Shown in pieces: positions 1 to 64,000 of a stretch of 64,000 nucleotides of DNA. The stretch is taken from NCBI GenBank assembly GCA_947476065.1, contig CANJPG010000001.1, forward strand, positions 1-64,000, read 5' to 3'. The notes under the pieces are model-generated. The model was given only the letters and a program-made list of their open reading frames with translations. It was not told the DNA's origin and ran no database searches. Position numbers and translations under genes: made by a program. The DNA is from Fidelibacterota bacterium (GTDB lineage: Bacteria > Pseudomonadota > Alphaproteobacteria > Rhodospirillales > Rhodospirillaceae). Each line of letters opens with the position of its first letter. Within the stretch, counting starts at the first letter, position 1.

Positions 1-14
1 CCCATTCGGCGCTC

Positions 15-48
15 GGCTATAGGCCACCGGCGCCGGTGGCCTATAGCC
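15..48. repeat. 34-bp perfect palindrome
   Basis: The arm GGCTATAGGCCACCGGC (15-31) is followed without a spacer by its exact reverse complement (32-48). The heptamer CCCATTC occurs at 1-7 and again at 48-54, so it brackets the palindrome. There is no T-tract, so a simple terminator is unlikely. It sits about 80 bp upstream of the point where homology to a TonB-dependent receptor begins, so it may mark a rearrangement junction or an extragenic palindromic repeat. Confidence 0.8.
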
Positions 49-127
49 CCATTCCAATCCCACTCGAACAAAGTGAAATCATGCAGTAGACTAACATTAC
101 GACTGGTGCAGAAAATCGGTCAGGTCA

Positions 128-607
128 ATGCTGCACGGCAACGCCACGCTGTACTTCAAGAACTACACCAAAAATGGTCTGTCCACCCCGACGGATACGG
201 CGGGCCAGAATGCCGGCGGCACGCCGCCGGATTGGCGCTTCACCGCCACGTTGTCCTACAGCCTCGACCCGATCACGGCCTCGCTCACCGGCCGTGCCGT
301 AAGCGCGGGTGTCTACAACAACAGCTGGATCACCTGCACCACCGGCTGCCCGACCTCCACCATCGACAACCAGACGATCAATGACAACCACATCGCCGGC
401 GCGTTCTATATGGATGCATCTTTCGCCTACAAGTTTGCTTTGGGCGAAGATGCATCGGCGGAAGCCTTCTTCAACGTGCGTAACATCGCAAACCGCGATC
501 CGGCGCAGGTGGGCTATACCGTCCCGTACCTGAACGCGGTAACCAACTACAGCCTGTACGACGGCCTGGGCCGTGTCTTTCGTGCAGGTGTCCGCTTCAA
601 GATGTAA
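128..607 (+). pseudogene. C-terminal remnant of a TonB-dependent receptor
   Basis: This stretch encodes about 159 residues that match, almost residue for residue in places, the last ~165 residues of the intact receptor at 9671-12565 (shared LHGNAT, PTDTAGQN, VKNIANRDPA/VRNIANRDPA, and a terminal GRVFRAG-RFKM ending in the aromatic-K-M outer-membrane C-terminus). Upstream in the same frame there are stop codons (around 20-22 and 44-46) and no plug domain or signal peptide. The ATG at 128 lies inside the homologous region and is unlikely to be a real start. I read it as a 5'-deleted gene; the deletion end is near 119-131. Confidence 0.85.
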
Positions 608-644
608 CCGGCTTGCCCGGGGGAACATGTCTGGACAAAGTTCA

Positions 645-703
645 CGGCCTCCTGTCCGCAGATGGTGAAGTTCCAGATCCGTCCCAATCCGCTCGCGTAT
701 TAA
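645..703 (+). pseudogene. C-terminal remnant of a heme/beta-propeller protein gene
   Basis: The last ~17 codons before the TAA at 701-703 read CPQMVKFQIRPNPLAY, matching GPQLVKFQIRPDPLAY at the end of the intact gene at 907-3195. Homology starts abruptly near 645. The following hairpin terminator is also related to the one after the intact gene. All but the last few codons of this paralogue have been lost, so it cannot be functional. It is too short to be found except by comparison with its neighbour. Confidence 0.85.
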
Positions 704-726
704 ACTAAAATCTATCAACGATATGA

Positions 727-758
727 AGCCGGCCGCCGCAAGGCGGCCGGCTTTTTTT
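727..758 (+). terminator. Rho-independent terminator of the remnant gene
   Basis: An 11-bp GC-rich stem (AGCCGGCCGCC / GGCGGCCGGCT) with a GCAA tetraloop is followed by seven T residues. It is related in sequence and placement to the terminator at 3215-3246, which supports gene duplication. Confidence 0.85.
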
Positions 759-906
759 GATGCCGTTTGGATACATACTGTTACCAAATAGGGAGCCCTC
801 AGAGAGCCAACTTAGGCTTTAAAATAGCCCATTGGAGAGACCGGGAGAGGTTCCGTCCCTCGCCAATTCATGAAGGCTTTTGACGACCGGGAAAGGGAGA
901 ATTTCA

Positions 907-3195
907 ATGCGTATTGGGAAGTCACTTGTGAAGACGTTGCTCGCCACCACGTGTTTCGCGGCGGTCAGTTCTGCCTGGGTGCAAACCGGCCAAGCCGCGG
1001 CCGCTGCTGCTGCGGTGCCGACGGTGGCCGACGCCATCGCCGGTGTCGTCACGGGGCCGAAGGGCCCGGAGGCAGGCGTCTGGGTTATCGCGGAAACACA
1101 CGAGCTGCCGACGCGCCTTATCAAGATCGTCGTTACCGACGACCAGGGCCGCTACTTGCTGCCCGAACTGCCCAAGGCGAAGTATCAAGTGTGGGTGCGT
1201 GGCTACGGCTTGGTTGACTCCAAACAAGTCGAAGGCACGCCAGGCAAAAACTTGAACCTCACCGCCACCCCGGCGCCCGACGCCAAGACCGCGGCAAAGA
1301 TCTATCCCGCCAACTATTGGTTCGCTTTGGCCAAGCCGCCGGCGGAAAGCGAATTCCCCGGCACCGGCGCCAAGGGCAACGGCATTGCGCTGACCATGAA
1401 GACCCAGCAGCAATGGGTCCAGCACATGAAACACGGCTGCATCCAGTGCCACCAGCAGGGCGACGTCAACACACGCGTGCTGCTCGACAATACGCCCGAG
1501 GGCTGGGCCGAGCGCCTCACCAAAGCCCGCCCCGAAGGCGACCACGTCGTCGGCGATCACGGCAAGGACTTCGCCAACGACATGTCTAACCGCATGACTT
1601 TGTTCGGCCGTGCGCGCGGTCTGGCCATGTGGTCCGATTGGACGCAGCGCATCGAGAAAGGTGCCTTGCCGACCGAGACGCCGCCGCGGCCGCAGGGCGT
1701 CGAGCGCAACCTTGTGCTCACCTCGTGGGATTGGGCCAACGGCAAATACGTGCACGACAACGTCTCGACCGACCGCCACGATCCAACCGTGAACGCCAAC
1801 GGTCCCATCTACGGCATCATCGGCATGCAGGGCTATATCGAAATCCTGCACCCGGTCACGGGTAAGCAGGAAGAAATCGGCTACAAGGTCAACCCGAACA
1901 AAAACGTCGAGCTCCTGCCTAGCAACGTTGTGCCGGATGCCTTCCCGCACAATCCTATGCTCGACCGCAAAAACCGTCTGTGGATCACCGACCTCGGCCG
2001 CTACGGCGGGCCGAAGCCCGGCTCCGCGCCGCCGCCCGACAAGATGCCGTACTGCACCGATCCCGCGAACCCTTACGCCAAATACTGGCCGCAGCCGGGC
2101 AAGACCACCAATACTGCTGTCGTGTATGACCATGCCAAGAAGACGGTCGAAGGAATTCCCATGTGCAATGGCATGCATCATCTGATGGTCGGCGCCGACA
2201 AGAAAACCATGTACTTCTCGGGCGGCGACAACAAGGTCGTCAGCTGGGTCGACATGGATGTCTGGGACGCCGACAAAACGAAGCCCGAAAAGGCCATGGG
2301 CTGGTGTCCGATGGTGCTCGACACCAACTCCACCACGCCGAACAAGGTTGGTGAAGTTGGCGACGTCTCGGTCACGCCGGATCGCACCCAATGGAACCAG
2401 GCCGCCGCCGGCAGCAGCATGCCCATGGGCGACGAAGGCGGCAGCAACGGCACCACCGAAGTTGCCATCGATCCGAAGAAGGACACCCGCATTACCGGCT
2501 TCCTCTACGGCGTCGATGTTGATGTGAAGACGAATTCGATGTGGTTCGCTCAGACCGATCCGTTCCCCTCGGGCATTGTGCGCTTCAACCCGGGAACGAA
2601 ACCGCCCGAAACCTGCAAGACTGAAATGTTCACCGCACCCAAGCTCGATGAGAAGACTTACGCGGCCTATATCAACCGCGGTTTGTCGATCGACTCCAAG
2701 GGTGTTGTGTTCGTCTATTACGGCTCAGGCCAGCTCGGCCGTTTCGACCGCACCAAGTGCAAGGTGTTGTCGGGCCCCTCCGTCGCCAAGGGTCAGCATT
2801 GCCCCGAAGGCTGGTCGTTCTTCGACGCACCGGGTCCAAAGTTTGAAGGTGTCAAGACCGGCACCGCCGACTTCCATTACCTGGGCTGGGTCGATCTGCA
2901 CGACACACTCGGCATGGGCAAGGACGTATCGATCACGGCCGGCTCCAACTCGGACTCCTTGCTGGCCTTCGATGACAACGCCAAGAAGTACAACGTGCTG
3001 CGGGTGCCCTATCCGATGGGCTTCCATACGCGTGGCCTTGACGGGCGCATCGACGACAAGACCAAGGGCTGGAAAGGCAAGGGCGTGTTTGCGACCTACG
3101 CCTCGCAGCCGGTCTGGCACCAGGAAGGCGGCGAAGACGCCTCTGGTCCGCAGCTGGTGAAATTCCAGATCCGCCCCGATCCGCTCGCATACTAA
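907..3195 (+). CDS. Exported multidomain protein: carboxypeptidase-regulatory-like domain, c-type heme site, beta-propeller
   Basis: A protein of 762 residues. I chose the ATG at 907 because GGGAGA lies 9-14 bases upstream and a signal peptide (about residues 1-35) then begins at the N-terminus; an ATG at 880 is in frame. Residues ~42-122 resemble a CarboxypepD_reg / Ig-like fold (AGVVTGPKGPEAGVWV, DDQGRYLLPELP). A single CxxCH heme motif (C178-I-Q-C181-H182) follows, and the remainder has lactonase/streptogramin-lyase-like propeller blades (PHNPMLDRKNRLWITDLG, NSMWFAQTDPFPSGIVRF). I infer a periplasmic redox or sugar/lactone-processing protein; substrate unknown. A relative has been reduced to a stub just upstream, and TonB-receptor sequence is adjacent, which suggests coupling to uptake. 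Confidence 0.75.
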   Translation: MRIGKSLVKTLLATTCFAAVSSAWVQTGQAAAAAAAVPTVADAIAGVVTGPKGPEAGVWVIAETHELPTRLIKIVVTDDQGRYLLPELPKAKYQVWVRGYGLVDSKQVEGTPGKNLNLTATPAPDAKTAAKIYPANYWFALAKPPAESEFPGTGAKGNGIALTMKTQQQWVQHMKHGCIQCHQQGDVNTRVLLDNTPEGWAERLTKARPEGDHVVGDHGKDFANDMSNRMTLFGRARGLAMWSDWTQRIEKGALPTETPPRPQGVERNLVLTSWDWANGKYVHDNVSTDRHDPTVNANGPIYGIIGMQGYIEILHPVTGKQEEIGYKVNPNKNVELLPSNVVPDAFPHNPMLDRKNRLWITDLGRYGGPKPGSAPPPDKMPYCTDPANPYAKYWPQPGKTTNTAVVYDHAKKTVEGIPMCNGMHHLMVGADKKTMYFSGGDNKVVSWVDMDVWDADKTKPEKAMGWCPMVLDTNSTTPNKVGEVGDVSVTPDRTQWNQAAAGSSMPMGDEGGSNGTTEVAIDPKKDTRITGFLYGVDVDVKTNSMWFAQTDPFPSGIVRFNPGTKPPETCKTEMFTAPKLDEKTYAAYINRGLSIDSKGVVFVYYGSGQLGRFDRTKCKVLSGPSVAKGQHCPEGWSFFDAPGPKFEGVKTGTADFHYLGWVDLHDTLGMGKDVSITAGSNSDSLLAFDDNAKKYNVLRVPYPMGFHTRGLDGRIDDKTKGWKGKGVFATYASQPVWHQEGGEDASGPQLVKFQIRPDPLAY

Positions 3196-3214
3196 GATTT
3201 GATTTTGCAACAGA

Positions 3215-3246
3215 ACCGGCCGCCGAGAGGTGGCCGGTTTTTTTTA
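3215..3246. terminator. Terminator between the heme/propeller gene and the GntR gene
   Basis: A 10-bp stem (ACCGGCCGCC / GGTGGCCGGT, one G-U pair) with a GAGA loop is followed by eight T residues on the plus strand. It ends the plus-strand gene at 3195; the convergent GntR gene ends inside the T-tract. Confidence 0.85.
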
Positions 3247-3912
3247 TGCCGTTTTGGCTGCGCCGCTGCTGACGCGCGCGAAGGCATCCAACAGGTGGTG
3301 GCGCATCATAGCACTGGCGCCCTCGCTGTTGCCGGCGATCATCTCGTCGAGGATCTTTTCGTGCTGTTGCCAGACCGCTTCCGACATGCCGGGATAGCTC
3401 AGCACCTGGCTCATGGCGCGGCGCAGGTGGTGCCAGTGCAGGCGCATGCTGTCGGCGATCAGCGCGTTGCCGGATAGGTCGTAAATGAAAGCGTGGAAGT
3501 CGATGTCAGCCTGCAGGCCGCCGCCGGCGTCCTTGGCCGCGACCATCTCGCGGCCTTTGGCGATGAGGCCGCGCGCTGTGGCTATCGCCGCCGCATCGAG
3601 GCGCGGGATTGCGAGCGTTACCGCCAGCGGCTCCACTGCCGAGCGCAGTTCGTAAATCGCCTGGAAGAACTCGGGCTTGATGGGCGTGACCATCAGGCCC
3701 CGGCGCCCGGCCTGGGTCAGGAAACCCTGCGCCTTGAGGACGGCCAGGGCATGCGTCACCGGCTGGCGCGAGACATTCAGCCTGGCCGCGATCTCCTCCT
3801 GCGTCAGGCGCTCATCGGGCTTTAAGGTGCCGTCACAAAGGGCATCCAAAATGACCTGATAAGCCTGATCTACCAGGCTCTTAGGTTGCTGCAGAGATTC
3901 CATGACCGCCAT
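3244..3912 (-). CDS. GntR family (FCD) transcriptional regulator
   Basis: A 222-residue regulator. Residues ~12-78 form the GntR winged helix (QAYQVILDALCDGTLKPDER, then EEIAARLNVSRQPVTHAL); residues ~85-215 are an all-helical FCD ligand-binding domain with the expected Asp/His metal-site residues (DIDFHAFIYDLSGN, MMRHHLLDAF). It is transcribed divergently from the hydrolase/mutase operon, and the 82-bp gap holds a strong palindrome. FCD proteins usually sense small carboxylates and repress neighbouring catabolic genes; that it senses 2-hydroxyisobutyrate or its CoA ester is inference. A second in-frame ATG at 3903 could be the true start. Confidence 0.9.
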   Translation of the reverse strand: MAVMESLQQPKSLVDQAYQVILDALCDGTLKPDERLTQEEIAARLNVSRQPVTHALAVLKAQGFLTQAGRRGLMVTPIKPEFFQAIYELRSAVEPLAVTLAIPRLDAAAIATARGLIAKGREMVAAKDAGGGLQADIDFHAFIYDLSGNALIADSMRLHWHHLRRAMSQVLSYPGMSEAVWQQHEKILDEMIAGNSEGASAMMRHHLLDAFARVSSGAAKTA

Positions 3913-3941
3913 CTTGACTCGCCACTGTCGGACCGGCTATG

Positions 3942-3986
3942 CCCCTTATTGAATTCTGAATTCAATAATTTAAGTTCAATAAGGGG
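3942..3986. promoter_or_regulatory. GntR operator with three half-sites
   Basis: A 19-bp perfect dyad, ATTGAATTC-T-GAATTCAAT (3948-3966), is nested with a second dyad whose 12-base arms, CCCCTTATTGAA (3942-3953) and TTCAATAAGGGG (3975-3986), are also perfect. The right arm overlaps the Shine-Dalgarno sequence of the gene starting at 3995. A regulator bound here could block both divergent promoters and translation initiation. The related dyad at 12802-12829 shares the core AATTCTGAATT. Confidence 0.85.
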
Positions 3987-3994
3987 AGGGCGAT

Positions 3995-5074
3995 ATGAAG
4001 TCAATCAACACACTGACGACCGCTTTAAACACTGTGAGTGCCTTGGCTCTGCTGGCGCTGGCTGTCCAGCCTGCCGCCGCCGCCGATTCCCCCGCCTGGG
4101 CGAATGAAGGTGCCTGCCAAACGCTCAAGATGGTCGCCGCCGGCGGGCCAGCGCCCAAGGGCTCGGACCTGGTTGTCATGCGCTACACCGGCTCGGCCAA
4201 TTTCGAGCTGGCCTATAAGGATACCGTCATCCTTTTCGACGCCCAATACGACCGCTCGCCCCCGGCGCGCGATATCGGCGTGAAGGCCGACGAGCTGAAG
4301 AAAGTCACCGCGGTTTATATCGGCCACGGGCACGGCGACCATATGTCCGAAGGCCCGCAGATCGCCAAGCAATCTGGTGCGCCGCTGTATGGCGCGGCGT
4401 TGACCACCGAAACCGCGATCAAGATGGGGCTCGATCCCAAGCAGGCGAAGACCGTCAAGAACGGCGACGTACAGAAATATCCGGGCTTCACCATTGAAGC
4501 CATCCTCGCACAGCACAACTCGCGTACGCCGGAGTTCGTCAAAGTCGCGGGCGGCGCCTGGGCCGAGCTGCAGAAGGCCACCGGTATCGCCAAGTCCGAC
4601 GAGGATCGCGAAAAGATGCGCGCCAGCGGCAAGATTACAGGCACTAGCGACCCGAAGGTGCTCACCGAAGGCACCTATGCCTATCTGGTCACCTTCGACA
4701 ACGGATACAAGTTCATGATGGTCGACAGCTCCGGACCGATCACCGAAGGCGAACGCGCCGTCATGCAGCGCATCGGCAAGGTCGACGCCGCCAGCATCGC
4801 CTATCAAGGCTACTATGTGCCCGCGCGCCAGATCGAAGGCACACTGCCGCTGGTCGAGCTGTTCAAGCCCGACGTCTTCATCCCTAACCACCACGATGAA
4901 ACCGCAGGCGCGTTCCCCGACATGGGCACCGAGCCCTTGTTCATGGCGATCCGCGAAAAAATGCCCGCGACCCGCAATATCGCGCCGCTCTACCGCACGC
5001 CCGTCTGCATCAATATCAAGTCCAAGGATGTCTTCGTCGGCGAGTCCTACACGTTCCCAAAGACCACGAACTAG
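3995..5074 (+). CDS. Exported metallo-beta-lactamase-fold hydrolase
   Basis: A 359-residue protein with a signal peptide (hydrophobic core ~14-25, cleavage likely near AAA-ADS at 28-31) and the metallo-beta-lactamase signature H111-G-H113-G-D115-H116. Later conserved metal-ligand candidates are VDSSGP and IPNHHDE. The Shine-Dalgarno AGGGGAGGG lies just upstream of the ATG and within the GntR operator. It is the first gene of the operon that continues with the B12 mutase genes. The family hydrolyses esters, lactones, phosphodiesters or beta-lactams; here a periplasmic hydrolase releasing the acid that is then CoA-activated is plausible but not shown. A resistance beta-lactamase is unlikely from context. 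Confidence 0.8.
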   Translation: MKSINTLTTALNTVSALALLALAVQPAAAADSPAWANEGACQTLKMVAAGGPAPKGSDLVVMRYTGSANFELAYKDTVILFDAQYDRSPPARDIGVKADELKKVTAVYIGHGHGDHMSEGPQIAKQSGAPLYGAALTTETAIKMGLDPKQAKTVKNGDVQKYPGFTIEAILAQHNSRTPEFVKVAGGAWAELQKATGIAKSDEDREKMRASGKITGTSDPKVLTEGTYAYLVTFDNGYKFMMVDSSGPITEGERAVMQRIGKVDAASIAYQGYYVPARQIEGTLPLVELFKPDVFIPNHHDETAGAFPDMGTEPLFMAIREKMPATRNIAPLYRTPVCINIKSKDVFVGESYTFPKTTN

Positions 5075-5102
5075 TTTCATTTCAGATTGACGGAGAGGTC
5101 GT

Positions 5103-5510
5103 TTGAGCCAGCCTATTCGCGTACTTTTAGCTAAAGTCGGTCTCGACGGTCATGACCGCGGCGTGCGTGTTGTTGCGCGCACGCTGCGGGACGCCGGCAT
5201 GGATGTGATCTATTCCGGCCTGCATCGCACGCCGGAGGAGGTGGTTAGCGCTGCCATCCAGGAGGACGTCGATATTCTGGGTGTCAGTCTGCTGTCGGGC
5301 GTGCAGCTGACGGTATTCCCGAAGATCTTCAAGCTGCTCGCCGAGAAGGGCGTGTCCGACATGATCATCGTCGCCGGCGGCGTCATGCCTGACGAAGACG
5401 TCGTCGAGCTCAAGAACATGGGCGTGCATGAGGTCATGCTGCAGGACACTCCGCCCGATGCCATCGTCAAAACCCTCACGCGCCTTGTGACCGAGCGCGG
5501 ACCGCGTTGA
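5103..5510 (+). CDS. hcmB: 2-hydroxyisobutyryl-CoA mutase, cobalamin-binding small subunit
   Basis: A 135-residue stand-alone B12-binding domain starting with TTG after GGAGAGG. The base-off/His-on motif is D15-x-H17-x-x-G20 (KVGLDGHDRG); H17 should coordinate cobalt. SLLSG and AGGVMP, which hold the nucleotide tail of adenosylcobalamin, follow. In methylmalonyl-CoA mutase this domain is fused to the C-terminus of the catalytic chain; a separate ~136-residue subunit is typical of 2-hydroxyisobutyryl-CoA mutase and archaeal-type mutases. The stop overlaps the next start (TTGA), indicating translational coupling with the ligase. The symbol depends on the residues seen in the large subunit. Confidence 0.85.
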   Translation: MSQPIRVLLAKVGLDGHDRGVRVVARTLRDAGMDVIYSGLHRTPEEVVSAAIQEDVDILGVSLLSGVQLTVFPKIFKLLAEKGVSDMIIVAGGVMPDEDVVELKNMGVHEVMLQDTPPDAIVKTLTRLVTERGPR

Positions 5511-6943
5511 GCAGGGCGATGGAATCCTGGTCTTTTCCGCCGGTTTATGACGAGTCCTACCTGCCACCGGTCGACAGCCGCTATTGGTTCAAACAACGCG
5601 AGACCATGCCTGCCGGGGAGCGTGAGCGCGCCATTCTCGAACGCTTGCAGCAGGTTTGCCGTTACGCCTTTGAGCATTCGCCATTCTACCGGAGCAAGTG
5701 GAGCGAAGCCGGCTTTCATCCCGATCACCTGAAGTCCCTCGAAGACTTCGAAGATAAGGTGCCCGTCGTCACCAAAGCCGACCTGCGCGCTTCGCAAGCC
5801 GCACATCCACCTTACGGCGACTACCTCTGTGTACCCGAGCGCGAGATCTTCCACCTGCACGGCACCAGCGGCACGACCGGCAGGCCAACAGCGTTTGCGA
5901 TTGGACGCAACGACTGGCGCGCCATTGCCAACGCCCATGCGCGCATCATGTGGGCGATGGGCATGCGGCCCGGCGACACCATCTGTGTTGCCGCGATCTT
6001 CTCGCTTTACATGGGCAGCTGGGGTGCGCTCGCGGGTGCTGAACGCCTGGGCGCCAAGGCTTTTCCGTTCGGCGCCGGAGCTGCCGGTATGAGTGCCCGC
6101 TGCGCCCAGTGGCTCGACCTGATCAAGCCCAGCGCCTTCTACGGCACGCCGACCTATGCCGTGCACCTGGGCGAAACCGCTATCAAGGAGGGCCTCGACC
6201 CGCGCAAGTTCGGCCTCAAGCAAATGTTTTTCTCCGGCGAACCAGGCGCGTCGATTCCCGGCGTTCGCGGGCGCATCATGGATCTGTTCAATGCGAAGGT
6301 CTTCGACTGTGGTTCCATGGCCGAGATGACGCCTTGGATGAACGTGGCCGGCTCCGCCGAAACGTCGGGCATGCTCTGCTGGCAGGACGTGATCTACACC
6401 GAAGTCTGTGATCCCAATTCCTTGCGCCGTGTCCCCTACGGCCAGCGCGGCACGCCGGTCTACACACATCTTGAGCGCACCTCGCAGCCGATGATCCGCC
6501 TTGCCTCGGGCGATCTCACGCAGTGGGTCAATGAAGCCAATCCCTGCGGCCGCACCTATCCGCGTTTGCCAAACGGTATCTTCGGGCGCATCGACGACAT
6601 GTTTACGATCCGCGGCGAAAACGTCTACCCGAGCGAAATCGAAGCCGTGCTCAATGAAATTCCGGGCTACGGCGGCGAGCACCAGATCGTCATCTCGCGC
6701 GAAGCGGCCATGGACGAACTGCTGCTGCGTGTGGAAGCCAACGACAAGATTTTTGCAGAAGGTGCGGTGGAAAAATACCGCGCCGAGGTTAGCCATCGCA
6801 TCCAGAAGCTTCTCGGCCTGCGCGCCAAGGCCGAGATCGTCGCCCAAGCCACGCTGCCACGTACTGACTTCAAGGCGCGCCGCGTCGTCGACGACCGCGC
6901 GGTCTTTCGCGACATGAATGCCCATCTGGAGCGCGCCGAGTGA
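5507..6943 (+). CDS. PaaK-like acyl-CoA ligase, probably 2-hydroxyisobutyrate-CoA ligase
   Basis: A 478-residue adenylate-forming ligase of the phenylacetate-CoA ligase type. The AMP-binding loop is HGTSGTTGRPT (118-128), then FYGTPTY and the hinge/C-terminal motif GRIDDMFTIRGENVYPSEIE. It starts with TTG overlapping the stop of the small-subunit gene (TTGA); an ATG at 5519 is an alternative. Ligases of this family and length cluster with 2-hydroxyisobutyryl-CoA mutase genes and activate the free acid with ATP and CoA in the cytoplasm. Substrate assignment rests on context; a phenylacetate ligase would be expected beside paa genes, which are absent. Confidence 0.8.
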   Translation: MSRAMESWSFPPVYDESYLPPVDSRYWFKQRETMPAGERERAILERLQQVCRYAFEHSPFYRSKWSEAGFHPDHLKSLEDFEDKVPVVTKADLRASQAAHPPYGDYLCVPEREIFHLHGTSGTTGRPTAFAIGRNDWRAIANAHARIMWAMGMRPGDTICVAAIFSLYMGSWGALAGAERLGAKAFPFGAGAAGMSARCAQWLDLIKPSAFYGTPTYAVHLGETAIKEGLDPRKFGLKQMFFSGEPGASIPGVRGRIMDLFNAKVFDCGSMAEMTPWMNVAGSAETSGMLCWQDVIYTEVCDPNSLRRVPYGQRGTPVYTHLERTSQPMIRLASGDLTQWVNEANPCGRTYPRLPNGIFGRIDDMFTIRGENVYPSEIEAVLNEIPGYGGEHQIVISREAAMDELLLRVEANDKIFAEGAVEKYRAEVSHRIQKLLGLRAKAEIVAQATLPRTDFKARRVVDDRAVFRDMNAHLERAE

Positions 6944-7899
6944 GTGCGTACGTGCCCTCCACGGCGCTGATTCCACGGGCCGAAGCTGGAGAGATTCCCT
7001 CCATCGCGCGCCTGATCTCCCGCGCGGAAGCTGGGCTGCCTGAGGCGCGTCCAGCCCTCGCGCAAATATACAAAAAAGCGGGCAGGGCGCACGTTATCGG
7101 CATCACCGGTGTGCCCGGCAGCGGCAAATCGACCCTCGTCGCGGCTCTTGCGGCGCGCCTCAGGGCCCTCGGCGGCAAAGTCGGCATCGTTGCCGTCGAT
7201 CCTTCCAGTCCCTATTCCGGCGGCGCCATTCTCGGTGATCGGATCCGCATGACCGAATTGGCCCAGGACCCAGGCATTTATATCCGCAGCATGGCCACGC
7301 GCGGCGCCATGGGCGGAATGGCTCGCGCCACCTTGGACGCAGTCGACATCCTTGACCTCGGCGGTTTCGAGACCGTCATCATTGAAACCGTCGGCGTCGG
7401 TCAGGATGAAGTCGAGATCGCCAAGGCTTCGCACACCACCGTCGTCGTCTCCGCGCCCGGCCTTGGCGACGAAATTCAGGCGATCAAAGCCGGCATGCTC
7501 GAAATCGCAGATATCCATCTCGTCTCGAAGTGTGACCGCAGCGATGCCAACCGCACGCTGATGGACTTGAAGCAGATGCTGACCCTCGGCGCCCACAGCG
7601 GGCCCAGGCCGGAATGGCAGGTGCCGGTCGTCGGCGTCTGTTCCTTCAACGGTCAGGGCTTCGAAGAACTGGTGGACGCCATCCAGAAGCATCAGCACAC
7701 GCTTTCTACCGAAAGCGGAAAAAAGCGCCGGCTCTCCATCGCGTCATTCCGCCTGCAAAAGACCGCCGAGAACCTGCTCATCGAGCGGTTCACTCAGGCT
7801 TCCGCCGCGCTGCGCCCGAAGCTCGCCGAGCGCCTCAGCGCACGCGACGGGGACCCCTATACCCTGGCAAGCGAACTGCTTGCCGCGGCACTCGCTTAG
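6940..7899 (+). CDS. MeaB/ArgK-type G3E GTPase, mutase chaperone
   Basis: A 319-residue GTPase starting with GTG overlapping the previous stop (GTGA). Motifs: P-loop GVPGSGKST (57-65), VDPSSPYSGGAILGDRIRM, switch II ETVGVGQDE, and the base-recognition loop SKCDRSD. MeaB proteins gate loading of adenosylcobalamin and ejection of damaged cofactor from B12 acyl-CoA mutases. Its position between the two mutase subunit genes points to the mutase encoded here as its client. The length is normal for the family (about 320-340). Confidence 0.9.
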   Translation: MSAYVPSTALIPRAEAGEIPSIARLISRAEAGLPEARPALAQIYKKAGRAHVIGITGVPGSGKSTLVAALAARLRALGGKVGIVAVDPSSPYSGGAILGDRIRMTELAQDPGIYIRSMATRGAMGGMARATLDAVDILDLGGFETVIIETVGVGQDEVEIAKASHTTVVVSAPGLGDEIQAIKAGMLEIADIHLVSKCDRSDANRTLMDLKQMLTLGAHSGPRPEWQVPVVGVCSFNGQGFEELVDAIQKHQHTLSTESGKKRRLSIASFRLQKTAENLLIERFTQASAALRPKLAERLSARDGDPYTLASELLAAALA

Positions 7900-7914
7900 A
7901 AGAAGGCCCCGCAC

Positions 7915-9591
7915 ATGAACAAAACCGTCGATCAACTCCGCGCCGAGGAAAAAGACTGGGAAGCCAACGAAGTCGCCCAGTTTCTGAAAAAACAGGCCGA
8001 ACGCAAGACGCAGTTCTTCACGCTCGGCGATATCCCGGTGAAGCGCACCTATACGGCGGCCGATCTCGCCGAGACACCCGAGGAAGACATCGGTCTGCCG
8101 GGCCGCTATCCCTTCACGCGCGCGCCGTACCCCACCATGTACAGGAGCCGCAATTGGACCATGCGCCAGATCGCCGGCTTCGGCACGGGCGAAGATACCA
8201 ACGTGCGCTTTAAGTATCTCATCGCCCAGGGTCAGACAGGCATCTCCACCGACTTCGATATGCCGACGCTGATGGGCTATGATTCCGATCATCCCATGAG
8301 CGACGGCGAAGTCGGCCGCGAAGGTGTCGCCATCGACACCCTGGCCGACATGGAAGCGCTGCTCGACGGCATTGATCTCGAGAAGATTTCGGTATCGCTG
8401 ACCATCAATCCCTCGGCCTGGATTCTGCTGGCCATGTACATCGTGCTGGCCGAGAAGCGCGGCTATGACCTGAACAAACTCTCAGGCACCGTGCAGGCCG
8501 ACATCCTCAAGGAATACATGGCGCAGAAGGAATTCATCTTCCCGGTGACGCCATCGGTGCGTCTGGTGCGCGATTGCATCACCCACTGCGCCAAGACCAT
8601 GAAGCGCTACAACCCCATCAATATATCCGGCTACCATATCTCTGAGGCGGGGGCGTCGCCGCTGCATGAGGCCGCTTTCACGCTGGCCAATCTCATCGTC
8701 TATGTCGAAGAGGTCTTAAAGACCGGCATGCAGGTCGATGAGTTCGCGCCGCGTCTGGCGTTCTTCTTCGTCTGCCAGGCCGATTTCTTTGAAGAAGTCG
8801 CCAAGTTCCGGGCCTTGCGCCGCTGTTACGCCAAGATCATGAAGGAGCGCTTTGGGGCAAAAAATCCTGAATCCATGCGTCTGCGCTTCCACTGCCAGAC
8901 CGCCGCCGCAAGCCTGACGAAGCCCCAGTACATGATCAACGTCGTGCGCACCGGCATGCAGGCGCTTTCCGCGGTGCTCGGCGGCTGCCAGTCGCTGCAC
9001 ACCAACGGCTACGACGAGGCCTTTGCCATCCCCACCGAAGACGCTATGCGCATGGCCCTCCGCACGCAGCAGATTATCGCCGAGGAGACCAACGTCACCC
9101 AGGTCATCGACCCCTTGGGCGGCTCATACTTCGTCGAAAGCCTGACCACCGAATACGAGAAGCGGATTTTCGATATCTTGAAGGAAATCGAGGACCGTGG
9201 TGGCACGCTGAAGCTGATCGAGGAGGGATGGTTCCAGAAGCAGATCGCCGATTTCGCCTATGAAACGGCCCTGCGTAAACAGTCGGGCGAAAAGCCGGTC
9301 ATCGGCGTCAACCGTTTTGTCGATGGCACGCCCGATCCGAAAATCCATACCCATCCTTACGACAAAAGCACGGCCGAACGCCAAATTGCACGCACCAAAA
9401 GGGTGCGGGCGGAACGCGATCCCAAGCTGATGGCCGAGCTGCTTGAAAAACTTAAGACCGTGGCCGCCGACGACAGCCAGAACATCATGCCTGTCACCAT
9501 TGAACTCGTACGTGCCGGCGCAACGATGGGCGATATCATTGAAACTTTAAAGACCGTCTGGGGCACTTACCGCGAGACGCCGGTTTTCTAA
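7915..9591 (+). CDS. hcmA: 2-hydroxyisobutyryl-CoA mutase, catalytic large subunit
   Basis: A 558-residue TIM-barrel mutase chain without a B12 domain. The CoA-channel segment [19 protein letters not shown] aligns with the methylmalonyl-CoA mutase segment that ends in RQYAGF. Ile86 replaces the catalytic Tyr (Tyr89 in Propionibacterium shermanii methylmalonyl-CoA mutase), and [10 protein letters not shown] puts Asp113 where that enzyme has Ala. An Ile and an Asp 27 residues apart are the known hallmark of 2-hydroxyisobutyryl-CoA mutase (Ile90/Asp117 in Aquincola). The catalytic His is kept (SGYH241). Reaction: 2-hydroxyisobutyryl-CoA to (S)-3-hydroxybutyryl-CoA with adenosylcobalamin. Last gene of the operon, preceded by GAAGAAGG. 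Confidence 0.9.
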
Positions 9592-9610
9592 AGCCGCCGC
9601 TCTCGTCGGG

Positions 9611-9650
9611 CCAAAAAAAGAGGGGGAACACCGGGTGTTCCCCCTCTTTG
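9611..9650. terminator. Bidirectional terminator between the mutase operon and the receptor gene
   Basis: A 15-bp perfect stem (AAAGAGGGGGAACAC, 9617-9631; GTGTTCCCCCTCTTT, 9635-9649) with a CGG loop separates the convergent genes. The minus strand carries the longer T-tract (seven bases), so it acts best for the receptor transcript. Confidence 0.85.
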
Positions 9651-9670
9651 CGTCAAAGCTGGCGCAAATC

Positions 9671-12565
9671 TTACATCTTGAAGCGCAGGCCAGCGCGGAA
9701 CACACGACCCATGGTGTCGTAGAGGGTCGCGTTGGCCAGTAGCAGGTAGAACGAGGTGTTGAACGGAGCGAAAGCTGCCGGGTCGCGGTTGGCGATGTTC
9801 TTGACGTTGAGGAAGGCTTCGCCCTCGGCACTTTCGCTGATGCCGAATTTATAGCTCAGCGACGTGTCGAGATAGAATGCGCCGGCCATATGGTTGATGT
9901 TGATGGTGGTGTTGTCCACTGTCGACACCGGGCAGCCGCTGGTGCAGGTGATGTAGCTGTTGTCGTAAGTGCCGCCGCTGATGGCGCGCGCCGTCAACGA
10001 GGCCTTGATCGGGTTGTTGTCGTAGGCCAGCGTCGCCGACATACGCCAGCTCGGCGGGCCGCCGCTGGTGTTTTGGCCGGCGGTATCGGTCGGCTTGTTG
10101 ATGCCGTTGTCGGTAAAGTTTTTCATGTAGTGCGTGGCGTTGCCGTGCAGCGAGACGTCGCCGGCCCAACCGGAGACCAGGTCGGACACCGGCATGCGGT
10201 AGCTGGCCTCGAGGTCTAGACCGCGGGCTTTCTGGACGGACAGGTTGAAGGGGGCCGCCAGGTAGCCCGTGGCAACGCCGTTGACGCGGGTGATGGCCTG
10301 ACAGAACTGCTGCGCGCCTTGGACGCAAAGGTCGAACACGCCCTGGGCGCCGATGGTGCCGATGGAACCTTTGATATCGATGTTCCAGTAGTCCACCGAA
10401 GCGCTGAAGCCCGACAGGAATGACGGCTGCAGCACGACACCGATACCCGTCGTATCGGCCTTCTCAGGCTTCAGCTTGGTATTGCCGGTCACCACGCCGC
10501 GCACCAGCGGCGAGGTGTTGGTGAAGGCGTCGAACACGGTCACCTGGTTGGACGTGCCGCCTGCAAACAGCTCCTGCAGATTGGGCGCGCGGATATCGCG
10601 CGAACGCGTTACGCGCAGTTTGATATCCGGGATCGGCGTATAGGTGGTGCCGATCTTCCAGGTGGTGACGTAACCCGCGGTCGAGTAGTCGGTCGCGCGC
10701 ACGGCGGCGTTCAGGTCCCAGCTGTCGGCCCAGGGCTGACCCTTGGCGATTGGCACCACGGTTTCCAACGCGCCCTCGGTGACGGTCACGCCGCCGATGA
10801 CGGGTAGATAGTTGCCGGCGAACCAGTCAACAGCCTGGGACACTGGGTCGTTGACTCCCGTGGACTTCTCCGAGCGGTGTTCGGCGCTGAGCGCGATGGA
10901 GACCGGGCCCGCCCAGTTGGAGAAGGGCTCGCCCGTAACGGATCCCGCCCAGACGTTCTGGGTGAGCTTCTGGTTGATATGCGCAGTGCCGGTCAGGTAA
11001 GCGCGGGCCGCGTCGGTATTCACGCCGATGCCCATTTCGTTCCACGGCACGCAACCGTTATTGGGGTTGGTGAGCGTCGAGCGGCAGACGATCTGGCCGT
11101 TGGCGTTACGCACCGCGTCGATGGCCAGGGCAAAGCGCGATTTCGAGGCCACGCCGATGGCATTGATGTTGCTGCGCGACACGCCGTTCTGGAAGTAGGC
11201 ATCCCACGACCAGCCGGTGCCGAAGGCATCGAACTTGCCGTTGCCCCCGACGACATAGCGGTTGACCTTGCGGTCGTTGCTGACGGCGACGATGGGCAAG
11301 TCGTAGTTCATACTGCCCAGCGCGAAGGTGGTCAGGCCGAGCGCGGTCATGCGTGCGCGTAGTTCGGCCGGAATGAAGGCGTTGTCGGCCTTGATGGTGC
11401 CGGCGTTGCCGAGCTGGAACTGGGTGAACGAACGGGTATAGGGCTTCTCACGGGCCCAGCCGGCCGAAGCAAAGATGTTGATGCTGTCGGTGATGTCGTA
11501 AGCCACGCGCATAAAGGCGTTCTGGCGCGATTCAGACGGCGACAGCGAGTTGCCGTGATTCTGGCGCGATTCAGTGAATTTCCAGTCTCCGCCCGACATC
11601 TTGGGGTCGAGCACAATGGACCCATAGTTAAGCTGGAACGGCACGCCGCCCGGGCCGAATGCAGTGCCCTTCAAGGGGCCGGAGACGATGATGCCGCCAG
11701 GGGCTGCGTTGCTTTCGCTCACCGACGGGAGCAGCAGGCGCTGCGGCACCGACGTCGAGCAGGCGGGGCACGCCGCCGTAGGGTTGCCGTACAGCGGGTT
11801 GGTCATAATGCCCCAGCCCACTTCGTTCCAGGCGCGGTCGCCGTCATCCAGGATGCCCGAGCGGTCGACCTGTTCGCCCGACAGCAGCACGTGACCGCGT
11901 CCGCCGCCAAAGCCGAAGCCCGCCGACAAGCCGATCTTGTAGTTTTTGTCGTCGCCGTAGGAGGTCACGCCGCCCGAGACTTCTCCCTTCACGCCAGTGA
12001 ATTGCTTGTCGATGATGAAGTTGACGACGCCGGACACGGCGTCCGAGCCGTAGACGGCCGATGCGCCGCCGGTCACCACTTCCACGCGCTGGATCAGCTG
12101 TTGCGGGAAAGTGTTGATATCCACCACGCCCGTGGTCAGCGAGCCGACCGAACGCTGGCCGTCGATCAGGACCAGCGAGCGCGTCGCACCCAGGTTGCGC
12201 AGGTTGAGGGAGTTGACGCCCGAGGTGCCGGCGCTGACGCTGCCTTGGGCGGTATTTGGCATCTGGCTGCCGGAGAAGACCGGCATGGTGTTGACGAACT
12301 CAGCGACGTTTGAGGCCGAGGTGGATTCCAGCGCCGCGGAATCAATTACGGACAGCGGGGTCGGGGCCTGGTAGCCGTCGCGCACGATGCGCGAACCGGT
12401 GACGGTGACTTCCTCAAGCTCGGTCTGTGCGTTTTGATCCTGCGCAAAAGCAGCATGTGCGCCGAGTGCGGCGTAGGTCGTCAGCGCCAAAGCGCTGACC
12501 GTGCAAAGTGCGCGCGTCTGAAAGGTCATCGCGCGGCGCTCAGTCAAAGTACCAATCGATCCCAT
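9671..12565 (-). CDS. TonB-dependent outer-membrane receptor
   Basis: A 964-residue receptor. The ATG at 12565 has GGGAG 7 bases upstream; an internal ATG at 12529 also precedes the signal peptide (ALCTVSALALTTYAALG, cleavage near AFAQ-DQ). The TonB box/plug follows: EEVTVTGSRI, then NLRNLGATRSLVLIDGQR and VVTGGASAVYGSDAVSGVVN; the rest is a 22-strand-type barrel ending in RFKM. It resembles the large receptors used by oligotrophic Alphaproteobacteria for carbohydrates or aromatic and plant compounds. A truncated paralogue of its last ~165 residues lies at 128-607. The palindrome at 12802-12829 links it to the GntR-controlled operon. Ligand unknown. Confidence 0.92.
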   Translation of the reverse strand: MGSIGTLTERRAMTFQTRALCTVSALALTTYAALGAHAAFAQDQNAQTELEEVTVTGSRIVRDGYQAPTPLSVIDSAALESTSASNVAEFVNTMPVFSGSQMPNTAQGSVSAGTSGVNSLNLRNLGATRSLVLIDGQRSVGSLTTGVVDINTFPQQLIQRVEVVTGGASAVYGSDAVSGVVNFIIDKQFTGVKGEVSGGVTSYGDDKNYKIGLSAGFGFGGGRGHVLLSGEQVDRSGILDDGDRAWNEVGWGIMTNPLYGNPTAACPACSTSVPQRLLLPSVSESNAAPGGIIVSGPLKGTAFGPGGVPFQLNYGSIVLDPKMSGGDWKFTESRQNHGNSLSPSESRQNAFMRVAYDITDSINIFASAGWAREKPYTRSFTQFQLGNAGTIKADNAFIPAELRARMTALGLTTFALGSMNYDLPIVAVSNDRKVNRYVVGGNGKFDAFGTGWSWDAYFQNGVSRSNINAIGVASKSRFALAIDAVRNANGQIVCRSTLTNPNNGCVPWNEMGIGVNTDAARAYLTGTAHINQKLTQNVWAGSVTGEPFSNWAGPVSIALSAEHRSEKSTGVNDPVSQAVDWFAGNYLPVIGGVTVTEGALETVVPIAKGQPWADSWDLNAAVRATDYSTAGYVTTWKIGTTYTPIPDIKLRVTRSRDIRAPNLQELFAGGTSNQVTVFDAFTNTSPLVRGVVTGNTKLKPEKADTTGIGVVLQPSFLSGFSASVDYWNIDIKGSIGTIGAQGVFDLCVQGAQQFCQAITRVNGVATGYLAAPFNLSVQKARGLDLEASYRMPVSDLVSGWAGDVSLHGNATHYMKNFTDNGINKPTDTAGQNTSGGPPSWRMSATLAYDNNPIKASLTARAISGGTYDNSYITCTSGCPVSTVDNTTININHMAGAFYLDTSLSYKFGISESAEGEAFLNVKNIANRDPAAFAPFNTSFYLLLANATLYDTMGRVFRAGLRFKM

Positions 12566-13111
12566 AACATCACTCCCTATAAACGGTTGAACGGTTTACT
12601 TGACGTAAGTATTTGATATATAAATATAATTACACGCGACGCCCGAGAATCGCCGGCGCCCGCGCGAGCCCCTCCACAAGGCTCGCAAGGCGACCGCCGA
12701 GATGCGCCGATGATTTGAAATCCCGCCTCGCGAGCGGCACGAAGCCGTGTCGCCTTTCACGTGTAACTCCCCGCTCAAGCCCTAATGTGTAGGTACGGAC
12801 GGAGCAATTAAATTCAGAATTAATTGCTCGGAAGTCCCGGAGAGTTCAGGTTTTTTTGACGATGAAGAGGCAGCGGCTATAACGCAACTGCAGCATCGCT
12901 GATCAAGCACATCGCAAATTTACATGATGCACTGCACGCGTGCCGATGTTCTGGATGGCGTCTTCTAAACTTCACTAGCGCATAGTGGCGCGATAGTGAC
13001 ACTTGGAATGATTCTAGAGCGTTAAATCGCTTGTTAGTTGACGGCTTTAGGATGCGCACTTAGCCATGACTCAGTGCCGCTTGCGCTCGCACGTATCTTG
13101 GACCATAGCTG
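12566..13111. other. 546-bp intergenic region upstream of the receptor and of malonyl-CoA decarboxylase
   Basis: This divergent gap holds a tandem AACGGTT-G-AACGGTT (12582-12596) in the receptor leader, an AT-rich block (12599-12632) that could supply promoter elements, and a palindrome at 12802-12829. I see no convincing gene: several short frames lack a ribosome-binding site or family resemblance. Confidence 0.7.
12802..12829. promoter_or_regulatory. Palindrome related to the GntR operator
   Basis: Arms GAGCAATTAA and TTAATTGCTC (10 bp, perfect) flank ATTCAGAA. Read on the minus strand the centre is AATTCTGAATT, the same 11 bases found at the centre of the operator at 3948-3966. It lies about 240 bp upstream of the receptor start on the side from which that gene is transcribed. 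Confidence 0.65.
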
Positions 13112-14503
13112 ATGAACATGAGCGTTACTCTTCCGTCCGGCCTTCTGAAGATCTGGGAGCAGGTGCGGTCTGCGCTCGATGTCGTGCGTCCCGAGACGTC
13201 GGCAGCGGCCAGGTTACCCGCGCCGGTTGCCAAGAAGCCGGACGTGGACCTTGTAGCGCTGTGCGAGACGCTGCTCGCGCGCAAAGAGGAAAATGCCGGC
13301 ATCAAGCTGGTCGGGCAGATTCTCGACACCTATCAGTCTTTCTCCGAAGACGACCGCTGCCGCTTCCTCAATGCGCTCGCCGAGCGCTTTGGCCCCGATC
13401 CGGCGCGCCTCGACCGCGCCATCCTGGCTTACCAGGCTTCGCCGGACGACCTAGCTTTCCGTGAGTTGCAGGCGGCGGTGGAGCCGCGCCGGCAAAGATT
13501 GATCCGTCTGCTCAACTTTGTGCCTAACGGCACCTTCAAGATCGTGCAAATGCGCGCCGACGCCATCCGCCTGAAGAGCAAGCTGCCCAAGTTCAGCCAG
13601 CTGGATTCCGATTTCGCCCACATTTTCCGCTCCTGGTTCAACCGCGGCTTTCTGGTGCTCAAGCAGGTCGACTGGTCGTCGCCCGCCCAGGTGCTGGCCA
13701 AGATCATCCAGTACGAAGCCGTGCACGACATCAAGGACTGGAGCGACCTGCAAAGCCGCATCGACCCTGAAGACCGGCGCTGCTTTGCCTTCTTCCATCC
13801 GCAGATGCCCGAAGAGCCGCTGATTTTCATCGAAGTGGCCCTCACGCTCGAGATCCCGGCAACCATCGAAAGCGTGCTGACCGGCAAGAGCCAGGTCATC
13901 CGCGCCAACGAGGCGCGCACGGCGGTGTTCTACTCCATCTCCAACTGCAATATCGGCCTGCGCGGCATCCCGTTCGGCAACTTCCTGATCAAGCAGGTGG
14001 TCGAAGTGCTGCGCCGCGAGTTGCCGAACCTCGACACCTTTGTCACGCTGTCGCCGCTGCCGGGCTTCGCCGGCTGGCTGGCGCGCGAACGCAAGGCCTC
14101 GGCCGAGGGGATTATAAGTCCCGAGGAAGCGCGGTCGCTGCAGACCCTCGATTTCGAAGGCTGGAGCAAGACGCCCGAAACCTCAGAAGCCGTCCGTCCG
14201 CTGCTGGTGTCGGCGGCGGCCCGGTTTCTCCTGCAGGCCAAGGACGAGAACGGCCTGCCCGCTGACCCCGTGCAGCGCTTCCACATGAGCAACGGTGCCC
14301 GCCTCAACCGCATCAACTGGCTGGGCGACGTGTCGGGCCGCGGCCTGAAGCAGGCCCACGGCTTCATGGTCAATTACCTCTATGATCTAAAGGCCATCGA
14401 GGCCAATCAGGAAGCCATCGCCGTCAACGGAACCATCGACGTCAACCCCGCCGTGCGCGACCAACTCAAGGTCGCCAAGCCCCCGCGGGTCAAAGCCAGC
14501 TAA
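13112..14503 (+). CDS. Malonyl-CoA decarboxylase
   Basis: A 463-residue protein of the MatA/MLYCD family: an N-terminal helical domain and a GNAT-like C-terminal catalytic domain. Typical C-terminal signatures are present (GIPFGNFLIKQVV, TLSPLPGFAGWL with the conserved Ser, and FHMSNGARLNRINWLGD with the catalytic His). It converts malonyl-CoA to acetyl-CoA and CO2 in the cytoplasm. No malonyl-CoA synthetase or transporter lies beside it, so it may act in malonate or propanoid by-product disposal rather than in a mat operon. Start is the ATG at 13112 or the one two codons later; the ribosome-binding site is weak. Confidence 0.92.
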   Translation: MNMSVTLPSGLLKIWEQVRSALDVVRPETSAAARLPAPVAKKPDVDLVALCETLLARKEENAGIKLVGQILDTYQSFSEDDRCRFLNALAERFGPDPARLDRAILAYQASPDDLAFRELQAAVEPRRQRLIRLLNFVPNGTFKIVQMRADAIRLKSKLPKFSQLDSDFAHIFRSWFNRGFLVLKQVDWSSPAQVLAKIIQYEAVHDIKDWSDLQSRIDPEDRRCFAFFHPQMPEEPLIFIEVALTLEIPATIESVLTGKSQVIRANEARTAVFYSISNCNIGLRGIPFGNFLIKQVVEVLRRELPNLDTFVTLSPLPGFAGWLARERKASAEGIISPEEARSLQTLDFEGWSKTPETSEAVRPLLVSAAARFLLQAKDENGLPADPVQRFHMSNGARLNRINWLGDVSGRGLKQAHGFMVNYLYDLKAIEANQEAIAVNGTIDVNPAVRDQLKVAKPPRVKAS

Positions 14504-14580
14504 AGTGCTGCCTTTCCAGCGCCTTTCTCTGCTTCCTAAATCCCTCTAAACTATGCCCCCTGACGCCAGGGGAGATTGGG

Positions 14581-15354
14581 ATGAACAAGATACGGGCCGT
14601 GTTGGGAATGGGCTTTGCCGCGGTTCTGGCAAACTCGGCCGTTAACGCACAAACCGTCACCGAAGAGAGCATTGAAAGCCGATTTCAGCTCGACTTCCAT
14701 GTGCCCGACGCCGCCCTACAGAAGTTTATTCCAGCCGGCTGGGACGTCACCATAGCCACGAGTGGGGCCGCCAAGGACTGCAACGTGCGCGTGATCTTTA
14801 TTGATCGGGTGAGTGTCAACGGCCCCGACGGCAAAGTAATCGGGGCGGGCGCCAATCAGATTGTCTATCTCACCGTGCCGGTCAAAAAAACGGCCTCGGG
14901 CGCTGCGGCCCAAATGGTTATCGCCGGCCTGTCCGCAGATGCGAAAGATGTGCCGGGCCCCTTCGGCGTTTACATGCAGGCCACCGACCACAAGATGAAT
15001 CGCGCGACCGCCGCCGGCAAGGGCGCGGGCATCGTCGAAGAGCAGACCTGGCAGTTCAGTGCAGCCGGCGGCGAACACGTCGAGACCTTTGTGAAATACG
15101 AGCGTGTGCCCGCTCAGCGCAACAAGCGCGATACCACCTATGTCTCGGCCGCCGATCCCAAGATCGTGCAAGTGGCCCGCATCGACAACAGCATCAACAT
15201 CGCCCGCAACGCCACCATCGATGTCACCGACCGCGTCAAGGAGTTCCGCTACAAGATCGGCGGCGGGCGCCTGGCGGCCTTATTCGACGGCACCGAGAAA
15301 GTCCTCAGCGTCGATATCTTCCCCTGGAGCAACCTCGCGATCACGCCGCAGTAA
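14581..15354 (+). CDS. Exported protein of unknown function
   Basis: A 257-residue protein with a clear signal peptide ([20 protein letters not shown], cleavage near VNA-QT) and a good Shine-Dalgarno sequence (CAGGGGAG). The mature part is rich in beta-strand, with the segment [20 protein letters not shown]. This weakly recalls acetoacetate-decarboxylase-like lipid/ligand-binding folds, but I cannot assign a family. No transmembrane segment or catalytic motif is visible. It is 10 bp upstream of the L-lactate dehydrogenase gene and probably cotranscribed with it, so a role in periplasmic handling of a hydroxy acid is possible but speculative. Confidence 0.7.
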
Positions 15355-15364
15355 GGACTTTATC

Positions 15365-16531
15365 GTGAAACCCGTATCGGTCATCGACTACCGCGCCCTG
15401 GCAAAAAAGAGGCTGCCGCATTTTCTCTTCGAGTACTTTGACGGCGGCTCCTATGCTGAGGCGACCTTGCGCCGCAGCACCGCAGACCTCGAGATCGTCG
15501 CCTTGCGTCAGCGCATCCTGCGCGACATCTCGACGCTTGACCTGTCGACCACGCTGTTCGGCCAGAAGATGGCGCTGCCAGTGGCCCTTGGACCCATTGG
15601 TCTGGCCGGCATCGCGGCCCGGCGCGGCGAGATCCAGGCGGCCAAGGCCGCCCATGCCGCCGGCATTCAGTTCTGCCTCTCGACGGTCGGCGTCTGCGGT
15701 CTTGCTGAAGTCGCCGACGCGGTGAAGCAACCCATCTGGTATCAGTTATATATGATCCGCGACCGCGGCTTCATGCGCAGCCTGCTGGAACTTGCCAAAG
15801 AAAAGCGCGTGGCGGCGCTGTTCTTCACCGTCGATATGCCGGTGCCGGGCACCCGCTATCGCGACAACCGTTCCGGCCTTGCCGGCTCGCCCGGCATCAA
15901 GGGCTCAATTCGGCGCACATGGCAGGCCATGCGCCGTCCGGGCTGGGCCTGGGAAGTCGGCATCAACGGTCGGCCCCACAGCCTGGGCAACGTTGCACCC
16001 GTCTTAGGCAAGGACAGCGGCCTCGACGACTTCTTTGCCTGGATGCGTAACAACTTCGACGGCAGCGTCACCTGGAAGGACCTGGATTTCATCCGGGAGA
16101 TCTGGGACGGTCCGCTCATCATCAAAGGCATCCTAGATGATGAGGATGCGCGCCTGGCCGCTTCCGTCGGTGCCGACGGCATCGTCGTCTCCAATCACGG
16201 CGGCCGTCAGCTCGACGGTGTACCCTCGACCGCCCGCGCTCTGCCGTCCATCGCCAATGCCGTGGGCGACAAGCTCACCGTGCTGGCCGACGGCGGGGTG
16301 CGCTCTGGCCTCGACGTGGTGCGCATGTTGGCCCTGGGTGCCAAGGCCGTGTTGCTGGGACGTGCGTGGGCCTATGCCCTGGCGGGCGGCGGCGGGGCAG
16401 GGGTGTCGCATATCCTCCAGCTCATACAGGCCGAAATTCGCGTCGCCATGGCGCTGACCGGCGTGACCACCATTGGCGAGATCGATGCCAATATCCTGGT
16501 TCCGCCCGACGATCGCCGCAACGCCATTTAG
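15365..16531 (+). CDS. lldD: FMN-dependent L-lactate dehydrogenase
   Basis: A 388-residue member of the FMN alpha-hydroxy-acid dehydrogenase family. The start is GTG at 15365 with AAGGA upstream; the frame is open farther upstream, but that part overlaps the previous gene and is not homologous. Motifs: [32 protein letters not shown], and the active-site [10 protein letters not shown], where the His is the catalytic base, followed by [20 protein letters not shown] for flavin phosphate binding. It oxidises L-lactate (or a related 2-hydroxy acid) at the inner face of the cytoplasmic membrane, passing electrons to quinone. Glycolate or mandelate dehydrogenase are alternatives within the family. 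Confidence 0.88.
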
Positions 16532-16619
16532 CCATGGCAAGATTGCGTTTTTAGCCGGGGCAGGACCCCATACGCCGTGTTACAGTTACGGACGTGAAAT
16601 GCCTGTGGGAGGGCCTCGC

Positions 16620-17924
16620 ATGTCCGACAAAACCGAATCTGAAAACTTTGACGCTGAGCAGGTGGCAGGCAACGGCCTCTTGGACCGTCGTGTGTTTTTG
16701 CGCCAAGGCGGCGGACTGCTCGGCGCGCTGGGTGCCGCAGCTGGTCTGGCCGGCTACAGCAAGCCGGTGGAAGCGGAAACGCTTGTGGTTCCCAGTTGGA
16801 CGACGACGCCCGGCGCCTGGGTCCAAGGCTACACCCAGCCCTCGAAATACGAGGGCAAGGTGGTGCGCGGTCCAATGCCTTCGAACCCCTACAATAACGT
16901 CGGTCCAGGCAGTGTGCGCAGTCCGCTGCAATACCTCGACGGCATGATCACGCCCAACGGCGTGCACTACGAACGCAGCCACAACGGCGTGCCCGATATC
17001 GACCCCGCTGGTCACCGACTGCTGATCCACGGGTTGGTGAAACGTCCGCTGACCTTCACGCTCGATGCTTTGTCGCGCTACCCGATGACCTCGCGCATCT
17101 CTTTCGTCGAATGCGCAGGCAACAGCGGCGGCATGCTTGCCCCGACCGCTGCCGACGGCACAGCGCAATCGCTGCATGGCCTAGTCTCTTGCGCCGAATG
17201 GACCGGCGTGCCGCTGGCGATGTTGCTTGAGGAAGCGGGCGTCGATCCCAAGGCCAAGTGGCTGGTCGCCGAAGGCGCCGATGCTGCCACCATGAGCCGC
17301 TCGGTGCCCTTGGCCAAGGCACTCGATGACGCGCTGGTTGCGCTTTATCAGAACGGCGAGCGTATCCGGCCTGCCAATGGTTATCCCATGCGTCTTCTGC
17401 TGCCGGGCTGGCAGGGCAACATGAATGTCAAATGGCTGCGGCGTATCAAGCTGCTGGCCGAGCCCGCCATGACCAAGGATGAGACTTCGAAATATTCGCT
17501 GTTGCTGAAGGAAGGCAAGGTCGCACAGTTCAACTTCCCGCTCGATGCCAAGTCGGTGATCACCAAGCCGTCGCCGGGCGTGAACATGACCGCGCCGGGC
17601 CTCTATGAAATCTCCGGCATCGCCTGGTCGGGCAACGGCAAGATCGCCAAAGTCGAAGTCAGCGCCGATGGCGGCAAAAGCTGGGCGCCGGCTGCATTGT
17701 CCGAGCCCGTGATGTCCAAGGCCATCACGCGGTTCAGGATTCCCTGGCGCTGGAACGGCGGCCCCGCTGTCCTGCAAAGCCGCGCCATCGACGAAACCGG
17801 CTACGTCCAGCCCACGCGCGAGCAGCAGATTGGCGCGCGCGGATCGCGCTTCCAGTACCATTGCAATCTCATCACCAGCTGGGGTGTGGCCGCCAGCGGC
17901 GAGGTGAAGCATGTTTACGCGTAG
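16620..17924 (+). CDS. SoxC/SorA-like sulfite dehydrogenase, molybdenum subunit
   Basis: A 434-residue Tat substrate (R23-R24 in DRRVFLRQGGGLLGALGA). The start ATG at 16620 has GGGAGGG upstream; an in-frame ATG at 16599 is less likely. The sulfite-oxidase fold includes the molybdenum-ligating C165 in FVECAGNSGG and a C-terminal dimerisation domain (SGIAWSGNGKIAKVEVSADGG). It should oxidise sulfite, or in a Sox complex sulfane sulfur, in the periplasm and pass electrons to the heme subunit that overlaps it. No soxXYZAB genes lie in the window, so a free-standing sulfite dehydrogenase is likelier than thiosulfate oxidation. Confidence 0.88.
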   Translation: MSDKTESENFDAEQVAGNGLLDRRVFLRQGGGLLGALGAAAGLAGYSKPVEAETLVVPSWTTTPGAWVQGYTQPSKYEGKVVRGPMPSNPYNNVGPGSVRSPLQYLDGMITPNGVHYERSHNGVPDIDPAGHRLLIHGLVKRPLTFTLDALSRYPMTSRISFVECAGNSGGMLAPTAADGTAQSLHGLVSCAEWTGVPLAMLLEEAGVDPKAKWLVAEGADAATMSRSVPLAKALDDALVALYQNGERIRPANGYPMRLLLPGWQGNMNVKWLRRIKLLAEPAMTKDETSKYSLLLKEGKVAQFNFPLDAKSVITKPSPGVNMTAPGLYEISGIAWSGNGKIAKVEVSADGGKSWAPAALSEPVMSKAITRFRIPWRWNGGPAVLQSRAIDETGYVQPTREQQIGARGSRFQYHCNLITSWGVAASGEVKHVYA

Positions 17925-18435
17925 TTTCATTCTCGCGGCCGCGTTTGCCGGTGCGGCCATGGCTGCAGAAAGTCCGCAGCTGGGTCAGCCCATCACTGAA
18001 AAGGAAGCTGCGGCCTGGGATTTGAGCATCGGCGCCGATGGTGTCGGTTTGCCGCCCGGTCGCGGTACGGTCAAAGCCGGCGAAGAGGTCTTCATCGCCA
18101 AATGCCAGGGCTGCCACGGCGAAAAGGGCGTCGGCCAGCCGGCCGACAAACTTGTCGGCGGGCAGGGCACCTTGGGCGGTGATGTGGCGCCTGTCAAAAC
18201 CGTCGGCAGCTACTGGCCCTATGCCACCACGCTGTTCGACTACATCCGCCGCGCCATGCCGCTGACGGAGCCGCAAACCCTGAAGCCCGGCGAGATCTAT
18301 GCCGTCTCGGCCTATATCCTCAATCTCAACGGCATCATCAGCGCCAAGACCGTTATCGACGCGAAAAGCCTGCCCAAGGTGAAAATGCCCAACAAAGGCA
18401 ATTTCTACATCGTCTATCCGGGCGAGATTAAGTGA
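17911..18435 (+). CDS. SoxD/SorB-like c-type cytochrome subunit
   Basis: A 174-residue exported monoheme cytochrome c. Signal peptide ~1-19 (ILAAAFAGAAMA-AES); heme motif C65-Q-G-C68-H69; likely axial Met117 in RRAMPLTEP. It overlaps the molybdenum-subunit gene by 14 bp, which indicates coupled translation and a two-subunit periplasmic enzyme. SoxD proteins of canonical Sox systems often carry two hemes and are longer; this one has a single heme. Confidence 0.88.
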   Translation: MFTRSFILAAAFAGAAMAAESPQLGQPITEKEAAAWDLSIGADGVGLPPGRGTVKAGEEVFIAKCQGCHGEKGVGQPADKLVGGQGTLGGDVAPVKTVGSYWPYATTLFDYIRRAMPLTEPQTLKPGEIYAVSAYILNLNGIISAKTVIDAKSLPKVKMPNKGNFYIVYPGEIK

Positions 18436-18563
18436 GGAAGGTCGGCTTCAATCTCGTCATGGCAGCCATCGCAGCAACGCAAACCGCGCGCACCGCTCCC
18501 GTGGTAAGACGCACTGGCGCGGCCATCGTCGCCGCCGGGCTTTTCCTCGGTTGTCTCGCCTAA
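18432..18563 (+). CDS. Possible small protein coupled to the cytochrome gene
   Basis: A 43-codon reading frame starts with GTG overlapping the cytochrome stop codon (GTGA) and ends with TAA at 18561-18563. The second half is hydrophobic (TGAAIVAAGLFLGCLA), so it could be a small membrane or lipoprotein-like peptide. No family is recognisable, and there is no strong Shine-Dalgarno sequence other than coupling. It may be chance. Confidence 0.3.
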   Translation: MRKVGFNLVMAAIAATQTARTAPVVRRTGAAIVAAGLFLGCLA

Positions 18564-18572
18564 GCGGTATTT

Positions 18573-19562
18573 ATGGTCGCCTTTTCGGTTCTTGATCTCA
18601 CGCACATCATTCAAGGCTCCAGTGCCGGCGACGCGCTGCGTAATACGCGTGACCTCGCACAGCTGGCCGAACGCCTGGGCTACACCCGCTACTGGCTGGC
18701 CGAACATCACAACATGACCGGTATTGCCAGTGCGGCGACCTCGCTGGTGATCAGCCACGTAGCGGCGGGCACGTCGACCATTCGTGTGGGCTCCGGTGGC
18801 ATCATGCTGCCCAACCATTCGCCGCTGGTGATCGCCGAGCAGTTCGGCACGCTGGAGGCGCTGTATCCCGGCCGCATCGATCTCGGCCTTGGCCGTGCCC
18901 CGGGCACCGATCAGCGCACTTTGCGTGCCTTACGCCGTGACAACTCGACCGCCGATACGTTTCCCCAAGATGTCGTCGAGCTGCAGGCCCTGCTCGGACC
19001 TGTCCAAGCGGGCCAGGCGGTGCAGGCGGTTCCCGGCGGCAACAGCAACGTACCAATCTGGATACTCGGCTCCAGCGTGTTCGGCGCGCAGCTGGCGGCC
19101 GTACTGGGCCTGCCCTATGCCTTCGCCTCGCACTTCGCGCCGGACTCCTTGTTCCAGGCTTTGAAATTCTACCGCGATGGCTTCAAGCCTTCGCGCCAGC
19201 TGCAAAAGCCGCACATCATGGTCGGCGCCAACATTGTCGCCGCCGAGACCGACGCCGAAGCGAAGCGCTTGTTCACCTCGATCCAGCAAAGTTTTGCCGC
19301 GCTGTTTCGCGGCACCCGCGGCCAGTTGCCGCCGCCGCTCGACGACATCGACAGCTTCTGGTCGCCGTCCGAGAAGGCCCAGGCCTCGCACATGCTGGCC
19401 TATGCCATCGTCGGCTCGCCCGAGACCGTACGTCGCGACCTCGGCAACTTCATGCAAAAGACCGGCGCCGATGAGGTCATGGTCACCTCGGCGATCTACG
19501 ACCATGCCGCGCGCCGCAGGTCCTACGAGATCGTCGCCGACGTCTGCAAAACACTCGGCTGA
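18573..19562 (+). CDS. Luciferase-like (LLM class) flavin-dependent oxidoreductase
   Basis: A 329-residue bacterial-luciferase-family protein, YhbW type. Motifs: [40 protein letters not shown] and [13 protein letters not shown], all typical of this subgroup, and [13 protein letters not shown] near the C-terminus. Members use reduced FMN (or F420) and oxygen on diverse substrates; the substrate cannot be inferred. Placed 137 bp after the sulfite dehydrogenase pair, so a link to organosulfur metabolism (alkanesulfonate monooxygenases are LLM enzymes) is worth considering, but the subgroup is not the SsuD one. Confidence 0.88.
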
Positions 19563-19563
19563 G

Positions 19564-20451
19564 ATGAAGCCTGGTTTGCCGTGGCTGCACTTCCTGCTTG
19601 CCGTTGCCGTCGTGACTGTGTGGGGAACAAACTTCGTCGTCATCAAACAGGCGTTAGTGCAGTTCCCGCCGCTGCTGCTGGGCACCCTGCGCTTCGCCTT
19701 CGCGCTGTTGCCGGCGGTGTTCTTCTTCAAGCGTCCAGCCGTGCCCTGGTGGCATCTGGCCGCCTACGGCGCGTTGATCGGCGTCTGTCAGTTCGGGCTG
19801 CTGTACGAGGCCCTCAACGGCCAAATTGCGCCGGGGCTCGCCTCGGTGGTGATGCAGTCGCAGGTCTTCTTTACCATTGTGTTGTCCGTCTGGATCGAGC
19901 GCGAAAGCGTGCAGCGCCTGCAATGGGTGGCGCTGCTCTTTGCTGGCGCCGGGATCGGCATCATCGCCTGGCATACCGACCGCACCACCACGCTCCTTGG
20001 ACTTGGCATGACGCTGCTGGCCGCCCTCAGTTGGGCCGGCGGCAATGTCGTGGCGCGACAAAGCGGACGGGTCAACATGCTGTCCTACGTGATCTGGGCG
20101 AGCCTGTTCTCAACTCCGGTACTCTTGCTGTTGTCACTGCTGATCGAAGGCCCCACGGCTATCACCACCGCCGTCACCGAGGCCGACGTTTATGGCTGGG
20201 CCGGCGTGTTGTGGCAGTCGGTTGGCAACACCATGTTCGGCTACGCCTGCTGGGGCTGGCTGTTGACGCGCCACCCGGCGGCCACTATCGCGCCTCTGGC
20301 GCTTCTGGTGCCTGTGTCGGGCCTCGCCACGGCGATCTGGTGGCTGGGCGAGCCGCTGCCGCTGTGGAAGATTGCCGCGACGCTGTTCATCGTGGGCGGC
20401 GTGGCGCTGAATATGCTGTGGCCGAAAGTGGCGCCTAAACCAGCCGGTTAG
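19564..20451 (+). CDS. EamA/DMT-family transporter
   Basis: A 295-residue inner-membrane protein with ten predicted transmembrane segments formed by two EamA repeats (AVVTVWGTNFVVIKQAL at the start of repeat 1; LLAALSWAGGNVVARQSG at the start of repeat 2). It starts one base after the stop of the oxidoreductase gene, so the two are cotranscribed. Drug/metabolite transporters of this type export amino acids, metabolites or toxins; specificity cannot be told. The 3' end overlaps the convergent VWA gene by 17 bp. Confidence 0.88.
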   Translation: MKPGLPWLHFLLAVAVVTVWGTNFVVIKQALVQFPPLLLGTLRFAFALLPAVFFFKRPAVPWWHLAAYGALIGVCQFGLLYEALNGQIAPGLASVVMQSQVFFTIVLSVWIERESVQRLQWVALLFAGAGIGIIAWHTDRTTTLLGLGMTLLAALSWAGGNVVARQSGRVNMLSYVIWASLFSTPVLLLLSLLIEGPTAITTAVTEADVYGWAGVLWQSVGNTMFGYACWGWLLTRHPAATIAPLALLVPVSGLATAIWWLGEPLPLWKIAATLFIVGGVALNMLWPKVAPKPAG

Positions 20452-21469
20452 TCCACATCAGCGAGAACACGGCGGCCACCACGACCAACAGAGCGGCGAG
20501 GCCGGCGATCACGCCGGTCAGTTCTGTCTCGTGCTTTTCCAGCACCAGCGTCTTGGTCAGCGTTTTATAGACGTTGTTCAGTTCCTGCTGATTGCCGGCA
20601 CGGTAATAGGCCGCGTGGGTGATGTCGGCGACTTTCTTCAACGTGTACTCGTCAAGCTTAACGTGGGTCGAGCGGCCTTCGAACTCGATGATGCCGCCTT
20701 TCTCCGAACCGAAACCGACGGTGAACACGCGCACGCCGCGATCGGCCGCAGCCTTGGCCGCGCGGATCGGATCGGCGCCCATGTTGGTCTGGCCGTCGGT
20801 CAAGAGGATGATCACCGCCGAGGTGTAAGACCCCGCGGCCACCGGCTTAAAGTCCTGTTCGGGTGCGGCTTCGCCGAGGGCCGCGCCGCGGCCGCGGCCG
20901 TTACGGGCGTCCTCCTCTTCGTCGAACTTCTCCTGCTCGAAAATATTACGCAGGGCCGTCAGCATGCCGCTGCCCATGGCGGTATAGCGCTGCGGAGCAA
21001 GGCGCGAGATGGCGGCAATCACATCGTCCTGATTGTCGGTGGGCCGCTGCACGGTCATGGCGTTAGAGGAGAACGCCACCACGCCGATGCGGGCGCTGAT
21101 CGGCAGTTCCTTGACAAAATCGATGGCGGCGGATTGCGCGGCCGAAATACGCTGGGGCTCCATGTCGGTTGCGCGCATGCTGCCGGAGACATCCATAGCC
21201 AGGATGATGGTCTCGCGCTGCGACGGCAGGGTGACGACGGCGGCGGGCCGGGCGATGGAGAAAATCGCCACGCCGAGGGCCGCCAGGAACAATGCCGGCG
21301 GCACGTGGCGGCGGATCTTCTGGCCGGGGCCGATGGCAGACTTTAGTAGGCCTAAATTGGCATACCGCAGCGCGTTCTTGTTTCGCCGACGTAACAGAGC
21401 CACATAACTCAGTACCATCAGCGGCAAAATAGCCAACAACCACAACATATTAGGCGAAAAAAGAATCAT
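20435..21469 (-). CDS. BatA-like VWA-domain membrane protein
   Basis: A 344-residue protein with an N-terminal membrane anchor (two segments, ~6-25 and ~57-75), a von Willebrand A domain with an intact MIDAS (DVSGS in AMDVSGSMRATDM, then a conserved Thr and ILLTDGQTNMG), and a C-terminal transmembrane helix (GVIAGLAALLVVVAAVFSL). This is the layout of BatA/aerotolerance and MxaL-type proteins, which work with MoxR ATPases; no moxR lies next to it here. Membrane-associated, domain facing the periplasm. Confidence 0.8.
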   Translation of the reverse strand: MILFSPNMLWLLAILPLMVLSYVALLRRRNKNALRYANLGLLKSAIGPGQKIRRHVPPALFLAALGVAIFSIARPAAVVTLPSQRETIILAMDVSGSMRATDMEPQRISAAQSAAIDFVKELPISARIGVVAFSSNAMTVQRPTDNQDDVIAAISRLAPQRYTAMGSGMLTALRNIFEQEKFDEEEDARNGRGRGAALGEAAPEQDFKPVAAGSYTSAVIILLTDGQTNMGADPIRAAKAAADRGVRVFTVGFGSEKGGIIEFEGRSTHVKLDEYTLKKVADITHAAYYRAGNQQELNNVYKTLTKTLVLEKHETELTGVIAGLAALLVVVAAVFSLMWTNRLV

Positions 21470-21545
21470 CAGGTCCCTTTTCCGGGCGCGCGGTGGCCCG
21501 TCCTACAGTCTGCGGCAAGCATACGCCATATGGTGGCCTTGAACA

Positions 21546-22937
21546 TCAGCCTTCGGCGGAAAAGGCTAAAGGAAACTGCAATAGCACCCGCAATCCCCGT
21601 CCGCCGGGCGGGTCCGCCAGAGAGATCGTGATCCCCAGCCGTTCGGCGATTTGTTTGGCGATGGCCAATCCCAGTCCGCTGCCGGGCGTGATGGCGCCGG
21701 CCAGCCGATAAAACCGGTCAAAGACCTTTTCGCGCTTGTCGGCGGGAACGCCCGGGCCGCTGTCGTCGATGATGATGGTCGGGGTCTCCTCTTTCACCAC
21801 CCGCACCGTTACGGAGCCGGCGGCCGGTGTGTATTTGAATGCGTTATCCAGTAAGACGCCGATCAGAATGGCCGCCAGCTTGCCGTTGGTGGACGCCGTC
21901 AGGTTCTCATCACCTTCGAGCCCGAGCGTAATATTCTTTCCGATGGGCAGCGTGCTGTTCACGGCGATGGAGGTTTGCGCCAGGTTGAACAGGTTCACGC
22001 GCTCGACCGGTGCATCCTGAGTTCCCAAACGAGCCAACATCAATAACTGTTCCACCACCGTGATCGCCCGCGAGATGCCCAGCTGCAGGGCGTCGATGGC
22101 CTCGCGTCGCTCCTGTTCGCCGGCACGGGCCGCCAACTGGCTTTGCAGCTTCAGGACCGTCAGCGGGGTCCTGAGCTCATGGGCGGCGTTGTCGACAAAA
22201 TCGCGTTCCAGGGCGATGGCGCGGCGCAGCTTTTCCAGCAGGCCGTTCAAGGCGTCAAACACCGGCGTCAGCTCATAGGGCACGTCGGCGACATCAATCG
22301 GTGAAAGGTCGTCCTCTGAGCGCTGGTCAATGGCATCGACCGCGCGCGTCAGTTCGGCCAGGCCGATGTCGATGCTGAGAAAAAGGGCCGCCAGCAGCAC
22401 GGCGGCAAGGCCGATCATAGGTCCGGCGGCGCCCAGCAGCATCTCGCGCCGCAGCCGGTCGCGCCCCGCTAGGTTTTCCCAGACCTCAAAGATCAGCTCG
22501 TGCGTCGGGTTCTGCAGCGAATACACCCGCCACGGGGCTTCATTGACGACAATATCGTTGAATCCACGCCCGACCGGCCCAACGTTTTCATTGGGCGCGT
22601 TCTTGGAGCGGTTGACGAGCTTGTTGTTAAGCCAGATGCGGAAGGCGCGGGTGTCGGCGTAGTCGAGGATCTTCGAGCGGTCCTCGGCCGGCAGTTCGGC
22701 GACGAGGGACTGCAGATCGACCTCGGTCTCCGTGACCTCATCGCCGCTCAACCCGACGTCGCTCTCCCGTATTCTGTCCCACAGAATCTCGGCGTCGGAG
22801 ATGAGCTTGGCGTTGTATTCCTCCGAGATCTCCTTTTCGGCGCCCCGGATGACGATCACCTGGACGCCGAAGACGGCAGCGATGGTCAGTGCGGCGATGA
22901 GTACAAACAGACGCCGCCGCAGCGAGAGACGCTTCAC
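21546..22937 (-). CDS. Two-component sensor histidine kinase
   Basis: A 463-residue kinase. The start is GTG at 22937, overlapping the response-regulator stop (GTGA). Transmembrane helices at ~9-30 and ~168-190 bracket a periplasmic sensor of ~140 residues; then HAMP, the H-box with H253 (NAAHELRTPLT), N-box and G-boxes (IIIDDSGPGVP, GSGLGLAIAKQIAERLG). Resembles QseC/TctE-type kinases. The partner regulator is encoded immediately upstream. The stimulus is not evident from sequence. Confidence 0.9.
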   Translation of the reverse strand: MKRLSLRRRLFVLIAALTIAAVFGVQVIVIRGAEKEISEEYNAKLISDAEILWDRIRESDVGLSGDEVTETEVDLQSLVAELPAEDRSKILDYADTRAFRIWLNNKLVNRSKNAPNENVGPVGRGFNDIVVNEAPWRVYSLQNPTHELIFEVWENLAGRDRLRREMLLGAAGPMIGLAAVLLAALFLSIDIGLAELTRAVDAIDQRSEDDLSPIDVADVPYELTPVFDALNGLLEKLRRAIALERDFVDNAAHELRTPLTVLKLQSQLAARAGEQERREAIDALQLGISRAITVVEQLLMLARLGTQDAPVERVNLFNLAQTSIAVNSTLPIGKNITLGLEGDENLTASTNGKLAAILIGVLLDNAFKYTPAAGSVTVRVVKEETPTIIIDDSGPGVPADKREKVFDRFYRLAGAITPGSGLGLAIAKQIAERLGITISLADPPGGRGLRVLLQFPLAFSAEG

Positions 22938-23596
22938 TGCTTGACCAGGTAACCTACACCGCGCACGGTCTGAACGAAGTCTTTGCCCAGCTTCTTGCGC
23001 AACGAATAGATCGTCACTTCCACCGTGTTGCTTTCGATCTCTTCGTCGTAGCCGTACAGTTGGGTTTCGATCTGCGATTTGCTGACGATCTTGTTCTTGC
23101 GCTCGAGCAGGAGGGCCAGGACCTTCAGCTCTTTGGCGGTCAGCACATTGACCACGCCGCCTTTGCGCACAACTTTGGCATCGAGGTCGAGTTCGATGTC
23201 GCCGCACTGCAGGATGCCGCTGGTGTTTGCCTGCGTGCGACGCGCCACCGAGCGCAGGCGCGCGAGCAGTTCGTCGAAGTCGAATGGCTTGATCATGTAG
23301 TCGTCGGCGCCGGAATCCAGCGTTTTCACTTTCTGCGCTGTCGCGTCCATGGCGGTCAGCACGACGACGGGAAGATTCTGCGTCTGGGGTTCGCTGCGTA
23401 GCGCCTTCAGAAGCTCGGCGCCCGACATCTTGGGCAGATTCATATCGAGGATCACGACGTCGAAGGGTTTGTCGCGAGCCAATTCCAGGCCGCTTTCCCC
23501 GGAGGCCGCCAGGGTGGGGCTATAGCCCGCCTGACCGATGCCGCGGTTAAGGGCGGAGCCCAGCATCGGATCGTCTTCGACAATAAGCACACGCAT
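22934..23596 (-). CDS. OmpR/QseB-family response regulator
   Basis: A 220-residue regulator: receiver domain 1-115 (VEDD acidic pocket, phospho-acceptor D51 in VVILDMNLP, Lys in DYMIKPFD) and a C-terminal winged helix (NTVEVTIYSLRKKLG, VRGVGYLV). First gene of the two-component operon. Three TGTAAC direct repeats lie 43-81 bp upstream of its start and are good candidates for autoregulation. Confidence 0.92.
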   Translation of the reverse strand: MRVLIVEDDPMLGSALNRGIGQAGYSPTLAASGESGLELARDKPFDVVILDMNLPKMSGAELLKALRSEPQTQNLPVVVLTAMDATAQKVKTLDSGADDYMIKPFDFDELLARLRSVARRTQANTSGILQCGDIELDLDAKVVRKGGVVNVLTAKELKVLALLLERKNKIVSKSQIETQLYGYDEEIESNTVEVTIYSLRKKLGKDFVQTVRGVGYLVKQ

Positions 23597-23639
23597 GAGA
23601 ACACCATTTGCGAAAGGGTTGGCGAGGGCCGCTGCGAAT

Positions 23640-23677
23640 TGTAACTAAAGTGCGACTCTCTTGTAACATGATGTAAC
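23640..23677. promoter_or_regulatory. TGTAAC direct repeats upstream of the response-regulator gene
   Basis: TGTAAC occurs at 23640-23645, 23662-23667 and 23672-23677. The last two are exactly 10 bp apart and the first is about two helical turns away, the geometry at which OmpR/PhoB-family dimers bind head-to-tail. No other use of these repeats is apparent. Confidence 0.6.
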
Positions 23678-23795
23678 CGCAGCCTTGAGCCCGCAAGGGT
23701 TAGGGCAGCCGAAAGCGCGTCGCGCGAATTACAAAGCTTCCAGAAAGGACCCGGGAATGTACCCAGGGGTGAATAGCGGGCGGTGCCGTTAACCG

Positions 23796-24359
23796 TTACC
23801 AGTAACGGACGCGGCCGACATCGAGGTGCACGAAGTTGGACTCGGCGTAATAGCCGACCCCGCCGGCGCCCATGGCTTTGGCAGACTTCTGCAGAGTCTT
23901 GAGATCCACGCCGGGCACGCGGATGTCGATGGCCATGCCCTGCATGTGCAGACTTTGTTTTGCGACGCCATGGCTCGCCTCGGCCATTTTGGCGTTGCTC
24001 TCGGGCGACCGATAGCCGGAGATGACATGGAACGGCGTTTTGACGTCGAGGCGATTGTGCAATTGGTTCAGCACGTCGAGCAGTTTGGTGTCGATGGGAT
24101 GTACCGCTCCGTTGCGGTGGTCGCGCAGCACATGGGCGATACCGGCGAGCGCCTCAGGCTGATAGCAGCCGTCGCAAAAATATTCGGATTTAAATTTCTC
24201 GCCGGTGTGCAGGTTGATCAGCGCCAGGCCGCGGCGCGCATCAGGCAGGGCAGCGTGCGCAGGCCTGAGTGCCAGCGTTCCAAGGCCAGCAGCGCTCGCG
24301 CCGAGAAAGGCGCGCCGCGACAGAACCAGCCGAGATGTGGATACAGTTGACGTCCCCAT
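23796..24359 (-). CDS. YcbK-like (DUF882, peptidase M15 family) exported protein
   Basis: A 187-residue protein with a Tat-type signal peptide (SRRAFLGASAAGLGTLALRP, cleavage near AHA-AL). The M15/DUF882 fold is shown by HVISGYRSPESNAKM, SLHMQGMAIDIRVP (zinc ligands His and Asp) and the C-terminal FVHLDVG (zinc His). Related proteins are D-Ala-D-Ala-type or L,D-peptidoglycan peptidases. It is next to and on the same strand as an L,D-transpeptidase gene, as ycbK is beside ycbB (ldtD) in enterobacteria, so a shared role in wall remodelling is likely. Confidence 0.88.
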   Translation of the reverse strand: MGTSTVSTSRLVLSRRAFLGASAAGLGTLALRPAHAALPDARRGLALINLHTGEKFKSEYFCDGCYQPEALAGIAHVLRDHRNGAVHPIDTKLLDVLNQLHNRLDVKTPFHVISGYRSPESNAKMAEASHGVAKQSLHMQGMAIDIRVPGVDLKTLQKSAKAMGAGGVGYYAESNFVHLDVGRVRYW

Positions 24360-24480
24360 GCCCGGAATCTGTAGCAGCGCGATTCCACGGCATCAAGAAA
24401 TGATCCCAGCGCGGAAAGAGATTTTCTGTAATCATGCCCGCATCGCAAGCGCGCGATGCAGGCTGCAACTCAAGATACAC

Positions 24481-26193
24481 TTAATTTGGGGTGACGCTCT
24501 GTTTAGCCGGCAATCGGCGCGGCGCAAAAGCCAAAGCCTCGGCTAGCGGCGCGTCGCGGTCGTAAACGTCGTTGCGAAAGTTGACCGCACCGTCTTCGGA
24601 AAACGCCGTCCAGTAGGAGATGTAAACAGGCAGTGGTTGCGCAACAGCGATGCTGCGCGTCACACCTTTCGCGATTTCTTCCTTCAGGCGCGCTTCGCTC
24701 CAGCCCGGCGTTTGCAGTAGCACGTGTTCAGCCAATGTCGTCGGCTGATCGACGCGCACGCAGCCGTGACTGAGGTGGCGTTCGTATTTGACAAAGGCGC
24801 CGCGCGACGGGGTGTCGTGCAGATAGATGTTCTGCGGATTGCTCATCTGGAACTTCATTAGGCCCAGCGAGTTGTCATCGCCCGCCAACTGGCGGAAGCG
24901 CATGCCGAGGGTCCGGGCCGAATATTGCGACCAATCGATGTTCTGGCCGTGCGGATCGTCGGTGGCGCCAACCACCACGATATTGTTTTCGGCGAGATAG
25001 TTCGGATTCTTCTGCAGCTTGGGCAGGATCTCTTTCGTCGCAATCGACGGCGGAATTTCCCAGCGTGGGTTAAACGTCACGGCCGTGATCTTCGCCGTTA
25101 TGATCGGCGTCGCGTGGCGCTTGTCGCCGCTGACCACATTCAGATGCAGCGTCGATTTGCCTTTGACCATGACATCAAGAAAGGTCGCTGCCGTATTCAC
25201 CGCGATGAAACTCTCGCCGCGGTCACGGGGCGTGTGGCGCCAGCGCTCAAGATTGGCGGCGATCTGTGCGGTGCGCACATCGGCCGGCACGTTCAAGGCC
25301 GCCAGCGTGCCTTTACCGACGCGACCGTCGGGTTCCAGTCCATTGCGCTGCTGGAACTGCTTGATCGCTTCGGTCAGCAGCACGGTATCGGCGGGCGTGT
25401 CGCCGTGCAGATAACCCTCGGCCACCAGGCGTGCCTGCAGTTGCGGCGTGCGCGGGTCGGTCATGTCGAGCAGCATTTCCTCGTCACCCGAAATCTGCGC
25501 CCAGCCGCCCTGTTCGACGATATCGCGATAGGTCTGCAGCGCGCCCACCAGGTATTTGTACTGCGGATCGCTGGGGGCCAGTGTCGCGATGTATTCCCTG
25601 AGCCCGCCTTTGCTTTTCAGCGCGTCTGCCACACCGGCAACCGGATCATAGGTCTCTACCGGCATGATCCAGCTCTCGCCCAGCTTCTCGCGAGCAACAG
25701 CACCGAGGCGCAAGGCACTCACAAGACGCAGCGCCTCGCGGGTGAGGTCGATGTCGGCGCGGGCGGCGGTTTCGGGCGCGATATCGCGTTCGCTGGCGGC
25801 CAGCAGCAGGTTGCCAAGGCGCTGGCTTTCAATGCCCTGGGCAACGGCCATGGCCAAGACCTGCGCCAGGTCCTTCTGGCGGCGCGCGCCGTCGGCGGCA
25901 TTCATCCACAGGGGCGCGTTATTGAATTGCGCGTAAAGGCGGGCGACTGCCTCCTCGGGTGCCACCTTCAGCATCTCTGCGCCAATCAATCCCGGCAGGA
26001 GGTCCGCCTCAGTAACCTTCGCAGTAACAACTTTCGCCGGAGCGACAGCATTTGATTGCTGGGTGGTCTGCGATGCGTCTTTCTGGACGGCGCGCATATC
26101 CACGGCAACTTTGAATACCAGGACTCCCGCCAACAGCGCGACCAGAGCCACGCCGGCCGGATAAAATCTTTGATACCTCTGTGTGCTTTTCAT
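24481..26193 (-). CDS. YcbB-type L,D-transpeptidase
   Basis: A 570-residue periplasmic enzyme anchored by an N-terminal helix (~12-30). A scaffold domain is followed by a peptidoglycan-binding segment (LLTEAIKQFQQRNGLEPDGRV) and a YkuD catalytic domain with the active-site Cys in HLSHGCVRVDQP. It forms 3-3 cross-links in peptidoglycan or attaches proteins to it. The length matches the large YcbB class (about 550-615) rather than the small ErfK class. The upstream partner in transcription order is itself; the YcbK-like gene follows 121 bp downstream. Confidence 0.9.
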   Translation of the reverse strand: MKSTQRYQRFYPAGVALVALLAGVLVFKVAVDMRAVQKDASQTTQQSNAVAPAKVVTAKVTEADLLPGLIGAEMLKVAPEEAVARLYAQFNNAPLWMNAADGARRQKDLAQVLAMAVAQGIESQRLGNLLLAASERDIAPETAARADIDLTREALRLVSALRLGAVAREKLGESWIMPVETYDPVAGVADALKSKGGLREYIATLAPSDPQYKYLVGALQTYRDIVEQGGWAQISGDEEMLLDMTDPRTPQLQARLVAEGYLHGDTPADTVLLTEAIKQFQQRNGLEPDGRVGKGTLAALNVPADVRTAQIAANLERWRHTPRDRGESFIAVNTAATFLDVMVKGKSTLHLNVVSGDKRHATPIITAKITAVTFNPRWEIPPSIATKEILPKLQKNPNYLAENNIVVVGATDDPHGQNIDWSQYSARTLGMRFRQLAGDDNSLGLMKFQMSNPQNIYLHDTPSRGAFVKYERHLSHGCVRVDQPTTLAEHVLLQTPGWSEARLKEEIAKGVTRSIAVAQPLPVYISYWTAFSEDGAVNFRNDVYDRDAPLAEALAFAPRRLPAKQSVTPN

Positions 26194-26336
26194 AACCCGT
26201 ACAACGCACTGCTTTGCACGGATGTTCTTTTTGCCCTACGCCCGAGCGGGAAATAAATAGAAGCTGCAGGGATTCTACGCGGGAACAGATCGTAGAACGC
26301 GTATTCGCAGCGAATTTCTGCGCGATTGCGGCGGCT

Positions 26337-26768
26337 TTAGGCCCTGCGGTCGCGGATGGCAACGGTAAGGCGCGAGACGCAGACAAGCTTGCCGTCGTCG
26401 CCGCGCATCTCGATGCCCCAGACATGACTCGTCGCCCCAATATGGAATGGCCGCGCCGTGCCGGTCAGGAACCCACTGGTCAGGCTGCGCAGGTGATTGG
26501 CGTTGATCTCCTGGCCCACGCAATATTGCTTGGTCTCGTCGAGGACCATAGCGGCGGCGACGCTGCCCAAGGTCTCGGCCAGAACCACCGAGGCCCCGCC
26601 ATGCAGCACGCCGTAGGGCTGGAAGACCCGCGCGTTCACCGGCATGCGGCCGACGACGTAATCAGGGCCGATCTCGGCGAAGGTGATGTCGAGCACTTCG
26701 ACCAGGGTATGGGGCCGCAGTTTTTCGACGTCGCTCAGGCTGTGCGGTTTGAACCAGATGGATTTCAT
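26337..26768 (-). CDS. PaaI/YdiI-type hotdog thioesterase
   Basis: A 143-residue hotdog-fold protein. I chose the ATG at 26768, preceded by GGGGAG at ideal spacing; the frame extends upstream but without homology. Signature: NARVFQPYGVLHGGASVVLAETLGS (active-site region) and NHLRSLTSG. Such enzymes hydrolyse acyl-CoA thioesters such as phenylacetyl- or 1,4-dihydroxynaphthoyl-CoA. No neighbouring pathway fixes the substrate. Confidence 0.85.
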   Translation of the reverse strand: MKSIWFKPHSLSDVEKLRPHTLVEVLDITFAEIGPDYVVGRMPVNARVFQPYGVLHGGASVVLAETLGSVAAAMVLDETKQYCVGQEINANHLRSLTSGFLTGTARPFHIGATSHVWGIEMRGDDGKLVCVSRLTVAIRDRRA

Positions 26769-26926
26769 GCTTGCTCCCCTCTGCACTTGCCCGACTATAA
26801 ATGAGAAGGGGTCCGCGTCAGAGCCTACCTTTTTGCAAAGCAGCACTGCGCCGCCCAAGCGAGTCCTCGCAAGAAATACCCGGCCATGCTATCGCAGATC
26901 GGGTTTCCCAAATCAGGTAAGGCGCG

Positions 26927-28105
26927 ATGGCGGGCGATTTTTCACAGGTGGGTATTGGCTGGGCGGTCGGCATGGCCACGGGCTGGGGCACATATGGCTC
27001 AAGCCTTGCGGTCGAACTGGCGCGGCAAGGCATCGAGCCCGCGATGTTCATCGTCGATCCCGAGATGCGCCTGCCGCAGGCCAACATCGATCTGCTAAGG
27101 CCCGCGATCCTCAAGATCAACAGCTGGCGCGAGGCAGCTTCTCGCGGCGGACTTGTGCTCGACTTTCCCATGCTGATAGCGCTCGGCAACGGTCTGGAAT
27201 TCGCCGATTACCTGGGCGGAACGCGGGGGCGGCCCCATGTCGGTGTGCCCTTCTTCGAAAGTGCGGTCATCCCGCCCAAAAACCTCGCCGATGCCAAAAG
27301 CCGCTTCGATCTGATTGTCGCCGGCTCCACCTGGAATGCCGATGTCATGGCCCAACACGGCGTCGCCAACGTGCGCACGTGTTTGCAGGGCGTCGATCTT
27401 GACCTGTTTCGCCCGGGTCCCAAGAAGGGCCGCTTCGGCGATCGCTTCACCATCTTCTCCGGCGGCAAGCTCGAGTACCGCAAGGGCCAGGACCTGGTGG
27501 TCGCCGCCTTCAAGCGCTTCCACAAAAGCCATAGCGACGCCTTGCTCGTCACCGCCTGGCACAATCCGTGGCCGCAGCTGGCCAAGGGCTTTGCGAATTC
27601 GCACCATGTCTCACTGGTGCCCGGGATCAAGCCCGATGGCTCGCTTGATATCGGCGGCTGGCTGCGGCTGAACGGCCTGCCGCCGACGTCTTTCCACGAT
27701 CTCGGCAAGCTCGCCAACGCCGAGACCCCGCCGGTCCTGCGCGAGATGGACCTGGCCGTGTTCCCCAACCGCTGTGAAGGCGGCACCAATCTGGTGGCCA
27801 TGGAATGCATGGCGAGTGGCATCCCCGTGGTCCTGTCGCGCAACACCGGCCACTTCGATCTGATCAAACCCGACAACTGTTACAGCCTCGACGTGCAGAT
27901 CCCCATGGGCGAGGTGCTCAAGCGCCCCGACATGGACGGCTGGGGCGAGACATCCGTGGATGAGCTGGTCGCCAAGATGGAGCAGGCCTACACCGACCGC
28001 GCCGATGCCGCCCGCCGCGGCGCAGCAGGGGCCGCCTTTATGAAGGATTGGGGCTGGCCGGCCCAGGTCGCACGGCTGGTGGCGACGCTCAGGGAATTCA
28101 GCTAA
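26927..28105 (+). CDS. GT-B fold glycosyltransferase (GT4-like)
   Basis: A 392-residue soluble glycosyltransferase. The N-terminal half has a glycine-rich segment (GWGTYGSSLAVELARQGIEP); the C-terminal half has the nucleotide-sugar site with FSGGKLEYRKGQDL and the GT4-type E-x7-E region (RCEGGTNLVAMECMASGIPVV). Acceptor and sugar unknown. The small gene at 28137 follows at 31 bp on the same strand. The nearby envelope glycan trio is on the other strand and is probably a separate unit. Confidence 0.85.
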   Translation: MAGDFSQVGIGWAVGMATGWGTYGSSLAVELARQGIEPAMFIVDPEMRLPQANIDLLRPAILKINSWREAASRGGLVLDFPMLIALGNGLEFADYLGGTRGRPHVGVPFFESAVIPPKNLADAKSRFDLIVAGSTWNADVMAQHGVANVRTCLQGVDLDLFRPGPKKGRFGDRFTIFSGGKLEYRKGQDLVVAAFKRFHKSHSDALLVTAWHNPWPQLAKGFANSHHVSLVPGIKPDGSLDIGGWLRLNGLPPTSFHDLGKLANAETPPVLREMDLAVFPNRCEGGTNLVAMECMASGIPVVLSRNTGHFDLIKPDNCYSLDVQIPMGEVLKRPDMDGWGETSVDELVAKMEQAYTDRADAARRGAAGAAFMKDWGWPAQVARLVATLREFS

Positions 28106-28136
28106 CGTCACCGCACCACACAACACGGGGGACCCC

Positions 28137-28400
28137 ATGACGCATTTTCTCGTCACCGACGACAAGCCCGATGGTTATCGTCTCGAAGACATCCTGATGC
28201 TTATTCGCAAAGACATGCTCACGCGGGCGACCAAAATCGCCGACGACCGCCGTCCCGAGGCGCTGCATGTCATGCAGAACAATATGCAGATCCTGCAGCT
28301 GATCAGCGAAGCCATCGCGCTGGCCGAGGATTCGACCAAAGTGCTGGATAAGGCCTTCGGTCACGTCAAAGGCGGACCGCCGCGCATTGGCAACACTTAA
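28137..28400 (+). CDS. Small conserved-looking protein of unknown function
   Basis: An 87-residue soluble, helical protein preceded by a strong GGGGGA ribosome-binding site. Acidic/hydrophobic alternation (ILQLISEAIALAEDSTKVLDKAF) suggests an amphipathic helix pair. No signal peptide, membrane segment or Cys motif. It follows the glycosyltransferase gene closely and may be cotranscribed; I do not recognise a family. Confidence 0.65.
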   Translation: MTHFLVTDDKPDGYRLEDILMLIRKDMLTRATKIADDRRPEALHVMQNNMQILQLISEAIALAEDSTKVLDKAFGHVKGGPPRIGNT

Positions 28401-28411
28401 GGCCGGCGCCC

Positions 28412-30061
28412 CTAGGGATGTCGTAAATCGCGCACGTAGCCGATGACGACGCCCAGGCGCTTGATCTCGACGACGATCTTTCCCGGCTTTTCGTAGCCTT
28501 CGCAGGGCACGCCGGTCATGCCCATATAGAAGTCGGCTTCCGCCAGCACGCCGGTCCACACCGCGCCGTGGGGCAGGAAGTTTTCAGCCGAGGTGCGGTC
28601 GCCGCAGGCGAAAACTTTAGCCGGCACGCCCGTGGTCAATCCGAGGCTGGGGTCCTTGGTGATCACCGCACCCAGCGCCCGGGCCGATTCCGCCAGCGAC
28701 GTGCCCCAGTAATCAAGCTCGAAGCGGTTGGTCGCCCCGGCCACGCCGCCGACGAAGCTGTTGTAGGACACGTACTCGTAGGGATGCAGCCGCGCCATCA
28801 GCACGGTCTGGCGCAGGGCGGCTAGGGCCAGCACGCCCGCGAGGATCAGGCCGGCGGTGCGGTGTTTGCCCTCCACAACGCTCAGCAGGCGGTCAAGTCC
28901 GATGGCGCCCAGGATCACCAGGGGTGGCACTACAAACAGGAAGTGACGCAGGCCGTTATAGATCGTCGGATCGAACAGCACGTAGCCGACGATCGGAGCG
29001 GTCCCAGCCGCAACGACAAATAGATACTGTTGTGCACGTGGCTCGGCAAACAGCGTCAGGATGCGCCGGCGCCAGACTATCACGGCCGATATGGACGCTG
29101 CGGCCAACCCCAGCAGAATATACTCGGGCAGCTGCAGCACGATCAGGCCCGGCAAATAGCTGTGCGGCATATGGTCGGCGCGGATCAGTTCGCCGTTCCA
29201 CAGCACCAGGGGATAGAAGGCGAAGTGGGCGAAAGAGCGCAAGGCCGCGACGAGGTTCAAAGGCTCCTGCACCGACCAGGGCCAGAAGAAGGCCATCACC
29301 ACGAAGGCGATCAGCACGATGACACCCACGGCAAGCGCGCTGGCCTTCATGCGTGCGGCTTGCGCCTGCCACGGCTCGCCCATGATCATGCGGCTGCCGG
29401 CGGCGATGGCGAGCACCGCGACGAAATAGTCGATGTAGACCACGCCGATGACGCGCGTGCCGACGGTCAGGCCCAAACTCACGCCGAAGCCGACGACGGT
29501 TTTCCACGTCGGGCGGCCCGGCTCCATCAGGCGGCAGGCGAAATAGGTCGTCCAGATTGCGAACCAGGCCAGCGGGCTGTCTTTGGGATTGATGAAGCCG
29601 TGGCCGTACAGCAGAGGCGTCGTCGCCAGGCAGATCAGCGCGATAAGCCCCGCGCGTTCGCCGGCCAGAAGCCGCGCGAGTTTCCAGCCGCCCACCAGGC
29701 CCGCAAGGAAGATCATGCCGCCCAGCAAATGGCGGGTAGCGTACTCCCCAAACGGCGACACCAGATTGAGTATGGCGGCGAGCATGTCGAAGAAGCCGCC
29801 ATACAGGAACAGGTTGACGAACTCGAAGGCCGCTTCGTCCTCGAGGCCGCTGGTGTAGTAATCTAGCAGCTTGAGGCCGTAGGTGTTCTGCAGCCACTCG
29901 TCCCAGGAAATGCCGTAGTCGCCGAAGGTCAGCAGGATGACGGCGGCCAGCACGGCAAAAATGGCATAAGCCGCGGCCCGGGGCCAAGTGGTGACGGCGA
30001 CAGGCGTCGAGAGCGCCGAAGCGGCGATAGGGTCGCGCACAATAATCGAAGCCTGACTCAT
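28412..30061 (-). CDS. GT-C (PMT/ArnT-like) membrane glycosyltransferase
   Basis: A 549-residue polytopic protein with ~10-12 transmembrane segments. The start at 30061 is chosen because it lies 22 bp after the upstream gene. The first periplasmic loop has the acidic pair expected of polyprenyl-phosphate-sugar transferases (ISWDEWLQ), and HGFINPKDSPLAWF recalls PMT_2/GT39 members. A soluble C-terminal portion ends near 549. It should move a sugar from an undecaprenyl carrier to an envelope acceptor in the periplasm. Third gene of a GT2-deacetylase-GT-C operon; by analogy with FlmK or ArnT the acceptor may be lipid A, but another glycan is possible. Confidence 0.8.
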   Translation of the reverse strand: MSQASIIVRDPIAASALSTPVAVTTWPRAAAYAIFAVLAAVILLTFGDYGISWDEWLQNTYGLKLLDYYTSGLEDEAAFEFVNLFLYGGFFDMLAAILNLVSPFGEYATRHLLGGMIFLAGLVGGWKLARLLAGERAGLIALICLATTPLLYGHGFINPKDSPLAWFAIWTTYFACRLMEPGRPTWKTVVGFGVSLGLTVGTRVIGVVYIDYFVAVLAIAAGSRMIMGEPWQAQAARMKASALAVGVIVLIAFVVMAFFWPWSVQEPLNLVAALRSFAHFAFYPLVLWNGELIRADHMPHSYLPGLIVLQLPEYILLGLAAASISAVIVWRRRILTLFAEPRAQQYLFVVAAGTAPIVGYVLFDPTIYNGLRHFLFVVPPLVILGAIGLDRLLSVVEGKHRTAGLILAGVLALAALRQTVLMARLHPYEYVSYNSFVGGVAGATNRFELDYWGTSLAESARALGAVITKDPSLGLTTGVPAKVFACGDRTSAENFLPHGAVWTGVLAEADFYMGMTGVPCEGYEKPGKIVVEIKRLGVVIGYVRDLRHP

Positions 30062-30083
30062 GACTGGCGTCTCAACGCTGCGT

Positions 30084-30920
30084 TCATGACAAAGTCTCGG
30101 CAAATCGGCCGATGCGCAAGTGCCGCCGTGCAAGGCTGGCCAGAAAAGCGTCGCTTTTCAGGTAGGCGTATTCCCCCGCCCGCAGTGCAGCATGTTCGGC
30201 CACGTCGTTGGCCCCGCCGGGGTGGCACAGGATCAGGTGGCGCGGCGTGACCCCTTCGATGAAATGTTCGAACAATGTCCCATAGGCCGGCGCGCTGGGT
30301 GTGAAGTCATATACCCCGCTGAAACTCGCGTTCATGGGGGATGCGTGCGCCGCGCCTCTGAAGCCTTTGCCGAGGGCCGACAGGAATGCCGCCTTAGGCA
30401 CCGACACACCCCGTTTCGCAATGGCCGACAGGGTGTCGCTGATATTGCGCACCCAGGGGCGCGGGGCCATCTCGTCGGCCAGTTTCAGGACCAGTCCGCG
30501 AATGCCGGGCAACACATGGGTATGCAGATGGCCGTCGATGTGGTGGGGCGCAAAGCCCATGACCGCCTGAAAGGCCGCCGCCTGGGCGCGGATTTCGGCT
30601 TCGATCTCATCCAGGGCCAGCTGACCCAGGTAGCTCTTGATGATCAGCGTGCCGATGCTGGGCAGCTTGCCCCCGGGTGCCGTGCGCGGCATGGCCGTCA
30701 GCGGGGCCTCGTCCACCAGCGTCACATGCAGGCCGATATCCACCTTGCCGGCGACAGCGCTCAGCCACGGACCATGCTCGGGCCAATGCGGGGAGGCGGT
30801 CATGCAGCTGAGGGCGGAGATCCGGCCACTCGCGGCCAGATCGAGGATGGCGCGGCTGATGGGTGCCGTATGGGCATAGTCGTCGGCGCACAGGACGATC
30901 GGCTGCAGCGCCTGAGTCAT
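30084..30920 (-). CDS. ChbG/YdjC-family deacetylase
   Basis: A 278-residue protein of the YdjC/ChbG/HpnK family. The metal-site motifs are CADDYAHTAPI (Asp pair), HIDGHLHTHVLPG (His pair) and LILCHPGGAND. Start at 30920 (ATG 10 bp after the upstream stop); a frame-consistent ATG at 30971 would overlap the upstream gene. ChbG deacetylates chitooligosaccharides, HpnK acts in hopanoid biosynthesis and NaxD removes acetyl from undecaprenyl-phosphate-N-acetylgalactosamine. Placement between a GT2 polyprenyl-phosphate glycosyltransferase and a GT-C transferase fits the NaxD role best; no hopanoid genes are nearby. Confidence 0.82.
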   Translation of the reverse strand: MTQALQPIVLCADDYAHTAPISRAILDLAASGRISALSCMTASPHWPEHGPWLSAVAGKVDIGLHVTLVDEAPLTAMPRTAPGGKLPSIGTLIIKSYLGQLALDEIEAEIRAQAAAFQAVMGFAPHHIDGHLHTHVLPGIRGLVLKLADEMAPRPWVRNISDTLSAIAKRGVSVPKAAFLSALGKGFRGAAHASPMNASFSGVYDFTPSAPAYGTLFEHFIEGVTPRHLILCHPGGANDVAEHAALRAGEYAYLKSDAFLASLARRHLRIGRFAETLS

Positions 30921-30930
30921 GGCCGCTATC

Positions 30931-31941
30931 TCACACCGGGTCTTTGATTCGGCCGCGTGCCGGATCGTCAATCAGCAGGCTCTCGGGCGCCGGCTTGCCG
31001 ATGATTTCGCGTACCAGGTACAAGGGGCGCGCCTTCACTTCGTCGTAGATGCGTCCGAGATAAAGGCCCATCAGGCCCAGCTGCAGCATGGTGAAGCCCG
31101 ACAGTGCCAGCACCGAGACGATCAACGACGCATAGCCGGGCACGTCGATGCCCAGGATCAGGGTGCGGATCAGGTAGTAGCCGCCGAGCGCCAGCGAGGT
31201 CATGGCGACCAGCGCGCCAAGGTACATGGCGATGCGCAAAGGTATGGTGGAGAACGACAGGATGCCGTCGAAGGCCAGGGTGAACAGCCGGCGCGGCGAA
31301 AATGAACTATGGCCGTGTTGGCGTTCGGCGACGTCGAACTCGATGGCCTTGTTCTTGAAGCCCACCCAGGCGTAAATGCCCTTCATGAAGCGGGCGCGTT
31401 CGCGCATCCGGCGGATGGCATCGACCACTTTGCGGTCCATCAGGCGGAAGTCGCCGGCGTCGGGCGTGATCGGCGTATCGGAGACGGTATTGAAGACGCG
31501 GTAGAAGGCCCGCGAGAAGGCTTTGCGCAAAGTGCCGTCGGCTGCGCGGTTGCTGCGCACGCCATAGACGATGTCGAACCCCGCCCGCCATTCGGCCAGG
31601 AAGCGCGGAATGACCTCGGGCGGATGCTGCAAATCGCCGTCCATGAGGATGACCGCATTGCCCTCGGCGATATCCAGGCCGGCCGCGATGGCGATCTCCT
31701 TGCCGAAGTTGCGCGAGAAGCTGACCAGGGTTAGGGCCGGGTAGGTGGCCCGCCAGGCGATCAGGCGGTCCCAGGTATCGTCCTTGCTGCCGTCGTCCAC
31801 GCAGATGACTTCGGCCTTCAGGCTCTCCCGGTGCAAAAGGCCGAACAGCGCCGGAATCAGCGCATCCACCGACGCCCCTTCGTTATAGACGGGGATGACG
31901 ATGGAGATCAGCGTCGGTTCGCGCGGGTCGCGGGACATCAT
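30931..31941 (-). CDS. GT2 polyprenyl-phosphate glycosyltransferase (ArnC/GtrB/FlmF-like)
   Basis: A 336-residue family 2 enzyme: GT-A domain (SIVIPVYNEGASVD, VDDGSKDDTW, DGDLQHPPEVIP with the DxD-type metal site) followed by two C-terminal transmembrane helices (~232-255 and ~268-292). This is the layout of enzymes that load one sugar onto undecaprenyl phosphate on the cytoplasmic side. First gene of the three-gene operon with the deacetylase and the GT-C transferase. Confidence 0.87.
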   Translation of the reverse strand: MMSRDPREPTLISIVIPVYNEGASVDALIPALFGLLHRESLKAEVICVDDGSKDDTWDRLIAWRATYPALTLVSFSRNFGKEIAIAAGLDIAEGNAVILMDGDLQHPPEVIPRFLAEWRAGFDIVYGVRSNRAADGTLRKAFSRAFYRVFNTVSDTPITPDAGDFRLMDRKVVDAIRRMRERARFMKGIYAWVGFKNKAIEFDVAERQHGHSSFSPRRLFTLAFDGILSFSTIPLRIAMYLGALVAMTSLALGGYYLIRTLILGIDVPGYASLIVSVLALSGFTMLQLGLMGLYLGRIYDEVKARPLYLVREIIGKPAPESLLIDDPARGRIKDPV

Positions 31942-32120
31942 GGCAATTTAAACGCTTGTTCGGTGACTGAAATCTGGCTTAAGCGGGCCTTTACGGCCAG
32001 TGACAAAACACCCAGAAATACCCCGGTCCGTGGCCGTTACAGATTGTCCTGGCCGGGTGCATCGGGTAAAAGCCCGGCATCAGATTTATTCACCTATTAC
32101 TATAGAAAGACGCGCGGATT

Positions 32121-33800
<1,680 letters not shown>

Positions 33801-33846
33801 CACCGCCATCGTCATCCGGGAGACAAGCCCCAGGATGACGGCGGTG
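33801..33846. terminator. Bidirectional terminator after ettA
   Basis: Inverted arms CACCGCC-AT-CGTCATCC and GGATGACG-GCGGTG with a short internal GGG/CCC extension form a strong hairpin followed by TTTT on the plus strand. It lies between the convergent ettA and alpha/beta hydrolase genes. Confidence 0.75.
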
Positions 33847-33848
33847 TT

Positions 33849-34550
33849 TTACCCGCTAATCCACTCGACCAGCGCGCGATTGACGGCTTCGGGCTGTTCG
33901 AGCGTTGATTCGTGGCCGCACTCGGGCACCTTCACCAGTCTGGCGCCGGGAATTGCCGCCGCCATTTCTTCCGAGCGTTCGGGCGGGATCAGCTTGTCGT
34001 CTTCGCCTACCAGCACCAGCGTCGGCACCTTGATGGCCGCCAGATCGGCGCGGCTGTCGATGCGGGCGATCACCGCTTCGGTCTGGCGTACAAATTCTTC
34101 GATCCCCAGTGTGGCGCCCATGCGGCGGTTGACGGCGCGCAGGGCCGGATCGTCCAGGTGCTTCGGATGCACGATCATCGCCATGGTCTGGGACAGCATG
34201 GCCGCGAAATCGTTGGTGCTGGCGTAGGCCATCATGGCGCGGCGCTGGGCGATGGTCTCGGGTGTGTCGGCTCCCGCCTGGGTGCTGAGCAGGGCCAGCT
34301 TGATCACACGTTCGGGCGCTTGACGCATGATCTCAAGACAGATGTAACCGCCCATGGACAGCCCGCCTAAGGCAAAGCGCGGCGGGGCAGTAGCCAGAAT
34401 GGAGGCCGCCATTTCAGCGATGGTGGCGCCCGCGAGCGTCGAGGCAACAGTGACCGGCCCATAGGGCCACAGGGCCGCGACCTGGGGGGTTAAGATCTCC
34501 GCCGTGGACATCAGCCCGGGGATCAGAACGATGGGAGTCATGCAAAGCAT
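33849..34550 (-). CDS. Alpha/beta hydrolase
   Basis: A 233-residue serine hydrolase. The nucleophile elbow is GLSMGG (FALGGLSMGGYICLEI); the acid residue is probably in LVGEDDKLIPP and the His in PECGHESTLEQPEAV. No signal peptide. The family (peroxidase/esterase-like, MhpC-like) is too broad to name a substrate. It stands alone between a terminator and the 416-bp intergenic repeat region. Confidence 0.85.
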   Translation of the reverse strand: MLCMTPIVLIPGLMSTAEILTPQVAALWPYGPVTVASTLAGATIAEMAASILATAPPRFALGGLSMGGYICLEIMRQAPERVIKLALLSTQAGADTPETIAQRRAMMAYASTNDFAAMLSQTMAMIVHPKHLDDPALRAVNRRMGATLGIEEFVRQTEAVIARIDSRADLAAIKVPTLVLVGEDDKLIPPERSEEMAAAIPGARLVKVPECGHESTLEQPEAVNRALVEWISG

Positions 34551-34597
34551 CCACTCGTGAAGGCCAAAAAATGTTCAGGGTGCTTTTGCCGGCCAAT

Positions 34598-34640
34598 GTC
34601 ATCCCAGCATCCCATACCCTAGGAAATGGGATGCTGGGAC
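34598..34640 (+). repeat. Palindromic intergenic repeat, copy 1
   Basis: Arms TCCCAGCATCCCAT (34602-34615) and ATGGGATGCTGGGA (34626-34639) pair perfectly around a loop with CCTAGG. Its reverse complement nearly equals copy 2. Confidence 0.85.
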
Positions 34641-34870
34641 GGCCCCTGAGCGGCCTGACTCTCTCAAACCTCGCGGCATGAGACAGCAAGAAAGTCATTC
34701 ACAAATGTGTTTTTGAGGCAGGCCGAAAGGTATGCGCAAGGAGGGGTGATTTAGAAATGACGAGGCCCTCTCTTCCTTCACGGACGACAGTTCAAGGGCC
34801 GCGAATAAATTTAGCTATGGATTATTGGCGGCTCGATGCAAGCCGTTTCCGCGTGCTTACTCGGTCGCCC

Positions 34871-34915
34871 GTCATCCCAGCATCCCATTTCCTAGGGTGT
34901 GGGATGTTGGGATGA
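34871..34915 (-). repeat. Palindromic intergenic repeat, copy 2 (inverted)
   Basis: Arms CATCCCAGCATCCCA (34873-34887) and TGGGATGTTGGGATG (34900-34914) form a 15-bp stem with one wobble pair, again with CCTAGG in the loop. Orientation is opposite to copy 1, as for paired REP-like elements. Confidence 0.85.
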
Positions 34916-34966
34916 AGTAGCGCTGTCCCGGCCCCAGGCCTTAGGACCTGGGACATCGGCTGGGAT

Positions 34967-35605
34967 TTACGCCCCTTGTTGGGCCTTCAGGTCGGCCACC
35001 TGTTTTTCCATCTGGGCCAGAAGGCCGGCGAAGCTGCCGGTCTGGCTGATGACGGTGGAATAGTCCTGGCGGTAGGTGATCGCCATGCTGACGCCCTCGA
35101 TGACGATGTCGAGCACCTTGAAACCTTCGGGGCGTTTGCGCAGGCGCCAGTCGACGCCGAAATGACTGCTGTTGTTGCCGACGATGGTCGACTTCACCAG
35201 GGTGCCGTCCTTGCCGTCGGCCTGCTGGCCTTGGATCATCAGGGACTGGCCGTTGTATTCCGAAAAACGGCGCGACCAGGTGTAGACGATCACGTCTTCG
35301 AACAGCTTCGTGAACTTGGCCTGTTCCTCGGGCGTCGCGGCGGCCCAGTAACGGGTCAGTACAAAGCGGCCGATGCCGGGCAGGTCGAAGTAGGTCTTGA
35401 ACATGTCGCGGAAGCGCTGCTGCTTCTCGGTGTTGGCGATCGGCGCCGAGAGGATGTCGGTGATGCCCTTGCGCGTGAAGTCGCCGACGAAGGCGGCGGC
35501 GTCGGGCTGCGCCTGGGCCATGACCGCGCTGAGCGGTGCGGCAACGCTCAACAGCGCGATGGCGGAAACACCGGAGGCAAAGGCGCGGCGGGAAAGTGTC
35601 GGCAT
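34967..35605 (-). CDS. mlaC: MlaC-like phospholipid-binding periplasmic protein
   Basis: A 212-residue exported protein (signal with twin Arg: LSRRAFASGVSAIALLSVA, cleavage near MAQA-QP). The MlaC/Tgt2 fold is shown by DIL, the GRFVLTRYWAAATPEEQAKF segment, and SRRFSEYNGQ and DIVIEGVSMAITYRQDY, which line the lipid pocket. It carries phospholipid between the outer-membrane MlaA complex and the inner-membrane MlaFEDB transporter. It lies 100 bp after mlaA on the same strand; mlaFED genes are not in the window. Confidence 0.9.
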   Translation of the reverse strand: MPTLSRRAFASGVSAIALLSVAAPLSAVMAQAQPDAAAFVGDFTRKGITDILSAPIANTEKQQRFRDMFKTYFDLPGIGRFVLTRYWAAATPEEQAKFTKLFEDVIVYTWSRRFSEYNGQSLMIQGQQADGKDGTLVKSTIVGNNSSHFGVDWRLRKRPEGFKVLDIVIEGVSMAITYRQDYSTVISQTGSFAGLLAQMEKQVADLKAQQGA

Positions 35606-35705
35606 GGCGAACCTTGCAAAAGTGAAGTGGCGGGCGGCTATATGGAGTTACTCGGTCGCAGCTACAACGTCTTAAGGGGCAATTGTGTCGCTTGTTGGTC
35701 GCGTA

Positions 35706-36488
35706 CTATTGATCGAAGTCTTCCATGGGGCCGGGCGCGCCGTTTCTGATCTCCTTAGCCCGAATCTGTCGATAGGACGAGCGCAGTGCCGCGTAATAGT
35801 CGAGCGATGACTTCTTAAGCTCGTCCAGCGGGTCCATGGTGACGTCTTTGGTGTCGATGTAGGCGCTGCCGAAATAGGCCCATTCCACCCAGTTCATGGC
35901 GCCTGTGCCGCGGCTGTACCAGGCTAGGGGATCGGTGAGGAACGCGTCGATGCCAAAGCCGATGCCGTCGCGGGCGGTGGTGGGGCCCAGCAGCGGCACG
36001 TAAACATAGGGGCCGTCGCCCACGCCCCAAACCGCCAGGGTCTGCCCAAAGTCTTCGTTGTGGTCTTCGATGCCCCACTTCTCGGCAACGTCGAAGAAGC
36101 CGAAGAAACCGACGCCGGTATTCAGCGCCATGCGCCCCAGGGTTTGCCCGGCGCGAGTGATTTCGCCCTGCAGAATGTCGTTGATGAAGGTGATCGGCGA
36201 GCGGATGTTATTTAGGAAATTGTCGATGCCCTTACGGCCTTGCGCGGGTACAACGGCGCGGTAGCCTTTGATGACCGGGCGGATGAGCGCCTTGTCGATA
36301 CCCGCATCCACCTTGAACATCGCGCGGTTCATGGGCTCTAAGGGGTCGTTGTTTTCTTCATAGGCGGCCCGTGCCATGAGGTCGCTGGCCGGCGGTTTGG
36401 TTGCGCAGGCTGAAAGGCTCGCGGCAAAGATGCAAACAAAAGCCAGCCGAAAGACGGCAGACGCGCTAAAAGAGGCTATGATTTTCAC
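35706..36488 (-). CDS. mlaA: MlaA (VacJ) outer-membrane lipoprotein
   Basis: A 260-residue lipoprotein with lipobox LSAC (Cys28) and the MlaA family motifs NDPLEPMNRAMFKVD, FLNNIRSPITFINDILQG, EDFGQTLAVWGVGDGPYVYVPLLGP and DPLAWYSR. MlaA extracts mislocalised phospholipid from the outer leaflet and hands it to MlaC, encoded next. The length is slightly above the usual ~250. Confidence 0.93.
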   Translation of the reverse strand: MKIIASFSASAVFRLAFVCIFAASLSACATKPPASDLMARAAYEENNDPLEPMNRAMFKVDAGIDKALIRPVIKGYRAVVPAQGRKGIDNFLNNIRSPITFINDILQGEITRAGQTLGRMALNTGVGFFGFFDVAEKWGIEDHNEDFGQTLAVWGVGDGPYVYVPLLGPTTARDGIGFGIDAFLTDPLAWYSRGTGAMNWVEWAYFGSAYIDTKDVTMDPLDELKKSSLDYYAALRSSYRQIRAKEIRNGAPGPMEDFDQ

Positions 36489-36635
36489 TGAAATACACCG
36501 GGGACAATGACTGGGGATTAGCTTACAAAGCAGCGGAAATATCCCTATTTTATATCGTGTTACGACGCCTCACCGCAGCGCAGCGTGGGTAACATAAAGC
36601 GGTGTCATAGACTAGTAACGATTGGACGAGGCTGA

Positions 36636-37535
<900 letters not shown>

Positions 37536-37543
37536 GCACACCC

Positions 37544-39832
37544 TTGTCCGATCCCTTCGAGCTAAACGACGACGTTCCTTTTGTCCCCGCCAAGCCTGCA
37601 CCTGCTGCGGCTCTGCCGCCGCCGCCGGTTTGGCTGGACAAGCTGAACCCTGAGCAGAAGGAAGCGGTGCTGGCCACAGAAGGTCCAGTGCTGGTGCTGT
37701 CCGGCGCCGGCACCGGCAAGACCCGCGTGTTGACGACGCGGCTGGGTTACATTCTGTCGCAGCGGCTGGCCAAGCCCTGGGAGATATTGGCTGTCACCTT
37801 CACTAACCGCGCGGCGCGGGAGATGCGCGAACGCGTAGCCCATCTGGTGGGGCCGGCGGCGGAAGCGGTGTGGCTCGGCACCTTCCATGCCCTCGGCGTG
37901 CGCATGCTGCGCCGTCATGGCGAGGCGGTGGGCCTGCGCTCCAACTTCACGATCCTCGATGCCGACGACCAGATGCGGCTGTTGAAGCAGCTGATGGAAG
38001 CCGACGACGTCGACCACAAGAAATGGCCGGCCCAGGCGCTGATGGGCATCATCCAGCGCTGGAAAGACCGCGGCCTGACGCCGGACAAAGTGAGCGGCGG
38101 GCAGGGCACCGACTTCGCCGAGGGCAAGGCGCTGGGGCTGTACCGCGCTTATCAGGACCGCTTGAAAACGTTGAACGCCGCCGACTTCGGCGATTTACTT
38201 TTGCACTGCCTGACCATCTTCCAGCAGGAGCCGGAGGTGCTCAAGCAGTATCAGCAGCAGTTCCGCTACGTGCTGGTAGACGAGTACCAGGACACCAACG
38301 TCGCCCAATATTTGTGGCTGCGCCTGCTGACGCAGACTCACCGCAATCTGTGTTGCGTCGGCGACGACGACCAGTCGATCTATTCCTGGCGTGGGGCCGA
38401 AGTGGGCAACATCCTGCGCTTCGAGAAGGAGTTCCCCGACGCCAAGGTGATCCGCCTTGAGCGCAACTACCGTTCGACGCCGATGATCCTGGCGGCAGCC
38501 TCGCACCTCATCGCCCACAACGAAGACCGCCTGGGCAAGACCTTGCGCACCGGACATACGGGTGAGGTCGATCCCGGCGCGCCCGTGCGCGTACGCGGCG
38601 TGTGGGACGGGCAAGAAGAAGCGCGCTGGGTGGTCGATGAGATCGAGGCCCTGCAGCGCAGTGGTCATAAGCTGCCCGAGATCGCCATCCTAGTGCGCGC
38701 CGGTTTCCAGATGCTGGAGTTTGAAGAGCGGCTCATCACCACCGGCGTACCTTATCGCGTCGTCGGCGGTCCGCGGTTCTACGAGCGCCTGGAAATCCGC
38801 GATGCAGTGGCCTACCTGCGGCTCATCCACTCACCCGACGATGATCTGGCCTTCGAGCGCATCATCAACAAACCCAAACGCGGGCTTGGCGACACGACCG
38901 TGCAGAAGCTGCACCAGTTGGGCCGCGCGCAAGGCGTATCGCTGCTGGAAGCCGCTCTGCGCATGGTGGAAACCGATGAGATCCGGCCCCAGGCGCGCAC
39001 GGCGCTTCGGGCCTTCGCCGCCGACATCGAACGCTGGCGCAGTCTGAAGGATGCCGTCGGCCCGTCGGAGCTGGCCGCGCAAGTGCTCGATGACGCTGGT
39101 TACACCCAGATGTGGCAGAACGACAAATCACCGGAAGCGCCGGGCCGCCTGGATAACTTGCGCGAATTCGTCTCGGGGCTGGAAGAGTGGGAGAACCTCG
39201 CCGGGTTCCTCGACCACGTCAGCCTAGTGATGGAGAACGATGCCCAGGCCGGCGAAGACAGCATCACCCTGATGACTCTGCACGCCGCCAAGGGCCTTGA
39301 GTTCGACAGCATCTTTCTGCCGGGTTGGGAGGAGGACATCTTCCCCAGCCGCCGGTCATTGGAAGAAAACGGCCAGAAGGCGCTGGAGGAAGAACGGCGT
39401 CTGGCTTACGTCGGGCTTACACGCGCCAGGAAACGCGTGCACGTCTCCTTCGCCGCCAACCGGCGCGTCTATAATCAATGGCAGTCGAGCATCCCGTCGC
39501 GCTTCATCGACGAGTTGCCCAAGGAGTCCGTGCAGCAGGACGTGGACGCAGGTCTTTACGGCGGCGGCAGCGGATCGTGGGGCGGATTATCCGAGGCAGG
39601 CGGCACGCGCTCCGGTGCGGGCTTTCGCAAGCCGGTGCGCATGGTCGAGTCCGAGCGCTGGGAGACGGTCTCGCGCGGCAAGTCCGAACACGGCTTCAAG
39701 ATCGGCGACCGCGTGTTCCACCAGAAGTTCGGCTACGGCCTGGTGGAGGAAATCGACGGCGAGAAACTGGCCATCGCCTTCGAAAAAGCCGGCCGCAAAA
39801 AAGTGCTCGATAGCTTCGTCGAGCCGAGCTGA
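37544..39832 (+). CDS. uvrD: UvrD/PcrA-family DNA helicase
   Basis: A 762-residue superfamily 1A helicase starting with TTG 8 bp after metF. Motifs in order: Q-motif LNPEQKEAV, Walker A GAGTGKTRVL, TFTNRAAREMRERV, Walker B VDEYQDTN, GDDDQSIYSWRGAE, LERNYRST, TLMTLHAAKGLEFDSIFLPG and EERRLAYVGLTRARKRV; the C-terminus carries the Tudor-like RNA-polymerase-binding domain (GDRVFHQKFGYGLVEEID). It unwinds DNA in nucleotide excision and mismatch repair. An Ala/Pro-rich N-terminal extension of ~30 residues is additional. Confidence 0.93.
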   Translation: MSDPFELNDDVPFVPAKPAPAAALPPPPVWLDKLNPEQKEAVLATEGPVLVLSGAGTGKTRVLTTRLGYILSQRLAKPWEILAVTFTNRAAREMRERVAHLVGPAAEAVWLGTFHALGVRMLRRHGEAVGLRSNFTILDADDQMRLLKQLMEADDVDHKKWPAQALMGIIQRWKDRGLTPDKVSGGQGTDFAEGKALGLYRAYQDRLKTLNAADFGDLLLHCLTIFQQEPEVLKQYQQQFRYVLVDEYQDTNVAQYLWLRLLTQTHRNLCCVGDDDQSIYSWRGAEVGNILRFEKEFPDAKVIRLERNYRSTPMILAAASHLIAHNEDRLGKTLRTGHTGEVDPGAPVRVRGVWDGQEEARWVVDEIEALQRSGHKLPEIAILVRAGFQMLEFEERLITTGVPYRVVGGPRFYERLEIRDAVAYLRLIHSPDDDLAFERIINKPKRGLGDTTVQKLHQLGRAQGVSLLEAALRMVETDEIRPQARTALRAFAADIERWRSLKDAVGPSELAAQVLDDAGYTQMWQNDKSPEAPGRLDNLREFVSGLEEWENLAGFLDHVSLVMENDAQAGEDSITLMTLHAAKGLEFDSIFLPGWEEDIFPSRRSLEENGQKALEEERRLAYVGLTRARKRVHVSFAANRRVYNQWQSSIPSRFIDELPKESVQQDVDAGLYGGGSGSWGGLSEAGGTRSGAGFRKPVRMVESERWETVSRGKSEHGFKIGDRVFHQKFGYGLVEEIDGEKLAIAFEKAGRKKVLDSFVEPS

Positions 39833-39920
39833 TCAGCAATAAATGGAGCGGGATCCGTCATCGCCGACAATCGCGCTTAAGCGCGACAAGAAAGGGGCGG
39901 GCGGCATCTTAGTGTGACTG

Positions 39921-39975
39921 GAAATAAAAGAGGCGGCGACAGCTAAACCTTTTTGGGGGATCCGCCATCGCCGCC
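39921..39975 (+). repeat. GGCGGCGACAG hairpin, copy 1
   Basis: GAAATAAAAG followed by GGCGGCGACAGC, pairing through GGCGGCGA (39932-39939) and TCGCCGCC (39968-39975) around a ~28-base loop containing CTTTTTGGGGG. Confidence 0.65.
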
Positions 39976-40087
39976 CGCGCACCCGGACGTAACATACCTA
40001 AACACCGTCGGGACGCTTAACCCTGAACGCCTAGTCCAAGGGCCCGCATAGCAACGCACGAAACATACCAAGGTAACATACACGGGC

Positions 40088-40140
40088 GAAAATAAATGGC
40101 GGCGACAGCGGGTATATGGGGGGAGGATGCTGCCGCCGCC
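40088..40140 (+). repeat. GGCGGCGACAG hairpin, copy 2
   Basis: GAAAATAAAT followed by GGCGGCGACAGC (40098-40109), pairing with GCTGCCGCCGCC (40129-40140; 11 of 12 pairs) around a loop containing TATATGGGGGGAGG. The lead-in, first stem arm and G-rich loop match copy 1. Confidence 0.65.
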
Positions 40141-40422
40141 GTGATCCGAGAAACTGAGGGGGAGAGGGGAGGAGTTCAGTCTGCTCGGATATCTCGAAAA
40201 TTCTGTATGTGAGGATACGTTGCTGCCGCGATATCAGATCAAAGCGCGCTCAACACAACCCCGCACTCAACATAAAATCTCAAATCGTCTCCTGCTGTAA
40301 TATGGTCCAAGACATACTGCGACTATTTCCTTTATTGCACGTCAGCCCCGGTGGGCGTGCATAGCTCTTTAGAATGATGACAAAGAAGATAATATGTCCA
40401 AAACCGCTGGAATCGATGCTTT

Positions 40423-41343
40423 ATGACGATAGGTACGGAAATCGGCGCCGCCTGGAGCGCGCGCGTGGTCGTCGCGGTTGAACACTGTGCCGCCTTTGAA
40501 CGCGTATTCGAAAACTTCGCAGGGGTGGTCAGCCTTTTTGAATGGGACGAGAACACCAAGCCCGTTCTGTGGGCGGTCGAAGGCATGTTCGACTCATCGC
40601 CGCCCAAGGCTGAACTCAGCGCGCGCGTGGCACTGGCGGCCACTGCACTCGGAATTCAAGCGCCCGAGTTGGTCATCGCCAAGGTGCCGGCCAAGGATTG
40701 GCTGACGGAAACCATCGCCAGTTTTCCGCCGCTCGTCGCCGGGCGCTATTACATCCACGGCGACCACATCAAAGGTCCGTTTCCTGACGGCAAACTGCGT
40801 CTGACCATCAATGCCGCTACTGCTTTTGGATCGGGCCAGCATGCCAGCACCATGGGCTGCCTGCTGGCGCTGGATGGCTTGTTCCGCGGTGTAGGCCGCA
40901 TGAAAGCGCGCGGCGGACGCAAGGTGCGGGGCCTCGACATGGGCTGCGGCACCGGCATCCTCGGCATGGCGGCTGCCAAGACCATGCGGGCACCGGTGCT
41001 CTGCGCCGATATCGACCCCGAGGCCGTGCGCGTGACGCGCTACAACGCCCGCAAGAATGGCCTGGCCGAACTGGCGCCCGCCATCATGAGCGACGGCTGC
41101 GGCGACCGCGCCATTCGCCGCACAGCACCGTATCAGTTCATCACCGCCAATATCCTGGCGCGGCCCCTGGTGCAGATGGCCAAGGACCTGTCGGCGCTTC
41201 TGGCCCCCGGCGGCTGCCTGGTGCTGGCCGGCTTCATCCGCCGCGACGAGGCCATGGTCGCGAACGCCTATCGCGCTCAAGGGCTTAGGCTCGTCCGCCG
41301 GGTCCGGATCGCGCCTTGGACGACGCTTGTTTTGCGGCGTTGA
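40423..41343 (+). CDS. prmA: Ribosomal protein L11 methyltransferase
   Basis: A 306-residue SAM-dependent methyltransferase. Family-specific motifs: INAATAFGSGQHASTMGCL (AFGTGxH in E. coli), motif I LDMGCGTGILGMAAAK, ADIDPEAVRVTRYNA, and TANILARPLVQMA. The N-terminal substrate-recognition domain is ~1-115. It trimethylates lysines and the N-terminus of L11. The aminopeptidase gene follows at 31 bp. Confidence 0.92.
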   Translation: MTIGTEIGAAWSARVVVAVEHCAAFERVFENFAGVVSLFEWDENTKPVLWAVEGMFDSSPPKAELSARVALAATALGIQAPELVIAKVPAKDWLTETIASFPPLVAGRYYIHGDHIKGPFPDGKLRLTINAATAFGSGQHASTMGCLLALDGLFRGVGRMKARGGRKVRGLDMGCGTGILGMAAAKTMRAPVLCADIDPEAVRVTRYNARKNGLAELAPAIMSDGCGDRAIRRTAPYQFITANILARPLVQMAKDLSALLAPGGCLVLAGFIRRDEAMVANAYRAQGLRLVRRVRIAPWTTLVLRR

Positions 41344-41374
41344 ATCCGCTGGCCGGGGTGACTACCTTTAAGCA

Positions 41375-43180
41375 ATGGACACCCTTCCGCCGCCCTCCGT
41401 CGTTACCGCCGAACGCCTTGCCGCCTTGCGCGCCGCCATCCGCGCCGCAGGCGTTGACGGCTACCTCGTGCCCCACGGCGACGAGCACCAGGGCGAGTTC
41501 AACGCGCCCTACGCCGAGCGCCTGAAGTGGCTCACCGGCTTCAGCGGCTCGGCCGGCAGTGCAATCGTGATGAAGGACAGCGCGGCGGTCTTTGTCGACG
41601 GCCGCTACACGCTCCAGGTCCGCGACCAGGTGGACGGCGTGCTCTACCAGTACCGCCACATGATCGACGAGCCGGCCTCAAGCTGGCTTATCGAAACCGC
41701 CAAGGCCGGCCAGGCCATCGGCTTCGATGCCCGCCTGCACACGCCGGGCGGCCTTGCGCGCCTCGAAGACGCCGTCGCTAAAGTCGGCGCGTCGCTGGTG
41801 CCGCTGCCCCACAACCTCATCGACGAGGTCTGGATCAACCAGCCCAGCCGCCCCACGGCGCCGGTGATGGTCTATCCCGAGAAATTCGCCGGCCGCTCCA
41901 GCGCCGATAAACGCGTTCTGGTTGCGCAGGTGCTGAAGGGCGAGGGGCTCGATGCCTTTTTCTTCACGGCGCTCGATTCCATCGCTTGGCTGTTCAATAT
42001 CCGTGGCGGCGATGTGGAATTCAGCCCGCTGACCTATGCCTACGCGCTGCTGTTCGCCGACGGCAAGGCGGTGCTGTTCATCGACCCAGCCAAGCTCTCG
42101 CCCGAGGTCAAAGCTCATCTGGGCCCCGATGTGCGCTTGGCGCCTTACGACGGCCTCGACCACGAACTGACGGCCCTCGCCAAATCCGTTGCCACCATCG
42201 GCCTCGACCGCGACACCGGCTCCCGCTGGGCCTACGACCGCCTGGCGGCCGGGCGCAAAGTGAAGATTGTCGCCGACCCCTGCACGGCCCTGAAGGCGCG
42301 CAAGCATCCGACCGAGCTGCAAGGCGTGCGCGACGCCCATGTGCGCGACGGCGCGGCGCTGTCGCGGTTCCTCGCCTGGCTGTCAAAGGAAGCTCTGAAA
42401 GGTACGCTGACCGAGATCACGGCGGCCGACAAACTTGAAGCCTTCCGCGCCGAGAGCAATACCTTCCGCGGACCCAGCTTCGCGACCATCGCAGGCGCCG
42501 CCGGCAACGGTGCCATCGTGCACTACCGAGCCAATCCGAAAACGGCGGCGCGTATACAGCCCAATATGGTCATGCTGCTGGATTCCGGCGGCCAGTATCT
42601 CGACGGCACCACCGACGTCACGCGCACCTTTGCCGTGGGCGAGGCGACAGCCGAACAGAAGCACCGCTTCACGCTGGTCCTAAAAGGCCATATCGCCCTG
42701 GCCATGGCGCGCTTTGTCAAAGGCACCACTGGCAGCCAATTGGACGCACTCGCAAGACACGCGCTGTGGCAGGAAGGCCTCGACTACGATCACGGCACTG
42801 GCCACGGCGTCGGCACCTTCCTCGGCGTGCACGAAGGTCCGCAGCGCATCAGCAAGGTCGGCAACACTGTTGCCTTGGAGCCCGGCATGGTGGTTTCCAA
42901 TGAGCCCGGCTACTACAAAACCGGTGAATACGGCATCCGCATCGAGAACCTGGTGGCCGTGCGCGAAGCCGCCAAGGTGCCGGGCGCCGAGAAAGCGCTG
43001 CTGGAATTCGAAACCCTGACGCTTGCGCCCATCGACCGCAACATGATCGAGCCCGGCCTGCTCAGCGATGCCGAGCGCGGCTGGCTGAACGACTACCACG
43101 CCCGCGTCCGCGAAACGCTGACGCCGCTGGTGGACGCCGAGACGCAGGCGTGGCTGGCGACGGCGACGGCGGCCATATAA
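41375..43180 (+). CDS. Xaa-Pro aminopeptidase (M24B)
   Basis: A 601-residue cytosolic aminopeptidase P of the long three-domain type. Two creatinase-like N-terminal domains (~1-310) precede the pita-bread catalytic domain. Metal ligands are visible: two Asp in LLDSGGQYLDGTTDVTRTF, His in HGTGHGVG, Glu in VVSNEPGYYKTGEYGIRIEN and a final Glu in LEFETLTLAPID. It removes N-terminal residues before proline. There is no signal peptide. Confidence 0.93.
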   Translation: MDTLPPPSVVTAERLAALRAAIRAAGVDGYLVPHGDEHQGEFNAPYAERLKWLTGFSGSAGSAIVMKDSAAVFVDGRYTLQVRDQVDGVLYQYRHMIDEPASSWLIETAKAGQAIGFDARLHTPGGLARLEDAVAKVGASLVPLPHNLIDEVWINQPSRPTAPVMVYPEKFAGRSSADKRVLVAQVLKGEGLDAFFFTALDSIAWLFNIRGGDVEFSPLTYAYALLFADGKAVLFIDPAKLSPEVKAHLGPDVRLAPYDGLDHELTALAKSVATIGLDRDTGSRWAYDRLAAGRKVKIVADPCTALKARKHPTELQGVRDAHVRDGAALSRFLAWLSKEALKGTLTEITAADKLEAFRAESNTFRGPSFATIAGAAGNGAIVHYRANPKTAARIQPNMVMLLDSGGQYLDGTTDVTRTFAVGEATAEQKHRFTLVLKGHIALAMARFVKGTTGSQLDALARHALWQEGLDYDHGTGHGVGTFLGVHEGPQRISKVGNTVALEPGMVVSNEPGYYKTGEYGIRIENLVAVREAAKVPGAEKALLEFETLTLAPIDRNMIEPGLLSDAERGWLNDYHARVRETLTPLVDAETQAWLATATAAI

Positions 43181-43235
43181 TCTGCCGCGTCATCCTCGGC
43201 CTAGATCCGAGCATCCATGGTGGCGGTCGTCGATT

Positions 43236-43748
43236 TCACGCCGTCGTCGTGTCCTCTTGAGAAATCGCCCAACGTTCATGATCTCGCCAGACCCCATCAA
43301 TTTTAAGATAGTGCGGTGAATATCCTTCCTTGCGGAAGCCGACACGCTGCACCAGCGCTATGGACCGATCATTGCCGGGTTGGATGTTGGCTTCGAGGCG
43401 GTGCAGATCAAGTTCACCGAAAGCGTAGGCTGCGGCTTCGCGCAACCCTTCAGTCATAAGCCCATGGCGGGCAAAAGCCTCAATCCCATAAAATCCGACA
43501 TACGCATTCTGGAAACTGCCGCGCACAATTTCGCTGAAGTTGATTACGCCGACGATGCCGTGACCGGCACGCTCGCGCACAACCAGGCTGATTGCGCGGT
43601 CACCCTGGTTTGAAAACCATTGTTCAAAGCCGGCTTGATCCGTAAATGGCGCGGTCCAAGGCTGGTGATAGTCGCGGCTCGCGACGTTCGAGGCAATTAA
43701 TGCGTCCGCGTCTGCGGCTAGAGCAGGAGCCAGAATGATGCGGCTCAT
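43236..43748 (-). CDS. GNAT N-acetyltransferase, RimJ/RimL type
   Basis: A 170-residue acetyltransferase starting at 43748, where ATGA overlaps the stop of the upstream gene. RimJ/RimL-like features: INFSEIVRGSFQNAYVGFYG, the acetyl-CoA loop HGLMTEGLREAAAYAF, and LHRLEANIQPGNDRSIALVQRVGFRKEG. The target may be a ribosomal protein N-terminus, an amino group on a small molecule or an antibiotic; not determinable. Confidence 0.88.
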   Translation of the reverse strand: MSRIILAPALAADADALIASNVASRDYHQPWTAPFTDQAGFEQWFSNQGDRAISLVVRERAGHGIVGVINFSEIVRGSFQNAYVGFYGIEAFARHGLMTEGLREAAAYAFGELDLHRLEANIQPGNDRSIALVQRVGFRKEGYSPHYLKIDGVWRDHERWAISQEDTTTA

Positions 43749-43999
43749 TTTGCGAAACACTCCAGCAACTGCTTCCTCAGTTTCCGATCACGCTTGAGAT
43801 ACACCTCGCGGCTCATGGCCTCGCCGCGCGAGGCATACATCTCCGCATAAAGCAGGAACCATACGCGGCCTTTGGTCGAGCGCGCGCCGGCGCCGTCGTT
43901 GTGGGTTTTGAGGCGCTTGTCGAGGTCGGTGGTCCAGCCGACGTAGGTGCGCACGCCGCCGGCTCCCTCGCTGCCCAAAACGTAAACGAATGCCCTCAC
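43745..43999 (-). CDS. GIY-YIG nuclease-domain protein
   Basis: An 84-residue UPF0213/YhbQ-like protein. I place the start at GTG 43999, with GGGA upstream, because the family starts with xxFVYVLGS; the frame is open to an ATG at 44068. Motifs: FVYVLGSEG, the GIY-YIG equivalent RTYVGWTTDLDKRLKTHN, catalytic Arg region, and AMSREVYLKRDRKLRK with the conserved Glu. It is translationally coupled to the GNAT gene. Confidence 0.85.
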   Translation of the reverse strand: MRAFVYVLGSEGAGGVRTYVGWTTDLDKRLKTHNDGAGARSTKGRVWFLLYAEMYASRGEAMSREVYLKRDRKLRKQLLECFAK

Positions 44000-44100
44000 A
44001 AGGTCCCTGCGTATTCCGATAAATACCTTTGACCCCAATATATCCCATTGAAAACGCAAAAGGCTCAATTAGAGTGCGGGAACTTTCGAGGAGTAGAGTC

Positions 44101-44637
44101 TTGAGTGCACCTGCGTGTCCGCCGATTCCCGCCGACGTCGACGCCTTTTTACAGCATTGGCTTTCGCTCGGTAAAAGAGGCTTAGTGCCGACCTTGCGCG
44201 CCTATCTCGACGCCCCTCCCTTCAAGCTGCAGTCGGAGGTGGCGATTGTCGACGTCATTAGCCCGACGGACATGCGCTTCAGGCTGTTCGGCACCGGGCT
44301 GTCCGTTCTGGCGGGCAATGATCTGACGGGCGCCGACGTGCTCTCGAACTTCCATCCGCGGGCCCGCAGCGAGGCCTCGCGCATTGCCTGGACGGCAACC
44401 CAAACCCCTTGCGGCTACATCATCCGCCGCGACATGCGCCGCGAGACGGTCGACACGAGCGCATTCGGCATCGCCATGCCGCTGCTGCACGAGCAGAGCG
44501 GACAGATCGGCCTGGTCGGATTCAGCTCGATTCTCGACAAGACCAACGATATCCACCTCAGCGGCGGCTACCAGTTTGTGCACACGGTGCAGTTGATCCA
44601 ATGGATCAATATCGGCGCGGGCATGCCGCCGGCGTGA
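44101..44637 (+). CDS. PAS_5-type domain protein
   Basis: A 178-residue protein that I start at TTG 44101, because GAGGAG lies seven bases upstream. The body has a PAS-like fold of the type widespread in Alphaproteobacteria (IVDVISPTDMRFRLFGTGLSVLAGNDLTG; QIGLVGFSSILD). No output domain is attached, so it is a stand-alone sensor or adapter. Ligand unknown. Confidence 0.75.
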   Translation: MSAPACPPIPADVDAFLQHWLSLGKRGLVPTLRAYLDAPPFKLQSEVAIVDVISPTDMRFRLFGTGLSVLAGNDLTGADVLSNFHPRARSEASRIAWTATQTPCGYIIRRDMRRETVDTSAFGIAMPLLHEQSGQIGLVGFSSILDKTNDIHLSGGYQFVHTVQLIQWINIGAGMPPA

Positions 44638-44781
44638 GCGCTCGGAGACTGCGCCACGCGGCGGGCCGACCCTAAACGCAGTAGGGCTGTTGATGCGTTC
44701 TTCGTCGCGCGAGATCGCGGCGGGTGGTGAAGGCGCGCGTCATTTGTTACGCTGAGGCTCACCGCCAAAGGAAGCTAAACA

Positions 44782-45189
44782 ATGTCCAAAACTTTTGCCG
44801 TAGCTTCGCTGTCCAGTTTCCTCATCCTGGTGGTGATCGATTTTCTCTGGCTGAGCAATGCCGTCAACTTCCTCTATCGGCCCAAGCTCGGTGACCTGAT
44901 CGCCGACAAGCCCGTCATCTGGGCGGCGGTGCTGTTTTACGTGATGTACGCTGTCGGCATGGCGGTGTTTGCCATCCGCCCGGCCGTAGCGGAAGGCAGC
45001 GTGCTGACGGCCTTCACCCTGGGCGCCTTCCTGGGCTTCATCGCCTACGGCACCTACGACCTCACCAATCAGGCCACGATCAAGGGCTGGTCGCTGACGG
45101 TGACCATCGTCGACATGGCCTGGGGCACGCTCGTGACCGGCGTTGTGTGCGCAGCCGGTGTGTGGATCGCGCAGAAGGTGACGGGCTAA
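44782..45189 (+). CDS. DUF2177 family membrane protein
   Basis: A 135-residue protein with four transmembrane helices (~5-25, 47-67, 75-95, 108-130) and the DUF2177 signatures VIDFLWL, FYVMYAVGMAVFAI and GAFLGFIAYGTYDLTNQATIKGW. Function of the family is not known. The gene's 3' end overlaps the convergent membrane-protein gene by 4 bp. Confidence 0.85.
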   Translation: MSKTFAVASLSSFLILVVIDFLWLSNAVNFLYRPKLGDLIADKPVIWAAVLFYVMYAVGMAVFAIRPAVAEGSVLTAFTLGAFLGFIAYGTYDLTNQATIKGWSLTVTIVDMAWGTLVTGVVCAAGVWIAQKVTG

Positions 45190-45905
45190 ACCGTTCGCCG
45201 CTGCGTGCGTTGCCACAGCATGTAGGCGGCGAAAACAATCGCCATATTGACCACCCCCATGCCGAGGCTTTGCGGCAGCTCCTGGGCCGTCACGCCAAAA
45301 CCCAGCGTTAACTCGCCCTTCTCGCCCGGGGCGGTGGCGAACTTCAGGCTGTAGGTCGCGAACGCGCTCAGCAAGGCAATCACGCCGGTGCCGAGAATGG
45401 CCCAGCCCAGTGCCAGGCGTTGACGGGCCGCGGCCGTGACCATAATCGCGCCGATAATTACCGGCAGGATGCGCAGGTAAAAAAACAGCATGGCACTGAA
45501 CGGCGCCTTGAACCACACAGGGTCGGGTGTGCCCGGTGGCCCAATGAGGCCTGCCTCGCGGGCGGCATTAAGGCCAAAAGCAAACGGCGAGAGGCTCAGC
45601 GCGGTGATGGCGAACCATAACACCAGCGGTCCTGCACCAAACACCGCGCGCGGAAAGCGGGCGGACAAAGCGTGTAGTTCGCGCCGGGCGAGGACGCTCT
45701 GGGCGATGTCGTTTTCCGTGCCGAGGCGCTGCCATGCGGCCTGCGCCGCATCGTACGCTCCCTTGGCCTGTTCGTCCCGCAGCGCATCGTCGTAGTGCTC
45801 GCGCAGTTCGGTCAGCGTGCGGCGTACGTGACGCGGGGCAATGCCGCCGCGCAGCAGTCGGTCTTCGAGGCGGTCGAATTGGATCAGATGCTCATGCGTG
45901 GCCAT
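45186..45905 (-). CDS. Membrane protein of a PadR operon, HAAS-like N-terminal domain
   Basis: A 239-residue protein starting at 45905, overlapping the padR stop by 14 bp. Residues ~1-75 are a helical cytoplasmic domain (FDRLEDRLLRGGIAPRHVRRTLTELREHYDDAL) like the HAAS/DUF1700-type domains that accompany PadR regulators; four hydrophobic segments follow. Proteins of this arrangement act with PadR in envelope or membrane-stress responses in other bacteria; here the role is inferred only from arrangement. Confidence 0.75.
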   Translation of the reverse strand: MATHEHLIQFDRLEDRLLRGGIAPRHVRRTLTELREHYDDALRDEQAKGAYDAAQAAWQRLGTENDIAQSVLARRELHALSARFPRAVFGAGPLVLWFAITALSLSPFAFGLNAAREAGLIGPPGTPDPVWFKAPFSAMLFFYLRILPVIIGAIMVTAAARQRLALGWAILGTGVIALLSAFATYSLKFATAPGEKGELTLGFGVTAQELPQSLGMGVVNMAIVFAAYMLWQRTQRRTV

Positions 45906-46236
45906 GGACAGATCCTGCGACAAGGTTGGACACAGCGTCGGTGATGCGTTGCCACTCGGTGATGAGCACGCCCAGGCGCTTTTTGCCGGCGGCGGTGGCG
46001 GTGTAATAAACGCGCGTGCGCCCGTTAACGGGCTTGCGGCGCGCGGAGAGGCAGCCCTGTTTCTCAAGGGCGTGCAGGATGGGATAGACGACACCTTCGC
46101 CGACCTTGATGGCTTCGCCGGTGGCGGTTTCAATGGCCTGCACCAGTTCGTAGCCGTACATCTCGCGCTCGGTGAGGAGGCGCAGGATCAAGAGTTCCGG
46201 CACGCCGGTCATGAAGTCTGGGTTGGTGCGGGCCAT
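45892..46236 (-). CDS. PadR family transcriptional regulator
   Basis: A 114-residue one-domain PadR protein starting at 46236 (MARTNPDFMTGVPELLILRLL). Winged-helix signatures: EREMYGYELVQAIE, GVVYPILHALEKQGCL, and NGRTRVYYTATAAGKKRL. It lies in the middle of a three-gene minus-strand operon whose promoter region has two matching dyads at 46808-46850, so autoregulation is likely. Confidence 0.9.
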   Translation of the reverse strand: MARTNPDFMTGVPELLILRLLTEREMYGYELVQAIETATGEAIKVGEGVVYPILHALEKQGCLSARRKPVNGRTRVYYTATAAGKKRLGVLITEWQRITDAVSNLVAGSVHGHA

Positions 46237-46253
46237 CGGCTGTCTGTTCTCCG

Positions 46254-46805
46254 TTAAAAGTCTTCGTCGCGCCAAGTCGGCTCCGTGCCGCAGCGGGCGG
46301 ATGCGCCTTTGGCGCGGCGGACAACGCATGGCATTCTTTTGGGCGCGTGCAGTTCGGCGTTCTCGCGCTCGAACTTCGCCACCATTTGGATCTCGCGATC
46401 GCTGGGAATGCGCGCAGGTGTGGGCCCGGACTGGACCTGGGCCAGGAGGCGCGTGCAGCGCTCACGGTCCTGCAGCCAGAATTCACGCGGCAGGCCGCAG
46501 CGGACGTAGTCGCTGAGCGCCATGGGATTTTCCATGGGGGCGATAGTGATTGTGGGCGGTGTCAGGACGAGAGCCGGTGGGGGCAGGTCGTGGGGGTGGA
46601 AAGAGTCGACACCCGACGACCGCATAGTCTCCGGTAGCACAGGGACGACCGTGATGAGCGTGAGCGGCGTGGCCTCGGCCATGGGGACCTCGGGCGGGTG
46701 GCGCACGCTCACGAGGCCGTAGATCGCGAGCCCATGCAGCAGCAGGGCGGCGGCAATAACCGCCGGTCGGCGCAGGCCGGGCGATGTGATCGGGCGGCGG
46801 AACAT
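46254..46805 (-). CDS. Single-pass membrane protein of unknown function, TonB-like N-terminus
   Basis: A 183-residue protein with one N-terminal transmembrane helix (~13-33, VIAAALLLHGLAIYGLV), a Pro-rich stretch (~55-90) and a small C-terminal domain with three Cys. The topology is that of TonB/TolA-like periplasmic proteins, but the conserved TonB C-terminal domain is not recognisable. First gene of the PadR operon; operators overlap its 5' leader. Confidence 0.65.
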   Translation of the reverse strand: MFRRPITSPGLRRPAVIAAALLLHGLAIYGLVSVRHPPEVPMAEATPLTLITVVPVLPETMRSSGVDSFHPHDLPPPALVLTPPTITIAPMENPMALSDYVRCGLPREFWLQDRERCTRLLAQVQSGPTPARIPSDREIQMVAKFERENAELHAPKRMPCVVRRAKGASARCGTEPTWRDEDF

Positions 46806-46807
46806 CT

Positions 46808-46850
46808 ATACCTCGTATTTAGAGGTATTATGCCTCTAACTTCTAGGTAT
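46808..46850. promoter_or_regulatory. Tandem PadR-type operator dyads
   Basis: Dyad 1 is ATACCTC-N7-GAGGTAT (46808-46828, perfect). Dyad 2 is ATGCCT-N9-AGGTAT (46830-46850, one mismatch). Their centres are 22 bp apart, two helical turns, so two dimers would sit on one face. They lie immediately upstream of the first gene of the PadR-containing operon. Confidence 0.75.
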
Positions 46851-46876
46851 GGGAAGCCGGAATCTGCGGGCAGGCG

Positions 46877-47455
46877 CTAGGCGCCGGCGGCCTCGGGTTT
46901 GTGGGCGGCCAGCATCTTGGTCCAGCGCTTCTGCATCTCCTTGGGCGAGACCACTTCGACCTGGCTAGTGATGAACCAGGAATAGTCGAAGGGGTCCATG
47001 ATGACGCCGCTGCTCCATCCGTAGAACTCGTTCTGCAAGGGGCGGATGACCGTGCAGCCGGCCGCGATGGCGCGCTCCATCATGGCATCGGGGTTCTTCA
47101 CGGTCAGGCTTAGGCGGATCGGCGAGCCGCCGCGCGTCTTGGCGCTGAGAATGGCCATTTGGGGGTATTCGTCCGACACCATGATGATGGAATCACCGAT
47201 GCGCATCTCGGCGTGGCCGACCTTGCCGCTGGGCTCGGACAGGCGGTAAAGCTCCTTGGCGCCGAAGGCCTTTTCATAGAACTGCATGGCGAAGGCCGCA
47301 TCCTGGAAACACAGGCTGGCGGTGATGGTGTGGAAGCCCTTAGGGATCGGCGGGGCTTTGCGGGACTTGGGGCGGGATTTGGCCGCTGGTTTTACTTTCT
47401 TCGCAGCCTTATTGACGGATTTCTTGGCAGGCTTCTTCGGTTTGCGCGCGGCCAT
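46877..47455 (-). CDS. VOC/PhnB-like protein with a lysine-rich N-terminal tail
   Basis: A 192-residue protein. Residues ~1-38 are a histone-H1-like tail of Lys/Ala/Pro repeats (PKKPAKKSVNKAAKKVKPAA). Residues ~40-170 are a VOC fold of the PhnB/glyoxalase-like class (SLCFQDAAFAMQFYEKAFGA, MRIGDSIIMVSDE, DAMMERAIAAGCTVIRPL, YGWSSGVIMDPFDYSWFI). The reaction is unknown; the tail is an unusual addition and could bind nucleic acid. Confidence 0.8.
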   Translation of the reverse strand: MAARKPKKPAKKSVNKAAKKVKPAAKSRPKSRKAPPIPKGFHTITASLCFQDAAFAMQFYEKAFGAKELYRLSEPSGKVGHAEMRIGDSIIMVSDEYPQMAILSAKTRGGSPIRLSLTVKNPDAMMERAIAAGCTVIRPLQNEFYGWSSGVIMDPFDYSWFITSQVEVVSPKEMQKRWTKMLAAHKPEAAGA

Positions 47456-47691
47456 GGATTTCCCTTTTCAGCTTTTGGGCGGAGGCGGAATCTACGCCTG
47501 TAGAGCGTCCCCGTGTATGAAATAAACGAGAGGGATAACGTCCGGCGGCAAGATGAAGCGCTCCGGAGATTGAGAGTGCGGACGTGCGGATACCGGACCT
47601 CGTAAGGCCCGGTCAGCTAAGTCGCAGGCTCCGGCTGCTGTGCATGGGGCGAGGATATACAGAGCGCCGCGAAGACAGGAAAGGGACGGCG

Positions 47692-51455
<3,764 letters not shown>

Positions 51456-51479
51456 GGCAATGTGCGCCGGGTTTGAACT

Positions 51480-52454
51480 CTATTTGGGGCGGTTGATCAC
51501 GCTGTCCGGCTTGGCTTCCAGGCTTTCCGGACCCAAAGGCTGCGGCGGCTGTGCCAGGCGCTCGGTCTCCGACGCCGAATTCACGCCGGGCGTTGCCGAG
51601 CGGGGGCTGCCGTCGGGCGCCACCAAACGTATGGTGCTGCGCGGCTTCGCCTCGGCGACGCGGCGCCCAGTGGCGCGGGCCAGGGCATAAGAGTCACGGT
51701 ACCAGTCGCTCGACGGATAGTTATATCCCAGCACGGCTTCCGCCTTGGTGGCCTCTTCATAGAGACCAAGGGCGGTATAGGCCTCAGCTAGGCGGTGCAG
51801 CGCTTCCGGCACATGGCTGGTGGTGCTGTAGGTATCGACCACGACCTTGAAGCGATTGATGGCGGCCAGGAAGTGGCGCGCATTGAGATAGAAGCGCCCG
51901 ATATCCATTTCCTTCGCGGCCAGATGGTCCCGCGTCAGATCGATTTTCAGGCGCGCATCGCGGCCGTAGGGCGTGGTCGCAAAGCGCGTCACCACGTCCT
52001 GCAATGAATCTAGGGCCTTCCTGGTCTGTTCCTGATCGCGGCGCACGTCGGCGATCTGTTCGTAGAAGCACACGCCCTTGAGATAGTAGGCATAGGCGAT
52101 GTCGCGGTTACCCGGGTGTACGGCGATGAAGCGGTCGAGGCGCGTGACGGCTTCGTCGTATTGGTTGGCGTGATAGAAGGCATAAGCCGACATCAGCTTG
52201 GCGGTCGTGGCCCAGACCGAATAGGGATGCTGGCGCTCGACTTCGTCGAAGTATTTCGCCGCTTCGGTATAGCGCTCCTGATCCAGGTAGCGCACAGCCT
52301 GGCTGTAGATCTCGTAGATCGACTGCTCTTTGTACTCAAGTTCCTTGTCCCGCGAGCAGCCCGCGAGGGCCGTCATGGCGCAGACGGCCAAAACGGTCAA
52401 TGTGACGTTGACGGTGCGGCGGAAGTTGGCAGTCGGAAACAGGCTAAAACCCAT
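51480..52454 (-). CDS. bamD: BamD outer-membrane assembly lipoprotein
   Basis: A 324-residue lipoprotein; lipobox LAGC with C33. It has five TPR-like repeats (YSQAVRYLDQERYTEAAKYF, YDEAVTRLDRFIAVHP, SLQDVVTRFATTPYGRDAR, NRFKVVVDTYSTTSHVPEAL). The C-terminal ~70 residues are Pro/Ser-rich and disordered, longer than in E. coli (245 residues in total). It is the essential helper of BamA in beta-barrel insertion. Confidence 0.93.
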   Translation of the reverse strand: MGFSLFPTANFRRTVNVTLTVLAVCAMTALAGCSRDKELEYKEQSIYEIYSQAVRYLDQERYTEAAKYFDEVERQHPYSVWATTAKLMSAYAFYHANQYDEAVTRLDRFIAVHPGNRDIAYAYYLKGVCFYEQIADVRRDQEQTRKALDSLQDVVTRFATTPYGRDARLKIDLTRDHLAAKEMDIGRFYLNARHFLAAINRFKVVVDTYSTTSHVPEALHRLAEAYTALGLYEEATKAEAVLGYNYPSSDWYRDSYALARATGRRVAEAKPRSTIRLVAPDGSPRSATPGVNSASETERLAQPPQPLGPESLEAKPDSVINRPK

Positions 52455-52627
52455 GATCTACTTCAGTATAGAGGTGGAAACGGCCCCGGCACGTGCGGGG
52501 CCTGAGCGGCGCGCAGTATATCACCGGCGCGCGCGGTGTCACGCCGCGCGGCAAGGCGAAAAATAAGGCAATTTCAGCCGGTTAAGGTCTGAACTGAAAC
52601 TGGCCTAGGCGGGGAGTCGGTGGGGGG

Positions 52628-53629
52628 TTACGCGAACGCTACGCGGCTGGTGCGTTCGACCCACGGCGCCACCGCCGGAATTTCCTGCCAGACGTCCACC
52701 ATCTCCCAGCAGCTGCGGTCGGCGTAGACCTGGCGCATCAGGCGCGCCGTGTCGGCGTGGCTCGAGCAGCGGCCGGTGAAGTGGGCGATGATGGGATGAC
52801 CGGCGAGATAGAGATCGCCGATGGCATCAAGGGCCTTGTGGCGGACGAATTCGTTGTCGTGGCGCAGTCCTTCGTCGTTCAGCACGCGGTCGCCGTCGAC
52901 CACAATCGCGTTGGTGAGGCTGCCGCCGCGGGCGAGGCCTGCTTCGCGCAGCGCTGTTACATCCGACAGAAGTCCGAAAGTGCGCGCGCGCGACAGCTCA
53001 TCGCGGAAGGTGTCGGGATCGACCGTGAACGAGCAGGTCTGACGGCCGATGGCCGACGCATGGAAGTCGATTTGGAAATCGACGCGCAGGCCGTCATGCC
53101 AGGGCGCCAGGGCAACCATCTTATTGCCGTTGGCATAGGAGTGGGGCTTCAGGATACGCAGGGCGCGGCGCGGAGCGCTCTGCTCTACGACGCCGGCACA
53201 TTCGATCAGGAAAATAAAGGGCTCGGCACTGCCGTCCATGGCGGGCACTTCCGGGCCATTGAGCTCAACAACCACGTTGTCGATTTCCATTCCGTAGAAG
53301 GCCGACATCAAATGTTCGACCGTCGCGACGCTGATGCCGTTGTTGTCGGCCAGCACTGTGCACATGCGAGAGTCGGCGACGTGGTCCCAGCTGGCTTTGA
53401 TGGTGGCGCCGCCACCGATCAGGTCGACGCGCTTAAAAACAATCCCGCTGTTCGCGGGTGCGGGATGCAACTTCATGGCGACGCGCACGCCGCTGTGCAA
53501 GCCGACGCCGGTGCATCCGATAGAAGTCTTTAAAGTTTTCTGGAAGACGGGGCGGCGGGATTCAACAGGCGTGGAATTACCTAAAGGCGCTCCAAAGGCG
53601 CCTGGGGGGGTGCTCGCGTCAAAAGTCAT
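52628..53629 (-). CDS. lpxC: UDP-3-O-acyl-N-acetylglucosamine deacetylase
   Basis: A 333-residue zinc deacetylase. An N-terminal ~28-residue Pro-rich extension precedes the family start QKTLKTSIGCTGVGLHSG. Zinc site: His in VEHLMSAFYGMEIDNVV, and His and Asp in FVRHKALDAIGDL; catalytic His in FTGRCSSHADTARL. It commits UDP-GlcNAc derivatives to lipid A synthesis. Confidence 0.96.
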   Translation of the reverse strand: MTFDASTPPGAFGAPLGNSTPVESRRPVFQKTLKTSIGCTGVGLHSGVRVAMKLHPAPANSGIVFKRVDLIGGGATIKASWDHVADSRMCTVLADNNGISVATVEHLMSAFYGMEIDNVVVELNGPEVPAMDGSAEPFIFLIECAGVVEQSAPRRALRILKPHSYANGNKMVALAPWHDGLRVDFQIDFHASAIGRQTCSFTVDPDTFRDELSRARTFGLLSDVTALREAGLARGGSLTNAIVVDGDRVLNDEGLRHDNEFVRHKALDAIGDLYLAGHPIIAHFTGRCSSHADTARLMRQVYADRSCWEMVDVWQEIPAVAPWVERTSRVAFA

Positions 53630-54099
53630 TTATCACCGATCTTTCTGCTGGCTTTGCCGCCGGGCATTACCCATCGCCCGAGACATTGCCTGGTTCGGTA
53701 GCAACCCCCGATCTCCGTATTCAATGCCCATCATTGCAAATTGTTCTCCTTTGACAAGGAAAAAAAACCCTCAAACACAAGATTTTGCCGCCATCTGAAG
53801 GCGTTAGCTGTTCGCGCCACGGGGGCTCTCTACTCAAAGACGCATCAGAAATGCCCGATTTGGCAGGCCTTTTTTTCGCACTGCACCAGCCGCGAAGGTT
53901 GCATTTCCGCCATTTTGGCGCCTGTTTGACCGGGTGCCGGGAGCCCCCCCCTACCCGGCCTGGCACAGCTTTAATACGAAGAATGGGGCAGATGCGAGGC
54001 GGGCCCGACTAAACGACCGCCTACCATATGTAGAGGTGTAATGATGCACTCTTTCCAGCCTAAACGGGTGGGGAGGATCGGGACTCGGGGAAAAGACCC
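53630..54099. other. 470-bp intergenic region between lpxC and the enoyl-CoA hydratase gene
   Basis: I see no gene: short frames lack ribosome-binding sites and family resemblance. It must contain the lpxC promoter; a run of A residues (about 53758-53768) and a G/C-rich dyad near 53930-53965 are present but not interpretable. Confidence 0.6.
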
Positions 54100-54876
54100 T
54101 CAGCGGTGCTTGAACGCCGCTTTGCGCTTCTCAATGAACGCGGTCATGCCTTCCTTGCGGTCCTCGATGGCAAAGGTCGAGTGGAAGGTGTGCCGCTCGA
54201 ATCTAATCCCTTCCGCCAGTGTGGTCTCGAAGGCACGGTTAACCGCTTCCTTAGCCAGCATGACGATGGGCAGGGACAGATCGGCGATCTTCTGGGCCGT
54301 CTTAATCGCCTCTTCCACCAGGTCTGCCGCCGGCACGATCCGGCTGACCAGCCCGGCGCGTTCGGATTCGGCGGCGTCTATCTGGCGGCCGGTAAGGACC
54401 ATTTCCATAGCCTTGGACTTGCCGACGTAGCGCGTCAGCCGCTGGGTGCCGCCGGCGCCGGGAATGGTGCCCAGGTTAATCTCCGGCTGGCCAAACTTGG
54501 CGGTATCGGCGGCGAGGATGAAATCGCACATCATGGCCAGCTCGCAGCCGCCGCCTAGGGCAAAGCCCGCAACCGCTGCGATGACCGGCTTACGGAACGT
54601 GGTGACACGTTCCCAGCCGTCCGTGATGAAATTCTTGAGGTAGGCGTCCATGTAGTCGAAGCCGACCATTTCCTTGATGTCGGCGCCGGCGGCGAAAGCC
54701 TTCTCGCTGCCGGTCAGCACGACGCAGCGGATATTGGCGTCGCCTTCAAAAACGTCCAGTGCAGCACCGAGGTCTTTCACCAGGCCCGCCGACAGCGCAT
54801 TGAGCGCCTTGGGGCGGTTGAGGGTGATGAGGCCGACGTTGCCGCGTGTTTCGACGAGGATGTTTTCATAGGTCAT
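54100..54876 (-). CDS. Enoyl-CoA hydratase
   Basis: A 258-residue crotonase. Start at 54876 ([20 protein letters not shown]). Oxyanion-hole residues lie in [10 protein letters not shown] and [14 protein letters not shown]; both catalytic Glu are kept, in [20 protein letters not shown] and [12 protein letters not shown] (rat Glu144 and Glu164). It hydrates short-chain trans-2-enoyl-CoA to (S)-3-hydroxyacyl-CoA. It is isolated from other beta-oxidation genes between ftsZ and lpxC. Its product class is the same as the product of the mutase at the other end of the window, but there is no sign of co-regulation. Confidence 0.92.
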
Positions 54877-54936
54877 AAGGCACCGGAAAATGCTGTGGGT
54901 TGGTTGCCGGCAGACTAGCAACCTCCCGCGGAAAAG

Positions 54937-54963
54937 CAAAAGGCCCGCCGTGAGGCGGGCCTT
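54937..54963 (-). terminator. Terminator downstream of ftsZ
   Basis: Stem AAGGCCCGCC (54940-54949) and GGCGGGCCTT (54954-54963) with a four-base loop, followed on the minus strand by TTTTGCTTTT. It ends transcription of the division cluster before the enoyl-CoA hydratase gene. Confidence 0.85.
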
Positions 54964-54986
54964 CGACTTGGGAATGTCAGGAACGG

Positions 54987-56792
54987 CTAGTTGGCTTGGC
55001 GGCGCAGGAAGGCCGGGATTTCCAACTCGTCGTCGCTGTGCGACGTCACCGGGCGGTCTTGCGGTGTCACGGTGATGCCCGGACGTTCGACTTTTGCCTG
55101 GGGTTGCGGCGCGGGCGGAACGCTTTGCTCAACCTTCGGCTTTGCGGTCAGGCTGCGGTAGCGGTCGAACAGACGGATGCGGCCTGGATCGACTTTCGGA
55201 CCGGCAGCTGCCGCCGGAGCGGCGAGGCTGAGTTCCGGAGCCGGCGCGGCTTTGGGTTCCGCCGGCGATTCGAAGCGTGGTTCCGGACGCTGTTCCATCA
55301 CGCGGGGCTCTACCGGAGCGCGCGGGATGAAGGTGTCGCGGATTCCGAACGGCGAGATCGACACCGGCGTACGGGCCGGTGCGGCCATCGGCGCGCGGGC
55401 AACGGCATCCGCAACCGCCTGAGCTTGGGCGGCCATGGGGGCTGCCGTCGGAGCTGCCATCGGAGCTGCGGCGAAGACCGGCGCAGGGGCCGGTGCCTGG
55501 GCGACCGGAGCAGGTGCCTCGATTTCAGGCGCCGGCCCTTGCTGGATTTCGGCCTTCACGGCAGCGGCCATCTCGAGCAAGGCCTTTTCTTCGGCTTCAA
55601 GGTCCATGGTGCCGGTAGCCGGCGCCAGGGTGGGACCGCCGAAACCGAAACCGCCGAAGGACGGCTGTACCGGCGCCGGCGCGGGAGCCGCCGGAGCAGC
55701 GGCCATGACCGGACGGGCAGGTGCAGCGGCCGACGTGCGGATTTCCGGCACGACTCGGCGAGTAGCGACCGCGCGAGTATCGGTGCGAGTCGCCATCGGA
55801 CGCGGCTGAGCGCCGGCTTCGGATTCGATGCCGGTGGCTACCACCGACACGCGGATCTTGCCTTCCATGCTTTCGTCGAAGCACGAGCCGAAGATGATGT
55901 GGGCATCGCTTTCGACTTCGTCACGGATGCGGTTGGCGGCTTCGTCAACTTCGAACAGCGTGATGTCGTTGCCGCCGGTGATGTTGATCAACACGCCCTT
56001 GGCGCCGCGCATGGAGGTTTCTTCCAGGAGCGGATTGGCAATGGCGGCTTCGGCAGCGTCGAGAGCGCGGCGTTCACCGGAGGCTTCGCCCGTGCCCATC
56101 ATCGCGCGGCCCATTTCCTTCATGACTGTCCGAACATCCGCGAAGTCGAGGTTGATCATGCCGGGCATCATCATCAGGTCGGTGACGCTGCGCACGCCGC
56201 CATGAAGCACATCGTCGGCCATCTTGAAGGCGTCGGCGAAGGTGGTCTTCTCATTGGCAACCCGGAACAGGTTCTGGTTCGGGATCACGATGAGAGTGTC
56301 AACGTATTGCGCCAGTTCTTCGATGCCGGCTTCAGCCAGCCGCATGCGATGCGCGCCTTCAAACTGGAAGGGCTTGGTCACCACACCCACGGTGAGTACG
56401 CCGAGGTCACGAGCGACCTTGGCGATGACGGGAGCGGCACCCGTGCCCGTACCGCCGCCCATGCCGGCGGTGATGAAGGCCATATGTGCGCCGTCGAGTT
56501 CGCGGGCGATGATCTCTAAAGCTTCTTCGGCGGAGTCGCGGCCGATGTCAGGGCGGGCGCCGGCACCGAGACCCTGGGTGGTGTCGCGGCCGAGCTGGAT
56601 ACGGCGGTCGGTGCGCGAGGAGGCGAGGGCTTGTGCGTCGGTGTTGGCGACGACGAAGTCGACGCCTTCCATGGCGCTTTGGATCATGTTGTTGACGGCA
56701 TTGCCACCGGCACCGCCGACGCCGATCACAGTGATGCGCGGCTTCAGCTGCGCTTCGATGGTCGTCTTAGGAATGCTGATATTGATGGTCAT
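54987..56792 (-). CDS. ftsZ: Cell division protein FtsZ
   Basis: A 601-residue tubulin homologue. N-terminal GTPase: [14 protein letters not shown], the tubulin signature [14 protein letters not shown], and T7 loop NLDFADVR; the globular part ends near 320. An Ala/Pro-rich intrinsically disordered linker (~330-585) is much longer than the ~50 residues in E. coli but typical of Alphaproteobacteria such as Caulobacter. The C-terminal peptide [15 protein letters not shown] binds FtsA and other partners. Confidence 0.97.
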
Positions 56793-56941
56793 GTCTGTGT
56801 TCTCCGGATTTTTCTAAGCTCGTTGCAACGTTTTTTTGTTTGGGTAGCGCTTTGATGTCGTCGTCGGTTGGGCTCTTCGTCGATTAGAGGCGGGCCGGTC
56901 GGCTGCCCTTCGACGTTTGATGTTTCTGGTCGGTTCCCCAT

Positions 56942-58192
56942 TTAGAAGTTCTCCCGCAACCACTGGCCGACGCGGCCGAAGTTGCGCTTGTTCTTGGCGG
57001 CGGCCATGGCAGCGCGATCGGGCCGGGTGACGTGTTCGCGCAGGCCGTAGCGCAACAGGCCAATCCCCGTCGCGAAGGCCGGACCGGACAGCGATTCCGG
57101 TAGGCCGCGGATCATCTTTGGGCGGCCCAGGCGCACTTGTTTGTCGAGCACAAGCTCGGCCAGGTCGCGCACGCCTTCCAGCTGGCTGGCGCCGCCGGTG
57201 AGCACGACACGCCTGCCGGCGCTCTTGCCGAAGCCGGAGTTGTCGAGGTGGCTACGCACGAGTTCAAAAGTTTCTTCGAGGCGGGCCTGGATGATCTGCA
57301 CCAGCATCGACTTGGGCACTTCGTTGGCGCTGTCTTCATCTTCCTCGCCGACCAGCGGCACCTTGAGGAGTTCGCGCGCATCGCCCGGCGACTGCATGAC
57401 GCTGCCGTAGACGGTCTTCAGACGCTCGGCTTTCGCGACCGGCGTGGATAGGCCCTTGGCAATGTCGTTGGTGACGTGATTGCCGCCCACCGGCAGCGTA
57501 TCGACGTAAACCACCTGGCTTTCCAGGAAGACGGCGATGGAGGTGGTGCCTCCGCCCATATCGATGACGGTGACGCCGAGATCTTTTTCGTCGTCGACGA
57601 GACAGGCCAGACCCGAGGCATAAGGCGAGACCACGCGGTCTTCGATGTCGAGGTCGCAGCGGTCGATGACCGAGACCAGGTTGCGCGAGGGGCCGACGGC
57701 GGCGGTGACGAGGTGGATGTTGACGCCCAGCTTGTCGCCGTACATGCCGCGCGGATCGAGGATGCCGTTGCCGCCGTCGATGGAGTAGCCCGTCGGGATG
57801 CAGTGGATCAGTTCGCGGTCGGTGACGTCGTATTGGGCGCTGCCGTGGTCGAGCACGCGGCGCACGTCGGTGTCGCGGATCTGGTGGCCGGCGACGGCCA
57901 GTTCCACATCGACGCGCGTGGACTGCGGCGTGCCGCAGGACATGTTCAGGAATACTTTGTCGATGCGGCTGTTGCTCATCTGCTCGGCGGCATCGACGGC
58001 GGCGCGCACCGAGGCTTCGGCCTCATCGAGGTTGACCACCTGGCCCGAGCGTAAGCCGCGCGAGCGGTGATGGCCGGCGCCGGTCAGGTAAAACTCATCA
58101 CCTTCACCCATTTGCGCGATGAAGCAGGCGACCTTGGTTGTGCCAACATCAAGGGCTGCGATGGTGCTGTTGCGGGGGAGTTGCTTGGACAT
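56942..58192 (-). CDS. ftsA: Cell division protein FtsA
   Basis: A 416-residue actin homologue. The start is the ATG at 58192 with GGAG nine bases upstream. Motifs: ALDVGTTKVACFIAQ (phosphate 1), VIDMGGGTTSIAVF (phosphate 2), VLTGGASQLEGV (adenosine), and the C-terminal amphipathic membrane helix region VGQWLRENF. It tethers FtsZ filaments to the membrane. Confidence 0.96.
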   Translation of the reverse strand: MSKQLPRNSTIAALDVGTTKVACFIAQMGEGDEFYLTGAGHHRSRGLRSGQVVNLDEAEASVRAAVDAAEQMSNSRIDKVFLNMSCGTPQSTRVDVELAVAGHQIRDTDVRRVLDHGSAQYDVTDRELIHCIPTGYSIDGGNGILDPRGMYGDKLGVNIHLVTAAVGPSRNLVSVIDRCDLDIEDRVVSPYASGLACLVDDEKDLGVTVIDMGGGTTSIAVFLESQVVYVDTLPVGGNHVTNDIAKGLSTPVAKAERLKTVYGSVMQSPGDARELLKVPLVGEEDEDSANEVPKSMLVQIIQARLEETFELVRSHLDNSGFGKSAGRRVVLTGGASQLEGVRDLAELVLDKQVRLGRPKMIRGLPESLSGPAFATGIGLLRYGLREHVTRPDRAAMAAAKNKRNFGRVGQWLRENF

Positions 58193-58211
58193 CGGACGAT
58201 GCTCCTGTGCC

Positions 58212-59042
58212 TCAAATGCTCTGTTTCGGGCCGGCCGCGGCCGGTTTTTTCTTGGACGTCGGTGCGGGTTCGGCGGCGGGATCTTTGTGGATGCGCACAA
58301 CGAGACGGTCGGCAATGCGCAGGTCGATGAAGTCGAGGTCGCGCTCGAGGATCTTGTGGTCGCGCTCGAGCATGGCCAGACGCGACCAGGCGGCGGCGAC
58401 GTTGGCTTCCGGAAGGCGGATGGCGATGCCGCCTTCGAAAGCATCGAGATATATGTTCCAGCGGCGCTCGCCGACACGCACGGCGGCGCGCACACGGCCG
58501 GCGAGTTCCGGATCGGCGTTCAGGGCTTCGAACAGCTTGGCGGCGTGTTGCGGCGCGTCGGGGCCGACGATCAGCGGCAGGGCCGGGTCGGCGTTGGGCA
58601 CATCGACGATGGCTTTGCCGTCCTGGTCCACCAGGGTGTAGCGGCCGGTGCGCTGCCACAGAGCATAAGGCGTGCGTTCTTCGATGAGCACATGCACTGC
58701 ATCGGGCAGGCGGCGTTCGACCTTGGCCGAGCGGACCCAGGGCAGGGCTTCGATGGCGGTGCGCGCTTCGGCCACATCGACCGACAGGATGGGCGAGCCG
58801 CGTTCGATATCAAGTGCGGCCAGCAGGTCTTCGCGCGCCGTCATGTTGCGGCCTTCGACCGTCAGCGCATCGAGCTTCATGCCCATGGCCGCGCTGACAT
58901 CGAGCAGGGTGCCGTCGAGGCCGGCTTTCATGTTTTCAATGGTCGTCGGCGGCAGGGTGAATTTCACCGCCACGGCGGCGCCGACGACGAATAAGGCTAC
59001 GGCGGCCGAACTCAGGACCTTAGGTGTCATCAAGCGTCGCAT
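58212..59042 (-). CDS. ftsQ: Cell division protein FtsQ
   Basis: A 276-residue bitopic protein: one transmembrane helix (~11-28), a POTRA domain (LTVEGRNMTAREDLLAALDI, LPWVRSAKVERRLPDAVHVLIEE), and the FtsQ domain. The C-terminal tail is Lys/Pro/Ala-rich. The first ATG (59042) overlaps ddl by 13 bp; an ATG at 59030 overlapping the ddl stop (TGATG) is equally plausible. Confidence 0.92.
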   Translation of the reverse strand: MRRLMTPKVLSSAAVALFVVGAAVAVKFTLPPTTIENMKAGLDGTLLDVSAAMGMKLDALTVEGRNMTAREDLLAALDIERGSPILSVDVAEARTAIEALPWVRSAKVERRLPDAVHVLIEERTPYALWQRTGRYTLVDQDGKAIVDVPNADPALPLIVGPDAPQHAAKLFEALNADPELAGRVRAAVRVGERRWNIYLDAFEGGIAIRLPEANVAAAWSRLAMLERDHKILERDLDFIDLRIADRLVVRIHKDPAAEPAPTSKKKPAAAGPKQSI

Positions 59043-59953
59043 TGGGCGTGCTCCACCATCCAGAGGATGAGATCGTCGAAGGACATGCCGATGTGCTGGG
59101 CCTGTTCGGGCACCAGCGAGGTCGGTGTCAGGCCCGGCTGGGTGTTGACTTCGAGCATGTAGAATTCATTGCCGTCGTAACGCAGGTCGGCGCGCGATAC
59201 GCCGCGGCAGCCGAGAACGCGGTGCGCGGCGAGGGACAGCTCAAGGGCGCGGTCGGTAAGCGCCTTGTCCATTTGCGCGGGCAGGATGTGCTTGGAGCCG
59301 CCGGCGGCGTATTTGGCTTCGTAGTCGTAGAAGTCGCGGCCCGTCGTGATTTCGGTGACGGCCAGAGGGCGGTCACCCATGACGGCGACGGTGACCTCAC
59401 GGCCGGGGATGAAGCGCTCGGCCATGATGAAGTCGTCGGCATCGAGGCCGAGGTCGTCGAGCGGCGGATGGTTATCACCGGCCCGCACGATCTTGACGCC
59501 GACGCTGGAACCTTCGTTCACCGGCTTTAGTACATAGGGCCGTTCCATGACGTCGCCGCGCTCGGCCTCGGCGCGTGTGACGACGCGCTCTTCGGCCACC
59601 GGAATCCCAACCGAGGCGAACATCAACTTGGCCATGGGTTTATCCATGGCGACGGCCGACGCCAGGCGGCCAGAGTTGGTGTAGGGCAGGCGCATCATAT
59701 CGAGCAGGCCCTGGATACAGCCGTCTTCACCGAAGCGGCCATGCAGGGCATTGAACACGACGTCGGGTTTTTGGGAGGTCAGCGTTGAGACCAGCTGCGA
59801 CATGTCGCGGGTGAGGTCGATCAGCGTCACGTCGAGGCCTTTGGCCTTCAGCGCGCGCGCAGCCGCATTACCGGAGACCAACGACACGTCGCGCTCTTTG
59901 GAGAAGCCGCCGCACAGAACAGCGACGCGGTTGAAGGACGTGGGGCGCATCAT
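59030..59953 (-). CDS. ddl: D-alanine--D-alanine ligase
   Basis: A 307-residue ATP-grasp ligase. Motifs: VLCGGFSKERDVSLVSG, NALHGRFGEDGCIQG, LKPVNEGSSVGV, and LEVNTQPGLTPTSLVPEQ. It makes the D-Ala-D-Ala dipeptide for peptidoglycan. ATGA overlap with murB indicates coupling. Confidence 0.95.
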   Translation of the reverse strand: MMRPTSFNRVAVLCGGFSKERDVSLVSGNAAARALKAKGLDVTLIDLTRDMSQLVSTLTSQKPDVVFNALHGRFGEDGCIQGLLDMMRLPYTNSGRLASAVAMDKPMAKLMFASVGIPVAEERVVTRAEAERGDVMERPYVLKPVNEGSSVGVKIVRAGDNHPPLDDLGLDADDFIMAERFIPGREVTVAVMGDRPLAVTEITTGRDFYDYEAKYAAGGSKHILPAQMDKALTDRALELSLAAHRVLGCRGVSRADLRYDGNEFYMLEVNTQPGLTPTSLVPEQAQHIGMSFDDLILWMVEHAQCDA

Positions 59954-60899
59954 GGTCGGTGCCCCGTCACAGCCGCGGGATCGTCTTTGCCGACGCCGAT
60001 GCGCCGGATTTCCCAGTGCAGGTCGATCTTGGAATTCTCCAACACGCGGGCGCGAACCTCTTCGCCCAAAGTCTCGATATCGGCGGCGGTCGCGCTGCCG
60101 GTGTTGATGAGGAAGTTGCAGTGCTTGGGCGATGTTTGCGCGCCGCCGATCATCTTGCCGCGGCAGCCGGCGGCATCGATCAGGGCCCAGGCCTTCATAC
60201 CCGGCGGGTTGGCGAATGTGGAGCCGCCCGTACGCGCTTGGGTCGGCTGGCTCTGTTCGCGCTCGGCGCGGATGGCGCGGATGCGGGCGGTGATCTCATG
60301 CTGGTCGCCGGGCGTGCCGGTTAACTCCGCGCCGATGAATATCCAATCCTCGGCGACGTTGACGTGGCGATAGGCAAAGCCCATTTCGGCGGCGGAAAGC
60401 TTTTGCACCTCGCCGCGGCCGTCGAGGGCGGTAGCGCAGGTGAAGATATCCTTAGTCTCGCGTTCGTAAGCGCCGGCGTTCATGCGCAGCGCGCCCCCGA
60501 TGGTGCCGGGAATGCCGGTAAGGAACTCAAGGCCGGCGATGGAGGCATCGCGCGCGGCCGTGGCGACGGTGGCGTCTACGGCACCGGCGCCGCACCGAAC
60601 AGTTAGGCCTTCGACGGTGATGGTGCTGAAGGCCTTGCCCAGATGTATTACGACACCCGGCACGCCGCCGTCGCGCACCAGCATGTTGGAACCGAGGCCA
60701 ACGACAGTCACGGGCACGTCGCTGGGGCGGCCCTTGAGGAAAGTCGCCAGGTCTTCGGCATCGGCGGGCGCGAATAGCACCTCCGCCGGACCGCCCACGC
60801 GGAACCACGTCATTTTGCCGAGGTCAGCATAAACGTCGTAGCGGCCGCGCACGCGCGGCAGACGTTCGGCCAGACCCGGCATGGCGTGGCGGGCAGCCA

Positions 60900-60903
<4 letters not shown>
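59950..60903 (-). CDS. murB: UDP-N-acetylenolpyruvoylglucosamine reductase
   Basis: A 317-residue FAD enzyme. FAD-binding: [29 protein letters not shown], and [17 protein letters not shown]; catalytic region [21 protein letters not shown] (Ser general acid) and a late Glu. ATGA overlaps with both murC and ddl. Confidence 0.95.
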
Positions 60904-62335
<1,432 letters not shown>

Positions 62336-62336
<1 letters not shown>

Positions 62337-63523
62337 CAGACGATTCCCCGGTTCATGGTGTGGGTGGATATGGACGACGGTGCATTTGATGAGCGCGAGG
62401 CGGCGCGGGCGCTGTCTTCGCCGCGGATCAAGGCGGTGACGACGTCGGCCAGACGATGCGCGGCGTCGGGTACGCTGAAGGTCGAGGCGGCGGCAGCTGC
62501 CTTGGCCAGCGCGGCGGGATTGGCGGCGAACTGAGTCATAAGCTCGGCGAGATTGGCGGCGGTGAACTGCGGCTGGCGCAGGGCCCAGGCGCCGCCGGCT
62601 GCGGCGAGCGCATCGGCGTTGAAGGCCTGATGGTTGTCGGCGGCATGCGGGTAGGGGATCAGCAGGCTTGGCCGGCCGATGACGCAGGCCTCCGCAACCG
62701 TGGAGGCGCCCGAGCGTGCGATCAGCAGATGCGCGCCGGCCAGAAGCTCCGGCACGTTGTCGAAGAACACCCGCAGTTGCACGTGCACGCCGGCCTCGTC
62801 ATAGGCGAGCAGCGTGCGGTCCAATTCCTCGGGCCGGCACTGTTGGGAAATCTCGATGCGCTTGCGCAACGCCTCCGGCAACAGCTTCATCGCTGCCGGA
62901 ATAATGTCGCTGAACACTTTGGCACCCTGGCTGCCGCCCAGGACCACCAGCTTGAAGGGCTGCTCTGTGGCAGGCGCGTGATAGGGCGCGCCGCGCTGCG
63001 CGGCGACGGCAGCGCGGACCGGCATGCCGGTGCGGATGATTTGCGCCGGCGTATCGATCTGCTTGGCCAGCTCGATGGACGTGCAGACCCGATTGACCCG
63101 GCGTGCAAGCAAACGATTGGCGCGCCCGAGGATGGCGTTCTGTTCGTGAATGACGGTCGGTATGCCCAGCTGCGTCGCGGCGAACACCGTGGGGGCCGAG
63201 GCATAGCCGCCGAAGCCGACGACGGCGGCGGGGCGCAGGCTTTCGAGCAGCTTGCGCGCTTGCCAGAGGCCAGTGCCCAACGAGATCGCGCCTTTGATGA
63301 GGCCGAACACGCCTTTGCCGGTGAGGCCCTGGCCACTTATGTTATAGGTGTCGATGAGGCCGAGCGTGCCGGTGTAGCCGGTGCCGCGCTTGTCGGTGAC
63401 CAGCGCCAGGCGATGGCCTTGCGCCAGCAACTCCTGGGCCAAGGCTTCGGCGGGGAACACATGGCCGCCGGTGCCGCCGGCGGCGAGCACGATCAGGCGG
63501 GCTGAATTGCGGGGCGCGATCAT
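62336..63523 (-). CDS. murG: UDP-GlcNAc:lipid I N-acetylglucosaminyltransferase
   Basis: A 395-residue GT28 enzyme. G-loop [16 protein letters not shown], second G-rich loop [14 protein letters not shown], and the UDP-GlcNAc site [31 protein letters not shown]. Makes lipid II at the cytoplasmic face. The C-terminal ~30 residues extend past the usual end. It overlaps ftsW by 4 bp. Confidence 0.96.
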
Positions 63524-64000
63524 GCTGCGCGTCCTTCCGGGTCACGGCGCCGGCGTGTGAGGGCCAGCAACATGCCCATGCCCACGCCCAGCGCCACAAG
63601 CGACGAGCCGCCGTAGGAAATGAACGGCAGCGTCATGCCCTTGGTCGGCATCATGTGCAGGCTCGAGGCCATGTTGATCAGGGCTTGGAGGCCGAACTGC
63701 ACGGCGAGACCGCCGACGGCCAGCAGTACGAACAGGTTTTCTTCGCGCTTCATCTTGGTCAGCGCGCGGATGACGAGGAAGGCGAACAGCGCGACGATCA
63801 GCAGGCAGAGCAGCACGCCGAACTCTTCGCCGGCGACGGCAAAAATGAAATCGGTGTGGGCATCGGGCAAGGCTTCCTTGACGCGGCCTTCGCCAGGACC
63901 GCGGCCGAACAGGCCGCCGTGCTGGAAGGCGCGCATGGCCTGCGTGACCTGGTAGCTGTCGCCGACGGTGGGATCGAGGAACCGGTCGACGCGGGAGGCC
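63520..64000 (-). CDS. ftsW: FtsW, partial (N-terminal part beyond the window)
   Basis: The last ~159 residues of a SEDS-family lipid II polymerase. The frame stays open to the right edge and reads RVDRFLDPTVGDSYQVTQAM, followed by AFQHGGLFGRGPGEGRVKEALPDAHTDFIF and ALINMASSLHMMPTKGMTLPFISYGGSS, all diagnostic of FtsW. Three to four C-terminal transmembrane helices are visible. The start lies outside the window. Confidence 0.95.
   Translation of the reverse strand, partial: ASRVDRFLDPTVGDSYQVTQAMRAFQHGGLFGRGPGEGRVKEALPDAHTDFIFAVAGEEFGVLLCLLIVALFAFLVIRALTKMKREENLFVLLAVGGLAVQFGLQALINMASSLHMMPTKGMTLPFISYGGSSLVALGVGMGMLLALTRRRRDPEGRAA

Follow-up and report, generated by a model that had tools for sequence, protein, structure and literature searches.

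Within the window, by which we mean the whole 64,000-nt stretch of DNA analysed here, a minus-strand gene for an FCD/FadR-type GntR regulator of 222 amino acids (3244–3912) diverges from a plus-strand operon that begins at 3995. The operon is led by a metallo-β-lactamase-fold hydrolase (3995–5074; Pfam Lactamase_B_2), the start of which resembles a signal peptide by eye, followed by the B12-binding small subunit of 2-hydroxyisobutyryl-CoA mutase (5103–5510; best solved match 4r3u_C, E 2.1e-63), a PaaK-like acyl-CoA ligase (5507–6943), a MeaB-like mutase-associated GTPase (6940–7899; Pfam and NCBIfam) and the large subunit of the mutase (7915–9591; best solved match 4r3u_A). The large subunit scores 1055 bits against 4r3u vs 445 bits for the next entry and is closest to 2-hydroxyisobutyryl-CoA mutase, not methylmalonyl-CoA mutase. 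Its residues I86 and D113 are identical in the 4r3u alignment, a pair that we take to be diagnostic for 2-hydroxyisobutyryl-CoA mutase. On these comparisons, the operon from 3995 is one that encodes this mutase with its partners, a predicted B12-dependent enzyme with subunits nearest to the solved one, as an earlier sequence-only reading of this DNA had held in calling it a mutase operon. The ligase is a putative 2-HIBA-CoA ligase, from its Pfam and NCBIfam matches and from an operon position that is the same in the accessible part of PMC7176365.

Beyond an inverted repeat with 16-bp arms (9617–9649), which may act as a two-way terminator, a convergent minus-strand gene encodes a TonB-dependent receptor of 964 amino acids with Pfam Plug and barrel domains (9671–12565). 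A 546-bp gap separates it from a plus-strand gene for malonyl-CoA decarboxylase (13112–14503; Pfam), which is also a neighbour in G049, the nearest relative with the same cluster. This gap holds the element at issue, the inverted repeat GAGCAATTAAATTCAGAATTAATTGCTC (12802–12829), read at the place reported for it, with arms (12802–12811 and 12820–12829) that are perfect 10-bp inverted repeats around an 8-nt spacer. Neither gap, upstream of the operon or upstream of the receptor, gave a hit in simple scans for sigma-70 promoters and for terminators.

The regulator combines an N-terminal winged helix (PF00392, E 1.3e-12) with a C-terminal FCD domain (PF07729, E 2.5e-28), as GntR proteins of the FCD/FadR type do, and its orthologues stand beside the same genes elsewhere. 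Between its gene and the operon lies GAATTCTGAATTC (3951–3963), the 13-bp heart of a 23-bp dyad (3946–3968), 31 bp upstream of the hydrolase ATG and 38 bp upstream of the regulator ATG; the exact 13-mer is found once in the genome. Relatives of the regulator occur in G049 (82–83% identity) and G059 (61%) and, more distantly, in G001 (37–39%). No further relatives came from 317 genomes of the order searched at E ≤ 1e-45, and a scan of the named genome contigs gave one GntR locus, taken as that of G049. On plasmids, orthologues adjoin mutase operons in Agrobacterium deltaense (pEL101-243, 68.5%) and Xanthobacter autotrophicus (pXAUT01, 60.5%); in these two, as in G049 and G059, the genes adjoined are the same.

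The sequence beside these genes is conserved. The pattern AATTCNGAATT lies next to the GntR gene in five of five cases (G049, G059, G001, pEL101-243 and pXAUT01), with a second copy on pXAUT01. Exact GAATTCWGAATTC stands beside the orthologues in four further genomes or plasmids (G049, G059, pEL101-243 and pXAUT01), and the one-base variant GAATTCGGAATTC beside the 37–39% homologue in G001. An outer G and an outer C flank the core in 7 of 7 core-found sites, the window's included, which extends the pattern to GAATTCNGAATTC. These seven, one of which adjoins the gene Xaut_5024, were found by patterns asking for the inner core only, and they alone count for the invariance of the outer bases; the operators of G686, G412, G520, G609, Azoarcus, Caballeronia and Cupriavidus were picked by eye or by a pattern that demanded the outer G and C. 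Of ten plasmid records, six were covered, the other four being those of Caballeronia SBC1 and SBC2, Cupriavidus P-10 and Indioceanicola. The class relatives G686, G412, G520 and G609, with GntR proteins at 45–46%, show upstream of the gene what by eye is a looser form, GN4C-N-GN4C, and no such operator occurs anywhere on the plasmid of Methylibium petroleiphilum PM1 (GntR 45%). A further GN4C hexamer, the third, follows at the same 7-bp step in 5 of the 7 core-found sites (chance 0.002, counted post hoc).

From this phylogenetic footprint, the divergent FCD-type GntR regulator very probably has its operator at 3951–3963. The sequence-only reading had placed a GntR operator at 3948–3966, and conservation beside orthologous regulators agrees with it, binding being predicted from sequence. 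By the same comparison, the operator of the regulator encoded at 3244–3912 stands between its own gene and the mutase operon; as an FCD-type repressor, the protein would keep both switched off as long as no acid or acyl-CoA from the 2-HIBA pathway is available. A further inverted repeat, CCCCTTATTGAA / TTCAATAAGGGG (3942–3986; RNA fold z −4.56), overlaps the operator; the hydrolase ribosome-binding site begins within its 3′ arm and would be masked in the RNA, and its CCCC arm was not seen by eye in the G049 sequence.

The receptor-side dyad came to attention through a core that it has in common with this operator. AATTCTGAATT occurs at 3952–3962 on the plus strand and at 12811–12821 on the minus strand, two identical copies as claimed, and the further claim of no third copy in 64 kb also holds, with none elsewhere in the 3.26-Mb assembly (3,260,001 bases, 158 contigs; reversed-pattern control 0). 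Dinucleotide shuffles give an expectation of 0.02 per 64-kb window, and none of 100 shuffles reaches two copies; for the whole genome, the shuffle rate of the window predicts about 1 and base composition by itself 0.18. Two copies genome-wide are a modest excess, and the notable part is that both lie within 9 kb. In first-order Markov runs of the 546-bp gap, the core AATTCWGAATT arises in 0.02–0.04%. With its centre base left free, AATTCTGAATT has three places in the genome, and it is present in 56 of 73 family genomes, the window's own included, with counts per genome running from 0 to 9 (0 to 6 for the reversed control); being so widespread, the core alone is not specific to the GntR regulator. 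A literature search for its letters returned, among the matches listed, only unrelated human, mouse, plant and parasite subjects, judged by title.

The centre had further been described as set in a longer dyad at both places. Both copies do lie in dyads, but only the inner 11 of the 13 operator bases are common to them, and the longer dyad at the receptor, perfect in its 10-bp arms, is off-centre from the inner core (12815.5 vs 12816). The best operator alignment within it, AAATTCAGAATTA (12810–12822), keeps the inner AATTCWGAATT and matches 11 of 13 bases, having lost both outer positions: A stands at −6 and at +6, where 7 of 7 core-found operators keep G and C. In a 25-bp model built on the seven sites, the receptor dyad scores 17.2 bits vs 23.8–40.8 bits for the sites themselves and is second in the window, the next matches being 14.6 bits (overlapping the operator itself) and 12.6 bits; it is still the second-best match in the window when the window's own operator is left out of the model. 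With 11 sites in the model, the dyad takes third place at both lengths, outscored by a match at 32600 when the model spans 13 bp and by one at 21837 when it spans 25 bp. Its single GN4C hexamer in register with the 7-bp step falls outside the 13-mer, vs two or three adjacent hexamers in the operators. The distance to the ATG is 244 bp for the receptor and 289 bp for the decarboxylase, vs 18–38 bp from operator to start as measured on four sites (the window's at 3951, the two on pXAUT01 and that on pEL101-243).

A genome-wide motif scan, suggested with the original observation as a check, was ambiguous in outcome: the 11-bp core occurs twice, the 13-bp operator once, and places within two mismatches of the 13-mer number 24 (reversed control, 15). 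Of these 24 near-matches, 22 fall in open frames of 101 codons or more, and only the operator and the receptor dyad lie outside; one near-match, C110:1260, sits in a frame of just 101 codons and might also be non-coding. As a predicted operator, the receptor copy is weak but well placed.

The receptor's best relative among the matches listed is a paralogue in the same genome (69% identical); in the 72 other family genomes, with at most 11 candidates scored per genome, the matches listed include no close orthologue, the best being 60% identical. DNA matches listed for 18 genus relatives include none that covers the receptor dyad, and the dyad therefore cannot be footprinted. A BtuB-type B12 receptor was considered, but we do not call the protein one, as the TIGR01779 match spans only residues 29–230 at 94.6 bits vs a cut-off of 599.7. 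Short DNA matches near 12937–12965, which hinted at a remnant of a second receptor gene upstream, were not borne out by protein comparison. A different, near-perfect dyad, TAAACGGTTGAACGGTTTA (12580–12598), lies 14 bp before the receptor ATG and is a candidate site for a separate regulator; no other place in the genome comes within two mismatches of it (reversed control 1). We found no motif common to 28 receptor upstream regions, this one included, the top 7-mers being GC-rich and present in 8 of 28. By eye, a dyad of the form GCTCA-N3-TGAGTG is also seen upstream of three receptor paralogues, one each in G000, G049 and G052 (L073, L075 and L076), at a distance of several hundred bp.

On the decarboxylase side of the gap, the plus-strand element CTTGTTAGTTGAC / CTTGTTARTTGAC (13030–13042) is a possible promoter of the downstream operon. 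One base of it is changed before the same decarboxylase in G049, and it is exact at the loci of two other relatives. The surrounding stretch 13019–13046 recurs at G052:C4:18449 and G044:C37:37257, 88–92% identical over 25–26 nt (E 0.007 and 0.03 per genome). Aligned as a whole with G049, the non-coding sequence before the decarboxylase scores 43.5, no better than shuffles (mean 37.7, maximum 60).

The gene order of G049 comes closest to that of the window: two hydrolase copies stand first, then the genes for the B12 subunit, the ligase, MeaB and the mutase; a receptor that differs from the window's follows on the same strand, ahead of the decarboxylase and five further genes common to both. 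Allowing one mismatch to the operator, G049 has a single place. The window's receptor has no match in the G049 cluster stretch at E 1e-4, and against all of G049 its best match among those listed is 60% identical. The presence of a receptor in the same slot might be taken as proof of a functional link; that argument is weakened by the 76% relative of the G049 slot receptor in the window's genome, which lies on another contig, C140, without an operator place within two mismatches. Since the genus has many receptors of both types, finding one adjacent says little on its own. In G059 (L070), the operator precedes a phosphate acetyl/butyryl transferase gene and an acetate-kinase-family gene, followed by the B12 subunit; its contig C33 (15,860 bases) has no ligase or hydrolase match, and acyl-phosphate activation may replace the ligase there.

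We give about an even chance to the reading that the receptor dyad is not a working copy of the operator. The repeat at 12802–12829 would then be a separate element upstream of the receptor, most likely the target of another regulator of the receptor, with the inner 11 bp common to both places by coincidence or distant descent. Several lines of evidence lead to this reading. First, the dyad has A at both outer positions, scores far below the operators and lies 244 bp from the receptor start. Second, the receptor has a dyad of its own 14 bp before its ATG. Third, G049, with the same gene order, has one operator. Finally, the FCD repressor Atu1419 loses binding when a contacted guanine and its partner are changed, according to the available portion of PMC7797058.

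The dyad may instead be a weaker, secondary operator of the same GntR regulator, through which the receptor and the mutase operon would be co-induced by the 2-HIBA pathway, a possibility that we regard as tentative. The inner 11 bp is exact, with only two copies in 3.26 Mb and about 0.02 expected per window, and its chance in this gap is below 0.001. The dyad is also the sole near-match besides the operator outside long open frames, both in one 9-kb stretch, and its second rank survives removal of the window's operator from the model. No other regulator was found among 19 proteins scanned in the first 20 kb (57 ORFs of at least 100 amino acids there), pXAUT01 has a parallel second site before a periplasmic binding-protein gene, and Atu1419 binds a degenerate palindrome matching at 8 of 10 bp, as given in the part of PMC7797058 at hand. 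Against this, both outer G:C pairs are missing where 7 of 7 sites keep them, the dyad is near background in the 11-site model, its distance from the receptor start is large, and it has no counterpart in G049. The sequence-only reading had predicted a regulon that joins receptor uptake to the mutase operon. Its core observation stands, but the outer pairs, the 17.2-bit score, the 244-bp distance and G049 speak against the prediction, and we put joint control of receptor and operon at about one chance in three.

That the dyad is no protein site, being either a hairpin in a long receptor leader RNA or without function, is improbable. Its perfect 10-bp arms would fold on the receptor strand at −16.5 kcal/mol (z −4.54), and a GGGGA[AG] or GGGAG box found 150–230 bp upstream in 9 of 28 receptor regions, this one included, may mark long leaders, several of the starts being uncertain; on the other side, the window gave no Rfam match at gathering scores, and the AT-rich symmetrical core is typical of operators. 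Least probable of all is that the dyad serves the plus-strand malonyl-CoA decarboxylase operon and not the receptor, a reading that overlaps the others whatever binds: the dyad is near the middle of the divergent gap, and in G049 the decarboxylase follows the mutase cluster on the same strand, where here an inverted receptor intervenes, but CTTGTTARTTGAC at 13030–13042, common with G049, suggests an independent promoter, within an alignment that as a whole does not exceed shuffles.

The idea of a regulator that joins uptake to the mutase operon finds a clearer case elsewhere. Plasmid pXAUT01 (316,164 bases) has exactly two GAATTCWGAATTC sites, vs 0.0009 expected from base composition. The first precedes the mutase operon. 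The second, also perfect, lies at 244474–244486 (L100:15004–15016), 38 bp before Xaut_5024, which encodes a periplasmic binding protein (Pfam Peripla_BP_6) on the opposite strand, convergent with the mutase operon. A predicted two-operator arrangement with an uptake gene exists on pXAUT01 but is not supported for the window's receptor; whatever holds for that receptor, the plasmid supports the general idea of a GntR regulator that may connect uptake with the mutase operon. The second Xanthobacter site is a better place than the receptor to prove a shared regulator of uptake and mutase.

A lyase route for 2-HIBA has also been described (PMC7176365, in the part accessible to us). On plasmid pAZKH of Azoarcus sp. 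KH32C (L154:2079–2234), two operator-like hexamer arrays lie between an AMP-binding gene and a thiamine-pyrophosphate-binding gene; the gap between these two genes holds GAATTCCGAACTC and GAATTCAGAATGC, and a 40% GntR homologue adjoins. This cluster possibly represents the lyase route of 2-HIBA breakdown, with the same operator before it.

Taken further, these observations suggest a two-site 2-HIBA regulon of the GntR protein, a proposal that we consider rather doubtful. In each lineage independently, the second operator would have been placed before an uptake gene, that of a periplasmic binding protein in Xanthobacter and that of the TonB-dependent receptor in the window, and would subject it to the inducer that also governs the mutase. 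The array of GN4C hexamers in 7-bp steps would be bound by several cooperating dimers, and some relatives would use the same kind of operator before a thiamine-dependent lyase route. If so, an operator before both the mutase and the lyase routes would point to 2-HIBA or its CoA ester, which the two routes have in common, as the inducer. Through the operator sequence, the genes of 2-hydroxyisobutyrate catabolism, which occurs in fuel-oxygenate degraders, can be recognised directly and the transport genes of that route predicted.

A GntR gene beside 2-hydroxyisobutyryl-CoA mutase operons has been described before, in the accessible part of PMC7176365, and the window resembles Aquincola tertiaricarbonis and M. 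petroleiphilum PM1 in having a mutase operon with a neighbouring GntR gene. It differs from both in two respects, the metallo-β-lactamase-fold hydrolase gene at the head of the operon and the TonB-dependent receptor gene that converges on it, and from PM1 also in its operator, the PM1 plasmid being without one of the GAATTC type. The portions of PMC7176365 and PMC13188929 available to us contain no operator sequence, and our literature search returned no paper combining GntR, 2-HIBA and operator. Among FCD regulators, a close parallel is Atu1419 of Agrobacterium fabrum (FCD/VanR-type), a repressor of a catabolic cluster with several palindromes, one of them degenerate; its site is the 10-bp ATGTATACAT, in paired sites 109 and 190 bp apart, whereas the two dyads here are about 9 kb apart (PMC7797058, as far as its available text goes). 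The common operator boxes of the FadR subfamily are TKGT/ACMA, from which NanR and BioR also depart (PMC4494728, accessible part), and GAATTCWGAATTC, which is without these boxes, departs from that consensus too. Like the (GGTATA)3 operator of NanR, at which, in the available part of PMC8012715, several GntR-type dimers bind short repeats at a fixed step of less than a helical turn, the operator described here is built of short repeats; unlike it, the repeats are GN4C hexamers in a 7-bp step, to which the binding of several dimers is putative.
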